Assembly (NCBI RefSeq): GCF_017571465.1
Contig: NZ_JAGETV010000020.1
Location: 1 to 43,619 of the forward strand
Length of the DNA stretch: 43,619 nucleotides
Reading direction: 5' to 3'
DNA from: Thiomicrorhabdus marina
GTDB lineage: Bacteria; Pseudomonadota; Gammaproteobacteria; Thiomicrospirales; Thiomicrospiraceae
The notes under the pieces are model-generated. The model did not search any database. It had not been told where the DNA came from and was given only the letters and a program-made list of their open reading frames with translations. The position numbers were made by a program, and so were the translations under genes. Positions 1 through 43,619 of this stretch are shown piece after piece (position 1 is the first letter of the stretch; each line of letters begins with the position of its first letter).

Positions 1-2
1 AT

Positions 3-56
3 CACGAACGACCACATAAAGCCAACGGAGGTAAACCACCTTTGATGGCTGCTTAA
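3..56 (+). CDS. Possible C-terminal tail of a transposase/integrase (partial, cut by window edge)
   Basis: The third plus-strand frame is open from the window edge to a TAA at 54-56 and ends in HERPHKANGGKPPLMAA. The ERPH...GG..P pattern resembles the end of integrase-core (rve) transposases of the IS3/IS481 type, which usually finish with a Y-N-x-x-R-P-H...P segment. Only 17 residues are visible, so this is a resemblance, not an identification. The structured inverted repeat at 106-245 just downstream would fit an IS end. It could equally be chance. Confidence 0.3.
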   Translation, partial: HERPHKANGGKPPLMAA

Positions 57-105
57 CTTCTACTTTTAACAGAGTTTAAAAATGGGATGATTACCCCACC
101 AGTAA

Positions 106-245
106 GGCAATGCTGCTATTCACTTAAGTCATAAAGATTGCTTCACTCCGTTCGCAATGAACGTCGTTGCTAGGTCCATTCTTGTTTATGGACAGTGGCA
201 GTCTCCTATTTTAATAAACAAGCTCATTAAGTGAACTGCATTGCC
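106..245. repeat. Structured inverted repeat, about 140 nt, possible IS end or MITE-like element
   Basis: GGCAATGC at 106-113 and TTCACTTAA at 119-127 are answered by TTAAGTGAA at 227-235 and GCATTGCC at 238-245. The two arms are reverse complements interrupted by a 5-nt and a 2-nt internal loop. Between them lie two smaller hairpins: CGTTC/GAACG near 152-166 and GTCCAT/ATGGAC near 175-193. Such nested pairing suggests a folded RNA or a small inverted-repeat element. No open reading frame fills it. The nature of the element is unknown. Confidence 0.45.
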
Positions 246-322
246 ATATCCAAAAGGATGCGAGAAAAAATGAAAAGCTTATTGTTAAGAACAACTTAGA
301 ACGGCACACTTTTCATGGCAAA

Positions 323-355
323 TAAAAAAGTCCAGAGCACCGACGGCGTCTGGAC
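323..355 (-). terminator. Rho-independent terminator of the fcc-like operon
   Basis: Read on the minus strand, GTCCAGA pairs with TCTGGAC around a 12-nt interior and is followed at once by six T and an A/T-rich tail. It lies about 60 nt past the stop codon of the flavoprotein gene at 417. Confidence 0.85.
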
Positions 356-416
356 AAACTGGGAAACCCCTAAATACCGATCCATTAATTGTTCAAATTA
401 ATGGATCCTAAGGACT

Positions 417-1697
417 TTATGAAAAAGTATCGTTAAATAGGTTGCCGGCCCAATCGAACATATCGCCGTAATTACGTGTGCTCGGTGCGCTCGAATACGG
501 ATAACCCGCACCACTGACTAACTGCATTGCACCGGTAGTCGCGTTGTATTCATAGGCGGCCGTCAACCATGTCGCTTCAGTGCGGGACACTGGGCTATAA
601 CAAGCCGAGTTGGTTTTTGGCGCCGGATCTGGGGCAATATTGTTCAACAGGCGCAGAATCGCATCTGCGCAAACTTTCGCTTCCCCATTGCCGATATGGC
701 CGGCTTTAGGTTGGCCGGTACCTTGCGAATCGCCAATAATATGAATATTGCTAGCAAGCGTCGATTCATAGGTCATTGGATTAACAGGCGCCCAATTACC
801 ACTATTCAAACCGGCATCGAAAATAATCTGGCCGGCTTTCTGGTTCGGGATGACGTTCAGAACATCGGCATCGATTGTTTGCGTTGCACCGCCACTGACA
901 CTATAGGAAACACTGCGCGTGTTCGAATCAACCGCAGTGACCACCGCATTCGGGATATATTCAATGCCATACATCTCAAAACGAGCACCAAATGAATCCG
1001 CTTCAACAGTAATCCCTGGGTTAGCATCCAACACTGTTACCTTGGCACTAAGACCACGTGCATAGTTCAATACATCAGACACCACACAAGCACGCTCATA
1101 AGGCCCCGGAGGACAACGATAAGGCGCAACAGGGATGGTCATAACGAAGTGCTGACCGCTGCCCATTGCATCTAACTGAGATTTCAGCAGATTTGTCTGC
1201 TCGCCGGCTTTCCATGCATGCGGCACCCGTGTTTCATCGTGACCGTCAACATAATCAAAATCGATACCCGGCGCTAACACCAAACGGTCGTAACTCATGC
1301 TTGAGCCATTCGCCAAGGTAATGGTGCGGTTGGCTTTATCAATTGCCGTCACCGAGCTATTAATCATATTTACGCCACGACCCTGCTGAGCCTGATAATT
1401 AAAGGTCAGTCCGGCAGTGGTTTTTTGACCATTCAATACCAAGTTACTAAGAATTGGCGACACATAATTACTGTTCGGCTCAATCATGGTGACCTGCACG
1501 CCTTGGCCGCCCCATTGTTTGATGTATTTCGCCGCTGTAGAGCCGGCGAAACCACCGCCAACAACCACAACATGAGGAATGGTCGCCGCTTGCGTTCGCA
1601 TCGCTAAACTCGGTGCAATCGCTGCAGTCGCACCGATGCCTAGCATTTTCAATAAACTACGACGGGAAAATTGATTGTTTTCAGTTGTTTTTTTCAT
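417..1697 (-). CDS. fccB: Flavocytochrome c sulfide dehydrogenase-like flavoprotein subunit (FccB/SoxF family)
   Basis: A 426-residue periplasmic FAD protein expected to oxidise sulfide (or another reduced sulfur species) and pass electrons to a c-type cytochrome. A Tat signal is visible at residues 11-20 (SRRSLLKMLG), followed by a hydrophobic stretch. The FAD-binding GGGFAG motif is at 47-52, VPHAWKAGEQT near 158-168 and CPPGPYER at 195-202. These and the C-terminal CYS segment (C366) are family hallmarks. The pair C195/C366 corresponds to the redox disulfide of Allochromatium FccB. The segment that carries the covalent-flavin cysteine in that enzyme (YYTCYLSN) reads NYVSPILSN here, so the cysteine is absent and FAD should be non-covalent. 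The start follows AGGAG that overlaps the stop codon of the upstream cytochrome gene, 9 nt away, indicating translational coupling. The substrate is inferred. Confidence 0.88.
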   Translation of the reverse strand: MKKTTENNQFSRRSLLKMLGIGATAAIAPSLAMRTQAATIPHVVVVGGGFAGSTAAKYIKQWGGQGVQVTMIEPNSNYVSPILSNLVLNGQKTTAGLTFNYQAQQGRGVNMINSSVTAIDKANRTITLANGSSMSYDRLVLAPGIDFDYVDGHDETRVPHAWKAGEQTNLLKSQLDAMGSGQHFVMTIPVAPYRCPPGPYERACVVSDVLNYARGLSAKVTVLDANPGITVEADSFGARFEMYGIEYIPNAVVTAVDSNTRSVSYSVSGGATQTIDADVLNVIPNQKAGQIIFDAGLNSGNWAPVNPMTYESTLASNIHIIGDSQGTGQPKAGHIGNGEAKVCADAILRLLNNIAPDPAPKTNSACYSPVSRTEATWLTAAYEYNATTGAMQLVSGAGYPYSSAPSTRNYGDMFDWAGNLFNDTFS

Positions 1698-1706
1698 GCT
1701 GCTCTC

Positions 1707-2681
1707 CTAGTCGTCATCACGATCATCGTCGTAATCATCATCCGACTCACTGTAATCACCAGACGTACTTCCATTGGCGATATAGGTTGCGATATCTTCA
1801 CGTTCTTGTTGACTATAGCCAACCACTGCCGCGCCCATAATATGGGTAACGCTGTATTCACTCGTCATGTATTCCATGATCTCGCCATAGCTCTCGCCGG
1901 CAATGCTGTCCCAACCAGTTACCGAACGACCATTGCTACCGTGGCATTGGAAACATTGCGATGCTAATAAACGACCGCGTGTAACAACATAATTGGCAAC
2001 CGGAATATCATTGCTGCTGGATGTGTAATCATCATCGTCATGACCATCGTTATCATCGTCTCGGTCATACTCATCATCGATACCGTCACGATCGCTATCG
2101 CCATCATGTTCATAATCGTCATCTTGATAATTACTAACCCCATCGTCGTCATCGTCGTCGTAATAATCTGGAATCTGATTATCATCTTTATCCATTGGGT
2201 CGTCATTCAGACTATAAACTGCAACACCGTCAACAGTCGTGACCGCAATATCCAAAGGCGTATCAGCAACACTATCGCCGTTGCTATCGACAATGTCATC
2301 CGGCGACATAGCCAAAGGCACAAAGCCTAAGTCAAATTCAGTACGCATATTGATAATAGAATCGCCGTTAAAGGTAAGCGGCGTAATAACTTGTTCAGCC
2401 GTTCCTTCATTGGTAATCATGACAATACGGCAGTCGGTTTGATATGGAAGATTCAGTGTGAACGGATGCTCTGCAGTACCATTCTGGACTGAATAAACAG
2501 ATGGGTTACTGCCATCGGTACAAAACGCTTGGATAAAGGTTCCCGGCACAGTTCCGGACAGTTCAACCGATGCCGGTGTTGCGCTAGCGGTTGTGGAATC
2601 AGTTCCACCGCCGCCACAAGCACCGAGCATTAAAGAAAGAGGGATAACTGACAAATAGCCAGATAAACGGTGGTAAGCCAT
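1707..2681 (-). CDS. Asp-rich monohaem c-type cytochrome lipoprotein, partner of the FccB-like protein
   Basis: A 324-residue lipoprotein with lipobox LGAC (C22) followed by a Gly run. Residues 130-220 are extremely Asp-rich, with D-x-D-x-D-G and D-x-N-x-D-G spacings like thrombospondin type 3 or EF-hand-like calcium loops. The haem site CFQCH is at 243-247, with a likely distal Met near 282 (HIMGA), as in class I cytochromes. The protein ends in another acidic tail. It is first in a two-gene unit with the flavoprotein, so it is probably the electron acceptor, replacing the usual dihaem FccA. Only one CxxCH is present. The start has GAGGAG 7 nt upstream. The acidic DNA is low-complexity and its antisense open frames are not genes. 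Function as Fcc partner is inferred from position. Confidence 0.75.
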   Translation of the reverse strand: MAYHRLSGYLSVIPLSLMLGACGGGGTDSTTASATPASVELSGTVPGTFIQAFCTDGSNPSVYSVQNGTAEHPFTLNLPYQTDCRIVMITNEGTAEQVITPLTFNGDSIINMRTEFDLGFVPLAMSPDDIVDSNGDSVADTPLDIAVTTVDGVAVYSLNDDPMDKDDNQIPDYYDDDDDDGVSNYQDDDYEHDGDSDRDGIDDEYDRDDDNDGHDDDDYTSSSNDIPVANYVVTRGRLLASQCFQCHGSNGRSVTGWDSIAGESYGEIMEYMTSEYSVTHIMGAAVVGYSQQEREDIATYIANGSTSGDYSESDDDYDDDRDDD

Positions 2682-2983
2682 AATAAGCTCCTCGATTACT
2701 TAAATTAGTAACTTCATAACGCTCTTGGTGGCGTTCGCTTTAAAGTTGAATCGAGTATGCTTAGGCAAATCAGGCACGACAAGCGGCAAATGTCCAATAA
2801 GACAAATGTCTGAAGCTCTAACAAACCGCCTATATCTGTAAAGTTTTTCCTTGTGCAGCGAGATATAGCGTTATCACCATTGCGGATAGAAAAGCGAATA
2901 TCTCAATTAAAAAAGAAATAAAAATACCGTAATTTATTCAAAATTCAGCATTAGCCATGAATAATCCGACTAAAGCCCATTAA
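2682..2983. other. Gene-free region upstream of the fcc-like operon
   Basis: About 300 nt of A/T-rich sequence between the cytochrome start and the end of the thioesterase gene. It should hold the promoter of the minus-strand fcc-like pair. A direct repeat CAAATGTC (near 2788 and 2803) and a TATATCT/AGATATA inverted pair (near 2831 and 2862) are visible, but no operator can be named. No coding frame is convincing. Confidence 0.5.
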
Positions 2984-3382
2984 TTATTTTATAGCTTCTT
3001 CAAGCACTGCTTCAAAAGGCTCAAAAACCACCGGACGACCATTTGGATTAAGCGCAACGCCGATATTACGGCCGACACACATCACTTTTTGATCTTCATT
3101 ACGAATAATCGTCTGCACAAAAGCATATTTAATGCGTGATTCGCGCTCCATCGTCACCGTAACCGTAAATTCATCATTCGGCCGTAATGACGCTTTGAAA
3201 TCCAGTTCTGCACGGACCAACATCAAATGAATCTGTTGCGCGGTGTAATCCGCAAAATTAATTCCTAAATCGTGCAGATACTGGTGTCTGGCGTGTTCAA
3301 AATAGTGCATATAGTTGGCGTTATTGACTACGCCTTGCAAATCGCACTCATAATCTCTTACCTGCATTTGTATACTAAACAT
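2984..3382 (-). CDS. Acyl-CoA thioesterase, YbgC/FadM (4HBT) family
   Basis: A 132-residue hot-dog fold thioesterase, the usual length for the family. The N-terminal pattern VRDYECDLQGVVNNANY followed by YFEHAR matches the 4HBT signature, in which an Asp near position 14 is the catalytic residue. It should hydrolyse short or medium acyl-CoA or acyl-ACP thioesters in the cytoplasm. The start is supported by GGAG 9-10 nt upstream. It stands alone, divergent from radC. The precise substrate cannot be read from sequence. Confidence 0.85.
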   Translation of the reverse strand: MFSIQMQVRDYECDLQGVVNNANYMHYFEHARHQYLHDLGINFADYTAQQIHLMLVRAELDFKASLRPNDEFTVTVTMERESRIKYAFVQTIIRNEDQKVMCVGRNIGVALNPNGRPVVFEPFEAVLEEAIK

Positions 3383-3488
3383 TGCAAATTTCTCCGTTAT
3401 TAATTAAACATTACTATCTAAAGCAGTGTACCCTATGTAAATGATTTTTAGACCTTAGCTTGGGGCATACCCAATAAGGAGCAAAATT

Positions 3489-4169
3489 ATGACCATTCTG
3501 GACTGGCACGAATCGGAACGCCCGCGAGAAAAGCTATTGGCGCAAGGCGCGCACAGTTTAAGCGATGCAGAATTACTGGCGATTTTCTTAAGGGTGGGCG
3601 TCAAAGGACTCAGCGCCGTCGATTTAGCGCAGAGTTTATTAGACCATTTTGGTTCTTTAAATGCATTATTGAATGCGGATAAAGCCGAGTTTTGCCAAGC
3701 CAAAGGCTTAGGCGACGCCAAATTCGTACAACTGCAAGCCGTGCTAGAAATGTCGCGGCGTCATTTTGAAAGCGGCCTACAAAAAGGCGATGCCATGCAG
3801 TCACCGGAACTGGTTGCGCGCTTTCTAGAACATCAAATCGGTCACCAACAACGCGAAACCTTCGGCGTATTGCTACTCGACCAACAGCACCATCTAATCA
3901 AATATCAAAGTTTGTTCACCGGCACCTTAAATCAAGCCAGCGTCTATCCTCGCGAAGTGGTCAAAGCCGCTCTAGAACAGAGTGCTGCCGCCATTATTTT
4001 GGCGCATAACCATCCTTCCGGCGACCCAACGCCGAGCCAAGCCGACATTCAACTCACCAAACAACTCAGCGACGCACTAAATATGATTGATGTACGAACC
4101 CTAGACCATATTATCCTCGGCGACAACGGCCGCTGGCATTCGCTCGCGCAAAGTAATCAGATGCCCTAA
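3489..4169 (+). CDS. radC: RadC family JAB-domain protein (UPF0758)
   Basis: A 226-residue protein with an N-terminal helix-hairpin-helix-like region (about residues 1-95: [18 protein letters not shown]) and a C-terminal JAB/MPN domain. The metal motif [14 protein letters not shown] lies near 174-187, giving the H-x-H-x10-D zinc signature. Its biological role is not settled: it was first linked to DNA repair, but this is disputed. AAGGAG sits 8 nt before the ATG. In many gammaproteobacteria radC directly precedes rpmB-rpmG-mutM; here about 10 kb of other genes intervenes. It ends 6 nt from the convergent phoX-like gene. Confidence 0.95.
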
Positions 4170-4175
4170 AAATTA

Positions 4176-6092
4176 TTACGCGATTTGATAGCCGTTCTTA
4201 TGGCTAATGGCGATAACCGTTGAGCGCGGCACATCACCATTAGGGAATGTTGATTCAATGCCCCATTCGCCCGGATGTTGAATGCCGACAAAAATCGTCT
4301 TACGGTCGTTGCTGTAGGCAAAACCTGTCACTTCCGCCCCCTTTGGCGCGACCATAAAGCGTTTAATCTCGCCGCTGTAAGGATTCGCCAATAACATCTG
4401 ACTATTACCCATACCGGCAAAATCGCCTTGGTTCGTAGTTTTGCCGTCAGTTTGAATCCAAAGCTTACCTTGGCTATCGAAATGCACACCGTCCGGTGAG
4501 TTAAACATATTACTGACATCAACGTTATCCGAACCGGCCTGCAAACCGGTTTTGTGCACGTCAGGATTACCCGCCAACACAAATAGATTCCAAATAAATT
4601 CATTGGCAGCATGATCACCCTTCTCAGGAGTCCAGCGCACAACTTGCCCATATTTATTGTCTTGACGCGGATTTGGCCCGCCGACCGGTTGCGCATCACC
4701 GCCTTTATTTGGTTTTAAACCGCGAATTTTATTATTGGTTAAAGAACAATAGACTTCGATTTTATTCGGATTCACCGCGACCCATTCCGGACGGTCCATG
4801 GTGGTTGCGCCCACTTTGGATGCCGCCTGACGAGTGTGAATACAAATTTCTGCCAAACTCATTCCGGTACTTTTCGGCGTTAGAGGCAACCAAGTACCGC
4901 TGCCGTCTTCTGCAAACTTAGCAGCATACAGAATGCCGTTTTCCATTAAATCATCAATATCCGCGTCCGCTTTAAAAACGTTGTTAGAAACATAGCGATA
5001 CAGAAATTCGCCGCGTTCATCATCGCCCATATAGACGACGATTTGCCCACTTTCGGCAATCACCATTTCCGCATTTTCATGTTTAAAACGACCTAAAGCA
5101 GTGCGTTTTTTCGGTTTGGAATTCGGGTTGCTCGGGTCAATCTCAACCACATAGCCGGAGCGGTTCGGTTCATTCATTCCTTTCGCCAAATCAAAACGTT
5201 CATCGACCTTATGCCAATCGTAACCATAACCTTGATGCGCAAGACCGTAGCGCTGTAACTCGGGACTGATCTCCAGTCCGCTATCGCTAGAAGCGTAGTA
5301 ACCATTGAAATTCTCTTCGCAGGTCAAATATGTTCCCCACGGCGTTGTTCCGCTACCGCAGTTCGCCCAAGTACCGAGCGCTTCAACACCTTGCGGATCT
5401 TGTGGCGTTTTCATTAATAAATGACCGCGTGCAGGCCCGGTAATTTCCATTGGCGTGTGTGCGGTAATACGGCGATTAAACGGCGAGTCTTGCACTATCT
5501 GCCAACCGTTTTTAACTTGTTGGATTTCAACAATCGATACCCCAACCGCTTGCTGAGTTTTCAGCACATCGTCTAAGGTTTCCGGCGCGCCGCTTTTGCG
5601 GTTGCTGAAAAAGCCCGAGAAATTCACATACTCATTATTAATTGCCAATAGCTCACGACCCTGAACAGTGAAATGCTTCATGCCGTCATTGTTATCGCCA
5701 AAGGCCAATGCTTGTTCCTCGCTTGTCAGTAGCTGTTCGGCATCAAAAGTTTTTCCTTTTGACCACATTGGCTGCCCCCAACTGACCAATGGCCGCCATT
5801 GGTAACCTTGCGGCAAGGTCACGGTATCCTCGACATTCGCCGCGACCGGTTCAAAATCGAAGACATCAAACGCTTTTGACTCTGCACTTTCAGCATTGCC
5901 AATTGACGATTTAAAAAACAGACTACTGCCAAATAACAAGGCACTGCCTTTAAAGAAATCGCGACGGCTTAACGCCTTTTCCAGCACCTCTTCAAAACCA
6001 ACCTTATCAGGTGCAGGACGAATGATTTCATCCACCCCATCATGACTTAGAGCGGTATGTTGCTGCTTGTCAAAATCGTTCTTAGCTTTCAT
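4176..6092 (-). CDS. phoX: PhoX-family (DUF839) Tat-exported alkaline phosphatase-like protein
   Basis: A protein of about 638 residues. PhoX enzymes are periplasmic or extracellular, calcium/iron-dependent phosphatases that release phosphate from organic esters. A long N-region precedes the Tat motif SRRDFFKG and a hydrophobic stretch, the normal arrangement for this family. Near residue 245 the segment WANCGSGTTPWGTYLTCEEN carries the conserved metal-site Cys and Glu pair. VVYMGDDERGEFLYRY and the FDSQGKLWIQTDG segment are further family blocks. I chose the ATG at 6092 (GTGAG 7 nt upstream) over an in-frame GTG four codons earlier. It lies 54 nt downstream of the outer-membrane barrel gene and is probably cotranscribed with it. 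Substrate specificity is inferred from family. Confidence 0.9.
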   Translation of the reverse strand: MKAKNDFDKQQHTALSHDGVDEIIRPAPDKVGFEEVLEKALSRRDFFKGSALLFGSSLFFKSSIGNAESAESKAFDVFDFEPVAANVEDTVTLPQGYQWRPLVSWGQPMWSKGKTFDAEQLLTSEEQALAFGDNNDGMKHFTVQGRELLAINNEYVNFSGFFSNRKSGAPETLDDVLKTQQAVGVSIVEIQQVKNGWQIVQDSPFNRRITAHTPMEITGPARGHLLMKTPQDPQGVEALGTWANCGSGTTPWGTYLTCEENFNGYYASSDSGLEISPELQRYGLAHQGYGYDWHKVDERFDLAKGMNEPNRSGYVVEIDPSNPNSKPKKRTALGRFKHENAEMVIAESGQIVVYMGDDERGEFLYRYVSNNVFKADADIDDLMENGILYAAKFAEDGSGTWLPLTPKSTGMSLAEICIHTRQAASKVGATTMDRPEWVAVNPNKIEVYCSLTNNKIRGLKPNKGGDAQPVGGPNPRQDNKYGQVVRWTPEKGDHAANEFIWNLFVLAGNPDVHKTGLQAGSDNVDVSNMFNSPDGVHFDSQGKLWIQTDGKTTNQGDFAGMGNSQMLLANPYSGEIKRFMVAPKGAEVTGFAYSNDRKTIFVGIQHPGEWGIESTFPNGDVPRSTVIAISHKNGYQIA

Positions 6093-6146
6093 GTTCAAAC
6101 TCACTGCGGTTGGTTATGGCAAATAAGCGCTTATTTTGCCAGATTT

Positions 6147-7214
6147 TTAAAAGCGGTAGTAAACAGACAAGGCACCCGCTAAAGTTCTGGCGGTGTTCGG
6201 ATTAAATTCATCGGCAATCAACTGTACTTTCAACCAGTCATTGTTATATCCCAATTCAATCGCTTCAGCGCTAAGGTTATATCCGATACGGAAATTATGC
6301 GTGCCGTACTGGTAAAGGTAGCTACTGCTAAAGAAACCCTTGATGGCATAGTAGTTATAATCGAAGCGTATACGATGGTTTTCAAAAAAGCGGTATTCAC
6401 TATTCACAAACACCTTTGCCGGAATATCCTGAGTTAAGTGCTCATTGCTCTCCAAGCCGCTGTTAGTCGTGTATTCAAAGAGATTATCGCCCGAACCACG
6501 AACCGCTTCGCCGGTATAAATAGTGCGCGGCGCCTGATCCCAATAGATTGCCGCAAACAGATCTTTAACCGCTAAGCCCGCCGACCAGTTTTCCGTGACT
6601 TGTCCTCCTACGGCAAAATCGATAGCGTAACCATGCCCTTCCGGCTTTTGTTGCACATCACGATCAAACAGCACATCATTGTCATAGTAGTAATCTACAT
6701 CCAAAGCAAGATGGTAATCCGCATTACTATCGTATTCAGCTGTCGATTGGTAAGAGCCATAAGTCATACGATGCGCTTGCAAATAAGACAAATCAAGTTG
6801 CCAATCAAATTTTTGCCAACGACCCTGATAACCGAGCTTCAAACCGGTCGCGGTAAAAAAGTTAGTATCGATATTGATGTCATAAACACGGTCGGTTTCA
6901 ATCGGTAATTGGTTGACCGCTAAATAATAGAATTCAGCCGTATCGCCGGGAAACTCCAACAACATATCGCTGCGCACAAATAAACCGAGCGACCATTGAT
7001 CCTTGCTAAAACCGATTTCGGCACGATTTAAAGAAATCGCTTGGTCACCGTTGTACAATTGTCCTTGCCAGTCCCCAGCAAATTCAAAAATCGCCATTGG
7101 CTCGCTATGGTTAAACCCTTCAACTTCAAAATAAACTTGGTAATCAGCCGCAGAGACATTCAATGCAGTGAAGCTTAGAAGCGGAAATAAAAATTTAGAT
7201 AAGTGCTGTTTCAT
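6147..7214 (-). CDS. Putative outer-membrane beta-barrel protein
   Basis: A 355-residue protein with a clear Sec signal peptide (KQHLSKFLFPLLSFTALNVSA, cleavage near residue 22). The mature part is rich in alternating aromatic and polar segments and ends in ...LSVYYRF; a terminal aromatic residue is typical of outer-membrane barrels recognised by BamA. I do not recognise a specific porin family. It immediately precedes the phoX-like gene on the same strand (54 nt to the chosen start), so it may aid secretion of, or substrate entry for, that enzyme; this is inference. The Shine-Dalgarno is weak (TGAG). No space is left for a promoter between its start and the terminator at 7235-7275. Confidence 0.65.
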   Translation of the reverse strand: MKQHLSKFLFPLLSFTALNVSAADYQVYFEVEGFNHSEPMAIFEFAGDWQGQLYNGDQAISLNRAEIGFSKDQWSLGLFVRSDMLLEFPGDTAEFYYLAVNQLPIETDRVYDINIDTNFFTATGLKLGYQGRWQKFDWQLDLSYLQAHRMTYGSYQSTAEYDSNADYHLALDVDYYYDNDVLFDRDVQQKPEGHGYAIDFAVGGQVTENWSAGLAVKDLFAAIYWDQAPRTIYTGEAVRGSGDNLFEYTTNSGLESNEHLTQDIPAKVFVNSEYRFFENHRIRFDYNYYAIKGFFSSSYLYQYGTHNFRIGYNLSAEAIELGYNNDWLKVQLIADEFNPNTARTLAGALSVYYRF

Positions 7215-7234
7215 AAAACTCAGATGCTAAAAAA

Positions 7235-7275
7235 TAAAAAAGGCGGTATATCGCAATAAACTGCAATATACCGCC
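7235..7275 (-). terminator. Terminator between the 737-residue lipoprotein gene and the barrel gene
   Basis: On the minus strand a 10-bp perfect stem (GGCGGTATAT with ATATACCGCC) encloses a 14-nt loop and is followed by seven T. It ends 34 nt past the lipoprotein stop codon and only about 20 nt before the next start codon, so it may act as an attenuator for the barrel-phoX pair. Confidence 0.85.
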
Positions 7276-7309
7276 TCGATCAGCAGCTTAAGCTAAATTT
7301 AGATGACGA

Positions 7310-9523
7310 TTACAGGAATTCGAAAGAACCGTCTTTATAGCTCACTTTGATTAGACCACTATCAGTTTCTTCGATAACACCTACCGTCAGACCATCGACC
7401 ATAATATGCGCGATTTCACCGGCAGCATAGGAATCATTAACTATCAACTGAGTACCGTTTTGGTCAGTAATCACAATATCTTCGTTGATTGAAGCAATCA
7501 TGATGTCATAGATAATTGCCATCGCATCCGCTTTGGTGGTTGCCAAGGTAACAGCAGTATCAAGCGTTAAAGAGCGTTCACCCTGACGTAGAGTCAGGCT
7601 AGTTTCGCCGGTACGCAATGCCGTACGATTACTTTCTAGAGAAACGGTAACATCCGACAATTCACCAAGGTCTAACGCAAAAACTAGACTTGCATTAAAT
7701 GCCATAAATGCATCCGCCGTTTCGTCAATCAAGTGATTATTATCCGCATCGTAGAAATCAGCAATATCCGGCAAGCTCGCCGAAAAACTTAAATCCGTTG
7801 CTTGCTCTCCGGCAGTCACAGAACCGCTGAAAGAGAAAGATTTCGGTAACGCCACAGCTTTAACCAAATATTCACCGGCGTTTTGGGTTTGCTGTTCGCT
7901 ATAGTAAGTTGCGAAATCACTCGAAATAGTCCCACCGAAAACCACATCACTACTCTCTGAAGTCGCAACCGTCAAACTAACACCAGATTGAAAATCAACC
8001 GCTAAAGAACCATCTGTCAAAGTCGAATCGCTCGCACCATTAATAGCAAGAGACAAAGCGCTGTCTTCTAACTCAAGAACGGTCGAAGACGTGACAATGA
8101 CACCGTTCGCAGCGGAAGTCGAAAGTTCAAAATTTACACTGCTATCCGAATCCAGATAATTACCGGTAAAACTCAATGTCAGATTAACCAACTGAGAACC
8201 GGTATCCGCATCGGTAAAAGTCAAAGTTCCCGAGAAATCGCCCGTCTCGCTATCGTTTGCAGCGCTAATGCTTACCGAGCCTGAATCGAACTCGAAATCA
8301 TCGTCTTCGGTAAAGGTCTTGTTTTCATCAAGTTGACCGTTTTCGTCAAATTTTAGTGACTGAATCGCTGAAGACAGAACATTAAACACATGAACCATTG
8401 AAACAACTGGATTATCTGCCGTTTCCAAGTTATTTAGCAAAGTTACCGCCGAATCGACTTCGGTGGTAAAGCTAGTACCGAAATTCGGATCGGTAATGGT
8501 CGCTTCGGTGTTTTGTGCATAATCGCGAATATCAGCAACCAAAGCCTTAGCTTTACCGACGGCGTCTGCGGTAGCCGAATCTAATGGCGTATTCGGAACG
8601 CTTCCGGAACCGGAATTATCTGCATCATCTTGCAAATCCTTAAAGGCTTCATCTACATTGGCATTATTAATGCCGGCATGCTCCATCGTTCGTTTCGCCT
8701 GATCAATAATGTCTTGTAAAGAGATAGCTTGGTCGGATTCATCCGTTCCAACTAACGAGCCTGTGTCAATATAAGAACTGATCAGTTTCACCATCTCTTC
8801 CTGCAAGGTTGTACCGTTATCCTTGGCAAGATTAGCTAAGGCTGCCGAAAGTGCTGCCAACACAATTGCCTGATCGTCAACCGCATTGGCATCGGTGATA
8901 TCGGCTGGAAATACATTGAGAATATTTAGGTTTAATAAAGCGCTGACTTCTGCATTGGCCAAAAGAATTGCAGCGGCATCGAAATTTGCCGTAGCTTTGG
9001 CTTTTTCAGCAGCCATGTGAGAAAACGGTGTGATACTCACTTTAATTTCATGTGCATTCGATTGCGCTTTATCTAGCAAGGCTGTCATCAAGAAAGCGCC
9101 GGCGCCCGGTTTAAACCATTCACCGAAATCAATTATTCCATTATTATCTTCGATGCCATCATCGGATGGACGGTCGCCACAGCCTTCGACTGCATCACAT
9201 TTCATTTGCGAATCTTCATCCAAAGACAAAGTAATTTGAAGCGGGCCGCCGCCATAATTACCCGGAATAGTTACGCTGTAAAAACCATTTTCATCGGTGT
9301 CGACTGATGTAAACGTTCTTAGTGTTTGCTTAGCCGCCCCTAACTCTTGAACAGAAATTACGCCGTTCTTTACGATCCCTTTAGCAGCGACACCGGAAAC
9401 GGTTGCGCCGGAAAATTCTGTATTAGTGTCATTATCGGAACCGGAAAAACATCCAGAAAGGCTTACAGAAGCGGCAATAATCGCTGACCCGAGAATTGAG
9501 CGTTTGAAAAATTTAGTGGTCAT
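7310..9523 (-). CDS. Large surface or periplasmic lipoprotein of unknown function
   Basis: 737 residues, not recognised. The signal ends in a lipobox (SLSGC, C25). Residues 40-105 (SGATVSGVAAKG...ENGFYSVTIPG) look like a small carboxypeptidase-regulatory or Ig-like beta domain. An alpha-helical Ala-rich middle follows (about 160-400). The C-terminal half is Ser/Thr/Asp-rich and beta-like (repeated S-x-S and D-S patterns), which suggests a secreted adhesin-like or scaffold region. Four cysteines are clear in the N-terminal part. AGGATG is spaced correctly before the ATG. It diverges from the PhoX-like lipoprotein gene at 9938, sharing the 414-nt intergenic region. Role in the phosphatase cluster is guesswork. 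Confidence 0.7.
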   Translation of the reverse strand: MTTKFFKRSILGSAIIAASVSLSGCFSGSDNDTNTEFSGATVSGVAAKGIVKNGVISVQELGAAKQTLRTFTSVDTDENGFYSVTIPGNYGGGPLQITLSLDEDSQMKCDAVEGCGDRPSDDGIEDNNGIIDFGEWFKPGAGAFLMTALLDKAQSNAHEIKVSITPFSHMAAEKAKATANFDAAAILLANAEVSALLNLNILNVFPADITDANAVDDQAIVLAALSAALANLAKDNGTTLQEEMVKLISSYIDTGSLVGTDESDQAISLQDIIDQAKRTMEHAGINNANVDEAFKDLQDDADNSGSGSVPNTPLDSATADAVGKAKALVADIRDYAQNTEATITDPNFGTSFTTEVDSAVTLLNNLETADNPVVSMVHVFNVLSSAIQSLKFDENGQLDENKTFTEDDDFEFDSGSVSISAANDSETGDFSGTLTFTDADTGSQLVNLTLSFTGNYLDSDSSVNFELSTSAANGVIVTSSTVLELEDSALSLAINGASDSTLTDGSLAVDFQSGVSLTVATSESSDVVFGGTISSDFATYYSEQQTQNAGEYLVKAVALPKSFSFSGSVTAGEQATDLSFSASLPDIADFYDADNNHLIDETADAFMAFNASLVFALDLGELSDVTVSLESNRTALRTGETSLTLRQGERSLTLDTAVTLATTKADAMAIIYDIMIASINEDIVITDQNGTQLIVNDSYAAGEIAHIMVDGLTVGVIEETDSGLIKVSYKDGSFEFL

Positions 9524-9937
9524 AACATCCTCGTTTGAATGATTTCAAATGAAATAGATCGCGACAGCAATCAAGCAGCGCAAAAATTAATGAGCACTAT
9601 TAAAAAGCATAAAAATAAAAGATTTATTGCATAACACGATGTTTAACAAAATCTTCATATGCCGACCAACATAAAAAACCAAATTGGATTTAATTTGTAA
9701 TCAAAACCAGCCAGCAAGCGAAATAAGTATCCGGTTAAGAAAACTTAAAGTCACAACTCATTTGAAAGTTAAACTTCTGCCCGAATAAAAAGATCATTTT
9801 CTCCCCAACTCCACACAATGTAGCCCGTCATAAAAGCTTCTTAATTATGAAACTTAGGCGCCATTTTTTCGTAACACTCCTTAGCTAATATCTTCGCTGT
9901 TTTTATTGTTCAACATCACCAGCAAGGAACCAACACA
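9524..9937. promoter_or_regulatory. Shared 414-nt divergent promoter region
   Basis: No gene is visible. The region is A/T-rich and lies between two divergent lipoprotein genes, so it should hold two promoters. CCGTCAT at 9825-9831 followed by AAAA resembles one half of a Pho box, but the second half is poor (3 of 7 matches), so no operator is claimed. The plus-strand gene has a good AAGGAA ribosome site. Confidence 0.4.
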
Positions 9938-11830
9938 ATGAAACTTAATAAGCTATCTATTGCTTTAGCGACCGTGCTTACAGGAAGTACGCTTTCTTTA
10001 GTAGGCTGTATTGACGAATCCGTTCTAGTCACAACACCTACCACAGAAACAGAAGTAAAAGCGGTTCAATCAGTCGAATTCACTAGCACGCCAGCACCTA
10101 GCACTGCTGAAGAAATGGCTATGACTTATACCACTTCTAAAGCTATCGTTAAGTATGAAGACGGTACTTCAGAAACTTTCGATCTTGAGTACGAAAAACT
10201 ATTCACGACTCTAGATACTGTTGGTAACAACGCCTACCCAGCTGGTCAGCTTTATGACATGGACGGCTCACCGCTTTTCGATCCAAACGGCGCGCCACTT
10301 CTAGCCGAAACACCTGACTCAAACAGCCTACTTAAAGTTGGCGATAACATCTTCCTAGTTTCTCACCTTGAATATGACTGGCTATATGCTGACGGTACTC
10401 GTGCTTCTTCGCGTGCGCCAATGGGTATGCTGCAAACTTCGATCTCGCAAGATGCTGCAACCGGTGATCTTGATGCAGTTGACCAAAAACCAATCGACTT
10501 CTCTGGTGTTGACGGTCTATGGATTCCATGTTTCGGTTCACAAACACCTTGGAACACTCACCTAGGTTCGGAAGAAGATTACGACATGCAGTACAACCCG
10601 CTAAACAGCAGCTACTCACGCACTGAAGCGGCAATCGAAGTCATGTCTAGCATGTACTTCAACAACACGAAAACGGCTAACCCTTACCACTATGGTTACT
10701 TCCCTGAAGTAACAGTTAACGAAGACGGTTCAAACGAAGTCGTTAAGCACTATTCAATGGGTCGCGGTACTTGGGAAGCAGGTAAAGTCATGCCGGATTC
10801 ACGCACGGTTTACTACGGTGACGACGGTACTAACGTTGCACTATTCATGTACGTTGCTGACACAGCAGGCGACCTATCTTCTGGCTCTCTATACGCTGGT
10901 AAAGTCGCTCAAACCGGTGATTACGCAGGAAATATGTCTTGGATTAAACTTGGCTCAGCGACGGATACTGAAGTTAAAACGCTAGCGGACAACAATACTT
11001 TTGATGACATTTTCTACAATGCTGCATTCGATACAGCAACTGAAACTTGTCCAGCTGTTGACGGCGTCCAAACAACACATGTTCGTGCCGGTTCAACTTT
11101 CGATGAATGTCTAGCCGTTAAACCTGGTAAAGAACAAGCAGCCGCTTTCCTAGAGTCACGTCGTTACGCAGCACTGAAAGGTGCTACCGTTGAGTGGAAC
11201 AAAATGGAAGGTATCGCGGTTAACTCTGGCGACAACAAACTTTACATGGCAATCTCTTACCTAGATAAAGGCATGCTTGACCAAGGTCTTCCAGCAGACA
11301 TGGAACACCTAAAAATGGCGAAAGTAAACGCTGGTGCAACCTTCACTATGCCAATGCAAGCGGGTCAAGTAGACAGCGACAGCAACGCAATCAACTCGAA
11401 CCACGTAGTGACTTCTTTCATGGTTGAAGACTTACTAATGGGTCGCGATATCGCAACTGATGCACTAGGTAACACTGCAGATCCTAACTACATCGCAAAC
11501 ACAGATAACATCGCGTTCTCTGACAAGATGCGCACTCTGTTTGTCGGTGAAGACTCTGGTACTCACGTAAACAACTTCGTATGGGCATACAACGTCGATA
11601 CTAAGCAACTTTCTCGTATCTTGACTAACGTAGCCGGTGCAGAAGCAACGGGTCTGCAAGTTGTTGACGATATAAACGGTTATGCATACATCATGTCTAA
11701 CTCGCAACACCACGGTGACTACATCAGCTCAATGAACGCTGACGTTGAAGCGGCGGTTGAAGCAACTGGTAAAATCAATAAATTTGATGCTAACTTCGGT
11801 TATATCAAAGGGATGCCAGCTATCAAATAA
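9938..11830 (+). CDS. PhoX-like (DUF839) lipoprotein, probably highly expressed
   Basis: A 630-residue lipoprotein (lipobox LVGC, C24). WIPCFGSQTPWNTHLGSEED at 195-214 aligns with the PhoX metal block of the gene at 4176, keeping the first Cys (C198) and two acidic residues (E212, E213). Later blocks also align: TVYYGDDGTNVALFMYVAD with VVYMGDDERGEFLYRY, and KMEGIAVN with PEWVAVN. It is therefore a diverged DUF839 member, membrane-anchored rather than Tat-exported. Phosphatase activity is plausible but not shown. Codon use is strongly biased (CTA for Leu, GGT, CGT, AAC), like rpmB and the peroxiredoxin gene in this window and unlike the cytochrome gene downstream, so high expression is likely. 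A dihaem cytochrome lipoprotein follows, beyond a terminator. Confidence 0.82.
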   Translation: MKLNKLSIALATVLTGSTLSLVGCIDESVLVTTPTTETEVKAVQSVEFTSTPAPSTAEEMAMTYTTSKAIVKYEDGTSETFDLEYEKLFTTLDTVGNNAYPAGQLYDMDGSPLFDPNGAPLLAETPDSNSLLKVGDNIFLVSHLEYDWLYADGTRASSRAPMGMLQTSISQDAATGDLDAVDQKPIDFSGVDGLWIPCFGSQTPWNTHLGSEEDYDMQYNPLNSSYSRTEAAIEVMSSMYFNNTKTANPYHYGYFPEVTVNEDGSNEVVKHYSMGRGTWEAGKVMPDSRTVYYGDDGTNVALFMYVADTAGDLSSGSLYAGKVAQTGDYAGNMSWIKLGSATDTEVKTLADNNTFDDIFYNAAFDTATETCPAVDGVQTTHVRAGSTFDECLAVKPGKEQAAAFLESRRYAALKGATVEWNKMEGIAVNSGDNKLYMAISYLDKGMLDQGLPADMEHLKMAKVNAGATFTMPMQAGQVDSDSNAINSNHVVTSFMVEDLLMGRDIATDALGNTADPNYIANTDNIAFSDKMRTLFVGEDSGTHVNNFVWAYNVDTKQLSRILTNVAGAEATGLQVVDDINGYAYIMSNSQHHGDYISSMNADVEAAVEATGKINKFDANFGYIKGMPAIK

Positions 11831-11850
11831 TCCATAACTTTTGGATTCTA

Positions 11851-11875
11851 AAAGCCAGCTTTATGCTGGCTTTTT
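11851..11875 (+). terminator. Terminator after the PhoX-like lipoprotein gene
   Basis: A 9-bp perfect stem (AAAGCCAGC, loop TTTAT) is followed by T residues, 20 nt past the stop codon. The dihaem cytochrome gene starts only 31 nt later, so it is probably read by partial read-through and expressed at a lower level. Confidence 0.85.
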
Positions 11876-11905
11876 GTGCACTATACAATGTAAATAGGAA
11901 TCATA

Positions 11906-13891
11906 ATGAATAACATTAAAACATCATTCCTGTTGGCTGGGATTTCACTTTTATTGACCGCTTGCGGCGATGTCACGGAGACACCAACCAACCTTATCGA
12001 TAACACCGATGAAGGTACGACAACTGCGGCAACGCAGTCGGCACTGATCGGAAGTTATATCAATCCGGTTGTCTTTGAAGGTAACCCTTACCCGCAAGTG
12101 CCGGCACAATGTCATACCGAAACCAGCCTTGGTCGCCAAAATGCCTGTCTTTTCTGTCATACCAACGGCCTTTATAAACAAGGACTGGGGAATAACAATC
12201 CGCAAGCCGGCGCCATGCCGCAAGTTAATTTTCAAATCGACTATGGTTTTGACCCCTACAGCGCGCAAGCGCCGACCGCCGCCAAAAACTACTGGTTAAA
12301 CACTCTAAGTCCAGAAACCTTGCTTGCAGCAATCACTGCTATGGATATTGATCCAAACGAATGGAACATGCAGGACTATATTCAAGAAGACAACTGGCAA
12401 GCCGCTTATAACCTAAGACTTGGCAAAAGCAGCGATTGGGACAGCGGTTACGACCAACCTTTCCGCCTATTGCCTGGCCTCAATCCGGCGGCACTACCAG
12501 CAGATAATGACGGTTTCGTACGCTCTAACGATGCCAAAGACATCTATTTCAACGATGATTTCGGAGGCAATACCGGTTGGCGCGCCATTAACTTTATGCC
12601 GTACGGCATCTTCAGTCCAATGACCGGTTCGGTTTCCGGCATTTATATTCGTCTCGCCGCACCGTTTATGCAGAACAGTTCTGGAGACTTCGACCTAGCC
12701 ATCTACCAACAGAACCTTGATCTATTACGCGATGCAATCCAAAACCGCCTGACCGAAACTTCACCGACAAACTATTTCGGCGCCGCATCGGCAATTAAAG
12801 TGGTGGCAGGAAGTTATCCGCAAGGCACAGAACTGGCACACCCGCTGCATTATGTCGACACCACTGCCGACGGAAGCAACGGTAAATTACCTGGTATGCG
12901 TGCCACTCGTGTTAAAGAAGTCCGTTATATGTATAAAGACGAAGACTTTAATCCTATGGAAGCCAGACCGGGGGACGGTACCGGTGACCAAATCTATGGC
13001 AATGATAAACAAGGTTGGGTCGACAATGGTTCCGGTTGGTTACTAGCCGGTTACATCGAAGATAAAAACGGCGATTTGCGCCCACAAACCCGACAAGAAC
13101 TTACCCAATGTATCGGCTGCCATTCAGGATTCCACTACCAGACCAAAGATCCTAACTTTACTAGCGGTACCGGAAATACTGTCGATAGTACTTGGTCATT
13201 TCCACGCGCTTTCAACTCCGATTTAGGTTGGCAGGAAATGGACTACCTCGGAACCAAGATTCGTGATGGTGTCGCTACTTCCACAACACCGGAGCCAATC
13301 AATCGTCATGCAGATATTGGCGAATTTGCTCTATTGTTAAACCATACCGTCAGTGCAAACCTTTATGGTGTAATGCCGCAATCCATTGAAGCAGGTTTGC
13401 AAACGGCGATTAATACAGAGAGTGGTTATTCCAGCAACTGGACAGCGATTAAAACCGATAATGCGGTCAATTTCGAACAGAGCGTGACCTTACGCCAAAC
13501 ACTATTACGTGAATATGTTGTTAGTAAAGACTACTTGAATCAAGACGGTACCATTAAAGGTTTCCTGCTTTATCCTGAAGCCGAGGACGCCATTGAGAAT
13601 GCTCGTCGCTATCGTCAAGTCGTTGCCACCCAGCGTTATATTTACGGTAAAGATGTATTTTCGGAAACGCCGATTAGCTACCTCCACTACCGTGATTCCT
13701 CAATTGCAGAAGTAAAGAACGACGGTACGCCTTATCAGTTTGGCGAAATCATTAGCGAGCGCTCTATTCAATTGGATGAACCGACTCGCTTTGACTATAA
13801 AGCCGGAGACGGCATCACACTAATTGAAGAAGATAAACCATTTAACGAAGGCGGTACCTACTTCCCAGATTATGTGCCTTATCTTCAGTAA
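11906..13891 (+). CDS. Dihaem c-type cytochrome lipoprotein of unrecognised family
   Basis: 661 residues with lipobox LTAC (C20) and two haem-binding sites, CLFCH at 81-85 and CIGCH at 402-406, separated by about 320 residues. An extra QCH at 69-70 precedes the first haem. The large Trp/Tyr/Asn-rich domains between and after the haems match no family I know. It is not a MauG/CcpA peroxidase (no recognisable motifs) nor a standard class I cytochrome. It follows the PhoX-like lipoprotein gene by 75 nt with a terminator between. AGGAAT precedes the ATG. An electron-transfer function at the inner or outer membrane facing the periplasm or the outside is inferred from the haem motifs and lipid anchor; the partner is unknown. 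Confidence 0.75.
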   Translation: MNNIKTSFLLAGISLLLTACGDVTETPTNLIDNTDEGTTTAATQSALIGSYINPVVFEGNPYPQVPAQCHTETSLGRQNACLFCHTNGLYKQGLGNNNPQAGAMPQVNFQIDYGFDPYSAQAPTAAKNYWLNTLSPETLLAAITAMDIDPNEWNMQDYIQEDNWQAAYNLRLGKSSDWDSGYDQPFRLLPGLNPAALPADNDGFVRSNDAKDIYFNDDFGGNTGWRAINFMPYGIFSPMTGSVSGIYIRLAAPFMQNSSGDFDLAIYQQNLDLLRDAIQNRLTETSPTNYFGAASAIKVVAGSYPQGTELAHPLHYVDTTADGSNGKLPGMRATRVKEVRYMYKDEDFNPMEARPGDGTGDQIYGNDKQGWVDNGSGWLLAGYIEDKNGDLRPQTRQELTQCIGCHSGFHYQTKDPNFTSGTGNTVDSTWSFPRAFNSDLGWQEMDYLGTKIRDGVATSTTPEPINRHADIGEFALLLNHTVSANLYGVMPQSIEAGLQTAINTESGYSSNWTAIKTDNAVNFEQSVTLRQTLLREYVVSKDYLNQDGTIKGFLLYPEAEDAIENARRYRQVVATQRYIYGKDVFSETPISYLHYRDSSIAEVKNDGTPYQFGEIISERSIQLDEPTRFDYKAGDGITLIEEDKPFNEGGTYFPDYVPYLQ

Positions 13892-13937
13892 ACCACTATA
13901 TATTCACACGCCTTAAAAATAAGACAAATGAATAACC

Positions 13938-13974
13938 TGCAAGCGCTTGAAATAACAACGGAAAAGCGCTTGCA
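13938..13974 (+). terminator. Possible terminator hairpin after the dihaem cytochrome gene
   Basis: TGCAAGCGCTT at 13938-13948 and its perfect complement at 13964-13974 form an 11-bp stem with a 15-nt loop. Only a short T-run follows, so it may be a weak terminator or a stabilising hairpin. Confidence 0.5.
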
Positions 13975-14045
13975 TTTACCCAAGCTTTCATGGATAATTC
14001 CGCGTTCTTATTTCTGGCTCAAAGTTATTTAGCTGGTGAATATAG

Positions 14046-14061
14046 AAATATTCGAATATTT
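14046..14061. promoter_or_regulatory. 16-bp palindrome upstream of rpmB
   Basis: AAATATTCGAATATTT is a perfect palindrome 66 nt before the rpmB start codon, in A/T-rich DNA likely to contain the promoter. It could be a regulator site or simply A/T-rich sequence. Confidence 0.3.
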
Positions 14062-14127
14062 TTATTTAACGATTTTTTAGTTAATTCAATGAGTTAATTA
14101 AGATTTCATACTAGAAGGGATTGTGAA

Positions 14128-14364
14128 ATGTCTAGAGTATGCCAAGTAACAGGAAAACGTCCTGTAGTCGGTAACAATGTTTCCCACTCTCACCGTAAAA
14201 CTCGTCGTCGCTTCCTACCAAACTTGCACACGCACCGTTTTTGGTCTGAAGCAGAGAGCCGTTTTGTAAAACTACGCGTATCAACTGCTGGTATGCGCAA
14301 CATCGACAAGAACGGTATTGACGCTGTGATCGCTGATATGCGTTCACGTGGTGAGAAGGTCTAA
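14128..14364 (+). CDS. rpmB: 50S ribosomal protein L28
   Basis: 78 residues, the standard length, beginning [12 protein letters not shown] with [13 protein letters not shown], the recognisable L28 N-terminal region. It is a component of the large ribosomal subunit. GAAGGGA lies 8 nt upstream of the ATG. rpmG follows after 12 nt. Codon use is that of a highly expressed gene. In related genomes radC usually lies upstream and mutM downstream. Confidence 0.98.
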
Positions 14365-14376
14365 GGAGACTAAATC

Positions 14377-14529
14377 ATGCGCGATAAGATCAAATTAAAG
14401 TCCACTGAATCTGCTTATTACTATACTACGGATAAGAATAAGAAGAACATGGCTGGCAAATTCGAGATCAAGAAATACGACCCAATCGTTCGTAAACACG
14501 TCTTGTTCAAAGAAGCTAAAATCAAGTAA
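14377..14529 (+). CDS. rpmG: 50S ribosomal protein L33
   Basis: 50 residues: [20 protein letters not shown] then [16 protein letters not shown] and a C-terminal [13 protein letters not shown]. This is the cysteine-free (zinc-independent) form of L33. AAGGAG overlaps the end of the 12-nt gap after rpmB, so the two are cotranscribed. A strong terminator follows. Confidence 0.97.
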
Positions 14530-14552
14530 TCTTACCCAGATTATGTTGAGAG

Positions 14553-14581
14553 ACCCGATCCACAAGATCGGGTTTTTTTTT
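14553..14581 (+). terminator. Terminator of rpmB-rpmG
   Basis: CCCGATC and GATCGGG enclose CACAA and are followed by nine T. It starts 25 nt past the rpmG stop codon. Confidence 0.95.
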
Positions 14582-14606
14582 ATCTAAAATTTACCGGCGA
14601 AATCTT

Positions 14607-17282
14607 TCAACACTGTTGTTCGCTAACAATGCAGTTGCGGCCTTCTTCTTTGGCCTGATAGAGTAAACGGTCAATAACGGAATAGGTATAGGTGGTATCG
14701 ACTTCCGACACCTTATTACAATATAGCGCGCCGATAGACACTGTCATCACCTTATAAGGCGACATGGCATTTTCAATATTTAACCCGGCGACCAACTCCC
14801 TAAATCGCTCGAGATGCTTCAAAAACGCCGACTCTGATTCGTAATCACCAATTAACACAAATTCCTCACCCCCAACACGGAACAGCATGTCGTTTGCGCG
14901 GCAAAAATGCCTAGTCGCCAAGCCGGCCACCTGTACCAGCACTTCGTCACCCTGCTGATGCCCATACTGGTCATTAATACGCTTGAAATAGTCGATATCG
15001 AACATTGCAATCGCAAACGGAGATTTATTGCGCTCGGCCTTATGCAATAAAGGCTCAAATAACTCATTTAATTGGCGGCGGTTATACAAGCCTGTCAAGG
15101 CATCGCGAATCGCAACTTCTTTTAATTTGACCTTATCGGTAATATCAACTCTTGTAGTCCAAACCCCGACCACTTTCCCATATTTGAACTCCGGTACCAT
15201 CGTGATCGCCACCCAAGAATCCTTGCCATTACAGCCGATGGAGCGAACTTCTCCGCTAAAGGTTTTGCCTTGCAGAATGGTTGCAAATACCTTTTCATAT
15301 AATTCGGGATCTTCTTCCGGATGAATGAATTTCTGATGCAACTGCCCTATTACATCAGACTTTTTACAACCCACTAACGCCATAAAAGAGTTACTCGCCC
15401 ATTGGATAGCACCGCTTGCATCGGTATAAGTTGCAAAAGAAAGTTCATTGATACGATTGATATAAAGACTCTGGCGACGTTTCTGTTGGTAGAACCACCA
15501 CGACAACCACAGCAAAACGGACGCAATTAAAATCGATGCCAGTATCACCTTAATAAGCGTGCCGTGGTCGGTTGTATTCAAAACCTCAAGCTGAAACCAT
15601 TTTTTATAAATATTATTGCGCTGCGTTTCATCGATACTCGCCAAAGCTTTCTGCATTATCGATAATAGTTCAGGCTCTTTATCAGTGGTGCCAATCGCTA
15701 AATCAAAACGTATACCGCTATCCCCGACCACTCGTAAACCATTTAACCCTTCGCGCTTAATCGCAAAGTTGATTGATGCTAAATTACCGGAAAATGCAAA
15801 GGCTTTCTTGTGCATCACGGCATACAATCCTTCAGTAACCGAAGCGACCGGCAAGGTATTAATTTCCGGATAATTGGTCTCTAACCACTCTTGAGCCCAA
15901 TACCCTTTCGGCACAGCAATCGTTTTGCCCTTCAATAGATGATAATCCTCGACATAGCTGACCGATTGCTCGGCAACTAGCACCATCGGAAATGACAAAT
16001 AAGGATCGGTAAAATTCATAAATTTTTGACGCTCAGGAGAAGCCACTGCACAACTGAGAACCTGTGTTTCACCGCTTTGGGCATCCATTAAAACTTGGTT
16101 CCAAGTAGCCGCCCTGCTTGGTTCGAACACCACGCCTAGGCGCTGTCCCATTAATTGAAAATAGTCTGCCGATATACCGTGCCATTTGCCCTTATCATCA
16201 ATATATTCAAACGGCTCCCAGCTTGGATCGACACCAACTTTAATCACTGGGTTTTCACGCAGGAACTTACTCTCGGCATCGGTCAAATACAGGTTGTGAC
16301 TTTCAAAAATAACCTTATGCGCATCAAAATCTTGCAACTGCTGTTTGCTAATAAAACCATGTTGCTGCGCTTCCAAAGCCTGAGCCATGATCTTGAGAGG
16401 GTTCAAGTTACCGATAGCAATATTTTCCAATTTTACAAAACGCTTCGTCATCTCCGCTTCGGCCAGTAACGCCTGTCGATCTTTATTCACCGGATAATGC
16501 TCCAGAATGTAATCGACAACAGCAACAGGATGTTGCAAAGCATATTGCCACCCGAGAATAGTCGCCTCACGCATCGCAGCCACAATCTGAGAATGGTTAG
16601 CAGCAAAATCATGATGAGTTACCAAAATATCGGAATAAGATTGAATACCAAAACTTTTCGGGTCGATCTCATAAAACTCGACGCCTTTTTGGCGTAGTCG
16701 ATATGGCTCGTTGGTTTGAAATGCTGCGTACAAATCGACTTTCTTATCAATAAAATCCTGCAAATTTCCAGTGGGCGAAAGCATTTTGACCGGCAGATGA
16801 GCCACTTCATTAATTCGCTTAATAAAGGTTTTAATCAAAACATCGCCATAATGCATAACTTTGGCTCCGGAAAGCTGCTGTAAGTGTTCAATCGGAGTAT
16901 GTGAGAGCAAAATCATTGGCGAATATTGAAAGGATGCCATCACCAAATCTAATGGCTTTCCTTTCGCCGCATCGATAACTACCGACGAATAACCAACACC
17001 GAAATCAGCACGCTTCGCCAGGACTTCATCTGTAGCGAGAATTCCCGGCTGCCAAGCCTTCAAGGTGACATCCAGCCCTGCTTGCCGATAGTATCCCTGC
17101 TGAATGGCCGCGTAAAAACCAGCAAATTCAAACTGATGCTGCCAACTAAGTTGAACTGAGACAGGAACCAAAGCAGAGTTTTTAGAAACAGGCGATTCCT
17201 CCGCTAAAATAGAGGCGCTAAACAAAACACTGAAACACAATGACAGGTAAAGAAAAATCGGAGGGAAGGGAGCTAGCTGCAT
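14607..17282 (-). CDS. Diguanylate cyclase with tandem periplasmic binding-protein sensor domains and PAS
   Basis: An 891-residue membrane protein that should make cyclic di-GMP. Order: signal or first TM (residues 8-27); an NMT1/THI5-like ligand-binding domain (about 40-330, SWQHQFEFAGFYAA, KADFGVGYSS); a second, SBP_bac_3-like domain (about 345-560, VIKVGVDPSWEPFEYID); a transmembrane helix (about 570-590); a PAS domain (about 600-715); and a GGDEF domain. The active motif is GGEEF at 804-808, with an inhibitory-site RxxD (RAND, 795-798) five residues before it, so product inhibition is expected. Domain order suggests that a thiamine-precursor or amine-like ligand and an amino-acid-like ligand control the enzyme, but ligands are unknown. 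The start codon lacks a clear Shine-Dalgarno. Confidence 0.92.
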   Translation of the reverse strand: MQLAPFPPIFLYLSLCFSVLFSASILAEESPVSKNSALVPVSVQLSWQHQFEFAGFYAAIQQGYYRQAGLDVTLKAWQPGILATDEVLAKRADFGVGYSSVVIDAAKGKPLDLVMASFQYSPMILLSHTPIEHLQQLSGAKVMHYGDVLIKTFIKRINEVAHLPVKMLSPTGNLQDFIDKKVDLYAAFQTNEPYRLRQKGVEFYEIDPKSFGIQSYSDILVTHHDFAANHSQIVAAMREATILGWQYALQHPVAVVDYILEHYPVNKDRQALLAEAEMTKRFVKLENIAIGNLNPLKIMAQALEAQQHGFISKQQLQDFDAHKVIFESHNLYLTDAESKFLRENPVIKVGVDPSWEPFEYIDDKGKWHGISADYFQLMGQRLGVVFEPSRAATWNQVLMDAQSGETQVLSCAVASPERQKFMNFTDPYLSFPMVLVAEQSVSYVEDYHLLKGKTIAVPKGYWAQEWLETNYPEINTLPVASVTEGLYAVMHKKAFAFSGNLASINFAIKREGLNGLRVVGDSGIRFDLAIGTTDKEPELLSIMQKALASIDETQRNNIYKKWFQLEVLNTTDHGTLIKVILASILIASVLLWLSWWFYQQKRRQSLYINRINELSFATYTDASGAIQWASNSFMALVGCKKSDVIGQLHQKFIHPEEDPELYEKVFATILQGKTFSGEVRSIGCNGKDSWVAITMVPEFKYGKVVGVWTTRVDITDKVKLKEVAIRDALTGLYNRRQLNELFEPLLHKAERNKSPFAIAMFDIDYFKRINDQYGHQQGDEVLVQVAGLATRHFCRANDMLFRVGGEEFVLIGDYESESAFLKHLERFRELVAGLNIENAMSPYKVMTVSIGALYCNKVSEVDTTYTYSVIDRLLYQAKEEGRNCIVSEQQC

Positions 17283-17407
17283 GCAGTAAATTGTACAAAA
17301 TGATATATGCGTACAACTTACCAGAAGTCAAATAACTTGGGAAATAAAAGGTTTTTTAAGCAAATAATTACCCGACAAATCGATTCGCTATTTTTGCCGG
17401 AACAAAC

Positions 17408-17605
17408 CTAGGCTTGAACATAAAGATTCTGTTTAGCCCAACGCATGGCAGGAGGCACTTTCAACTCAACTGCACAACTGGTTTTTTCTTCAAAATCGCG
17501 CATCGCATTGTACGCCTCATCCAAGGTTGCAAACGCAGCGATTACGCTATCTCTATCCAGAATCACATAATCGTAACCATTAAATTCAATTGCATAGCGT
17601 TTCAT
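17408..17605 (-). CDS. Small uncharacterised protein (65 residues)
   Basis: The frame begins MKRYAIEFNGYDYVILDRD, and the start has an excellent GGGAGG 8 nt upstream, which supports a real gene. The predicted fold is a short beta-beta-alpha-beta unit (YVILDRDSVIAAFATLDEAYNAM). I recognise no family. It precedes the diguanylate cyclase on the same strand by 125 nt and could be cotranscribed with it. A Pho-box-like array lies about 140-180 nt upstream (17746-17785). Antisense open frames here are shadows. Confidence 0.7.
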   Translation of the reverse strand: MKRYAIEFNGYDYVILDRDSVIAAFATLDEAYNAMRDFEEKTSCAVELKVPPAMRWAKQNLYVQA

Positions 17606-17745
17606 GATTCATTCCTCCCTTGTCTTACTTGTGTCATTCGTTGCATCCCATGCATCTTTTTTGTTCCTATTGTCTTTAACGGCTGAAGCAAAGGTTTTGC
17701 CAGTTTTTAAGCAAATATTTTGCTGCTTTATTTAAGTTCAGGGAA

Positions 17746-17785
17746 GTGACAAGAAAATGAAAGGCTCTTAACAATTCGATGACAA
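17746..17785 (-). promoter_or_regulatory. Candidate tandem Pho-box-like array upstream of the 65-residue gene
   Basis: Read on the minus strand, four 7-mers occur at exact 11-bp spacing: TTGTCAT, TTGTTAA, CTTTCAT and TTGTCAC, each separated by 4 nt. Against the PhoB half-site CTGTCAT they match 6, 4, 6 and 5 of 7. A TAAAT-like -10 element lies about 10 nt downstream. The period is that of a PhoB-bound double site. Binding is inferred. Confidence 0.45.
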
Positions 17786-17866
17786 ATCACAGCATCACAA
17801 GAAGTGCCTGTAAAAAACAATACAAAACTTATACAATATTGATTCAGCATTTTTAAAGGACTAGCT

Positions 17867-18139
17867 ATGCGCAACAGAGTATCTCTAGATAACGAAGCAA
17901 TATCACGGATTATCGAAATGGCTTGGGAGGATCGCACTCCTTTTGAGGCGATTGAACTGAACTACGCTTTAAAAGAGGCCGATGTAATTAAACTAATGCG
18001 ACGCGAATTAAAACCGAGAAGTTTTAAAGTTTGGCGTGAACGTGTCAGCGGCCGTAAAACCAAGCACTTGCAACTACGCTCAAAAGACATTTCACGCGGC
18101 TACTGTGCCACACAATACAAAATTCGCAGCGGTTGGTAA
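17867..18139 (+). CDS. TIGR03643 family (DUF2805) protein
   Basis: 90 residues with the conserved segments IIEMAWEDRTPFEAIE, LKEADVIKLMRRELKP and FKVWRERVSGRKTKH that define this small family. It is predicted to be helical and basic, resembling a DNA-binding helix-turn-helix, but the function is not established. AAAGGA lies 7 nt before the ATG. It is 46 nt upstream of mutM on the same strand and is probably cotranscribed with it. Confidence 0.88.
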   Translation: MRNRVSLDNEAISRIIEMAWEDRTPFEAIELNYALKEADVIKLMRRELKPRSFKVWRERVSGRKTKHLQLRSKDISRGYCATQYKIRSGW

Positions 18140-18185
18140 ATTGCCTATAATAGCGGGCAATTTAACTATTTAACCGAACGCCGAC

Positions 18186-19037
18186 ATGCCTGAATTACCC
18201 GAAGTCGAAACCACTCGCCGCGGCATTGCCGATGCTTGTGACAATGCCACTATTGAGTCCGTTACTCTACGCGCGCCAAAACTACGCTGGGAAATCGAAC
18301 CGGCATTGCCGGAACTATTGGCTGGACAACCGATTACTAGCTTAAGCCGTCGCGGCAAATACATTTTATTGCAAACCCCTCCTGGCACTATTTTGATTCA
18401 CCTCGGCATGTCCGGCACTTTGCGGGTATTACCAAAAGATACCGCGGTCAAAAAACATGACCATGTGGATATCTTGTTAACAAGTGGACAAGTCTTGCGC
18501 TTGAACGACCCACGTCGTTTTGGCGCAGTCCTTTGGCACCCGACAGAAGCCGGCGACATCAACAGCCATAAACTATTGGGCAAACTGGCACCAGAGCCGT
18601 TCGATGAAGCTTTCAACGGCGATTACTTTTACGACAAAACCCGTAACCGCAATGTCGCCATTAAAACCATTGTGATGAATTCGGAAATCGTCGTCGGCGC
18701 AGGGAATATTTATGCCAATGAATCGCTGTTCTTAAGCGGTATTCATCCCGCCACTCCGGCAAAAACGCTCACTAAAGCACAGTGCCATACACTGGTAGGC
18801 AATATCAAAGAGGTGCTTGCCAAGGCAATTCAACAAGGCGGCACCACGCTAAAAGACTTTATGAGTCCTGAAGGTAAACCGGGCTATTTTGTACAAGAGC
18901 TGAATGTTTACGGCAAAGAGGGTGAACCTTGTCCGATATGTACAACAACCTTGGAAAAAGTGATACTGAATCAACGAGCCAGTTTTTACTGCCCGCAATG
19001 TCAGCCGAAAAAACGCGTCCGCGCGCCTAAAAAATAA
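18186..19037 (+). CDS. mutM: Formamidopyrimidine-DNA glycosylase
   Basis: 283 residues. The enzyme removes 8-oxoguanine and formamidopyrimidines and nicks the abasic site. The N-terminal PELPEVET carries the catalytic Pro (after Met removal) and Glu. The catalytic-loop Lys is in RRGKYILL. VVGAGNIYANE and the C-terminal zinc finger (CPIC at about 249-252, CPQC at about 269-272) with QRASFYCPQCQ are present. Length is about 10 residues over the usual 270. The ribosome site is weak. In many relatives mutM follows rpmB-rpmG directly; here a diguanylate cyclase and two small genes intervene. Confidence 0.97.
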   Translation: MPELPEVETTRRGIADACDNATIESVTLRAPKLRWEIEPALPELLAGQPITSLSRRGKYILLQTPPGTILIHLGMSGTLRVLPKDTAVKKHDHVDILLTSGQVLRLNDPRRFGAVLWHPTEAGDINSHKLLGKLAPEPFDEAFNGDYFYDKTRNRNVAIKTIVMNSEIVVGAGNIYANESLFLSGIHPATPAKTLTKAQCHTLVGNIKEVLAKAIQQGGTTLKDFMSPEGKPGYFVQELNVYGKEGEPCPICTTTLEKVILNQRASFYCPQCQPKKRVRAPKK

Positions 19038-19045
19038 CGGCTATA

Positions 19046-19088
19046 TGCTTAAGGAAAATAGCGCCAATCTTGGAAAAGCCCTTAAGCA
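19046..19088. repeat. Inverted repeat downstream of mutM
   Basis: TGCTTAAGG at 19046-19054 and CCTTAAGCA at 19080-19088 are perfect 9-bp complements 25 nt apart, between mutM and the next lipoprotein gene. There is no T-run after the second arm, so a regulatory or structural role is as likely as termination. Confidence 0.4.
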
Positions 19089-19159
19089 CAACATTTCGCG
19101 CTTGAGCAAAAGCCACTCTGTGCTTTACCATTAAGGTCTATTTTTTGGAGACACCAGTA

Positions 19160-19672
19160 ATGAAAATTTCGTCGTGCTTTAATCGCTCACAGCCAAACAC
19201 TTTGTCGAGCAAGCTGTTTAGCAAAGTCATCACGTCGATTTTCGCTCTATCCATACTTACTGTCGGTTTAAGCGGCTGTGAGCAAAAACCCAAACAAAAC
19301 GCCAATCTATGGCCAACCGCCCAAAACTGTAACCTGCATAAAGGCCCTTGTAGCATCGAACACAATGGCTCTAAAGTCACTTTGCAAATTAATCCGCAGC
19401 CGATTCCGATTGCGCGCCCTCTCGGCGTACAACTCACCTTAGAAAATCTTAATCCAACTGAAGTACAGCTGGATATTTCCGGCATCAATATGTATATGGG
19501 CTATAACCGTGTTCCCTTAACATCAACCAAACCAAATCGTTGGGTCGGAACCTCGATGCTGGCATTCTGTACTGCCGAGAAAATGGAATGGCAGGTAACA
19601 GTGATGCTTGAGCAAGACGGTAAACAAATTCAAGTACCTTTCTTGCTGGAAACCTCAAACCGCGGTAGTTAA
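19160..19672 (+). CDS. Small lipoprotein with conserved Cys and Met residues
   Basis: 170 residues. I chose the ATG at 19160 (GGAG 9 nt upstream), not the earlier TTG at 19145. A signal peptide ends in lipobox LSGC (C40). The mature part has NCNLHKGPC, then INMYMGYNR and LAFCTAEKMEW. This layout recalls uncharacterised periplasmic proteins with paired Cys and a Met-rich motif that could bind copper, but I cannot name the family. The fold is predicted as all-beta. It stands alone between mutM and the His-rich gene. Confidence 0.72.
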   Translation: MKISSCFNRSQPNTLSSKLFSKVITSIFALSILTVGLSGCEQKPKQNANLWPTAQNCNLHKGPCSIEHNGSKVTLQINPQPIPIARPLGVQLTLENLNPTEVQLDISGINMYMGYNRVPLTSTKPNRWVGTSMLAFCTAEKMEWQVTVMLEQDGKQIQVPFLLETSNRGS

Positions 19673-19928
19673 TACCTATTGCCGGATTAGAAGTAATTTG
19701 CATGCCTCTAATCACCTTGCCTCGCGCTTTCCTCTCAATAGTTCACAAACTCTCTCAAGGATTTAGTCTGTTTTCAGCCCATTGAACACACAAAGTTTGC
19801 ACATTTTGTTTGCATACTGGAAGCGAGTCGAGAGGACAGCATGACAAGTTTGCAAGCAATCCTCTCAATTGACCGCTAAGCCAATCATCTATCGCTTTAG
19901 CCGGTCGTTATAAAAAGAGGATGAGATT

Positions 19929-20462
19929 ATGCAAACCTTTCAAAGCACTCACACAAACACTGTTCGCAATACCTTAATCGGTCTTTTCACCGGCGCGCTG
20001 CTTTTAACCAGCGGAGCTGCAGTGGCGCAAGAACATCGCACTAACGGCGTTTTATCGATTGATATCGAATTATTCGGCGGCCAACATAGAGAGCCACGCC
20101 AGCAACCGGCTCCACAGAAAATGCATCGCCATGAAAGCCGACATCGTTACGATGCCCACTCTCACAAACAGTCGCAACGCTATCAGCACAATCCTTATCA
20201 AGAACGTTACGGCAAACATGCCAAAAACAACCGCGATTATCGCTCTGGGAAATACCATCGCGTATCACCGTTGATTGTTTTAAGTCAGGATCTATTCCTA
20301 TCGCCATTTCAAGACATGCGTTTAAGAGTGATTTTGGGAGATCATTGGGACGGTCATATGAACCGTAAAGAAGCACGCCAAGTCCATAAAATGTTAACGC
20401 CGAAACAGCGCCGTCAATGGAATCACTTAGGGTATTATTCAAATGTGAGTTGGCGTCATTAA
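19929..20462 (+). CDS. Exported His/Arg-rich protein of unknown function
   Basis: 177 residues with a Sec signal (LIGLFTGALLLTSGAAVAQ, cleavage near residue 34). Residues 50-110 are low-complexity and very rich in His, Arg, Gln and Tyr (HRHESRHRYDAHSHKQSQRY), then a more ordered C-terminal part (about 113-177). The His density suggests metal or polyanion binding, but this is inference. GAGGATGAG precedes the ATG. No neighbour points to a function. Confidence 0.7.
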   Translation: MQTFQSTHTNTVRNTLIGLFTGALLLTSGAAVAQEHRTNGVLSIDIELFGGQHREPRQQPAPQKMHRHESRHRYDAHSHKQSQRYQHNPYQERYGKHAKNNRDYRSGKYHRVSPLIVLSQDLFLSPFQDMRLRVILGDHWDGHMNRKEARQVHKMLTPKQRRQWNHLGYYSNVSWRH

Positions 20463-20520
20463 ACGCCGCTTGAGACAGCCCTAACGCCGGTGTGCAAATT
20501 GTACGACTGGCGTTGTTGTT

Positions 20521-21312
20521 TTAATCGTGACGATAAACCTTATAGGCCGAGATTAACAATAAGGCGGCAAGCATCAATAACAGCATATCGGTCTCAACAA
20601 AACTGAGCAGATAACCGCCTAAAGCCGCGCCAGCAATCGAGCCGAAAATCATCGCTAAAGCAAAACGTTTTTGCTCTACGACCACCGCAAAACGCGCATC
20701 TTTACGGTAACGCGCCAAGCCGGTCAACATAGTCGGCAAACTGACCATCATCGCTAAGCTGCCTGCAAGAATAATATCCGCACCAAACAGTAGCATAATG
20801 GTTGGAATCAGCAATTCACCACCAGCTACGCCCATCACCGACGCCACCACCCCTATGGCAAAACCGGCCGAAATGCCGAACAGTAAACGCTCAGTAAAAC
20901 TCAATTGCCAATTCACCTGACCGGAAAACGAATGCCCCCAAATCAATAACGCGGCCATAGCTACAAGCAACGCGGCAATCAGTTTATACAGCGTCTGATT
21001 CGCCAGCTTGGTGACCCAATCCGCGCCCAGCCAAGCACCGATTAGACTGCCCGCCAGTAAAGTGAAGATAATTTCGTTATGACCCCACAATTCAGAAAAC
21101 GGTACCACATCACTGCGGAATAGAATCGCCGAGGCGACCACCACCAAACTCATGACCTTATTCAGCATCACCGCCTGAATCGCGGCAAAACCGTAATAGC
21201 TAATCAGTAATGGCAAACGGAATTCGGCACCGCCAAGACCGATTAAACCACCGAGCGAACCAATCGCTCCGCCGCCAATAAAACTGTGCACAATACCACG
21301 TCGAGATTGCAT
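20521..21312 (-). CDS. TSUP (TauE/SafE) family permease in the mod operon
   Basis: A 263-residue inner-membrane protein with about seven to eight hydrophobic segments and the two repeated half-domains of the TSUP family (GSLGGLIGLGGAEFRLPLL and GVVASVMGVAGGELLIPTI). Members move sulfite, sulfoacetate, hydrogen sulfide or other small anions. The start lies 3 nt past the modC stop, and its ribosome site (GCGGAG) lies inside the end of modC, so it is cotranscribed with modC. A role in anion export linked to molybdate or sulfur oxyanions is inferred from this coupling. Confidence 0.85.
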   Translation of the reverse strand: MQSRRGIVHSFIGGGAIGSLGGLIGLGGAEFRLPLLISYYGFAAIQAVMLNKVMSLVVVASAILFRSDVVPFSELWGHNEIIFTLLAGSLIGAWLGADWVTKLANQTLYKLIAALLVAMAALLIWGHSFSGQVNWQLSFTERLLFGISAGFAIGVVASVMGVAGGELLIPTIMLLFGADIILAGSLAMMVSLPTMLTGLARYRKDARFAVVVEQKRFALAMIFGSIAGAALGGYLLSFVETDMLLLMLAALLLISAYKVYRHD

Positions 21313-21315
21313 TGG

Positions 21316-22386
21316 TTACTCCGCTAACACCACAGATTTAATCAACGCGAACAGCTTTGTGCCGACCTCTAACTGCAAGCGCTGTGCCGAATGCTCGGTA
21401 ATCTCGGCAAATAGCTTCTGCCCGTCTTGCAACTGCAAGCGCACCAAAACCCGATGATTGTCTTCCGGCACTATTTTCAGAATTTCTGCCGGAAGATGGT
21501 TAATAATGCTCAACTGCTCAGGGTCGGATAATGCCAAGGAAACGTCTTTTGCCAGAACGCGCACGCGCACCGTGTCTTTTTTTAGCTCATTTAAATCCGA
21601 TAACCATAGGGTATTTTGCCCCATCTGAATCGGGCGCAAACCTTGCTCAATCGCCTGTGGCGTCCCTTGCAGAACCGAAACCGCCCCTTCATCATCAAAT
21701 AACGGAGAATCGACGCGCGATAGCGATTCCTGCAAAGTTTCAATACGTTCAATTGCACCGTCTTTCATAAAAACGATTTGATTCGCCAAACGCTCTACTT
21801 CCGCAGGAGCATGGGTGATATACAAAACCGGGACTTGGTAGGCAGCAACAATGTCTTCAATCAGCGTTAGCATCTCGGCTTTAGAACGCCAATCCAGTGC
21901 CGATAGCGGTTCATCCATACAGAGAATATCCGGACGCGTCAGCAACGCTCGCGCAATCGCCACGCGCTGTTTCTCGCCGCCGGACAAGAAATTGACGCCA
22001 CGGTCGAGCTTATCGGCAATACCGACACGAGTGACGATTTCATCAAAATCAGCAGGCTCTACCGATTTTGGCAAACGCTTAACCGAATACATCAGATTTT
22101 GACGCACCGACATATGCGGAAATAGCGCTGCATCCTGAAACACAAACCCGATATGACGCTTCTGCGTCGCAAGCGCCGTTTTACCGTTTTGCCAACAGAC
22201 ATCGCCAAAATAGAGCTCACCTTCGGTATGCTTATCCAGCCCGCTAATGGCACGCAATAACGTGGATTTACCCGAACCGGAACGGCCAAAAAGAACCGTC
22301 ACGCCCTCCAGCGGTAGTTCAAAAGCGCCAGAATTCAGTTCAAAGTTACCGAGTTTTAAATTTAAATTTCCACGTAGAGTTGTCAC
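21316..22386 (-). CDS. modC: Molybdate ABC transporter ATP-binding protein
   Basis: 356 residues, with an ATPase domain then a C-terminal TOBE/Mop molybdate-binding domain. Walker A GRSGSGKST is at 34-42, the Q-loop near FVFQDAALFP, the ABC signature LSGGEKQRVAIARAL and Walker B ILCMDEPLS are present. It energises ModB for molybdate uptake. It is separated from modB by 125 nt, longer than usual. TSUP follows 3 nt later. Confidence 0.95.
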   Translation of the reverse strand: MTTLRGNLNLKLGNFELNSGAFELPLEGVTVLFGRSGSGKSTLLRAISGLDKHTEGELYFGDVCWQNGKTALATQKRHIGFVFQDAALFPHMSVRQNLMYSVKRLPKSVEPADFDEIVTRVGIADKLDRGVNFLSGGEKQRVAIARALLTRPDILCMDEPLSALDWRSKAEMLTLIEDIVAAYQVPVLYITHAPAEVERLANQIVFMKDGAIERIETLQESLSRVDSPLFDDEGAVSVLQGTPQAIEQGLRPIQMGQNTLWLSDLNELKKDTVRVRVLAKDVSLALSDPEQLSIINHLPAEILKIVPEDNHRVLVRLQLQDGQKLFAEITEHSAQRLQLEVGTKLFALIKSVVLAE

Positions 22387-22421
22387 ATCTAATCCAATAC
22401 AATTCCATTTAGAGTGCAGAT

Positions 22422-22503
22422 AAAAATCTAGCCATCAAGGCGCTCAGAGCGAAGTTTATTATTAATAAATGAGTGAATGAGCAACACAGAGGGCTGGATT
22501 TTT
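22422..22503. repeat. Imperfect inverted repeat between modB and modC
   Basis: AAAAATCTAGCC at 22422-22433 and GGCTGGATTTTT at 22492-22503 are complementary at 11 of 12 positions and enclose about 58 nt. On the minus strand the second arm is followed by a T-containing A/T-rich stretch. It may be a weak terminator or attenuator between modB and modC, or a small inserted element. Confidence 0.4.
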
Positions 22504-22511
22504 AGCGCAAT

Positions 22512-23207
22512 CTAACCGACTTTTACGCCAAATCGTCGATTAATTCCATACACAAGCATCAACACAATAAGAGAGAAAATCAACATCATCGCCGAGAGCA
22601 CATGCGCTTGGTCGTATTCCAAACTTTCCACGTGGTCAAAGATATCAATCGACACCATGCGCGTTTCACCTGGAATATTACCGCCAAGCATCAAGACCAC
22701 GCCAAACTCACCTACGGTATGCGCAAAGGTCAGGGTTGCTGCCACCAAAAAACCTCGCTGAGACAGCGGTAAAACAATAGTGAAAAAACGGTCTAGAACA
22801 TTAGCGCGCATGGTCGCAGCGGCATCTAATAATTTTTGCGGCACCGCTTCAAAAGCGTGCATCAAAGGCTGTACGGCGAACGGTAAAGAATAGAAAACCG
22901 AACCGACAATCAGACCGGTTTTAGAAAAGGTCAGCTGCCCTTCAAAACCAAAAAAGCGCAAAAACTCGGTCACATAGCCATTGGGGTTAAAAATAATCAG
23001 CAGATAAAACCCCAAAACCGTTGGCGGTAAAACCAACGGTAAGGCAACCAGCGCTTCTAATACAATTTTTGATGAATGCTGCATTCGTGCCATCCACCAC
23101 GCTAACGGTGTACCAAGCAATAGAAGAATAAAGGTGGTCCAAGCAGCCACCTCCAGCGTTAACCAAATTGGGTCTAAGCTGACCTCAACTCCAAAAATCT
23201 CAATCAT
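22512..23207 (-). CDS. modB: Molybdate ABC transporter permease
   Basis: 231 residues with about five to six transmembrane segments and the permease EAA-loop region (about residues 130-165, LLDAAATMRANVLDRFF). EFGVVLMLGGNIPGETRMVSI is the characteristic ModB segment. It forms the membrane channel for molybdate. It follows modA after 26 nt; no strong ribosome site is seen, suggesting dependence on translation of modA. Confidence 0.95.
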   Translation of the reverse strand: MIEIFGVEVSLDPIWLTLEVAAWTTFILLLLGTPLAWWMARMQHSSKIVLEALVALPLVLPPTVLGFYLLIIFNPNGYVTEFLRFFGFEGQLTFSKTGLIVGSVFYSLPFAVQPLMHAFEAVPQKLLDAAATMRANVLDRFFTIVLPLSQRGFLVAATLTFAHTVGEFGVVLMLGGNIPGETRMVSIDIFDHVESLEYDQAHVLSAMMLIFSLIVLMLVYGINRRFGVKVG

Positions 23208-23233
23208 GAACCGATAAAAACTCTATTTAAAAA

Positions 23234-24001
23234 TTAAGGCGTACTATAACCGTAAGACTGAATAATCTCGATCGCTTTTGGCGACTGCACAAATTCCATA
23301 AACGCTTTAACCGCGGTATTGTCTTGACCACGCTTTAGAACCACGGCACCCTGTTTAATTGGTGCGTAATCGGCTTGCGGCACAACCCAATACTCGCCCT
23401 TTTTGTAGATAGGGCTTTGCGGATCAACTATCTGCGATAGCGCGATAAAGCCGATTGGCGCATTGCCAGTTGCCACATACTGGAAAGCATGCGCGATACT
23501 TTCGCCATTGACGATTTTACTTTTTAGGCCGTCATACAAACCCATCTTTTTCACATAGGCTTGCGCACGTTCGCCATAAGGCGCAGTGCGTGGATTGGCC
23601 ATCGCAATATGACGAAACTCAGCTTTTTTAAGAACCTCTAACGGCTGTTCTTTAACCGGATACTTGTCACTGTAAAGTGCAATTTGTCCCTGCGCATAAA
23701 CAAAATAAGTCCCGTTCACACCAGTACCATCTTCAATGGTTTTTAGCGCACGTTTTTCATCGGCACCGAAAAAGGCATCAAACGGCGCGCCGTTTTTAAT
23801 TTGCGCAAATAACTTTCCGGTCGGCCCAAAAGAGAACTTCAATTTATGCCCTGTCTCTTTAGTGAATTCGTCACCAATCACCTCAATTGTTTTAGTAAAG
23901 TTTGCTGCCACTGCAATAGTCGCTGTTTGCGCTAGTGCCGCACCACTGCTTACAAGCATTACCACCGTGCCAAATAGACCTGCTAAAAATGTATTTTTCA
24001 T
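23234..24001 (-). CDS. modA: Molybdate-binding periplasmic protein
   Basis: 255 residues. The signal peptide (KNTFLAGLFGTVVMLVSSGAALAQ) precedes a substrate-binding domain with VAANFTKTIEVIGDEF, FGPTGKLFAQIKNGAPFDAFF, AMANPRTAPYGERAQ and the C-terminal part, typical of ModA. It captures molybdate or tungstate. I chose the ATG at 24001; TTGGAG lies 6 nt upstream, whereas the in-frame TTG at 24013 would place the ribosome site inside the gene. A ModE-like operator lies 24 nt upstream. Confidence 0.95.
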   Translation of the reverse strand: MKNTFLAGLFGTVVMLVSSGAALAQTATIAVAANFTKTIEVIGDEFTKETGHKLKFSFGPTGKLFAQIKNGAPFDAFFGADEKRALKTIEDGTGVNGTYFVYAQGQIALYSDKYPVKEQPLEVLKKAEFRHIAMANPRTAPYGERAQAYVKKMGLYDGLKSKIVNGESIAHAFQYVATGNAPIGFIALSQIVDPQSPIYKKGEYWVVPQADYAPIKQGAVVLKRGQDNTAVKAFMEFVQSPKAIEIIQSYGYSTP

Positions 24002-24024
24002 CGAAAACTCCAAATAGAATATAA

Positions 24025-24050
24025 CTTTATATGTAACTTACTATATATCG
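24025..24050 (-). promoter_or_regulatory. Candidate ModE operator upstream of modA
   Basis: On the minus strand CGATATAT, a 10-nt spacer and ATATAAAG form an imperfect inverted pair (each half C-x-x-TATAT). This resembles ModE sites, which have TATAT half-sites about 8-10 nt apart. It overlaps the place expected for the modA promoter and lies just before modA, downstream of modE. Confidence 0.55.
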
Positions 24051-24058
24051 AAAATTTT

Positions 24059-24083
24059 AAAAAAACCTGGATCTAAACCAGGC
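24059..24083 (-). terminator. Terminator after modE
   Basis: On the minus strand CCTGG, a 7-nt loop and CCAGG are followed by seven T. The stem is short (5 bp), so termination may be partial. It separates modE from modABC. Confidence 0.65.
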
Positions 24084-24099
24084 TTTCAATACGAAACGT

Positions 24100-24906
24100 T
24101 TAATCTGCCACTGCAAGCAGTACATGCGATGCCTTTACCAAAGCACAAGCGCTACCACCCACTTTTAAATCTAAGGCTTCAACCGAGCCATTGGTGACAA
24201 TGGCCGAAATCTTATTGCCGCCTTCCAATGCAATGGTAATATCACTGTTTACCGACCCTTGTTCCAATTCAACAATCTCACCGCAGAACTGGTTACGAGC
24301 ACTGGTACGCATACCCGCAACATCTTCAGAAATAATCACCCAACTGGCTTTAATCAGCGCATAAACGTCACTGCCGACGTCTAGATGCAAACGCTCCAAA
24401 CTACTTGGCGTGATTTGCGCGACGACTTCAGTGGAATTTCCTACCGCCAGAATAACCTCACAGTTCACTTCGCCTTTTTGAATGGATTTAACCGTACCGT
24501 GAAACAAGTTACGTGCGCTGGTTTTCATGGAAATTTTCCTCATAATATCAAGCTGGCTGAGCATTCCCGGCGACAGCTCTTCCAGATGACGCATCCAATG
24601 TTGCATCTGTTCCTGAAAGAGCAAATAAGCGTTCAGCAACTGTTTGCCCGATTCAGTCAAAACCATTCCGCCCCCGCCGGCTCCCCCTTTTTGGGTATGT
24701 ACCAATTTTTCACCGGCTGCTTCGGTCATGGCCTCAATCGCTTGCCACGCCCCTTTATAGGTGATACCACACGCTTTAGCCGCTTGTGAAAGCGAGCCAA
24801 GCGAGTCGACCTTATTCAATAGTTCAAGACGACGCTGCCCGGAACGGGTCTGGCGAGAACCAAGTAAAAACGACTGAACAAGTTGTTCCGGTTGATGTTT
24901 CTGCAT
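24100..24906 (-). CDS. modE: Molybdate-responsive transcriptional regulator ModE
   Basis: 268 residues: an N-terminal winged helix-turn-helix (about 20-110; LSQAAKACGITYKGAWQAIE, then GGAGGGGMVLTESGKQLL) and two C-terminal Mop/TOBE domains with repeated MKTSARNLFHG and MRTSARNQFCG starts. Molybdate binding to the Mop pair makes ModE repress modABC. It lies upstream of modABC on the same strand; the operator candidate at 24025-24050 sits between them. Confidence 0.95.
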   Translation of the reverse strand: MQKHQPEQLVQSFLLGSRQTRSGQRRLELLNKVDSLGSLSQAAKACGITYKGAWQAIEAMTEAAGEKLVHTQKGGAGGGGMVLTESGKQLLNAYLLFQEQMQHWMRHLEELSPGMLSQLDIMRKISMKTSARNLFHGTVKSIQKGEVNCEVILAVGNSTEVVAQITPSSLERLHLDVGSDVYALIKASWVIISEDVAGMRTSARNQFCGEIVELEQGSVNSDITIALEGGNKISAIVTNGSVEALDLKVGGSACALVKASHVLLAVAD

Positions 24907-25028
24907 TATTCAAAGCTTTATATACTGCAAGTAATAACGAAGCATTATAGTCAGCAAATACAATAACTGCAATGCTAAATCCGCTAGAATATTTATTCGT
25001 AATGTATCGAGCATTAAAAGGAGTTAAT

Positions 25029-26006
25029 GTGCAACCTTGGTTAAGTAAAACTCTACAAATCTTGGCGCCAACCCTTACCAATAGTTCACTACTGGAAAAA
25101 CTTTACTCAGCACTTGGCGGGTTTATCGGCATCTTAGCAGTGGCGATTATCAGCCATCACTACGCCGACCCGCAAAGCGCGTGGCTGATGACTGCTTCAA
25201 TGGGCGCATCGGCAGTCTTGTTATTTGCCGCACCGCACGGTCCTATGTCACAACCTTGGCCGGTATTCGGCGGCCACATGGTATCGGCAATTACCGCTTT
25301 GACCTTCAGTCTCTATTTACTACCGTGGATTGACCCGCTGTTAATCCTCGCAATCACCGTCGGTGTTAGCATTTTCGCCATGTATGCGCTTGGCTGTCTA
25401 CACCCGCCGGGCGGAGCAACGGCCTTAACGATTGTCCTCTCCGCAGAAAAAGCGCCAAGCACTGTCAACTTTGATTTTCTGGCCTTCCCATTACTACTTA
25501 ATTTAGTGGTTATTTTGATTATTGCGGTTTTCTTTCACAGCCTTGGCAGCAAAAAATACCCTGTCTTTTTTGCCCAAAACACTTTCCGCAAACGGTCAGA
25601 AAACCAAGAACAAATGCCCGACGCTCTATCGCATGAAGAGTTTCTAAGCGCTCTGGCAGAAATAGACAGTTTTGTCGATATCAACGAACAGGAATTACGC
25701 CGAATTTTAGAGCTGACTCAGGTTTGTGCACCCACACAACCGCTTATCGCTGAACAGCTTAATTCCGGCGGTTATTACAGTAACGGTGCTTTAGGACGAG
25801 ATTGGAGCGTGCGCCAAATTAAGGAATTGGTGGAAGACGATCAAGCAGTCGGTGAAAAACAGCTGGTGATTTTCAAACAGAAAGCCGGTTCGGAAAAACT
25901 AAAAACCGACTGCATTACTGTCTCTAACTTTCTAAAATGGGCTGCTTACGAGGTTGAACCAGCCACTTCCGGCTGGCAAAAGAAAATTAGTAAGCCGAAA
26001 TATTAG
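25029..26006 (+). CDS. HPP family integral membrane protein with an extra C-terminal domain
   Basis: 325 residues from a GTG at 25029, which has AAGGAG 5 nt upstream; the in-frame ATG at 24972 is not preceded by such a site. The N-terminal half (to about residue 170) has five hydrophobic segments and the family motif CLHPPGGATAL. HPP proteins are membrane proteins, some linked to nitrite transport in plants. The C-terminal part (about 190-325) begins like the usual HPP linker (FLSALAEIDSFVDINEQEL) but then has YSNGALGRDWSVRQI instead of CBS domains. It is divergent from modE and overlaps the next gene convergently by 4 nt. The transported species is unknown. Confidence 0.85.
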   Translation: MQPWLSKTLQILAPTLTNSSLLEKLYSALGGFIGILAVAIISHHYADPQSAWLMTASMGASAVLLFAAPHGPMSQPWPVFGGHMVSAITALTFSLYLLPWIDPLLILAITVGVSIFAMYALGCLHPPGGATALTIVLSAEKAPSTVNFDFLAFPLLLNLVVILIIAVFFHSLGSKKYPVFFAQNTFRKRSENQEQMPDALSHEEFLSALAEIDSFVDINEQELRRILELTQVCAPTQPLIAEQLNSGGYYSNGALGRDWSVRQIKELVEDDQAVGEKQLVIFKQKAGSEKLKTDCITVSNFLKWAAYEVEPATSGWQKKISKPKY

Positions 26007-27175
26007 TCAAATGACAAACCAACCAGATTGCTGAATGTTTTAATCACCAATTCAAGCAGTTTGTCATTGAATTCATATCCCGGGTTATGGCAAGAAAGGT
26101 GGTATTTCTGACCTTCTTGCTCGGACATTCCTATTAACGCAAAGGCGCCCGGTCTCTCTTGCAGGAAGTAGCTAAAGTCTTCCGATGCCATAATCGGCAA
26201 CATCATGTCTACTTGATCAAAACCTTCGCCAAGATGATTTTGTAATACTTGGCGATAGTTGGCTGCTTGCTCGGGATGATTAATCGTCGCTGGATAGTAA
26301 GCCTTAACTTCGCTCTCCGCTGTCACGCCATAACTATGCGCGGTATCCTTAGCGATTTGCCCGATTAACTGCATTGCCGGTTGTAGCCATTTCGGTTCAG
26401 AAACACGAATACTGCCACGTAACGTCGCAGTTTGCGGAATCACGTTCGTTGCCGAACTATCGGTTTCAAACTGGGTTGTACTGATAACTACCGCGGCTTG
26501 CGGAGGCATACGACGACTGACAATCTGCTGTAAATTAAGCGCCATCGCAGCACCGGCCAGTAACGGGTCCTGGCACAGCTCCGGCTGAGAAGCGTGCCCG
26601 CCAAGACCGTGAACGTTGATTTCAAAACCACCATTGCCAGACATAATCGGGCCATCCGGACAAACTGCGGTACCGAATGCCAAAGCCGGCCAGTTATGCC
26701 AGCCGTAGATTTCATCGACGCCATCTAATGCGCCATCTTCAATCATTTTCTTAGCACCATGCCCGCCCTCTTCGGCTGGCTGGAAAACCAAGGTCACAGT
26801 ATTACGCAGTTTATCTTCATGTCTTTTCAACCACAAAGCCGTGCCTAACAATACCGCCATATGGCCGTCATGCCCGCAGGCGTGCATTTTTCCCGGCGTT
26901 TTCGAGGCAAAGTCTACTTCGGTGATTTCATTAATCGGCAAAGCATCCATATCAGCTCGTAAGGCGATATTCTTACCGCCATACTGTTGTTTGGCCTGCG
27001 GAGCTATCTGTGCAATGGTGCCGTATTTTGCACAGACGCGCCATTCAATTCCCCAATCATCCAGACATTTACGAATACGCTCGGCAGTATTTTCTTCCTG
27101 CCAAGTCAGTTCCGGATGCTGGTGAAACCAGTGGCGTAGTTGTATTGCGACGTCTAAGACCTCATTCCATTGCAT
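26003..27175 (-). CDS. M20 family amidohydrolase (hippurate hydrolase-like)
   Basis: 390 residues with the M20 metal motifs: ALRADMDALPINE, HACGHDGHMAVLLG near 97-110 and FQPAEEGGHGAKKMIEDGAL near 130-150, where the Glu pair is catalytic. Members remove N-acyl groups from amino acids or open related amides. The substrate cannot be fixed from sequence. AAGG lies 9-10 nt before the ATG. It shares 4 nt with the convergent HPP gene. Confidence 0.93.
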   Translation of the reverse strand: MQWNEVLDVAIQLRHWFHQHPELTWQEENTAERIRKCLDDWGIEWRVCAKYGTIAQIAPQAKQQYGGKNIALRADMDALPINEITEVDFASKTPGKMHACGHDGHMAVLLGTALWLKRHEDKLRNTVTLVFQPAEEGGHGAKKMIEDGALDGVDEIYGWHNWPALAFGTAVCPDGPIMSGNGGFEINVHGLGGHASQPELCQDPLLAGAAMALNLQQIVSRRMPPQAAVVISTTQFETDSSATNVIPQTATLRGSIRVSEPKWLQPAMQLIGQIAKDTAHSYGVTAESEVKAYYPATINHPEQAANYRQVLQNHLGEGFDQVDMMLPIMASEDFSYFLQERPGAFALIGMSEQEGQKYHLSCHNPGYEFNDKLLELVIKTFSNLVGLSFD

Positions 27176-27204
27176 AGTGATGCCCTTTGTAAAATTCGAC
27201 CGAC

Positions 27205-27232
27205 AAAAAAAGCGCTCGTAAGGCGCTTTTTT
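27205..27232 (-). terminator. Terminator after the 154-residue periplasmic protein gene
   Basis: A-tract plus GCGC, loop TCGTAAG, GCGC and T-tract form a near-symmetrical terminator between two minus-strand genes. Only about 30 nt remain before the amidohydrolase start. Confidence 0.8.
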
Positions 27233-27255
27233 AGTTTTGATACAAGCAGTGTAGC

Positions 27256-27720
27256 TTACATTTGCGCTTTAATCCACGCTTGCAGAGCTTCGGCAGAATC
27301 AAAATATTCGACCGACTTCACTTCTAGATTATCCAGCTGCATCGCAGTGACTTTATCTTCTTGTTTTGGCCAATCCTTTAGCATTTCTTCGTCATTCACC
27401 ACAGCCATTTTAAAGGCGTAATCTTTCATTTTCGGAATCGCGAACAGTTTGGTAATCAAGCCCGGCATAGCAGAAACATCGGCAATATAAATACCGCCTT
27501 GCGCCGCTAAGTCCGTTAATTCAAGCGTATTTAACGTCTCTTTTACCAATTTACCGGCGTCTTTTTCGGAAGACAGCAACACCCATTTAGTCTCGGAACC
27601 AAAAGCAATTGGCTGTTCAAACTGATCATTTAACGATACTGTACCAAGAGTCTGTGCTTGAGCGGCAAAACTACCTAGCGTTAGCACAACGGCAAGCATG
27701 CCTTGTTTTAGAAAATTCAT
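27256..27720 (-). CDS. Small periplasmic protein of unknown function
   Basis: 154 residues from the ATG at 27720, which has GGAG 6-7 nt upstream; a longer in-frame start at 27732 overlaps that site. A Sec signal ends at AQA (about residue 23). The mature part (LGTVSLNDQFEQPIAFG..., VLLSSEKDAGKLV..., LITKLFAIPKMKDY) has a thioredoxin-like, YtfJ-like pattern but no CxxC. Its gene follows the peroxiredoxin gene on the same strand, beyond a terminator. Function unknown. Confidence 0.7.
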   Translation of the reverse strand: MNFLKQGMLAVVLTLGSFAAQAQTLGTVSLNDQFEQPIAFGSETKWVLLSSEKDAGKLVKETLNTLELTDLAAQGGIYIADVSAMPGLITKLFAIPKMKDYAFKMAVVNDEEMLKDWPKQEDKVTAMQLDNLEVKSVEYFDSAEALQAWIKAQM

Positions 27721-27746
27721 AAGGTTCTCCATTTAAGAATAGATAT

Positions 27747-27784
27747 AAAAAAACCACAGCCGAAAAGATTTCGACTGTGGTTTT
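27747..27784 (-). terminator. Terminator after the peroxiredoxin gene
   Basis: A 10-bp perfect outer stem (AAAACCACAG with CTGTGGTTTT) and an inner CGAAA/TTTCG stem. On the minus strand it is followed by T residues. It starts 34 nt past the stop codon. Confidence 0.9.
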
Positions 27785-27817
27785 CTAAGCTGAGACTTAT
27801 GCCCTACTTACAAAAAA

Positions 27818-28468
27818 TTACAGAGATTTTTTGCAGAAGTAGAAGTCAGTACACTCATACTCGTTAGACTCAAGACGCGCACGCGCTTCGTCGATAGTAG
27901 CTGGAGGAGGAACGATTACTTTCTCACCTTCACGCCAGTTTTCTGGAGTTGCACAAGCGTTAGAATCAGAAGTTTGCATCGCTTTCAATAGACGAACGAA
28001 CTCATCGATTTGACGGCCGTTAGACATTGGGTAGTAAACCATTGCACGTAAGATACCTTCTGGATCGATGATGAAGGTAGCACGAACAGCTGAAGTGTCT
28101 GCTGCTGCTTCGTGAATCATGCCGTAAGACATAGCAACTTTCATGTCTAGGTCAGCAATGATTGGGAACTGGATTTCTACACCAAATTTTTCTTTGATGT
28201 TTAGCGTCCAAGCGTTGTGCGAGTGGTGAGAATCGATAGATAGACCTAGTAGTTCACAGTTCATTGCATCAAACTGATCTTTACGCTCCTGGAAACCGAT
28301 GAACTCAGTTGTACAAACTGGAGTGAAGTCAGCAGGGTGAGAGAAAAGAATTAGCCACTTACCTTTGTAGTCTTCTAGCGTTTTACGACCGTGAGTAGTA
28401 ATTGCGTCGAACGCTGGAGCTGGTTTGTTTAGCTGTGGTAGGCCAACAGTTTGAGTTGTAACTTCCAT
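27818..28468 (-). CDS. 1-Cys peroxiredoxin (Prx6-like)
   Basis: 216 residues; peroxidatic Cys52 in ADFTPVCTTEF. The C-terminal domain (PENWREGEKVIVPPP) is that of Prx6/AhpC-like long peroxiredoxins. The enzyme reduces hydrogen peroxide and organic peroxides. The C-terminus adds CTDFYFC with two further cysteines, which may be resolving residues. AGGAG lies 8 nt before the ATG. CTA and GGT codons are frequent, indicating high expression. Confidence 0.93.
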   Translation of the reverse strand: MEVTTQTVGLPQLNKPAPAFDAITTHGRKTLEDYKGKWLILFSHPADFTPVCTTEFIGFQERKDQFDAMNCELLGLSIDSHHSHNAWTLNIKEKFGVEIQFPIIADLDMKVAMSYGMIHEAAADTSAVRATFIIDPEGILRAMVYYPMSNGRQIDEFVRLLKAMQTSDSNACATPENWREGEKVIVPPPATIDEARARLESNEYECTDFYFCKKSL

Positions 28469-28706
28469 CGAAGAATCTCCTAGATGTTGTTTTTAAGTAA
28501 AGTCCGGCTTAAATTCATAAGCTCGTTTAATGTGGCGATAAGATTAAACATCGAAGCGCCAAAAATCCAATAGGAATTTTTGAAGTGTATGATAGCCAAA
28601 AACTATCTTATTGAAAGCATATAATAAATTTACTGTATTAGAAGGGTTTAATACCGTCAATACAAATTCATCTTAAAACAATGCATTGCAGTGGAATGTG
28701 AAGAAA

Positions 28707-29222
<516 letters not shown>

Positions 29223-29318
29223 TTAAAAGTTGAGACATATAATACAGAAATTTATCGCATTTGCGACACCGAACCCAAATTTGTATTGACCGTGTCATTT
29301 AAGGACATCGCCAAATCG

Positions 29319-29936
29319 TTATTGATCTTGTTTCGTAAACAGACCAAAACGCACTTGCGAAGTGGTCTTTTCTTTGCGACAAGACCAACCTTCCGGCAGT
29401 TCCGGCCAAGCAAGGCTTTTCTCTTGTTCAAGATAGAGTAAAGTCTGGTCGCTAACCCAGCCTTGGTCGAACAGGTTTTGCAACATCGTGTGCATCAAAT
29501 CTTTATGAAACGGAGGATCTAAGAAAATCACATCAAACGGAATCTCGGCTGTGCTTTGCGCCCAATGCACAGCGTCAGTACAAATGACTTGTGCTTGTTG
29601 TGATTCAACTTTCAACGTTTGCAGATTTTGCTGAAGCTGTTTTTGCACTTTCGGCAAAGCATCTAGAAAGACCACTTTCTTAGCCCCTCTCGACAAAGCT
29701 TCGAGCCCGATAGCACCAGAACCTGCAAAAGCATCTAGGCAGCGTGCACCAGCAATATCAAATTGCAACCAGTTAAAAATAGTTTCACGCACTCGATCAG
29801 ACGTTGGACGTAGTCCGTCGGCTAAAAGTACCGGCAACTTTCGACCACGAAAATCACCGCCGATTATGCGCACCTCACCCATACCTTGGGCATTTTTAGA
29901 ACCAGTAGATTTTTGAGAACGACGTTGACGAGACAT
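29319..29936 (-). CDS. rsmD: 16S rRNA (guanine966-N2)-methyltransferase
   Basis: 205 residues from the ATG at 29936 (MSRQRRSQK), a typical start for the family; the longer frame begins with 22 residues that look untranslated. Motif I DAFAGSGAIGLEA and the N6/N2-methylase motif FLDPPF are present, and VRIIGGDFRGRKL near the N-terminus is a family mark. It methylates G966 of 16S rRNA. coaD follows on the same strand. Confidence 0.95.
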   Translation of the reverse strand: MSRQRRSQKSTGSKNAQGMGEVRIIGGDFRGRKLPVLLADGLRPTSDRVRETIFNWLQFDIAGARCLDAFAGSGAIGLEALSRGAKKVVFLDALPKVQKQLQQNLQTLKVESQQAQVICTDAVHWAQSTAEIPFDVIFLDPPFHKDLMHTMLQNLFDQGWVSDQTLLYLEQEKSLAWPELPEGWSCRKEKTTSQVRFGLFTKQDQ

Positions 29937-30068
29937 TTCAGAGAGACTTTGTAATTTACAGAACCGAATTATAACCGTAGAGGACAGTGACGAGAACAGC
30001 AACTTAATTTAAGGAAACACAGAACAAATCCAAATCGTCCTCAGGCAAAGTACAATTTTGGCTAATCA

Positions 30069-30118
30069 AAGCGGCTGTGCCGTCATGTCTAAACCTGACA
30101 AAACGGCCAACACCGCTT
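30069..30118. repeat. 50-nt imperfect hairpin between the LysR gene and rsmD
   Basis: Three stacked stems: AAGCGG with CCGCTT, GCCGT with ACGGC, and GTC with GAC, with small internal loops between. It has no U-tract, so is not a standard terminator. It could be the 3' end of the LysR transcript or part of a small RNA. Nothing else is seen in the 240 nt between the two genes. Confidence 0.4.
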
Positions 30119-30176
30119 AGACAAATTTTACAAAGCCCTTGCCTCAACTTACTCCGTCGGGCGTCGAACTCTTGGT

Positions 30177-31100
30177 TTACTTAAAGCTCAAATCGCTTAA
30201 TTCTTTCTCAAGAAACTCAGCAAAAACACGCGTTTTCATCGGCAGATAATTCGTGTTCGGATAGAGTAAGTTAATGCGATAGGTATTGCGATCGAAAGCG
30301 GCACGATATTCGCTCATCAAGTTAATCACTTCACCTGACGCCAACTCTTTGCCAATTAACCAATCCGGTAATAAAGAAACCCCGAAACCTTGCAGACAAA
30401 GTTCTCGCGCCGCATTAACATTGCTCGCGAAAATGGTTCTTGGAACTTCGACATCATGGAAATCCTGTTCGTCTTCGTAAGAGGTGAAATTCCAGACCCG
30501 ATGTTCCAGAAAATGGATGATCGGAGTTTGCTCTAAATCTTTAAAATTGTGTATCGGGTAATCTTGTAAAAATTCTGGCGTAGCAACCAATTTCATATTG
30601 ACCGTACTCAAAGGAATCACCACTAATCCGGTCTGCGCTTGCCCGCCGACGCGCACAGCAATATCAATTCGGTCACGCACTAAATCAAGCACTTCACTGT
30701 CAATTAAAATATCTAATTTGAGTTGCGGATGCTTTTTTCGAAATTTCTTTAAAACCGGTAAAATTTGCTGTTCGGCAAACCCTGGAGGAAAAGTCATCCG
30801 TAAAGTCCCCTGTACGATATTCTGGCTATCCAGTGCTTTGACTTGCGCTTGGCATAGACAATCTAAACCGGGTTTAATGGATTCACAATAAATCGCTCCT
30901 GCCTCAGTTAATTGCAGATGGCGAGTACTGCGTTCAAACAGTTGGAAACCGAGATGATCTTCTAAACCTTGGATCGTTCTAGAAATAGATGAAGCACTGA
31001 TATTACGCTCTTGAGCAACTGCCGCAAAACTGCCTAATTTGACTGCCGCAAGCAAAATGGAAAGTTGTTCGATTTTAATCGAATCAAGCTGTGCCCCCAT
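30177..31100 (-). CDS. LysR-family transcriptional regulator
   Basis: 307 residues; N-terminal helix-turn-helix (LGSFAAVAQERNISASSISRTI, residues about 17-38) and a C-terminal substrate-binding domain (about 95-300). AAGGT lies 8-9 nt before the ATG. It is divergent from the sensor kinase gene with about 160 nt between. No metabolic neighbour shows its target. The effector is unknown. Confidence 0.92.
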   Translation of the reverse strand: MGAQLDSIKIEQLSILLAAVKLGSFAAVAQERNISASSISRTIQGLEDHLGFQLFERSTRHLQLTEAGAIYCESIKPGLDCLCQAQVKALDSQNIVQGTLRMTFPPGFAEQQILPVLKKFRKKHPQLKLDILIDSEVLDLVRDRIDIAVRVGGQAQTGLVVIPLSTVNMKLVATPEFLQDYPIHNFKDLEQTPIIHFLEHRVWNFTSYEDEQDFHDVEVPRTIFASNVNAARELCLQGFGVSLLPDWLIGKELASGEVINLMSEYRAAFDRNTYRINLLYPNTNYLPMKTRVFAEFLEKELSDLSFK

Positions 31101-31261
31101 AGATAGACCTTATTTAAGAATGGTTATTTTTGTTGTCATTGTGGAGTGATTCTAACGGATTTTAGACTAAGCGCCTATCCATAAGAAATTGTTCTCGAAT
31201 ATATAGCTTTGTAAAACAGAATGCTAAACTTATTCATGCCAACCATTCAGGAAATCAAACC

Positions 31262-32632
31262 GTGTCGAATTCCGAAACGCCTACAGAGTTACAAAGAGCA
31301 AGTTTGTTAGAGAAATTTCAATTTGTACTACAAAATAACCGCAATAGCGTAGTCGGCAATTTAGGTGTCGCACTGCTCGGCTCTGTACTGGAATTCAATA
31401 CCGGTGAATGGCTACTGCTTGCAGCTTGGTTTAGTGTATTTGTCATAGTACTCAGTGCACGCTATCTAGTCGGCCAAAATATATTGCGAGCTTTTAAGAA
31501 AACCAAACCTAACCATGCCGAAACCAGGCTACACGTCCGCAAATTCGCACCGTTTATCTACGCTACAGGTTTTATGTGGGCACTGTTTCCCTGGCTGTTC
31601 TACCAATCAGAAAACCCTGAAACTCTCGCACTGTTTGCAATCGTCATCGCCGGAATCGTAGCAGGGAGCGTCTCCTCATTAGCCGCGATCCCAATGTACA
31701 TTCGTGGGTTTCTATTGCTCACAGTGGTTCCCTTAGCGGTTTTATTCTTTAGTTTTCAGCAATACTATTTAGCTGTCTTCGGTTTAATGTTCCTATTTTA
31801 TGCGCTATTTACCCTCAAAGCCGCAAGCCAATTCCATAACTCTTTAGAACGCGCTATCCATCTCAACCTACAGAACATTGCACTCATTGACCAGCTAACC
31901 ATAGCGAAACAAGTAGAAGAGAATAATAGCCGCCTGAAAAGTGATTTTATGCGCACCGTTTCCCACGAATTACGCACACCGCTGAACGCCATTGTCGGCT
32001 TTACCGATCTGATGTTATTAAATTGCAGTAAAAAAGAGTGGCTGATGTATTTAGAAAATATCCGTGAAGGCGGCGAGAAACTGACTCTTTTAATTGATGA
32101 CATCCTTGATTTCAGTAAAATCGAACAAAACCATATCCAATTACAAGCCGGGAATTTTTCTGCTCAGGAAGCCTTGCAACACATTGTCAATTCATTGCAA
32201 CCAAGCGTTCATAGTAAAGAATTACTGATTGAAATCGATATCTCGGACAAGGTACCCAGTTACCTTTATTTTGATGTCTTTCGTTGGAAACAGGTCATAG
32301 CAAAACTTCTTTCTAATGCAATTAAATTTTCTCCGCAACACGCTCGTATTGAAGTCAATCTACAATACGATGCCGAACAACAATTATTAGAGTGCCAAAT
32401 TAAGGATTACGGCATTGGCATCGCACCTGCTCAACAACAGCAAATCTTCGAAGCCTTTACGCAAGCCGACGGCAGCAGCACTCGACAATTTGGTGGAACA
32501 GGACTAGGCTTATCAATCGCTAAACGTTTAGTCGATTTAATGGGCGGTGATATTGCCGTGCAAAGCGCAACGAATCAAGGCAGTCTCTTCAGCTTCTGGA
32601 TTAAGGCACCATTAAGCAAACCCGCCGACTGA
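31262..32632 (+). CDS. Membrane sensor histidine kinase
   Basis: 456 residues from a GTG; AGGA lies 9-10 nt upstream. The N-terminal half has about six hydrophobic segments (31-184) and no large periplasmic domain. The kinase part has the H-box VSHELRTPLN (H235), N-box LLSNAIKFSP, G1 DYGIGI and G2 GGTGLGLSIAKRLV. No receiver domain is fused and no response regulator gene lies nearby, so it is an orphan in this window. Signal and partner unknown. Confidence 0.93.
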   Translation: MSNSETPTELQRASLLEKFQFVLQNNRNSVVGNLGVALLGSVLEFNTGEWLLLAAWFSVFVIVLSARYLVGQNILRAFKKTKPNHAETRLHVRKFAPFIYATGFMWALFPWLFYQSENPETLALFAIVIAGIVAGSVSSLAAIPMYIRGFLLLTVVPLAVLFFSFQQYYLAVFGLMFLFYALFTLKAASQFHNSLERAIHLNLQNIALIDQLTIAKQVEENNSRLKSDFMRTVSHELRTPLNAIVGFTDLMLLNCSKKEWLMYLENIREGGEKLTLLIDDILDFSKIEQNHIQLQAGNFSAQEALQHIVNSLQPSVHSKELLIEIDISDKVPSYLYFDVFRWKQVIAKLLSNAIKFSPQHARIEVNLQYDAEQQLLECQIKDYGIGIAPAQQQQIFEAFTQADGSSTRQFGGTGLGLSIAKRLVDLMGGDIAVQSATNQGSLFSFWIKAPLSKPAD

Positions 32633-32659
32633 TAAAAGCTTCACTCAAGCATCACTTTT

Positions 32660-32688
32660 ACGTCATCTAACTGTCATCTAATAGTCCG
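32660..32688 (+). promoter_or_regulatory. Candidate Pho box upstream of the OlsF-like gene
   Basis: ACGTCAT, CTAA, CTGTCAT, CTAA, TAGTCCG: three 7-mers at exact 11-bp spacing. The middle one matches the PhoB half-site perfectly, the first 5 of 7. TAAAAATT, a possible -10 element, follows about 8 nt later, and the start codon is at 32722. The arrangement is that of a PhoB-activated promoter. PhoB itself is not in this window. Confidence 0.6.
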
Positions 32689-32721
32689 ACAATTGCTAAA
32701 AATTTTGTCAGAGGTGACACC

Positions 32722-34467
32722 ATGTTGCATATCGAACAAGCGCTCACTGGAAAGTGGCCAAACCTAGCCAATAATCCGGCCTATCCGCTGATTATCAAAC
32801 TGCTGAAAAAACTCCTGCACGAAAAAGAAATCAACGACTTTATCGAACAGAATCAGCATCTGCGCGGCTTTGCTTTTCTTGATCAGGTGCTGGCACACTT
32901 TGATTTCAGTTATCAGGTAAACAGCCAACAACTGCAACGGATTCCTGCGGAAGGCAAAGTGATCATTGTCGCCAACCACCCTATCGGCTCACTGGATGGT
33001 TTAGCGCTATTGAAATTGGTGCGTTCGGTGCGCGCCGATGTGCGCATCGTCGCCAATGATTTACTCTCCAATATCGAACCATTACAAGATCTTTTCTTGC
33101 CCGTCGATAATATGGCGAGTAACCAACATAAAGCGGCATTTAAAGCGATGTTAAATGCGCTAGAAGGCGAACAAGCCGTGATTATTTTTCCGGCCGGAGA
33201 AGTGTCGCGGATTCGTCCCAATGGCGTTAAAGACGGCGCTTGGAAAAGCGGCTTTTTAAAACTGGCGCAACGTAGCCAAGCACCGGTTCTTCCAATTCAA
33301 ATTGATGCCCGCAACTCCAGCTTGTTTTATGCGCTATCAACCCTATACAAGCCACTTGGTTCGCTATTTTTAGTGCAAGAAATGTTTAATAAAACCGCAC
33401 AGAAGATCGAGTTTCATATCGGTAAACCCATTTCTGCCGAGACATTGCAAAAAGCGGTCAAGGAAAGTTCGGTTAAAGTGGTCGCCAAGCAGTTCCGTAA
33501 GTACCTATATCGCTTGGCTAAACCAAAAAGACTTAATAAAAAGCCGTTTTTACCAACCATTGAAACCATTGCGCACCCGATTGATCGCAAGGCATTAAAA
33601 CAAGCGATTCATCAAGGTCAGTTATTAGGCGAAACTAATGACCGCAAGAAAATCTATCTGTTTGACTTTGATGCTAACTCACCGGTGATGCAAGAAATTG
33701 GCCGCCTGCGCGAACTGACCTTTCGCAGCGTACAAGAAGGAACCGGCAAAAGCTCAGACCTTGACCACTATGACGCACTGTATCAGCATCTGGTTTTATG
33801 GGATGAAAGTGAATGGGAAATCGTCGGCGCTTACCGACTGGGGCAAGGCACCCACCCACAACAAGATAGACTAAAAACCGATGCAGAAATCTACAGCGCC
33901 AGTCTGTTTGACTTTAAACCAAGTATCCATGCAGAATTGCAAAATTGCTTGGAACTTGGCCGCAGTTTTGTACAACCAAAATACTGGGGAAAACGCAGTC
34001 TGGATTATCTGTGGTTCGGTATCGGTGCTTATCTCAAACAGCACCCGAATATCCAATATATGTTCGGGCCTGTCAGCCTTAGCAACGCCTATCCGCAAAA
34101 TGCTAAAGAGTTAATCGCCGCTTTCTATTTGCAGCAATTCGGCGATTACCAATCACTGGTGCAAGCGCGCCAACCATTTGCGATTAGCGAGGAAAGCCTA
34201 GCAATAGCTAAGCAAGAATTTAGCAGTGACTACAGTGCAAGTTTGAAAAAGCTTAATGCGCTTTTAGCTTTGGAAGGCGTAAAACTCCCAACCTTATTTA
34301 AACAGTATGCCGAACTGTGCGATGACAAAGGTTGCCGTTTTATCGACTTCAACATCGACCCGCTGTTCGCCGATTGCATCGATGCCTTTATCTTTGTCGA
34401 TATCAGCAAAGTCAAAGACAAAAAACGCCAACGTTATATGGGTGAAGCAAAAATCTCAGTCGCATAA
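32722..34467 (+). CDS. olsF: Bifunctional ornithine-lipid type acyltransferase (OlsF-like)
   Basis: 581 residues: an N-terminal PlsC-like lyso-lipid acyltransferase domain (about 50-260) with ANHPIGSLDG (H86, D92) and FPAGEVSR, and a C-terminal OlsB-like, GNAT-type N-acyltransferase domain (about 310-500; MQEIGRLRELTFR, ELGRSFVQPKYWGKRSLDYLW). A protein with both domains can make ornithine or other amino lipids from an acyl-ACP, as does OlsF. Such phosphorus-free lipids often replace phospholipids during phosphate shortage, and a Pho-box-like site precedes the gene. AGAGGTGA lies before the ATG. The amino acid substrate is inferred from the family. Confidence 0.83.
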   Translation: MLHIEQALTGKWPNLANNPAYPLIIKLLKKLLHEKEINDFIEQNQHLRGFAFLDQVLAHFDFSYQVNSQQLQRIPAEGKVIIVANHPIGSLDGLALLKLVRSVRADVRIVANDLLSNIEPLQDLFLPVDNMASNQHKAAFKAMLNALEGEQAVIIFPAGEVSRIRPNGVKDGAWKSGFLKLAQRSQAPVLPIQIDARNSSLFYALSTLYKPLGSLFLVQEMFNKTAQKIEFHIGKPISAETLQKAVKESSVKVVAKQFRKYLYRLAKPKRLNKKPFLPTIETIAHPIDRKALKQAIHQGQLLGETNDRKKIYLFDFDANSPVMQEIGRLRELTFRSVQEGTGKSSDLDHYDALYQHLVLWDESEWEIVGAYRLGQGTHPQQDRLKTDAEIYSASLFDFKPSIHAELQNCLELGRSFVQPKYWGKRSLDYLWFGIGAYLKQHPNIQYMFGPVSLSNAYPQNAKELIAAFYLQQFGDYQSLVQARQPFAISEESLAIAKQEFSSDYSASLKKLNALLALEGVKLPTLFKQYAELCDDKGCRFIDFNIDPLFADCIDAFIFVDISKVKDKKRQRYMGEAKISVA

Positions 34468-34489
34468 TTGTTTGTTTGCAGGCATAAGA

Positions 34490-34517
34490 AAAAAACCGAC
34501 ATCGATGTCGGTTTTTT
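34490..34517. terminator. Bidirectional terminator between the acyltransferase and M16 genes
   Basis: A perfect 28-nt palindrome centred on ATCGAT: six A, CCGACATC, its complement, six T. It can end transcription of the plus-strand acyltransferase gene (22 nt after its stop) and of the minus-strand M16 operon. Confidence 0.92.
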
Positions 34518-34536
34518 CGTTTTTGGTGAAAAACAA

Positions 34537-35871
34537 TTATTCAGGCTGTCCAACCATAATGGTCAACATCTTATCCGGTTGAATCTGACGATTCCATGCA
34601 TCGAGAATGTCTTGTTTAGTCACCTTCTTAATCTGCTCCGGGAACCATTCCAGATAATCCAATGGCATACCGTAGAAACCGATCATCGAGATATAGCCCA
34701 AGATTTTCGAGTTGCTGTCCATACGCAGAGGCCAGCCGCCGATTAGGTTGTCTTTAATCGCCTGTAAACGCTCTTCCGAGAAATCGTTTAAGAAATCTTT
34801 TAGAGTTTGCTGCACCACCTGCTCGGCTTCTTTGGCAGAAGCGTTTTTAGTCGATAAACCAATAATGAATGGGCCATTCTGCTTCATCGGCGCGAAGTAA
34901 CTGTACACGCTATAAACCAGACCGCGTTTTTCACGCACTTCTTCCATTAGATACGATCCGAAACCGCTACCGCCAAATAAATGGTTACCGACAAACAGTG
35001 GCACATAATCTTTATTGCCGCGTTCAATGCCTAACTGAGTTAGCGAATAGTAAGTCTGTGAAGATGGAAATTCCTTGCTGATACTTTGCGCTTTCGCTAG
35101 CGCTTTCGGTTTTGCCAAAGCTGCGGGCTTTTCACCGGTTGGTAGCGAGCTGGAAAGCTGTTGCGCCATCTTCTCAGCTTGCTTCTTATCAATATTACCG
35201 ACAATTGCAATCACCGCATTATTCGCCAAATAGTGGCTTTGGTAAAACTGCTCTAACTTCGCTTGATCCAATTTCGCCACTGTGGCTTCGGTGCCGATAG
35301 TTGGATGTGCGTATGGGTGATTTGGATACAAGTTCGCCCACAGTTGGTCATTTAAGATTTGCTGCGGTTTGACCGATTTCTGTTTAATGCCCAATAGCAA
35401 ACGCTCACGTTCACGTTCGATAATTTCCGGCTTAAATTGCGCTTGCGTCAAAGCATCTAAATACTGCTCAAACGCCGCTTGCATAACACCATCACGCGTT
35501 AAAGTACGCAAAGAGAAGCTAGCATTATCGCGGCTGGCGCTGCCGCCAAACTGCGCACCGATCTTATTGAAACCGTCAGCAATCTGATCTTCGCTTTGCG
35601 TTTTAGTCGCGGTACCAACCAAGCTAGCGGTAAAAGATGCCAAACCGAAATCATCACCATCGCGAATCGAACCAGCATCAAAAGTGACTTCAATATCCAA
35701 CATCGGCAACTGCGGTGAATGCACATACATTACCTTAGCGCCCTGCTCGGTCATCCAAGATTCGATTTTCACCGACGCTTGGCTAATGGAGCTGAACAAC
35801 ATCAACGCCACGACCATAAAACTTGCCAGCCAAGCCGGTGCAGAAAATTGTAACTTTGCTAATTTCGCCAT
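34537..35871 (-). CDS. M16-family peptidase-like protein lacking the zinc site
   Basis: 444 residues with a signal anchor or peptide (residues 14-33). The usual HxxEH region is replaced by FTASLVGTA, so it is probably the non-catalytic partner that closes the chamber with the gene upstream. EEVREKRGLVYSVYS is the characteristic M16 C-terminal R/Y motif. The start overlaps the stop of the upstream M16 gene by one base (TAATG). Such M16 pairs are common next to ftsY in gammaproteobacteria. Confidence 0.93.
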   Translation of the reverse strand: MAKLAKLQFSAPAWLASFMVVALMLFSSISQASVKIESWMTEQGAKVMYVHSPQLPMLDIEVTFDAGSIRDGDDFGLASFTASLVGTATKTQSEDQIADGFNKIGAQFGGSASRDNASFSLRTLTRDGVMQAAFEQYLDALTQAQFKPEIIERERERLLLGIKQKSVKPQQILNDQLWANLYPNHPYAHPTIGTEATVAKLDQAKLEQFYQSHYLANNAVIAIVGNIDKKQAEKMAQQLSSSLPTGEKPAALAKPKALAKAQSISKEFPSSQTYYSLTQLGIERGNKDYVPLFVGNHLFGGSGFGSYLMEEVREKRGLVYSVYSYFAPMKQNGPFIIGLSTKNASAKEAEQVVQQTLKDFLNDFSEERLQAIKDNLIGGWPLRMDSNSKILGYISMIGFYGMPLDYLEWFPEQIKKVTKQDILDAWNRQIQPDKMLTIMVGQPE

Positions 35872-37265
35872 TAGTGCACTCCTTTGCCTGGAATTGCCGC
35901 GCCATTATTACGCGCTTGTTCACCATTTGGCAGTAGTGTCGCCACGGTCTGCTGGTCAATGCTGAAATATTTCTGCGCCACTTTTTGAATCATTTCCGGT
36001 GTAACTTTACGCATATTATCAACCCAGTTATCTAGCGTATCCGCAGGCAGACCAACACTAAGTAGCGAGCCCATAATAATCGCTTGCGACTGAATCGAGT
36101 CTTGGTGATACACATACTGCGCTTCGGCCTGCGCCAAAACACGGTCTAGTTCTTGTTGCGAGATTTTTTCATCTTGCAGTTTTTTGATTTCCGACCATAA
36201 AGCTTGCTCCGCTTGTTGCGGGGTTTTGTCTTGGTTTGGCGTTGCGCTCAAGGTAAACAATGTGGTGATACGGTCGGTTGGATCAAAGCTGGCACTGGCA
36301 CTCGCTATCACTTCTGAGCCACGAATTAAGTTTTTACTAAAACGCGAAGAATCGTCACCGGAAAGAATGTCACTCATCACACTCAGAGCAAACACTTCTT
36401 GGCGCTCTGCTTCATCTTTTGCGGTCACAAGAGTCGGCGCATGGAAACCAATCAACAACGACGGTAATTTGGTCGCGCCTTTCATGGTTAAACGGCGTTC
36501 ACCCTCTTGTTTGACTTCAATCTGTGGCTTTGGCGGCTCGATGTTTTCCGGGCTATTTTTGCCGTAGTACTGTTTCGCCATTTGGTAGACCTTATCCGGC
36601 TCAACGTCACCAACCACAACCAAAATGGCATTGTTTGGTGCATACCACTGCTTGTACCAATCGCGCGCATCTTGCGCCGTCCAACTACGAATATCCGACA
36701 TCCAACCGATGACCGGATGATGATTCGGGCTATTGATAAACGCCGCCGCTTTGAATTTTTCATACAGCTTGCTGTTTGGGTTATCTTCAACACGCCAACG
36801 ACGCTCTTCGGTCACCACATCACGCTCCTTCAGAAACTCTTCATCGGTTAGAACGATATTACGCATGCGATCGGCTTCCAACTTCATCACTTCGCCAAGA
36901 TGCTGTTTACCGAGAATTTGGTAATAAGCGGTATAGTCGCTCGAGGTAAAAGCATTTTCTTTGGCCCCCATCTGCGCCACTTTTTTCGAAAACTCGCCCG
37001 GCTTCAATTCTTTGGTGCCTTTAAACATCATATGTTCCAGCATATGCGAAATACCGGTTTTACCACTGTGTTCAAAATTAGAACCAACTTTGTACCAAAC
37101 CTGATGAACGACCACAGGCGCACGGTGATCTTGTTTGACTACAACCTGCATACCGTTATCTAATTTGTACGAGCTAACTTGAGCGAAAGCGGACGTACTC
37201 ATTAAGCCCAGACTTATCAGCCCGATAAATTGTTTTCGCAAGGTTTTTACTAGCTTAGTTGCCAT
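35871..37265 (-). CDS. M16-family zinc metallopeptidase (catalytic subunit)
   Basis: 464 residues. A signal peptide (about 1-29, ending AFAQ) directs it to the periplasm. The zinc motif HMLEH is at 74-78, followed by MMFKGTKEL and a downstream Glu region (EADRMRN) as in pitrilysin-type enzymes. With the gene at 34537 it should form a dimeric peptidase that degrades small peptides. It is divergent from ftsY, with about 165 nt between. Confidence 0.95.
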   Translation of the reverse strand: MATKLVKTLRKQFIGLISLGLMSTSAFAQVSSYKLDNGMQVVVKQDHRAPVVVHQVWYKVGSNFEHSGKTGISHMLEHMMFKGTKELKPGEFSKKVAQMGAKENAFTSSDYTAYYQILGKQHLGEVMKLEADRMRNIVLTDEEFLKERDVVTEERRWRVEDNPNSKLYEKFKAAAFINSPNHHPVIGWMSDIRSWTAQDARDWYKQWYAPNNAILVVVGDVEPDKVYQMAKQYYGKNSPENIEPPKPQIEVKQEGERRLTMKGATKLPSLLIGFHAPTLVTAKDEAERQEVFALSVMSDILSGDDSSRFSKNLIRGSEVIASASASFDPTDRITTLFTLSATPNQDKTPQQAEQALWSEIKKLQDEKISQQELDRVLAQAEAQYVYHQDSIQSQAIIMGSLLSVGLPADTLDNWVDNMRKVTPEMIQKVAQKYFSIDQQTVATLLPNGEQARNNGAAIPGKGVH

Positions 37266-37430
37266 GCCTTATCCCCTAATTTGGTGTTATGACAGACCTG
37301 AGTTTGTCATTCCGTATAACAGCGTGCGTGAAACGCACTATGTGCACAGGATTTAGTAAAGAATTGCTTTATAATAAAGCACGCATTTTAATGCAAGTAT
37401 TAAAAAACCTTGGAACAGGAAACCCGCTCA

Positions 37431-38687
37431 ATGTTTAGCTTTTTTCGCAAGAAGAAAAATCAACCTGAAACAGAACAGAATTTAGACAACCAAATTGCAG
37501 TTGAAACAACAGAATCGGTGCCAGAAAAGCAAGAAGCGCCGCAGCAAGACGTTGTCGATAATACAGTACAAGAAAGCCAAGCAGAAAGCCTTGCTATTTC
37601 AGAGCCGGAAAAAACTGTCGAGCCTCTTGTAGAGGTTGAAGTAAAAGCCGAGCCCCAACCTGAGGCAGTAGTTGCAGAGACACCCGAGCCTCTACACCAG
37701 CCTGCTCCTAAAAAAGTCGACGTCACTGAAGAAGAACCAAAGAAAAAAGGGTTCTTTGCTCGCCTTAAAGATGGTTTAAGCAAAACGCGTAAGAGCTTTA
37801 CCGATAGCTTAGGTTCACTGATTCTTGGCAAGAAAGAGATTGATGACGATCTGCTTGATGACCTTGAGATGATTCTTTTGACTGCCGATGTTGGTATCGA
37901 AGCGACTGACCGAATTATCCAAAACCTGACCGACCAAGTATCGCGTAAAGAACTAAAAGACCCGCAAGCATTGATTGATGCACTGAGAGCCCAACTGGAA
38001 CAGATTATCGATCCGATGAGCCGTCCATTGGAAATCGACGATTTCCTAAAACAAAACGGCGGGCCTTATGTAATCTTGATGGTTGGTATCAATGGTGTAG
38101 GTAAAACCACAACTATCGGTAAACTGGCGAAGAAATTCCAAATGGAAGGTAAATCAGTGATGCTAGCGGCCGGGGATACTTTCCGTGCCGCAGCCGTCGA
38201 GCAGCTACAAACTTGGGGCGAGCGCAATAATGTACCGGTTATCGCGCAAAAAACCGGGGCAGATTCGGCAGCGGTGATTTTTGATGCGGTTCAGTCTGCT
38301 AAAGCGAAAAACATTGATGTATTGATTGCCGACACTGCCGGTCGTTTGCACACCCAATCGAACCTGATGGAAGAATTAAAAAAAGTAAAACGCGTTATTG
38401 GTAAGGTTGATGATACGGCGCCACATGAAGTAATGCTGGTGATTGATGCCGGAACCGGTCAAAACGCTCTCAATCAAACCAAGCAGTTCCACGATGCGGT
38501 TGGGGTATCCGGCATTACTTTAACTAAACTGGACGGTACGGCAAAAGGCGGGATTGTGTATGCTCTGGCCGAACAATGCCAAATCCCGATTCGTTTTATT
38601 GGCGTCGGTGAGAAAATCGATGACTTACGTCCGTTCGACAGCAAAGACTTTACCGCTGCGCTGTTCGACCAGAAAGAGAGTAGTTAA
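37431..38687 (+). CDS. ftsY: Signal recognition particle receptor FtsY
   Basis: 418 residues from the ATG at 37431 (MFSFFRKKK), preceded by CAGGA; the longer frame start at 37410 has no support. An acidic, low-complexity N-region (about 10-105) precedes the NG domain with GINGVGKTTTIGKLA, DTFRAAAVEQL, DTAGRLHTQ and TKLDGTAKGG. It docks SRP-ribosome complexes at the membrane. A DUF2914-like gene follows 15 nt later; no ftsE, ftsX or rpoH is present. Confidence 0.97.
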   Translation: MFSFFRKKKNQPETEQNLDNQIAVETTESVPEKQEAPQQDVVDNTVQESQAESLAISEPEKTVEPLVEVEVKAEPQPEAVVAETPEPLHQPAPKKVDVTEEEPKKKGFFARLKDGLSKTRKSFTDSLGSLILGKKEIDDDLLDDLEMILLTADVGIEATDRIIQNLTDQVSRKELKDPQALIDALRAQLEQIIDPMSRPLEIDDFLKQNGGPYVILMVGINGVGKTTTIGKLAKKFQMEGKSVMLAAGDTFRAAAVEQLQTWGERNNVPVIAQKTGADSAAVIFDAVQSAKAKNIDVLIADTAGRLHTQSNLMEELKKVKRVIGKVDDTAPHEVMLVIDAGTGQNALNQTKQFHDAVGVSGITLTKLDGTAKGGIVYALAEQCQIPIRFIGVGEKIDDLRPFDSKDFTAALFDQKESS

Positions 38688-38702
38688 TCTTATAGGTGTC
38701 CC

Positions 38703-39506
38703 ATGCCGATAGCCGATTCCGATAAACCCGAACATCAACGCGCGTTTAAAACCGGTTATCGCTATGGTCTGGCCGGCAAAACTCTGAGCCATATGCCGCA
38801 TGACATTCGCCAGCACGGGGATTTACGCGAATATTTCGCACAGGGTTTAGAAACGGCACAAGATGCTATGGCCGAACAACAGGTCATTCTATCCAAACCG
38901 GATTGGCGCTATCGCATCGTCTGGTTCTCAATTATGGTACTCGGTGGAATTGCTACCGCCGCGGTCATGTTGCAACAAGCCGCTGAAGAGAAACAACAGG
39001 TCAGCCAGGTTCCCCTTTCTCAAACTACTAGCACCGCGTCAGACAACGCATTGATGAGTGAACAGCAACGTACTGATATGCTATTTCATCAACAACAGTT
39101 AGCGAAGCTCGCCTCGCAACGCACACCATTACAACCGTTAAGCGATAACTCTAACCTGCAATTACTCAGTACAACGCTAAGCGGACAAGAGCAAAAATTA
39201 AGTATTTCCCCGACACAAAGCATTGATAAATCAATGATTTCTGTACCTAAGTACCTGCGAAAGCTTGAATTTAACGCGCAACTCAGCTTGAATAAGCCTC
39301 AGACAATTTGGCTGCACTGGCGCTATGACGGAATTGTCATACAAAAACAGCGCTATCAGCTTAGCTCTGGCGAACAAAGCGTGCAATCCGTTCAACAGAT
39401 GAGTAGCGCGCGCCAAGGGCGATGGTATTTGGAATTTGTCGACGCACAACAACAAGTGTTCGCGCGTCTGGCCTTTAATTATGGAACCTTTAATGAAAAT
39501 CACTAA
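38703..39506 (+). CDS. Membrane protein with RMF-like N-terminus and DUF2914-like C-terminus
   Basis: 267 residues. Residues 13-52 (AFKTGYRYGLAGKTLSHMP...YFAQGLETA) resemble ribosome modulation factor (A..GY..G.AG......P.....W..G...A). A single transmembrane helix spans about 70-91. The C-terminal part (about 200-265; WLHWRYDG, GRWYLEFVD, FARLAFNYG) looks like DUF2914. The start lies 15 nt after ftsY, and a lipoprotein gene overlaps its end by 14 nt, so the three form one unit. The RMF likeness is a pattern match only. Function unknown. Confidence 0.7.
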   Translation: MPIADSDKPEHQRAFKTGYRYGLAGKTLSHMPHDIRQHGDLREYFAQGLETAQDAMAEQQVILSKPDWRYRIVWFSIMVLGGIATAAVMLQQAAEEKQQVSQVPLSQTTSTASDNALMSEQQRTDMLFHQQQLAKLASQRTPLQPLSDNSNLQLLSTTLSGQEQKLSISPTQSIDKSMISVPKYLRKLEFNAQLSLNKPQTIWLHWRYDGIVIQKQRYQLSSGEQSVQSVQQMSSARQGRWYLEFVDAQQQVFARLAFNYGTFNENH

Positions 39507-40083
39507 ATCCTTATGGCTCGGTATCCATCTTGCGGTAATGGTGGTTTTGGTTCAAGGTTGTAGCTCGACCCCGCCACCAAAAAAATCGCTCGATAATATC
39601 TGCTCTATTTTCTATTACGATGACGATTGGTTTGATGCTGCGCAAAATTCTTATAAACGCTGGGGAACGCCGCCATGGATTCAACTAGCCTTTGTACACC
39701 AGGAATCGACGTTCAAACCAAACGCCAAACCCAAAATGCAGTATTTCCTCGGAATACCAATTGGTCGGGCTTCAAGCGCCTATGGCTATGCACAGGCCAC
39801 CGATGCCGCTTGGTATGATTATCAAAAACACACCAATCGTTGGAGTGCTAAACGCAATGATATAGATGATGCCCTCGATTTTATCGGATGGTATAACAAT
39901 CAGTCGAATAAGCGCTTAGGAATTTCCAAACATGATACTTTTAAGCTTTATTTAGCCTACCACGAAGGTCATACTGGTTATAAACAACGATCTTATCTTA
40001 AAAAAGAATGGTTGCCACCAATTGCCAAAAAGGTTTCCAATCGAGCGCGTATGTACCGCAACCAATATCAAAAATGCCGCTAG
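39493..40083 (+). CDS. Lytic transglycosylase-like (SLT domain) lipoprotein
   Basis: 196 residues from the ATG at 39493 (MKITKSLWLG); a longer frame start is not supported. Lipobox VQGC (C23). The SLT-type domain carries the catalytic Glu in HQESTF (about 71), then ASSAYGYAQATDAAW and a C-terminal AYHEGHTGY. It should cleave peptidoglycan glycan strands in the periplasm. It overlaps the preceding gene by 14 nt and ends at a strong terminator. Confidence 0.85.
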   Translation: MKITKSLWLGIHLAVMVVLVQGCSSTPPPKKSLDNICSIFYYDDDWFDAAQNSYKRWGTPPWIQLAFVHQESTFKPNAKPKMQYFLGIPIGRASSAYGYAQATDAAWYDYQKHTNRWSAKRNDIDDALDFIGWYNNQSNKRLGISKHDTFKLYLAYHEGHTGYKQRSYLKKEWLPPIAKKVSNRARMYRNQYQKCR

Positions 40084-40104
40084 AAGTATCAAGCGACTAA
40101 AAAC

Positions 40105-40142
40105 AAAAAAAGCCGAGCAGGTCTAACCTACTCGGCTTTTTT
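40105..40142. terminator. Bidirectional terminator between the transglycosylase and fabB genes
   Basis: An A-tract, GCCGAG, an inner AGGT/ACCT stem and CTCGGC followed by T-tract. It ends both convergent transcripts. Confidence 0.92.
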
Positions 40143-40174
40143 AATCTCTAGACAAAATGCCTAGAGGCTAGGTC

Positions 40175-41395
40175 TTAAGCTTTGTATTTCTCAAAGACGA
40201 CACAAGCATTTGTACCGCCGAAACCGAAGCTGTTGCTCATAACACGATTTAGGCCAGCGTTATCGATACGCTCGGTAACAATTGGCATACCTTCACATTG
40301 CTCATCCAAGGTTTCAACATTTATTGACGGTGCGATGAAGTCATTTTCCAACATACAGAGGCTGTAGATAAACTCATGCACACCAGCCGCACCTAATGAG
40401 TGACCCGACATTGATTTAGTCGAGCTAATCTTAGGAATACTATCACCAAATACTTCGCGAATTGCGGCGGCTTCTTTAGTATCGCCTACCGGCGTAGAAG
40501 TACCATGCGGATTTATATAGTCAACCGGACCTTCAACGGTAGAAAGCGCCATTTGCATGCAACGTACCGCACCTTCACCAGAAGGAGCAACCATGTCATA
40601 ACCATCAGAATTGGCACCGTAACCGGTAATTTCCGCGTAGATTTTCGCACCACGAGCAAGAGCGTGTTCTAGTTCTTCAACAACAACCATACCGCCGCCG
40701 CCGGCAATGACAAAACCGTCACGGTCTGCATCATAAGCACGAGATGCTTTCTCAGGCGTATCGTTATATTTACTCGATAGTGCACCCATCGCATCAAATA
40801 GAACAGACATCGTCCAGTGTAGTTCTTCCCCACCACCGGCAAAAACCACATCTTGCTTACCAAGCTGGATTTGCTCAACCGCAGAACCGATACAGTGCGC
40901 AGAAGTCGAACACGCAGAACTAATTGAATAATTAATCCCTTGAATTTTAAAAGGTGTAGCCAGACATGCCGAAACAGTCGATCCCATAGTACGAGTCACC
41001 ATGTAAGGACCTACACGACGAACACCTTTTTCCTTAGCAATAGCAACCGCTTCTGTCGAATTTGAGTTAGAACCGCCACCGGAACCGGCGATTAGACCGG
41101 TGCGAGGGTTAGAAATTTGTTCATCGCTTAGACCAGAATCTTCTACCGCTTGTTTCATAGCGATATAAGAGTAAGCCGCTGCATCGCCCATAAAACGGAG
41201 TTGTTTGCGATCAATGTGGTCTTTAAAATCTAGATTTTTAACAGCACCATGAACTTGAGAACGCATACCGTTTTCTGCATATTCAGGCGCGAAGACGATA
41301 CCCGATTGACCGTTCTTCAGAGACTCTGTCACTTCTTCTTTATTATTCCCAAGACTGGAAACAATCCCAACTCCTGTGATGACAACTCGTTTCAT
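40175..41395 (-). CDS. fabB: 3-oxoacyl-[acyl-carrier-protein] synthase I
   Basis: 406 residues with the condensing-enzyme triad: Cys in [11 protein letters not shown] (about 164), His in [11 protein letters not shown] (about 298) and His in [12 protein letters not shown] (about 333). [12 protein letters not shown] closes the fold. FabB elongates unsaturated intermediates in fatty-acid synthesis. It starts 2 nt after fabA, the usual fabAB operon. Confidence 0.96.
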
Positions 41396-41397
41396 GC

Positions 41398-41913
41398 TTA
41401 AAAACTTTCCGTATTGGTAAATAGGCCAACTTTAAGATCGCTAGCGCTGTAAATTTCACGTCCATCAACGTATAGCTTGGCATCACCCATGCCCATATAT
41501 AGCTTACGTTTGATAACGCGTTTCATGTCGATAACATATTCAACCTTCTTCGCGGTTGGTAGTACTTGACCGTAGAATTTAACTTCACCTGAACCTAGTG
41601 CGCGACCGCGCCCAGGACCACCAGTCCAACCTAGGAAGAAACCGATTAGCTGCCACATAGCGTCTAAACCTAAACAACCTGGCATTACCGGATCTTCATT
41701 GAAGTGACACTCAAAAAACCATAGATCTTTAGTTACATCTAATTCCGCTTTAATCTGTCCTTTTCCGTAAGCGCCACCTTCTTCAGAAATGTGTGTAATG
41801 CGATCAAACATTAACATTGGTGGTAAAGGCAATTGTGCATTACCTGGCCCGAAAAGTTCGCCACGGCCACAGGCCAAAAGCTCTTCTTTGCTGTAACTAG
41901 ATTGTTGTTCCAT
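41398..41913 (-). CDS. fabA: 3-hydroxydecanoyl-ACP dehydratase/isomerase
   Basis: 171 residues with the FabA active-site His in [14 protein letters not shown] (about 72) and Asp in [11 protein letters not shown] (about 86). It dehydrates and isomerises C10 intermediates, committing to unsaturated fatty acids. GGAAG precedes the ATG. fabA-fabB organisation is typical of gammaproteobacteria. Confidence 0.97.
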
Positions 41914-41994
41914 CCGGTCTTCCGATATTAAAAATTAAACCTGTGCATTATAGCAGTTCCGAAGAAAGCAGTACAAATCAATGCCTTCTAACGC

Positions 41995-42034
41995 AAAAAG
42001 CCCGCAACCTTTAGTTTAAGATTGCGGGCTTTTT
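41995..42034 (-). terminator. Terminator downstream of tRNA-Thr
   Basis: A stem of about 12 bp (AAAAAGCCCGCAA with TTGCGGGCTTTTT), read on the minus strand just after the tRNA 3' end, 5 nt past its CCA. Confidence 0.9.
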
Positions 42035-42039
42035 AAATA

Positions 42040-42115
42040 TGGTGCCGACATCAAGACTTGAACTTGAAACCTACTGATTACAAATCAGTTGCACTACCAA
42101 TTGTGCTATGTCGGC
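42040..42115 (-). tRNA. tRNA-Thr (anticodon UGU)
   Basis: Read on the minus strand: acceptor GCCGACA pairs with TGTCGGC; D arm GCAC/GTGC; anticodon stem ACTGA/TCAGT with a 7-nt loop TTTGTAA giving anticodon TGT; T arm TCAAG/CTTGA with TTCAAGT loop; discriminator A and CCA encoded. Total 76 nt. It lies 57 nt after coaX and is probably cotranscribed with it, ended by the terminator at 41995-42034. Confidence 0.96.
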
Positions 42116-42172
42116 TGATGCGGCGTATTATAAAGAAATCGATTTTACTGTCAACGCCTTTTTTTAAAAAAA

Positions 42173-42940
42173 TTAGGATTTTTTAACTGACTCAACAACG
42201 CTATACATTCCGTGCAAAACCAGATCGGGAATGTAGGTATAGCGATGATCTAAAAGTGATGCTAATTGCGCTGCATCACCGCCAGTTAAGAAGACTTTAA
42301 ACTGCGTCCCTATCTGTTGATTCAGGTCGATAATCAGCTGATTTACGAAGGCAGCAGACATATATAAAGTACCTGCCAAAATCGCACCTGCCGTATCCTT
42401 CGCCAATAACTCATCAGATAATTCTTCATCCTGTAAATCATCTGAGTCCGGTAAATCCAATAGTGCAGTATTACCGGCCAACGAATGATGCATCGTCTTA
42501 AGGCCTGGAACGATAAAACCGCCCTTATGCTGACCATCAACCACAGCATCGACCGTCATCGCAGTGCCAGCATCAACCACAACAAATGGTTCATTGGTAA
42601 TTGCCAAAGCACCTTGCATCGCTAACCAACGATCACTACCCAATTTATGGAAATCCTTATAACCCGAAACCAAATTACAACACTGACGCTGTGAACTTAA
42701 CTGAGTAGGGATAATATTCCATTCATCTTGAATAGCAGCGGTTAAATCATCTAGATTTTGTAAATTCCCCACTGTGCAAAAATACACTTCATCAACACGA
42801 TCGAATTCTGCAAAAAGCAATTCATCAATATTGGTAATAAAATCTTGTGAGTTTTCAGCACCGAGGTACTCATAGTCGCCATTTTCTGCAATGGCATACT
42901 TGATACGGCTATTGCCGATATCGATAAAAATTCTATTCAT
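42173..42940 (-). CDS. coaX: Type III pantothenate kinase
   Basis: 255 residues. The phosphate-binding DIGNSRIKYA and the DAGTAMTVDAV motif are family marks; LGSDRWLAMQGA is the pantothenate-side segment. It phosphorylates pantothenate, the first step to coenzyme A, the pathway completed partly by CoaD elsewhere in this window. birA, which often precedes it, is absent: a non-coding region and then 5S rRNA lie upstream. Confidence 0.94.
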   Translation of the reverse strand: MNRIFIDIGNSRIKYAIAENGDYEYLGAENSQDFITNIDELLFAEFDRVDEVYFCTVGNLQNLDDLTAAIQDEWNIIPTQLSSQRQCCNLVSGYKDFHKLGSDRWLAMQGALAITNEPFVVVDAGTAMTVDAVVDGQHKGGFIVPGLKTMHHSLAGNTALLDLPDSDDLQDEELSDELLAKDTAGAILAGTLYMSAAFVNQLIIDLNQQIGTQFKVFLTGGDAAQLASLLDHRYTYIPDLVLHGMYSVVESVKKS

Positions 42941-43345
42941 AGTTCAATTCATGGCCTGGTTAGACCTATCCTGAATGATTTTGTCTAAGGAACCTTTACC
43001 GCCTACTATTTAACTCTCCTGAGGCAATAAGGTTGGGATACATATCGTATATGTATCGGTGCCGTATCATACACAAAAGCCCTAGCGCCGATAACAAAAT
43101 AATAAAGGTTTTTTAGATTAAGCAAAATACCATTTATAAGCTCTTCACTAAACAATATAACTAAACATGTAGTTTTCTAATCAGGGTTTACTGAAATAAC
43201 AGCTTTACAAGCAAGTATAGAGCAAAGTAAGGAAATATTAAGGGCACGCAATGGATTAAATCTCTAGAAAATGCAGAACGAACACACTAACTTCTTAAAA
43301 CTCAGCGAAGAAGCTTACCAAGGTTAATATGGATGAATTTCAGGC
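42941..43345. other. Gene-free stretch between coaX and the rRNA terminators
   Basis: About 400 nt of A/T-rich sequence with no supported coding frame. An 8-bp inverted pair GATACATA/TATGTATC near 43036-43056 is visible. It should hold the coaX promoter on the minus strand. Confidence 0.5.
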
Positions 43346-43385
43346 AAAAAAAAACCGCCGTTCCTTCTGGAATCAGCGGTTTTTT
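43346..43385. terminator. Distal terminator downstream of the rRNA operon
   Basis: Nine A, CCGC, a TTCC/GGAA inner stem and GCGG followed by six T. It can work in either direction. It is the farthest of three hairpins past 5S. Confidence 0.8.
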
Positions 43386-43440
43386 AGGATATATACCCAT
43401 TCGGGTACAAGACCTTGGCGATGACCCAGCCCAGGCACAG
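43386..43440 (-). pseudogene. Possible duplicated 5S rRNA 3' tail
   Basis: The sequence TTTTAGGATATA (from about 43382) and CTTGGCGATGACC (43418-43430 region) repeat the junction of terminator and 5S 3' end seen at 43572-43598. The rest of 5S is not recognisable before about 43500, where CCTACTCTC recurs. It looks like a decayed copy of the 5S tail with its terminator. Only short blocks match, so this may be coincidence. Confidence 0.4.
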
Positions 43441-43462
43441 AGGCCTGGTCGCTCGCTTGCTA

Positions 43463-43486
43463 AAAATATGCCATTGGGCATATTTT
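43463..43486 (-). terminator. Hairpin between rRNA terminators
   Basis: AAAATATGCC and GGCATATTTT form a 10-bp stem with a 4-nt loop; the minus-strand copy is followed by T residues, so it may act as a second rRNA terminator. Confidence 0.55.
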
Positions 43487-43534
43487 CTATACGCGTCTCG
43501 CCCTACTCTCCCGTAGGTCATTTCGTAAAGACAT

Positions 43535-43577
43535 AAAAAAACCCCGTCAGGTTCAAAAGAACCTAACAGGGTTTTAG
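43535..43577 (-). terminator. Proximal rRNA operon terminator
   Basis: On the minus strand, AAAACCCTGTTAGGTTC, loop TTTT, GAACCTGACGGGG and T-tract form a long stem with two mismatches, starting about 6 nt past the 5S 3' end. Confidence 0.9.
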
Positions 43578-43582
43578 GATAT

Positions 43583-43619
43583 AAGCTTGGCGATGACCTA
43601 CTCTCACATGGGACCTCCC
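43583..43619 (-). rRNA. rrf: 5S ribosomal RNA, 3' end (partial, runs off the window)
   Basis: On the minus strand the end reads CATGTGAGAGTAGGTCATCG then CCAAGCTT, the standard 3' region of proteobacterial 5S rRNA. The 3' end is at about 43583; the rest lies beyond the window. A 23S and 16S gene would be expected further on. Confidence 0.9.

Follow-up and report, generated by a model that had tools for sequence, protein, structure and literature searches.

The window, i.e., the whole stretch of 43,619 nucleotides of Thiomicrorhabdus marina analysed here, carries two genes on the forward strand, separated by a gap of 75 nt. The first encodes a lipoprotein of a PhoX/DUF839 branch (PHX) and the second a lipoprotein with two haem-binding sites (CYT). 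The features of the pair and of its surroundings are as follows.

9938 to 11830, forward strand: PHX, PhoX/DUF839-branch lipoprotein of 630 aa with a Sec lipoprotein signal
10007 to 10009, forward strand: lipobox cysteine of PHX, residue 24
10529 to 10531, forward strand: Cys198 of PHX, aligned to the PflPhoX cysteine at chain index 179 of 3zwu
11906 to 13891, forward strand: CYT, dihaem lipoprotein of 661 aa, of no named family
11963 to 11965, forward strand: lipobox cysteine of CYT, residue 20
12146 to 12160, forward strand: first haem-binding CxxCH of CYT, residues 81-85
12815 to 13126, forward strand: P460/cytochrome c'-beta-like region of CYT, residues 304-407, with weak matches throughout
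13109 to 13123, forward strand: second haem-binding CxxCH of CYT, residues 402-406
14548 to 14578, forward strand: terminator-like hairpin between CYT and a convergent gene, a consensus match only
4176 to 6104, reverse strand (context): canonical PhoX alkaline phosphatase near the pair (566 bits)
32722 to 34467, forward strand (context): bifunctional ornithine lipid synthase OlsF, 19 kb off, above the NCBIfam cut-off

The open reading frames and their spacing are those given in a first-pass annotation of this DNA, and the two distant CxxCH sites that it reported in CYT lie at residues 81 and 402, 321 residues apart. Terminator-like hairpins are about as frequent in the window as expected (6 found vs 5.4).

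PHX and CYT form a conserved pair, a conclusion that we regard as practically certain. Both are present in the same 24 of 58 related genomes, the window's own counted, and they are adjacent in 22 of these 24 (in one genome, G018, the CYT gene was read in two pieces); the pair also occurs in named genomes from several classes. Considering all fetched loci, PHX lies directly upstream of 82 of the 109 full-length CYT genes. The script counted 81 on the same strand and missed L118 because of an over-long ORF start. The tree script retained only CYT longer than 540 aa, and the shorter paired sequences of L175, L176 and L178, as well as those read in pieces (L050, L095), are outside the 109. Thus, the adjacency that the first-pass annotation proposed to look for in other genomes is conserved. 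CYT also forms a deep clade in which a PHX-like gene is adjacent in 0 of 11 loci, four of them without room for one. CYT without adjacent PHX was also found in L085, L092, L179, L184 and L187, among others. Conversely, of the 26 class-sample genomes with a PHX-branch protein, 10 gave no CYT match, the scoring being limited to three candidates in each genome. Nine of these unpaired PHX were aligned; seven have no Tat motif and all have the branch residues K422, E538, H543 and C198, so that not every PHX needs CYT. Besides the pair itself, and with its shadow ORFs set aside, the most frequent neighbouring family is confined to 9 of 79 loci or fewer, and our search of the open-licence PMC literature found no description of a PhoX/DUF839-cytochrome pair.

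The tree distances of PHX and CYT agree closely (Mantel r 0.90 over 81 pairs, reached in 0 of 2000 permutations). Neighbouring genes that are inherited jointly also yield matching trees.

The pair could consist of two independent periplasmic or surface proteins sharing one promoter, with no functional contact, as the existence of both PHX alone and CYT alone would allow; nevertheless, the adjacency in 82 of 109 loci across classes, together with the matching trees, makes such ordinary co-transcription improbable.

PHX scores 59 bits against the Pfam PhoX family (PF05787), above the cut-off of 24. The two best Foldseek matches to its AlphaFold model (pLDDT 91.8) are the structures of the Pseudomonas fluorescens PhoX alkaline phosphatase (PflPhoX), 4a9v and 3zwu (E 1.9e-16 and 3.0e-16), the best with a TM score of 0.58, which points to the PflPhoX beta-propeller fold despite an identity of only about 15% in the alignment. 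The cysteine at 3zwu index 179, which we take to be the PhoX iron ligand, is a cysteine in 83/83 aligned PHX rows (80 distinct sequences), and it is the only PflPhoX cysteine kept in the branch. Ten acidic residues common to Tat-type PhoX and PHX are likewise identical in all 83 rows. In the available part of one study, PhoX contains two Fe and three Ca with a thiolate on Fe(III), is exported by Tat, and its thiolate-bound iron is called redox-inactive (PMC4223295); the part available of another mentions ten active-site residues conserved in PhoX models, with PhoX positions unspecified there (PMC5768637), and a third, as far as its available part goes, names DUF839 just as negatively coupled to PhoA (PMC6822775). 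An early candidate for the iron ligand, the cysteine of the LTCEEN motif, was expected to be lost in PHX; on the 3zwu chain it corresponds to index 192, and the idea of a lost metal site was dropped, index 179 being a different cysteine that is retained. From these alignments, the PHX branch seems rather likely to keep a PhoX-type metal site.

In contrast to these similarities, PHX differs from Tat-type PhoX at R385, D494, N499, H370, E293 and N244 in all rows. Positions 385, 494 and 499 are K, E and H in 83/83 rows, and we therefore consider PHX a side branch rather than PhoX proper. PHX also differs from PhoX in having a cytochrome partner and in mostly lacking the Tat motif: RRx occurs within the first 60 residues of only 4 of 81 paired PHX, two of these in doubtful upstream extensions, and the signal of the window's PHX is of the Sec type with a lipobox.

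As the first-pass annotation supposed, CYT falls outside the known families. Searches against Pfam and NCBIfam gave nothing above cut-off, the nearest being Cytochrome_P460 (PF16694; 23.8 bits, cut-off 27), and the full-length CYT profile retrieved one meaningless match from the PDB. The region of the second CxxCH is more informative, with PF16694 matching at E<=0.01 in 36/64 and 22/23 CYT members; its best structural matches are 7s5o and 2je2 (Foldseek E 0.13) and its top profile matches 9hrk and 6hiu (profile E 0.61). These weak similarities suggest that the second haem sits in a weakly recognisable P460/c'-beta-like region. In contrast to cytochromes P460 and c'-beta, CYT has two haems and 661 aa, stays below the PF16694 cut-off, and shows no match over its remainder. 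Cytochrome P460 has a haem-lysine cross-link; Lys337 and Lys344 of CYT are invariant, but neither could be matched by alignment with the lysine of P460. A cysteine, Cys69, is also conserved 12 residues ahead of the first CxxCH.

The upstream regions of the pair contain Pho-box-like 7-4-7 repeats, scored against the Pho-box consensus: 17 of 75 reach a score of 20 at the 11-bp period, compared with 0 to 3 of 75 at twelve other periods and 14 of 349 control upstreams. These upstream-of-gene and wrong-period controls replaced a random-position control (z>2 in 34/75 pairs vs 6/114 positions), and in a positive check on known phosphate genes z exceeded 2 in just 2 of 10. The sites occupy part of the range of the pair; that of the window scores at background, an 18-mer Pho-box search found no match near it, and its relatives in the long clade (L043-L049) all stay below 20. 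Phosphate-starvation families neighbour the pair in 16 of 79 named loci and in 0 of 38 arbitrary stretches. The neighbour queries were derived from the test loci themselves; without the query-source loci, the counts are 8/37 vs 0/38 (p 0.002), and 7/36 when the near-copy L086 is removed as well. The control stretches were hand-placed at round positions, 38 of 40 being used after dropping L227 (101 bases) and L228 (2,000 bases). Such neighbours are rare in the relatives (1/24) and in the class sample (2/17). Together, these observations make a role of the pair in phosphate acquisition probable, a context that PHX would share with PhoX. The first-pass annotation had also raised the idea that this DUF839 branch is not a phosphatase, which is not supported, given the PhoX fold, the retained cysteine and ten acidic residues, the pairs found among phosphate-starvation genes and the Pho-box-like sites.

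A conserved candidate metal site with a redox partner, preceded by Pho-box-like sites, could also mean that PHX oxidises a reduced phosphorus compound (e.g., phosphite) at its metal site and passes the electrons to CYT. The branch-wide changes at R385, D494 and N499 would fit such an enzyme, as would the fact that P460-type cytochromes are oxidoreductases. However, the unpaired PHX have identical changes, and phosphite or phosphonate genes were not recognised among the annotated neighbours, which are a part of all neighbours; this possibility thus appears remote.

The lipid anchors of the two proteins, and perhaps a shared membrane, had been proposed from the window, where the lipoboxes of PHX (Cys24) and CYT (Cys20) were indeed found. 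They are not general in the family: a loose scan, in which ORF starts are uncertain, recovered a lipobox-like site in 67/95 PHX and 53/112 CYT, and members from Rhodovulum, for example, have ordinary Sec signals. In three lineages, type II secretion (T2SS) genes adjoin the pair or CYT. According to Pfam, gspC, D, E, F and G directly follow the pair in L060 (G036); CYT is followed by gspC-like, gspD and gspE genes in L051/L075 and L070; and gspC, D and E lie divergently beside the pair in L095. In addition, the CYT of L074, L076 and L123 has a GspC-like C-terminal region, with a PDZ match in L076. We did not count the GspE/F-like genes around L077-L079 as a T2SS link, that of L079 having an MshEN domain and possibly belonging to a pilus. 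GspC is found in 16 of 19 class-sample genomes with CYT vs 212 of 350 others (p 0.051), and the enrichment of the T2SS lipoprotein motif has p 0.016 for PHX and p 0.14 for CYT.

The extracellular phosphatase UxpB of Pseudomonas putida is exported via the T2SS. Its role, for which the available part of the source also describes a Tat signal (PMC12700990), resembles that proposed for PHX, which is set beside it by description and differs in its signal. The available part of a further study describes surface lipoproteins that depend on the T2SS, namely InvL, PulA and GspD-dependent ones of Shewanella (PMC12802150). Many PHX and CYT share their lipobox and G/S/N/D-rich residues, and the gsp genes beside or fused to CYT in some lineages are a further likeness; in contrast, the secretion of PHX and CYT is only predicted, the motif enrichment is weak and many members have no lipobox. 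We give a surface location reached through the T2SS an even chance.

These T2SS links and the Shewanella lipoproteins (PMC12802150, in its available part), together with the Pho-box-like sites and phosphate-starvation neighbours, would also fit a system for mineral-bound phosphate, in which CYT would reduce surface Fe(III) under starvation and thereby free the phosphate that iron oxides adsorb. PHX would meanwhile hydrolyse organic phosphate in its vicinity, neither protein acting on the other. Phosphate-limited Pseudovibrio secretes iron chelators, for which a role in dissolving iron minerals and so liberating adsorbed phosphate has been proposed, although the available part of that study implicates chelators rather than cytochromes (PMC5348524). 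CYT has just two haems, no electron conduit gene is conserved beside the pair (the limit of 9 of 79 loci applying to every neighbour family), and the matching trees favour direct contact; we therefore judge this scenario unlikely.

Our preferred reading, to which we give slightly less than even confidence, is that PHX and CYT would constitute a conserved operon that responds to phosphate starvation. PHX would belong to a side branch of PhoX and act as a phosphoesterase outside the cytoplasm, with a retained PhoX-type metal site, and CYT would be its dedicated two-haem partner. Canonical PhoX presumably receives its iron in the cytoplasm before Tat exports the folded protein. As most PHX have no Tat motif, their iron would need to be taken up outside. 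The mechanism that we favour is an exchange of electrons between CYT and the metal site of PHX, by which CYT could oxidise or re-oxidise the iron to the active ferric state. That CYT acts on this site is a tentative suggestion, which we consider doubtful. The proposal of the first-pass annotation that the metal centre depends on a redox partner has become less likely in view of the 10 of 26 genomes without a CYT match, nine of which supplied PHX with the branch-specific residues, and of the occurrence of CYT without an adjacent PHX-like gene. More broadly, and with still lower confidence, the pair may represent a surface, phosphate-starvation-induced system of redox phosphorus acquisition, in which a T2SS-delivered PhoX-branch metalloenzyme and P460-like dihaem cytochrome would oxidise reduced phosphorus or free mineral phosphate. 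If so, this would be a phosphorus acquisition route reliant on electron transfer outside the cytoplasm. PhoX-type phosphatases are important to phosphorus supply, and if a phosphate-starvation operon includes a conserved cytochrome partner, phosphorus acquisition would be linked to electron transfer in the cell envelope. The pair thus prompts the question of what a redox protein contributes to the scavenging of phosphate, and candidates for testing exist in cultured Thiomicrorhabdus, Thiothrix and Rhodovulum strains.

Many of the named genomes hosting the pair are those of sulfur oxidisers, and the pair could instead act in extracellular sulfur metabolism, its phosphate context being secondary. 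This sulfur-oxidation role was set aside and seems to us remote, since Sox genes were not recognised among the annotated neighbours and the association of the pair with SoxB is modest and confounded by kinship. In the genus of the window, SoxB is present in 30 of 32 genomes, with or without the pair, and in the class sample, ignoring kinship, it is absent from 6 of the 19 genomes with CYT and present in the other 13, compared with 137 of 350 other genomes (p 0.015).

The PhoX/DUF839-branch lipoprotein of the window (PHX) and the dihaem lipoprotein encoded downstream of it (CYT) form a conserved pair, which we file under the PhoX phosphatases as a variant with an unexplained redox partner. In the following, both names also cover the homologues. 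The first-pass annotation had described a PhoX-like lipoprotein beside a dihaem lipoprotein, and both ORFs, the 75-nt gap, both lipoboxes and the two CxxCH sites (residues 81 and 402 of CYT) are indeed present.

Features of the window around the pair
9938-11830, forward strand: PHX, ORF of 630 aa, Pfam PhoX over cut-off
11906-13891, forward strand: CYT, ORF of 661 aa, starting 75 nt after PHX
3.8 kb upstream of the pair: canonical PhoX, profile match
7310-9523, reverse strand: lipoprotein of 737 aa, divergent from PHX; a stretch past its lipobox is rich in G/S/N/D
6147-7214, reverse strand: protein of 355 aa, between the canonical PhoX and the 737-aa lipoprotein
19 kb downstream of the pair: OlsF

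Family profiles gave no match over cut-off for the 737-aa lipoprotein and no family for the 355-aa protein, a relative of which (29% identity) is encoded in the CYT region of genome G032 (L051:12-965).

The search for co-occurrence and adjacency proposed in the first-pass annotation found CYT in 24 of 58 genomes, including the window's own, and PHX in the same 24. In 22 of these, the two genes are neighbours on the same strand, the exceptions being G032 (about 7.7 kb apart) and G049 (separate contigs). A GTDB genome scan gave at least 500 pattern matches, and 496 of the 500 listed encode a CYT relative. All fetched loci together contain 109 full CYT (strings of more than 540 aa), and PHX lies directly upstream of 81 by script, or 82 when L118 is counted; the median gap in the 81 pairs (80 distinct proteins per side) is 82 nt. 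The CYT scored as non-adjacent by script, L118 among them, comprise 17 with room for PHX and 11 with little room. By group, PHX is upstream of 22/24 CYT in the relatives, 51/60 in the named loci L067-L133 (4 without room; L118 scored non-adjacent), 8/14 in the class sample (3 without room) and 0/11 in a deep clade within L134-L145 (4 without room; the Paracoccus fragment L140 in this range was too short to count). These deep-clade CYT (L134-L139, L141-L145) are labelled Desulfobacterales, other Deltaproteobacteria, Hydrogenedens/Hydrogenedentes, Planctomycetota, Bacteroidales, Marinilabiliaceae or Perlabentimonas, or carry no label, and the pair itself is present in MAGs labelled Phycisphaerales (L097) and Desulfocapsa (L116). 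The PHX and CYT trees are congruent (Mantel r 0.90, a value that no permutation out of 2000 reached), which is not proof of contact, because co-inherited genes agree without touching.

Several arrangements depart from the simple pair. Two PHX-branch genes stand in tandem before one CYT in five loci (L049, L062, L063, L064 and L069). CYT reads in two pieces in G018 (L050), and both PHX and CYT read in several pieces in L095; these loci may reflect decay of the pair or a fault in the sequence. Three records of Pseudoalteromonas megaplasmids, one of them plasmid pNC201 (L202), encode a distant homologue of CYT (29% over 58% of the query).

In the class sample of 369 genomes (CYT at E<=1e-10, PHX at E<=1e-20, with no more than three candidates per genome scored), CYT was found in 19 and PHX in 26: 16 genomes have both, three only CYT (G124, G285 and G303) and ten only PHX. 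The stretches fetched from the PHX-only genomes gave no CYT, so PHX can occur on its own. Of the ten unpaired PHX, nine were alignable, and all nine keep C198, K422, E538 and H543 (PHX positions), with single changes at 257 and 295 and two sequences without the C-terminal columns. In the tree, these nine are interspersed with paired PHX; a Tat motif is present in two of them. In G274, a PHX-branch domain lies within a giant lipoprotein-like ORF (L200:11071-19000), of more than 2600 aa in the stretch and read as a 3079-aa frame in the genome search.

The PHX model (pLDDT 91.8) has Pseudomonas fluorescens PhoX (PDB 4a9v and 3zwu) as its two best Foldseek matches (E 1.9e-16 and 3.0e-16). When 83 branch rows (80 distinct sequences) are aligned with this protein and two canonical Tat-exported PhoX, the sole conserved cysteine of the Pseudomonas protein, 3zwu index 179, which we take to be the thiolate iron ligand of PhoX, is present in 83/83 rows. 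All rows are identical at D109, E193, E194, E251, E273, D291, D292, E387, D479 and E532, and every branch row differs from Tat PhoX by R385K, D494E, N499H, H370E, E293G and N244Y (3zwu numbering). PHX is a putative phosphoesterase. One study describes PhoX as containing three Ca and two Fe, with a thiolate bound to Fe(III), speculates that Tat export reflects cytoplasmic iron insertion, and terms the thiolate-bound iron redox-inactive (PMC4223295), a point that argues against redox function in the parent family.

CYT, a dihaem cytochrome, is a putative redox partner of PHX. It had been noted as belonging to no known family, and the window's CYT passes no family cut-off, the nearest profile being Cytochrome_P460 (23.8 of 27 bits, residues 304-407). 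Its model (pLDDT 90.9) has no significant match in the PDB, the best being cytochrome c'-beta 7s5o (E 0.13 and 0.20) and P460 2je2 (E 0.60). PF16694 reaches E<=0.01 in 36/64 members of one CYT alignment and 22/23 of another. A profile of the second-haem region ranks the P460 chains 9hrk and 6hiu first, weakly (E 0.61 and 0.77), and a search with the window's own second-haem stretch gave only an unrelated match. Individually weak, these signals together point to a P460-like second domain. Cys69 does not vary in one alignment and is conserved in at least 90% of the other.

The pair is linked to the type II secretion system (T2SS) in several lineages. In G036 (L060), a block of gspC, D, E, F and G, all above their Pfam cut-offs, starts 0 bp after PHX and CYT, and the genome search also locates GspC at this site. 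In L051/L075, which come from a single genome, a gene for a GspC-like protein (no Pfam match), gspD and gspE lie downstream of CYT; in their near relative L070, a CorA gene intervenes. In L095, gspC, D and E (Pfam) adjoin the pair divergently. In addition, the C-terminal ~230 residues of three CYT match the periplasmic part of GspC (E 1e-10 against four GspC, 7e-8 against collected ORFs), with a PDZ_6 match within this end in L076:

L074:6998-9658: CYT with GspC-like end, marine MAG
L076:6920-9529: CYT with GspC-like end, Thiothrix lacustris
L123:6947-9646: CYT with GspC-like end, T. caldifontis

Judging from sequence, the cytochrome is apparently joined to a T2SS part in these loci; the CYT of T. 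eikelboomii (L073) has no GspC-like end. Across the class, GspC occurs in 16/19 genomes with CYT vs 212/350 others (p 0.051). In the window's genome, GspC and a below-cut-off GspN match lie close together on contig C15. The pair may be displayed at the surface. Relative to 70 other lipoproteins, the post-lipobox residues partially fit the sorting motif given in PMC12802150 (64 PHX, p 0.016; 49 CYT, p 0.14).

In part of its range, the pair is linked to phosphate starvation. The Pho box consists of CTGTCAT-like half sites, and two of these were scored upstream of the 81 pairs, where 75 regions were usable. A score of 20 was reached in 17/75 at the exact four-base spacing, and in 0 to 3 at twelve other spacings; control upstream regions, some of which are neighbours within the same phosphate loci, reached it in 14/349 (Fisher p 1e-6; rank test p 1.6e-12). 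As a positive check, an earlier scoring version gave z>2 in 2/10 phosphate genes. The window's own pair scores 16, equal to background; scores in its long-clade relatives L043-L049 range from 15.5 to 19.5. A stricter search of the window found no Pho box near the pair.

Locus neighbours were clustered and part of them annotated. They include PhoB in L076 (TIGR02154, 331.5 bits vs cut-off 296.2) and, by identity, L123; PhoD; NAD-nucleotidase-like proteins (over the TIGR01530 cut-off in L076, below it in L082); and OlsA/OlsB-like, LpxH-like (labelled PlcP-like by us) and glycolipid-type glycosyltransferase proteins, all below NCBIfam cut-offs. Synthesis of ornithine lipids and of glycolipids is part of the response to phosphate starvation. 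Recurrent neighbours also include a ModC family and a wider response-regulator group, which are uninformative on phosphate. At least one family of the phosphate set (PhoB, PhoD, nucleotidase, Ols, PlcP-like, Tat PhoX) was found in 16/79 named loci, taken from the best 80 of the at least 500 GTDB matches and including the near copies L086 and L087, vs 0/38 arbitrary stretches of other genomes. The corresponding counts were 13/42 for L067-L133 loci of at least 12 kb (p 8e-5), 0/12 for L134-L145, 2/17 for class loci and 1/24 for relatives. The neighbour queries originated from the test loci; with the source loci removed, the comparison gave 8/37 vs 0/38 (p 0.002), and 7/36 with L086 also removed (p 0.005). 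In L048, a Tat PhoX lies divergently, immediately upstream of PHX. The Rhodoferax MAG loci L086 and L087 have two complete, convergent PHX-CYT pairs beside PhoD and a nucleotidase-like protein, and in L127 (9026-12265) a nucleotidase-like protein fused to a choice-of-anchor I domain is encoded close to the pair.
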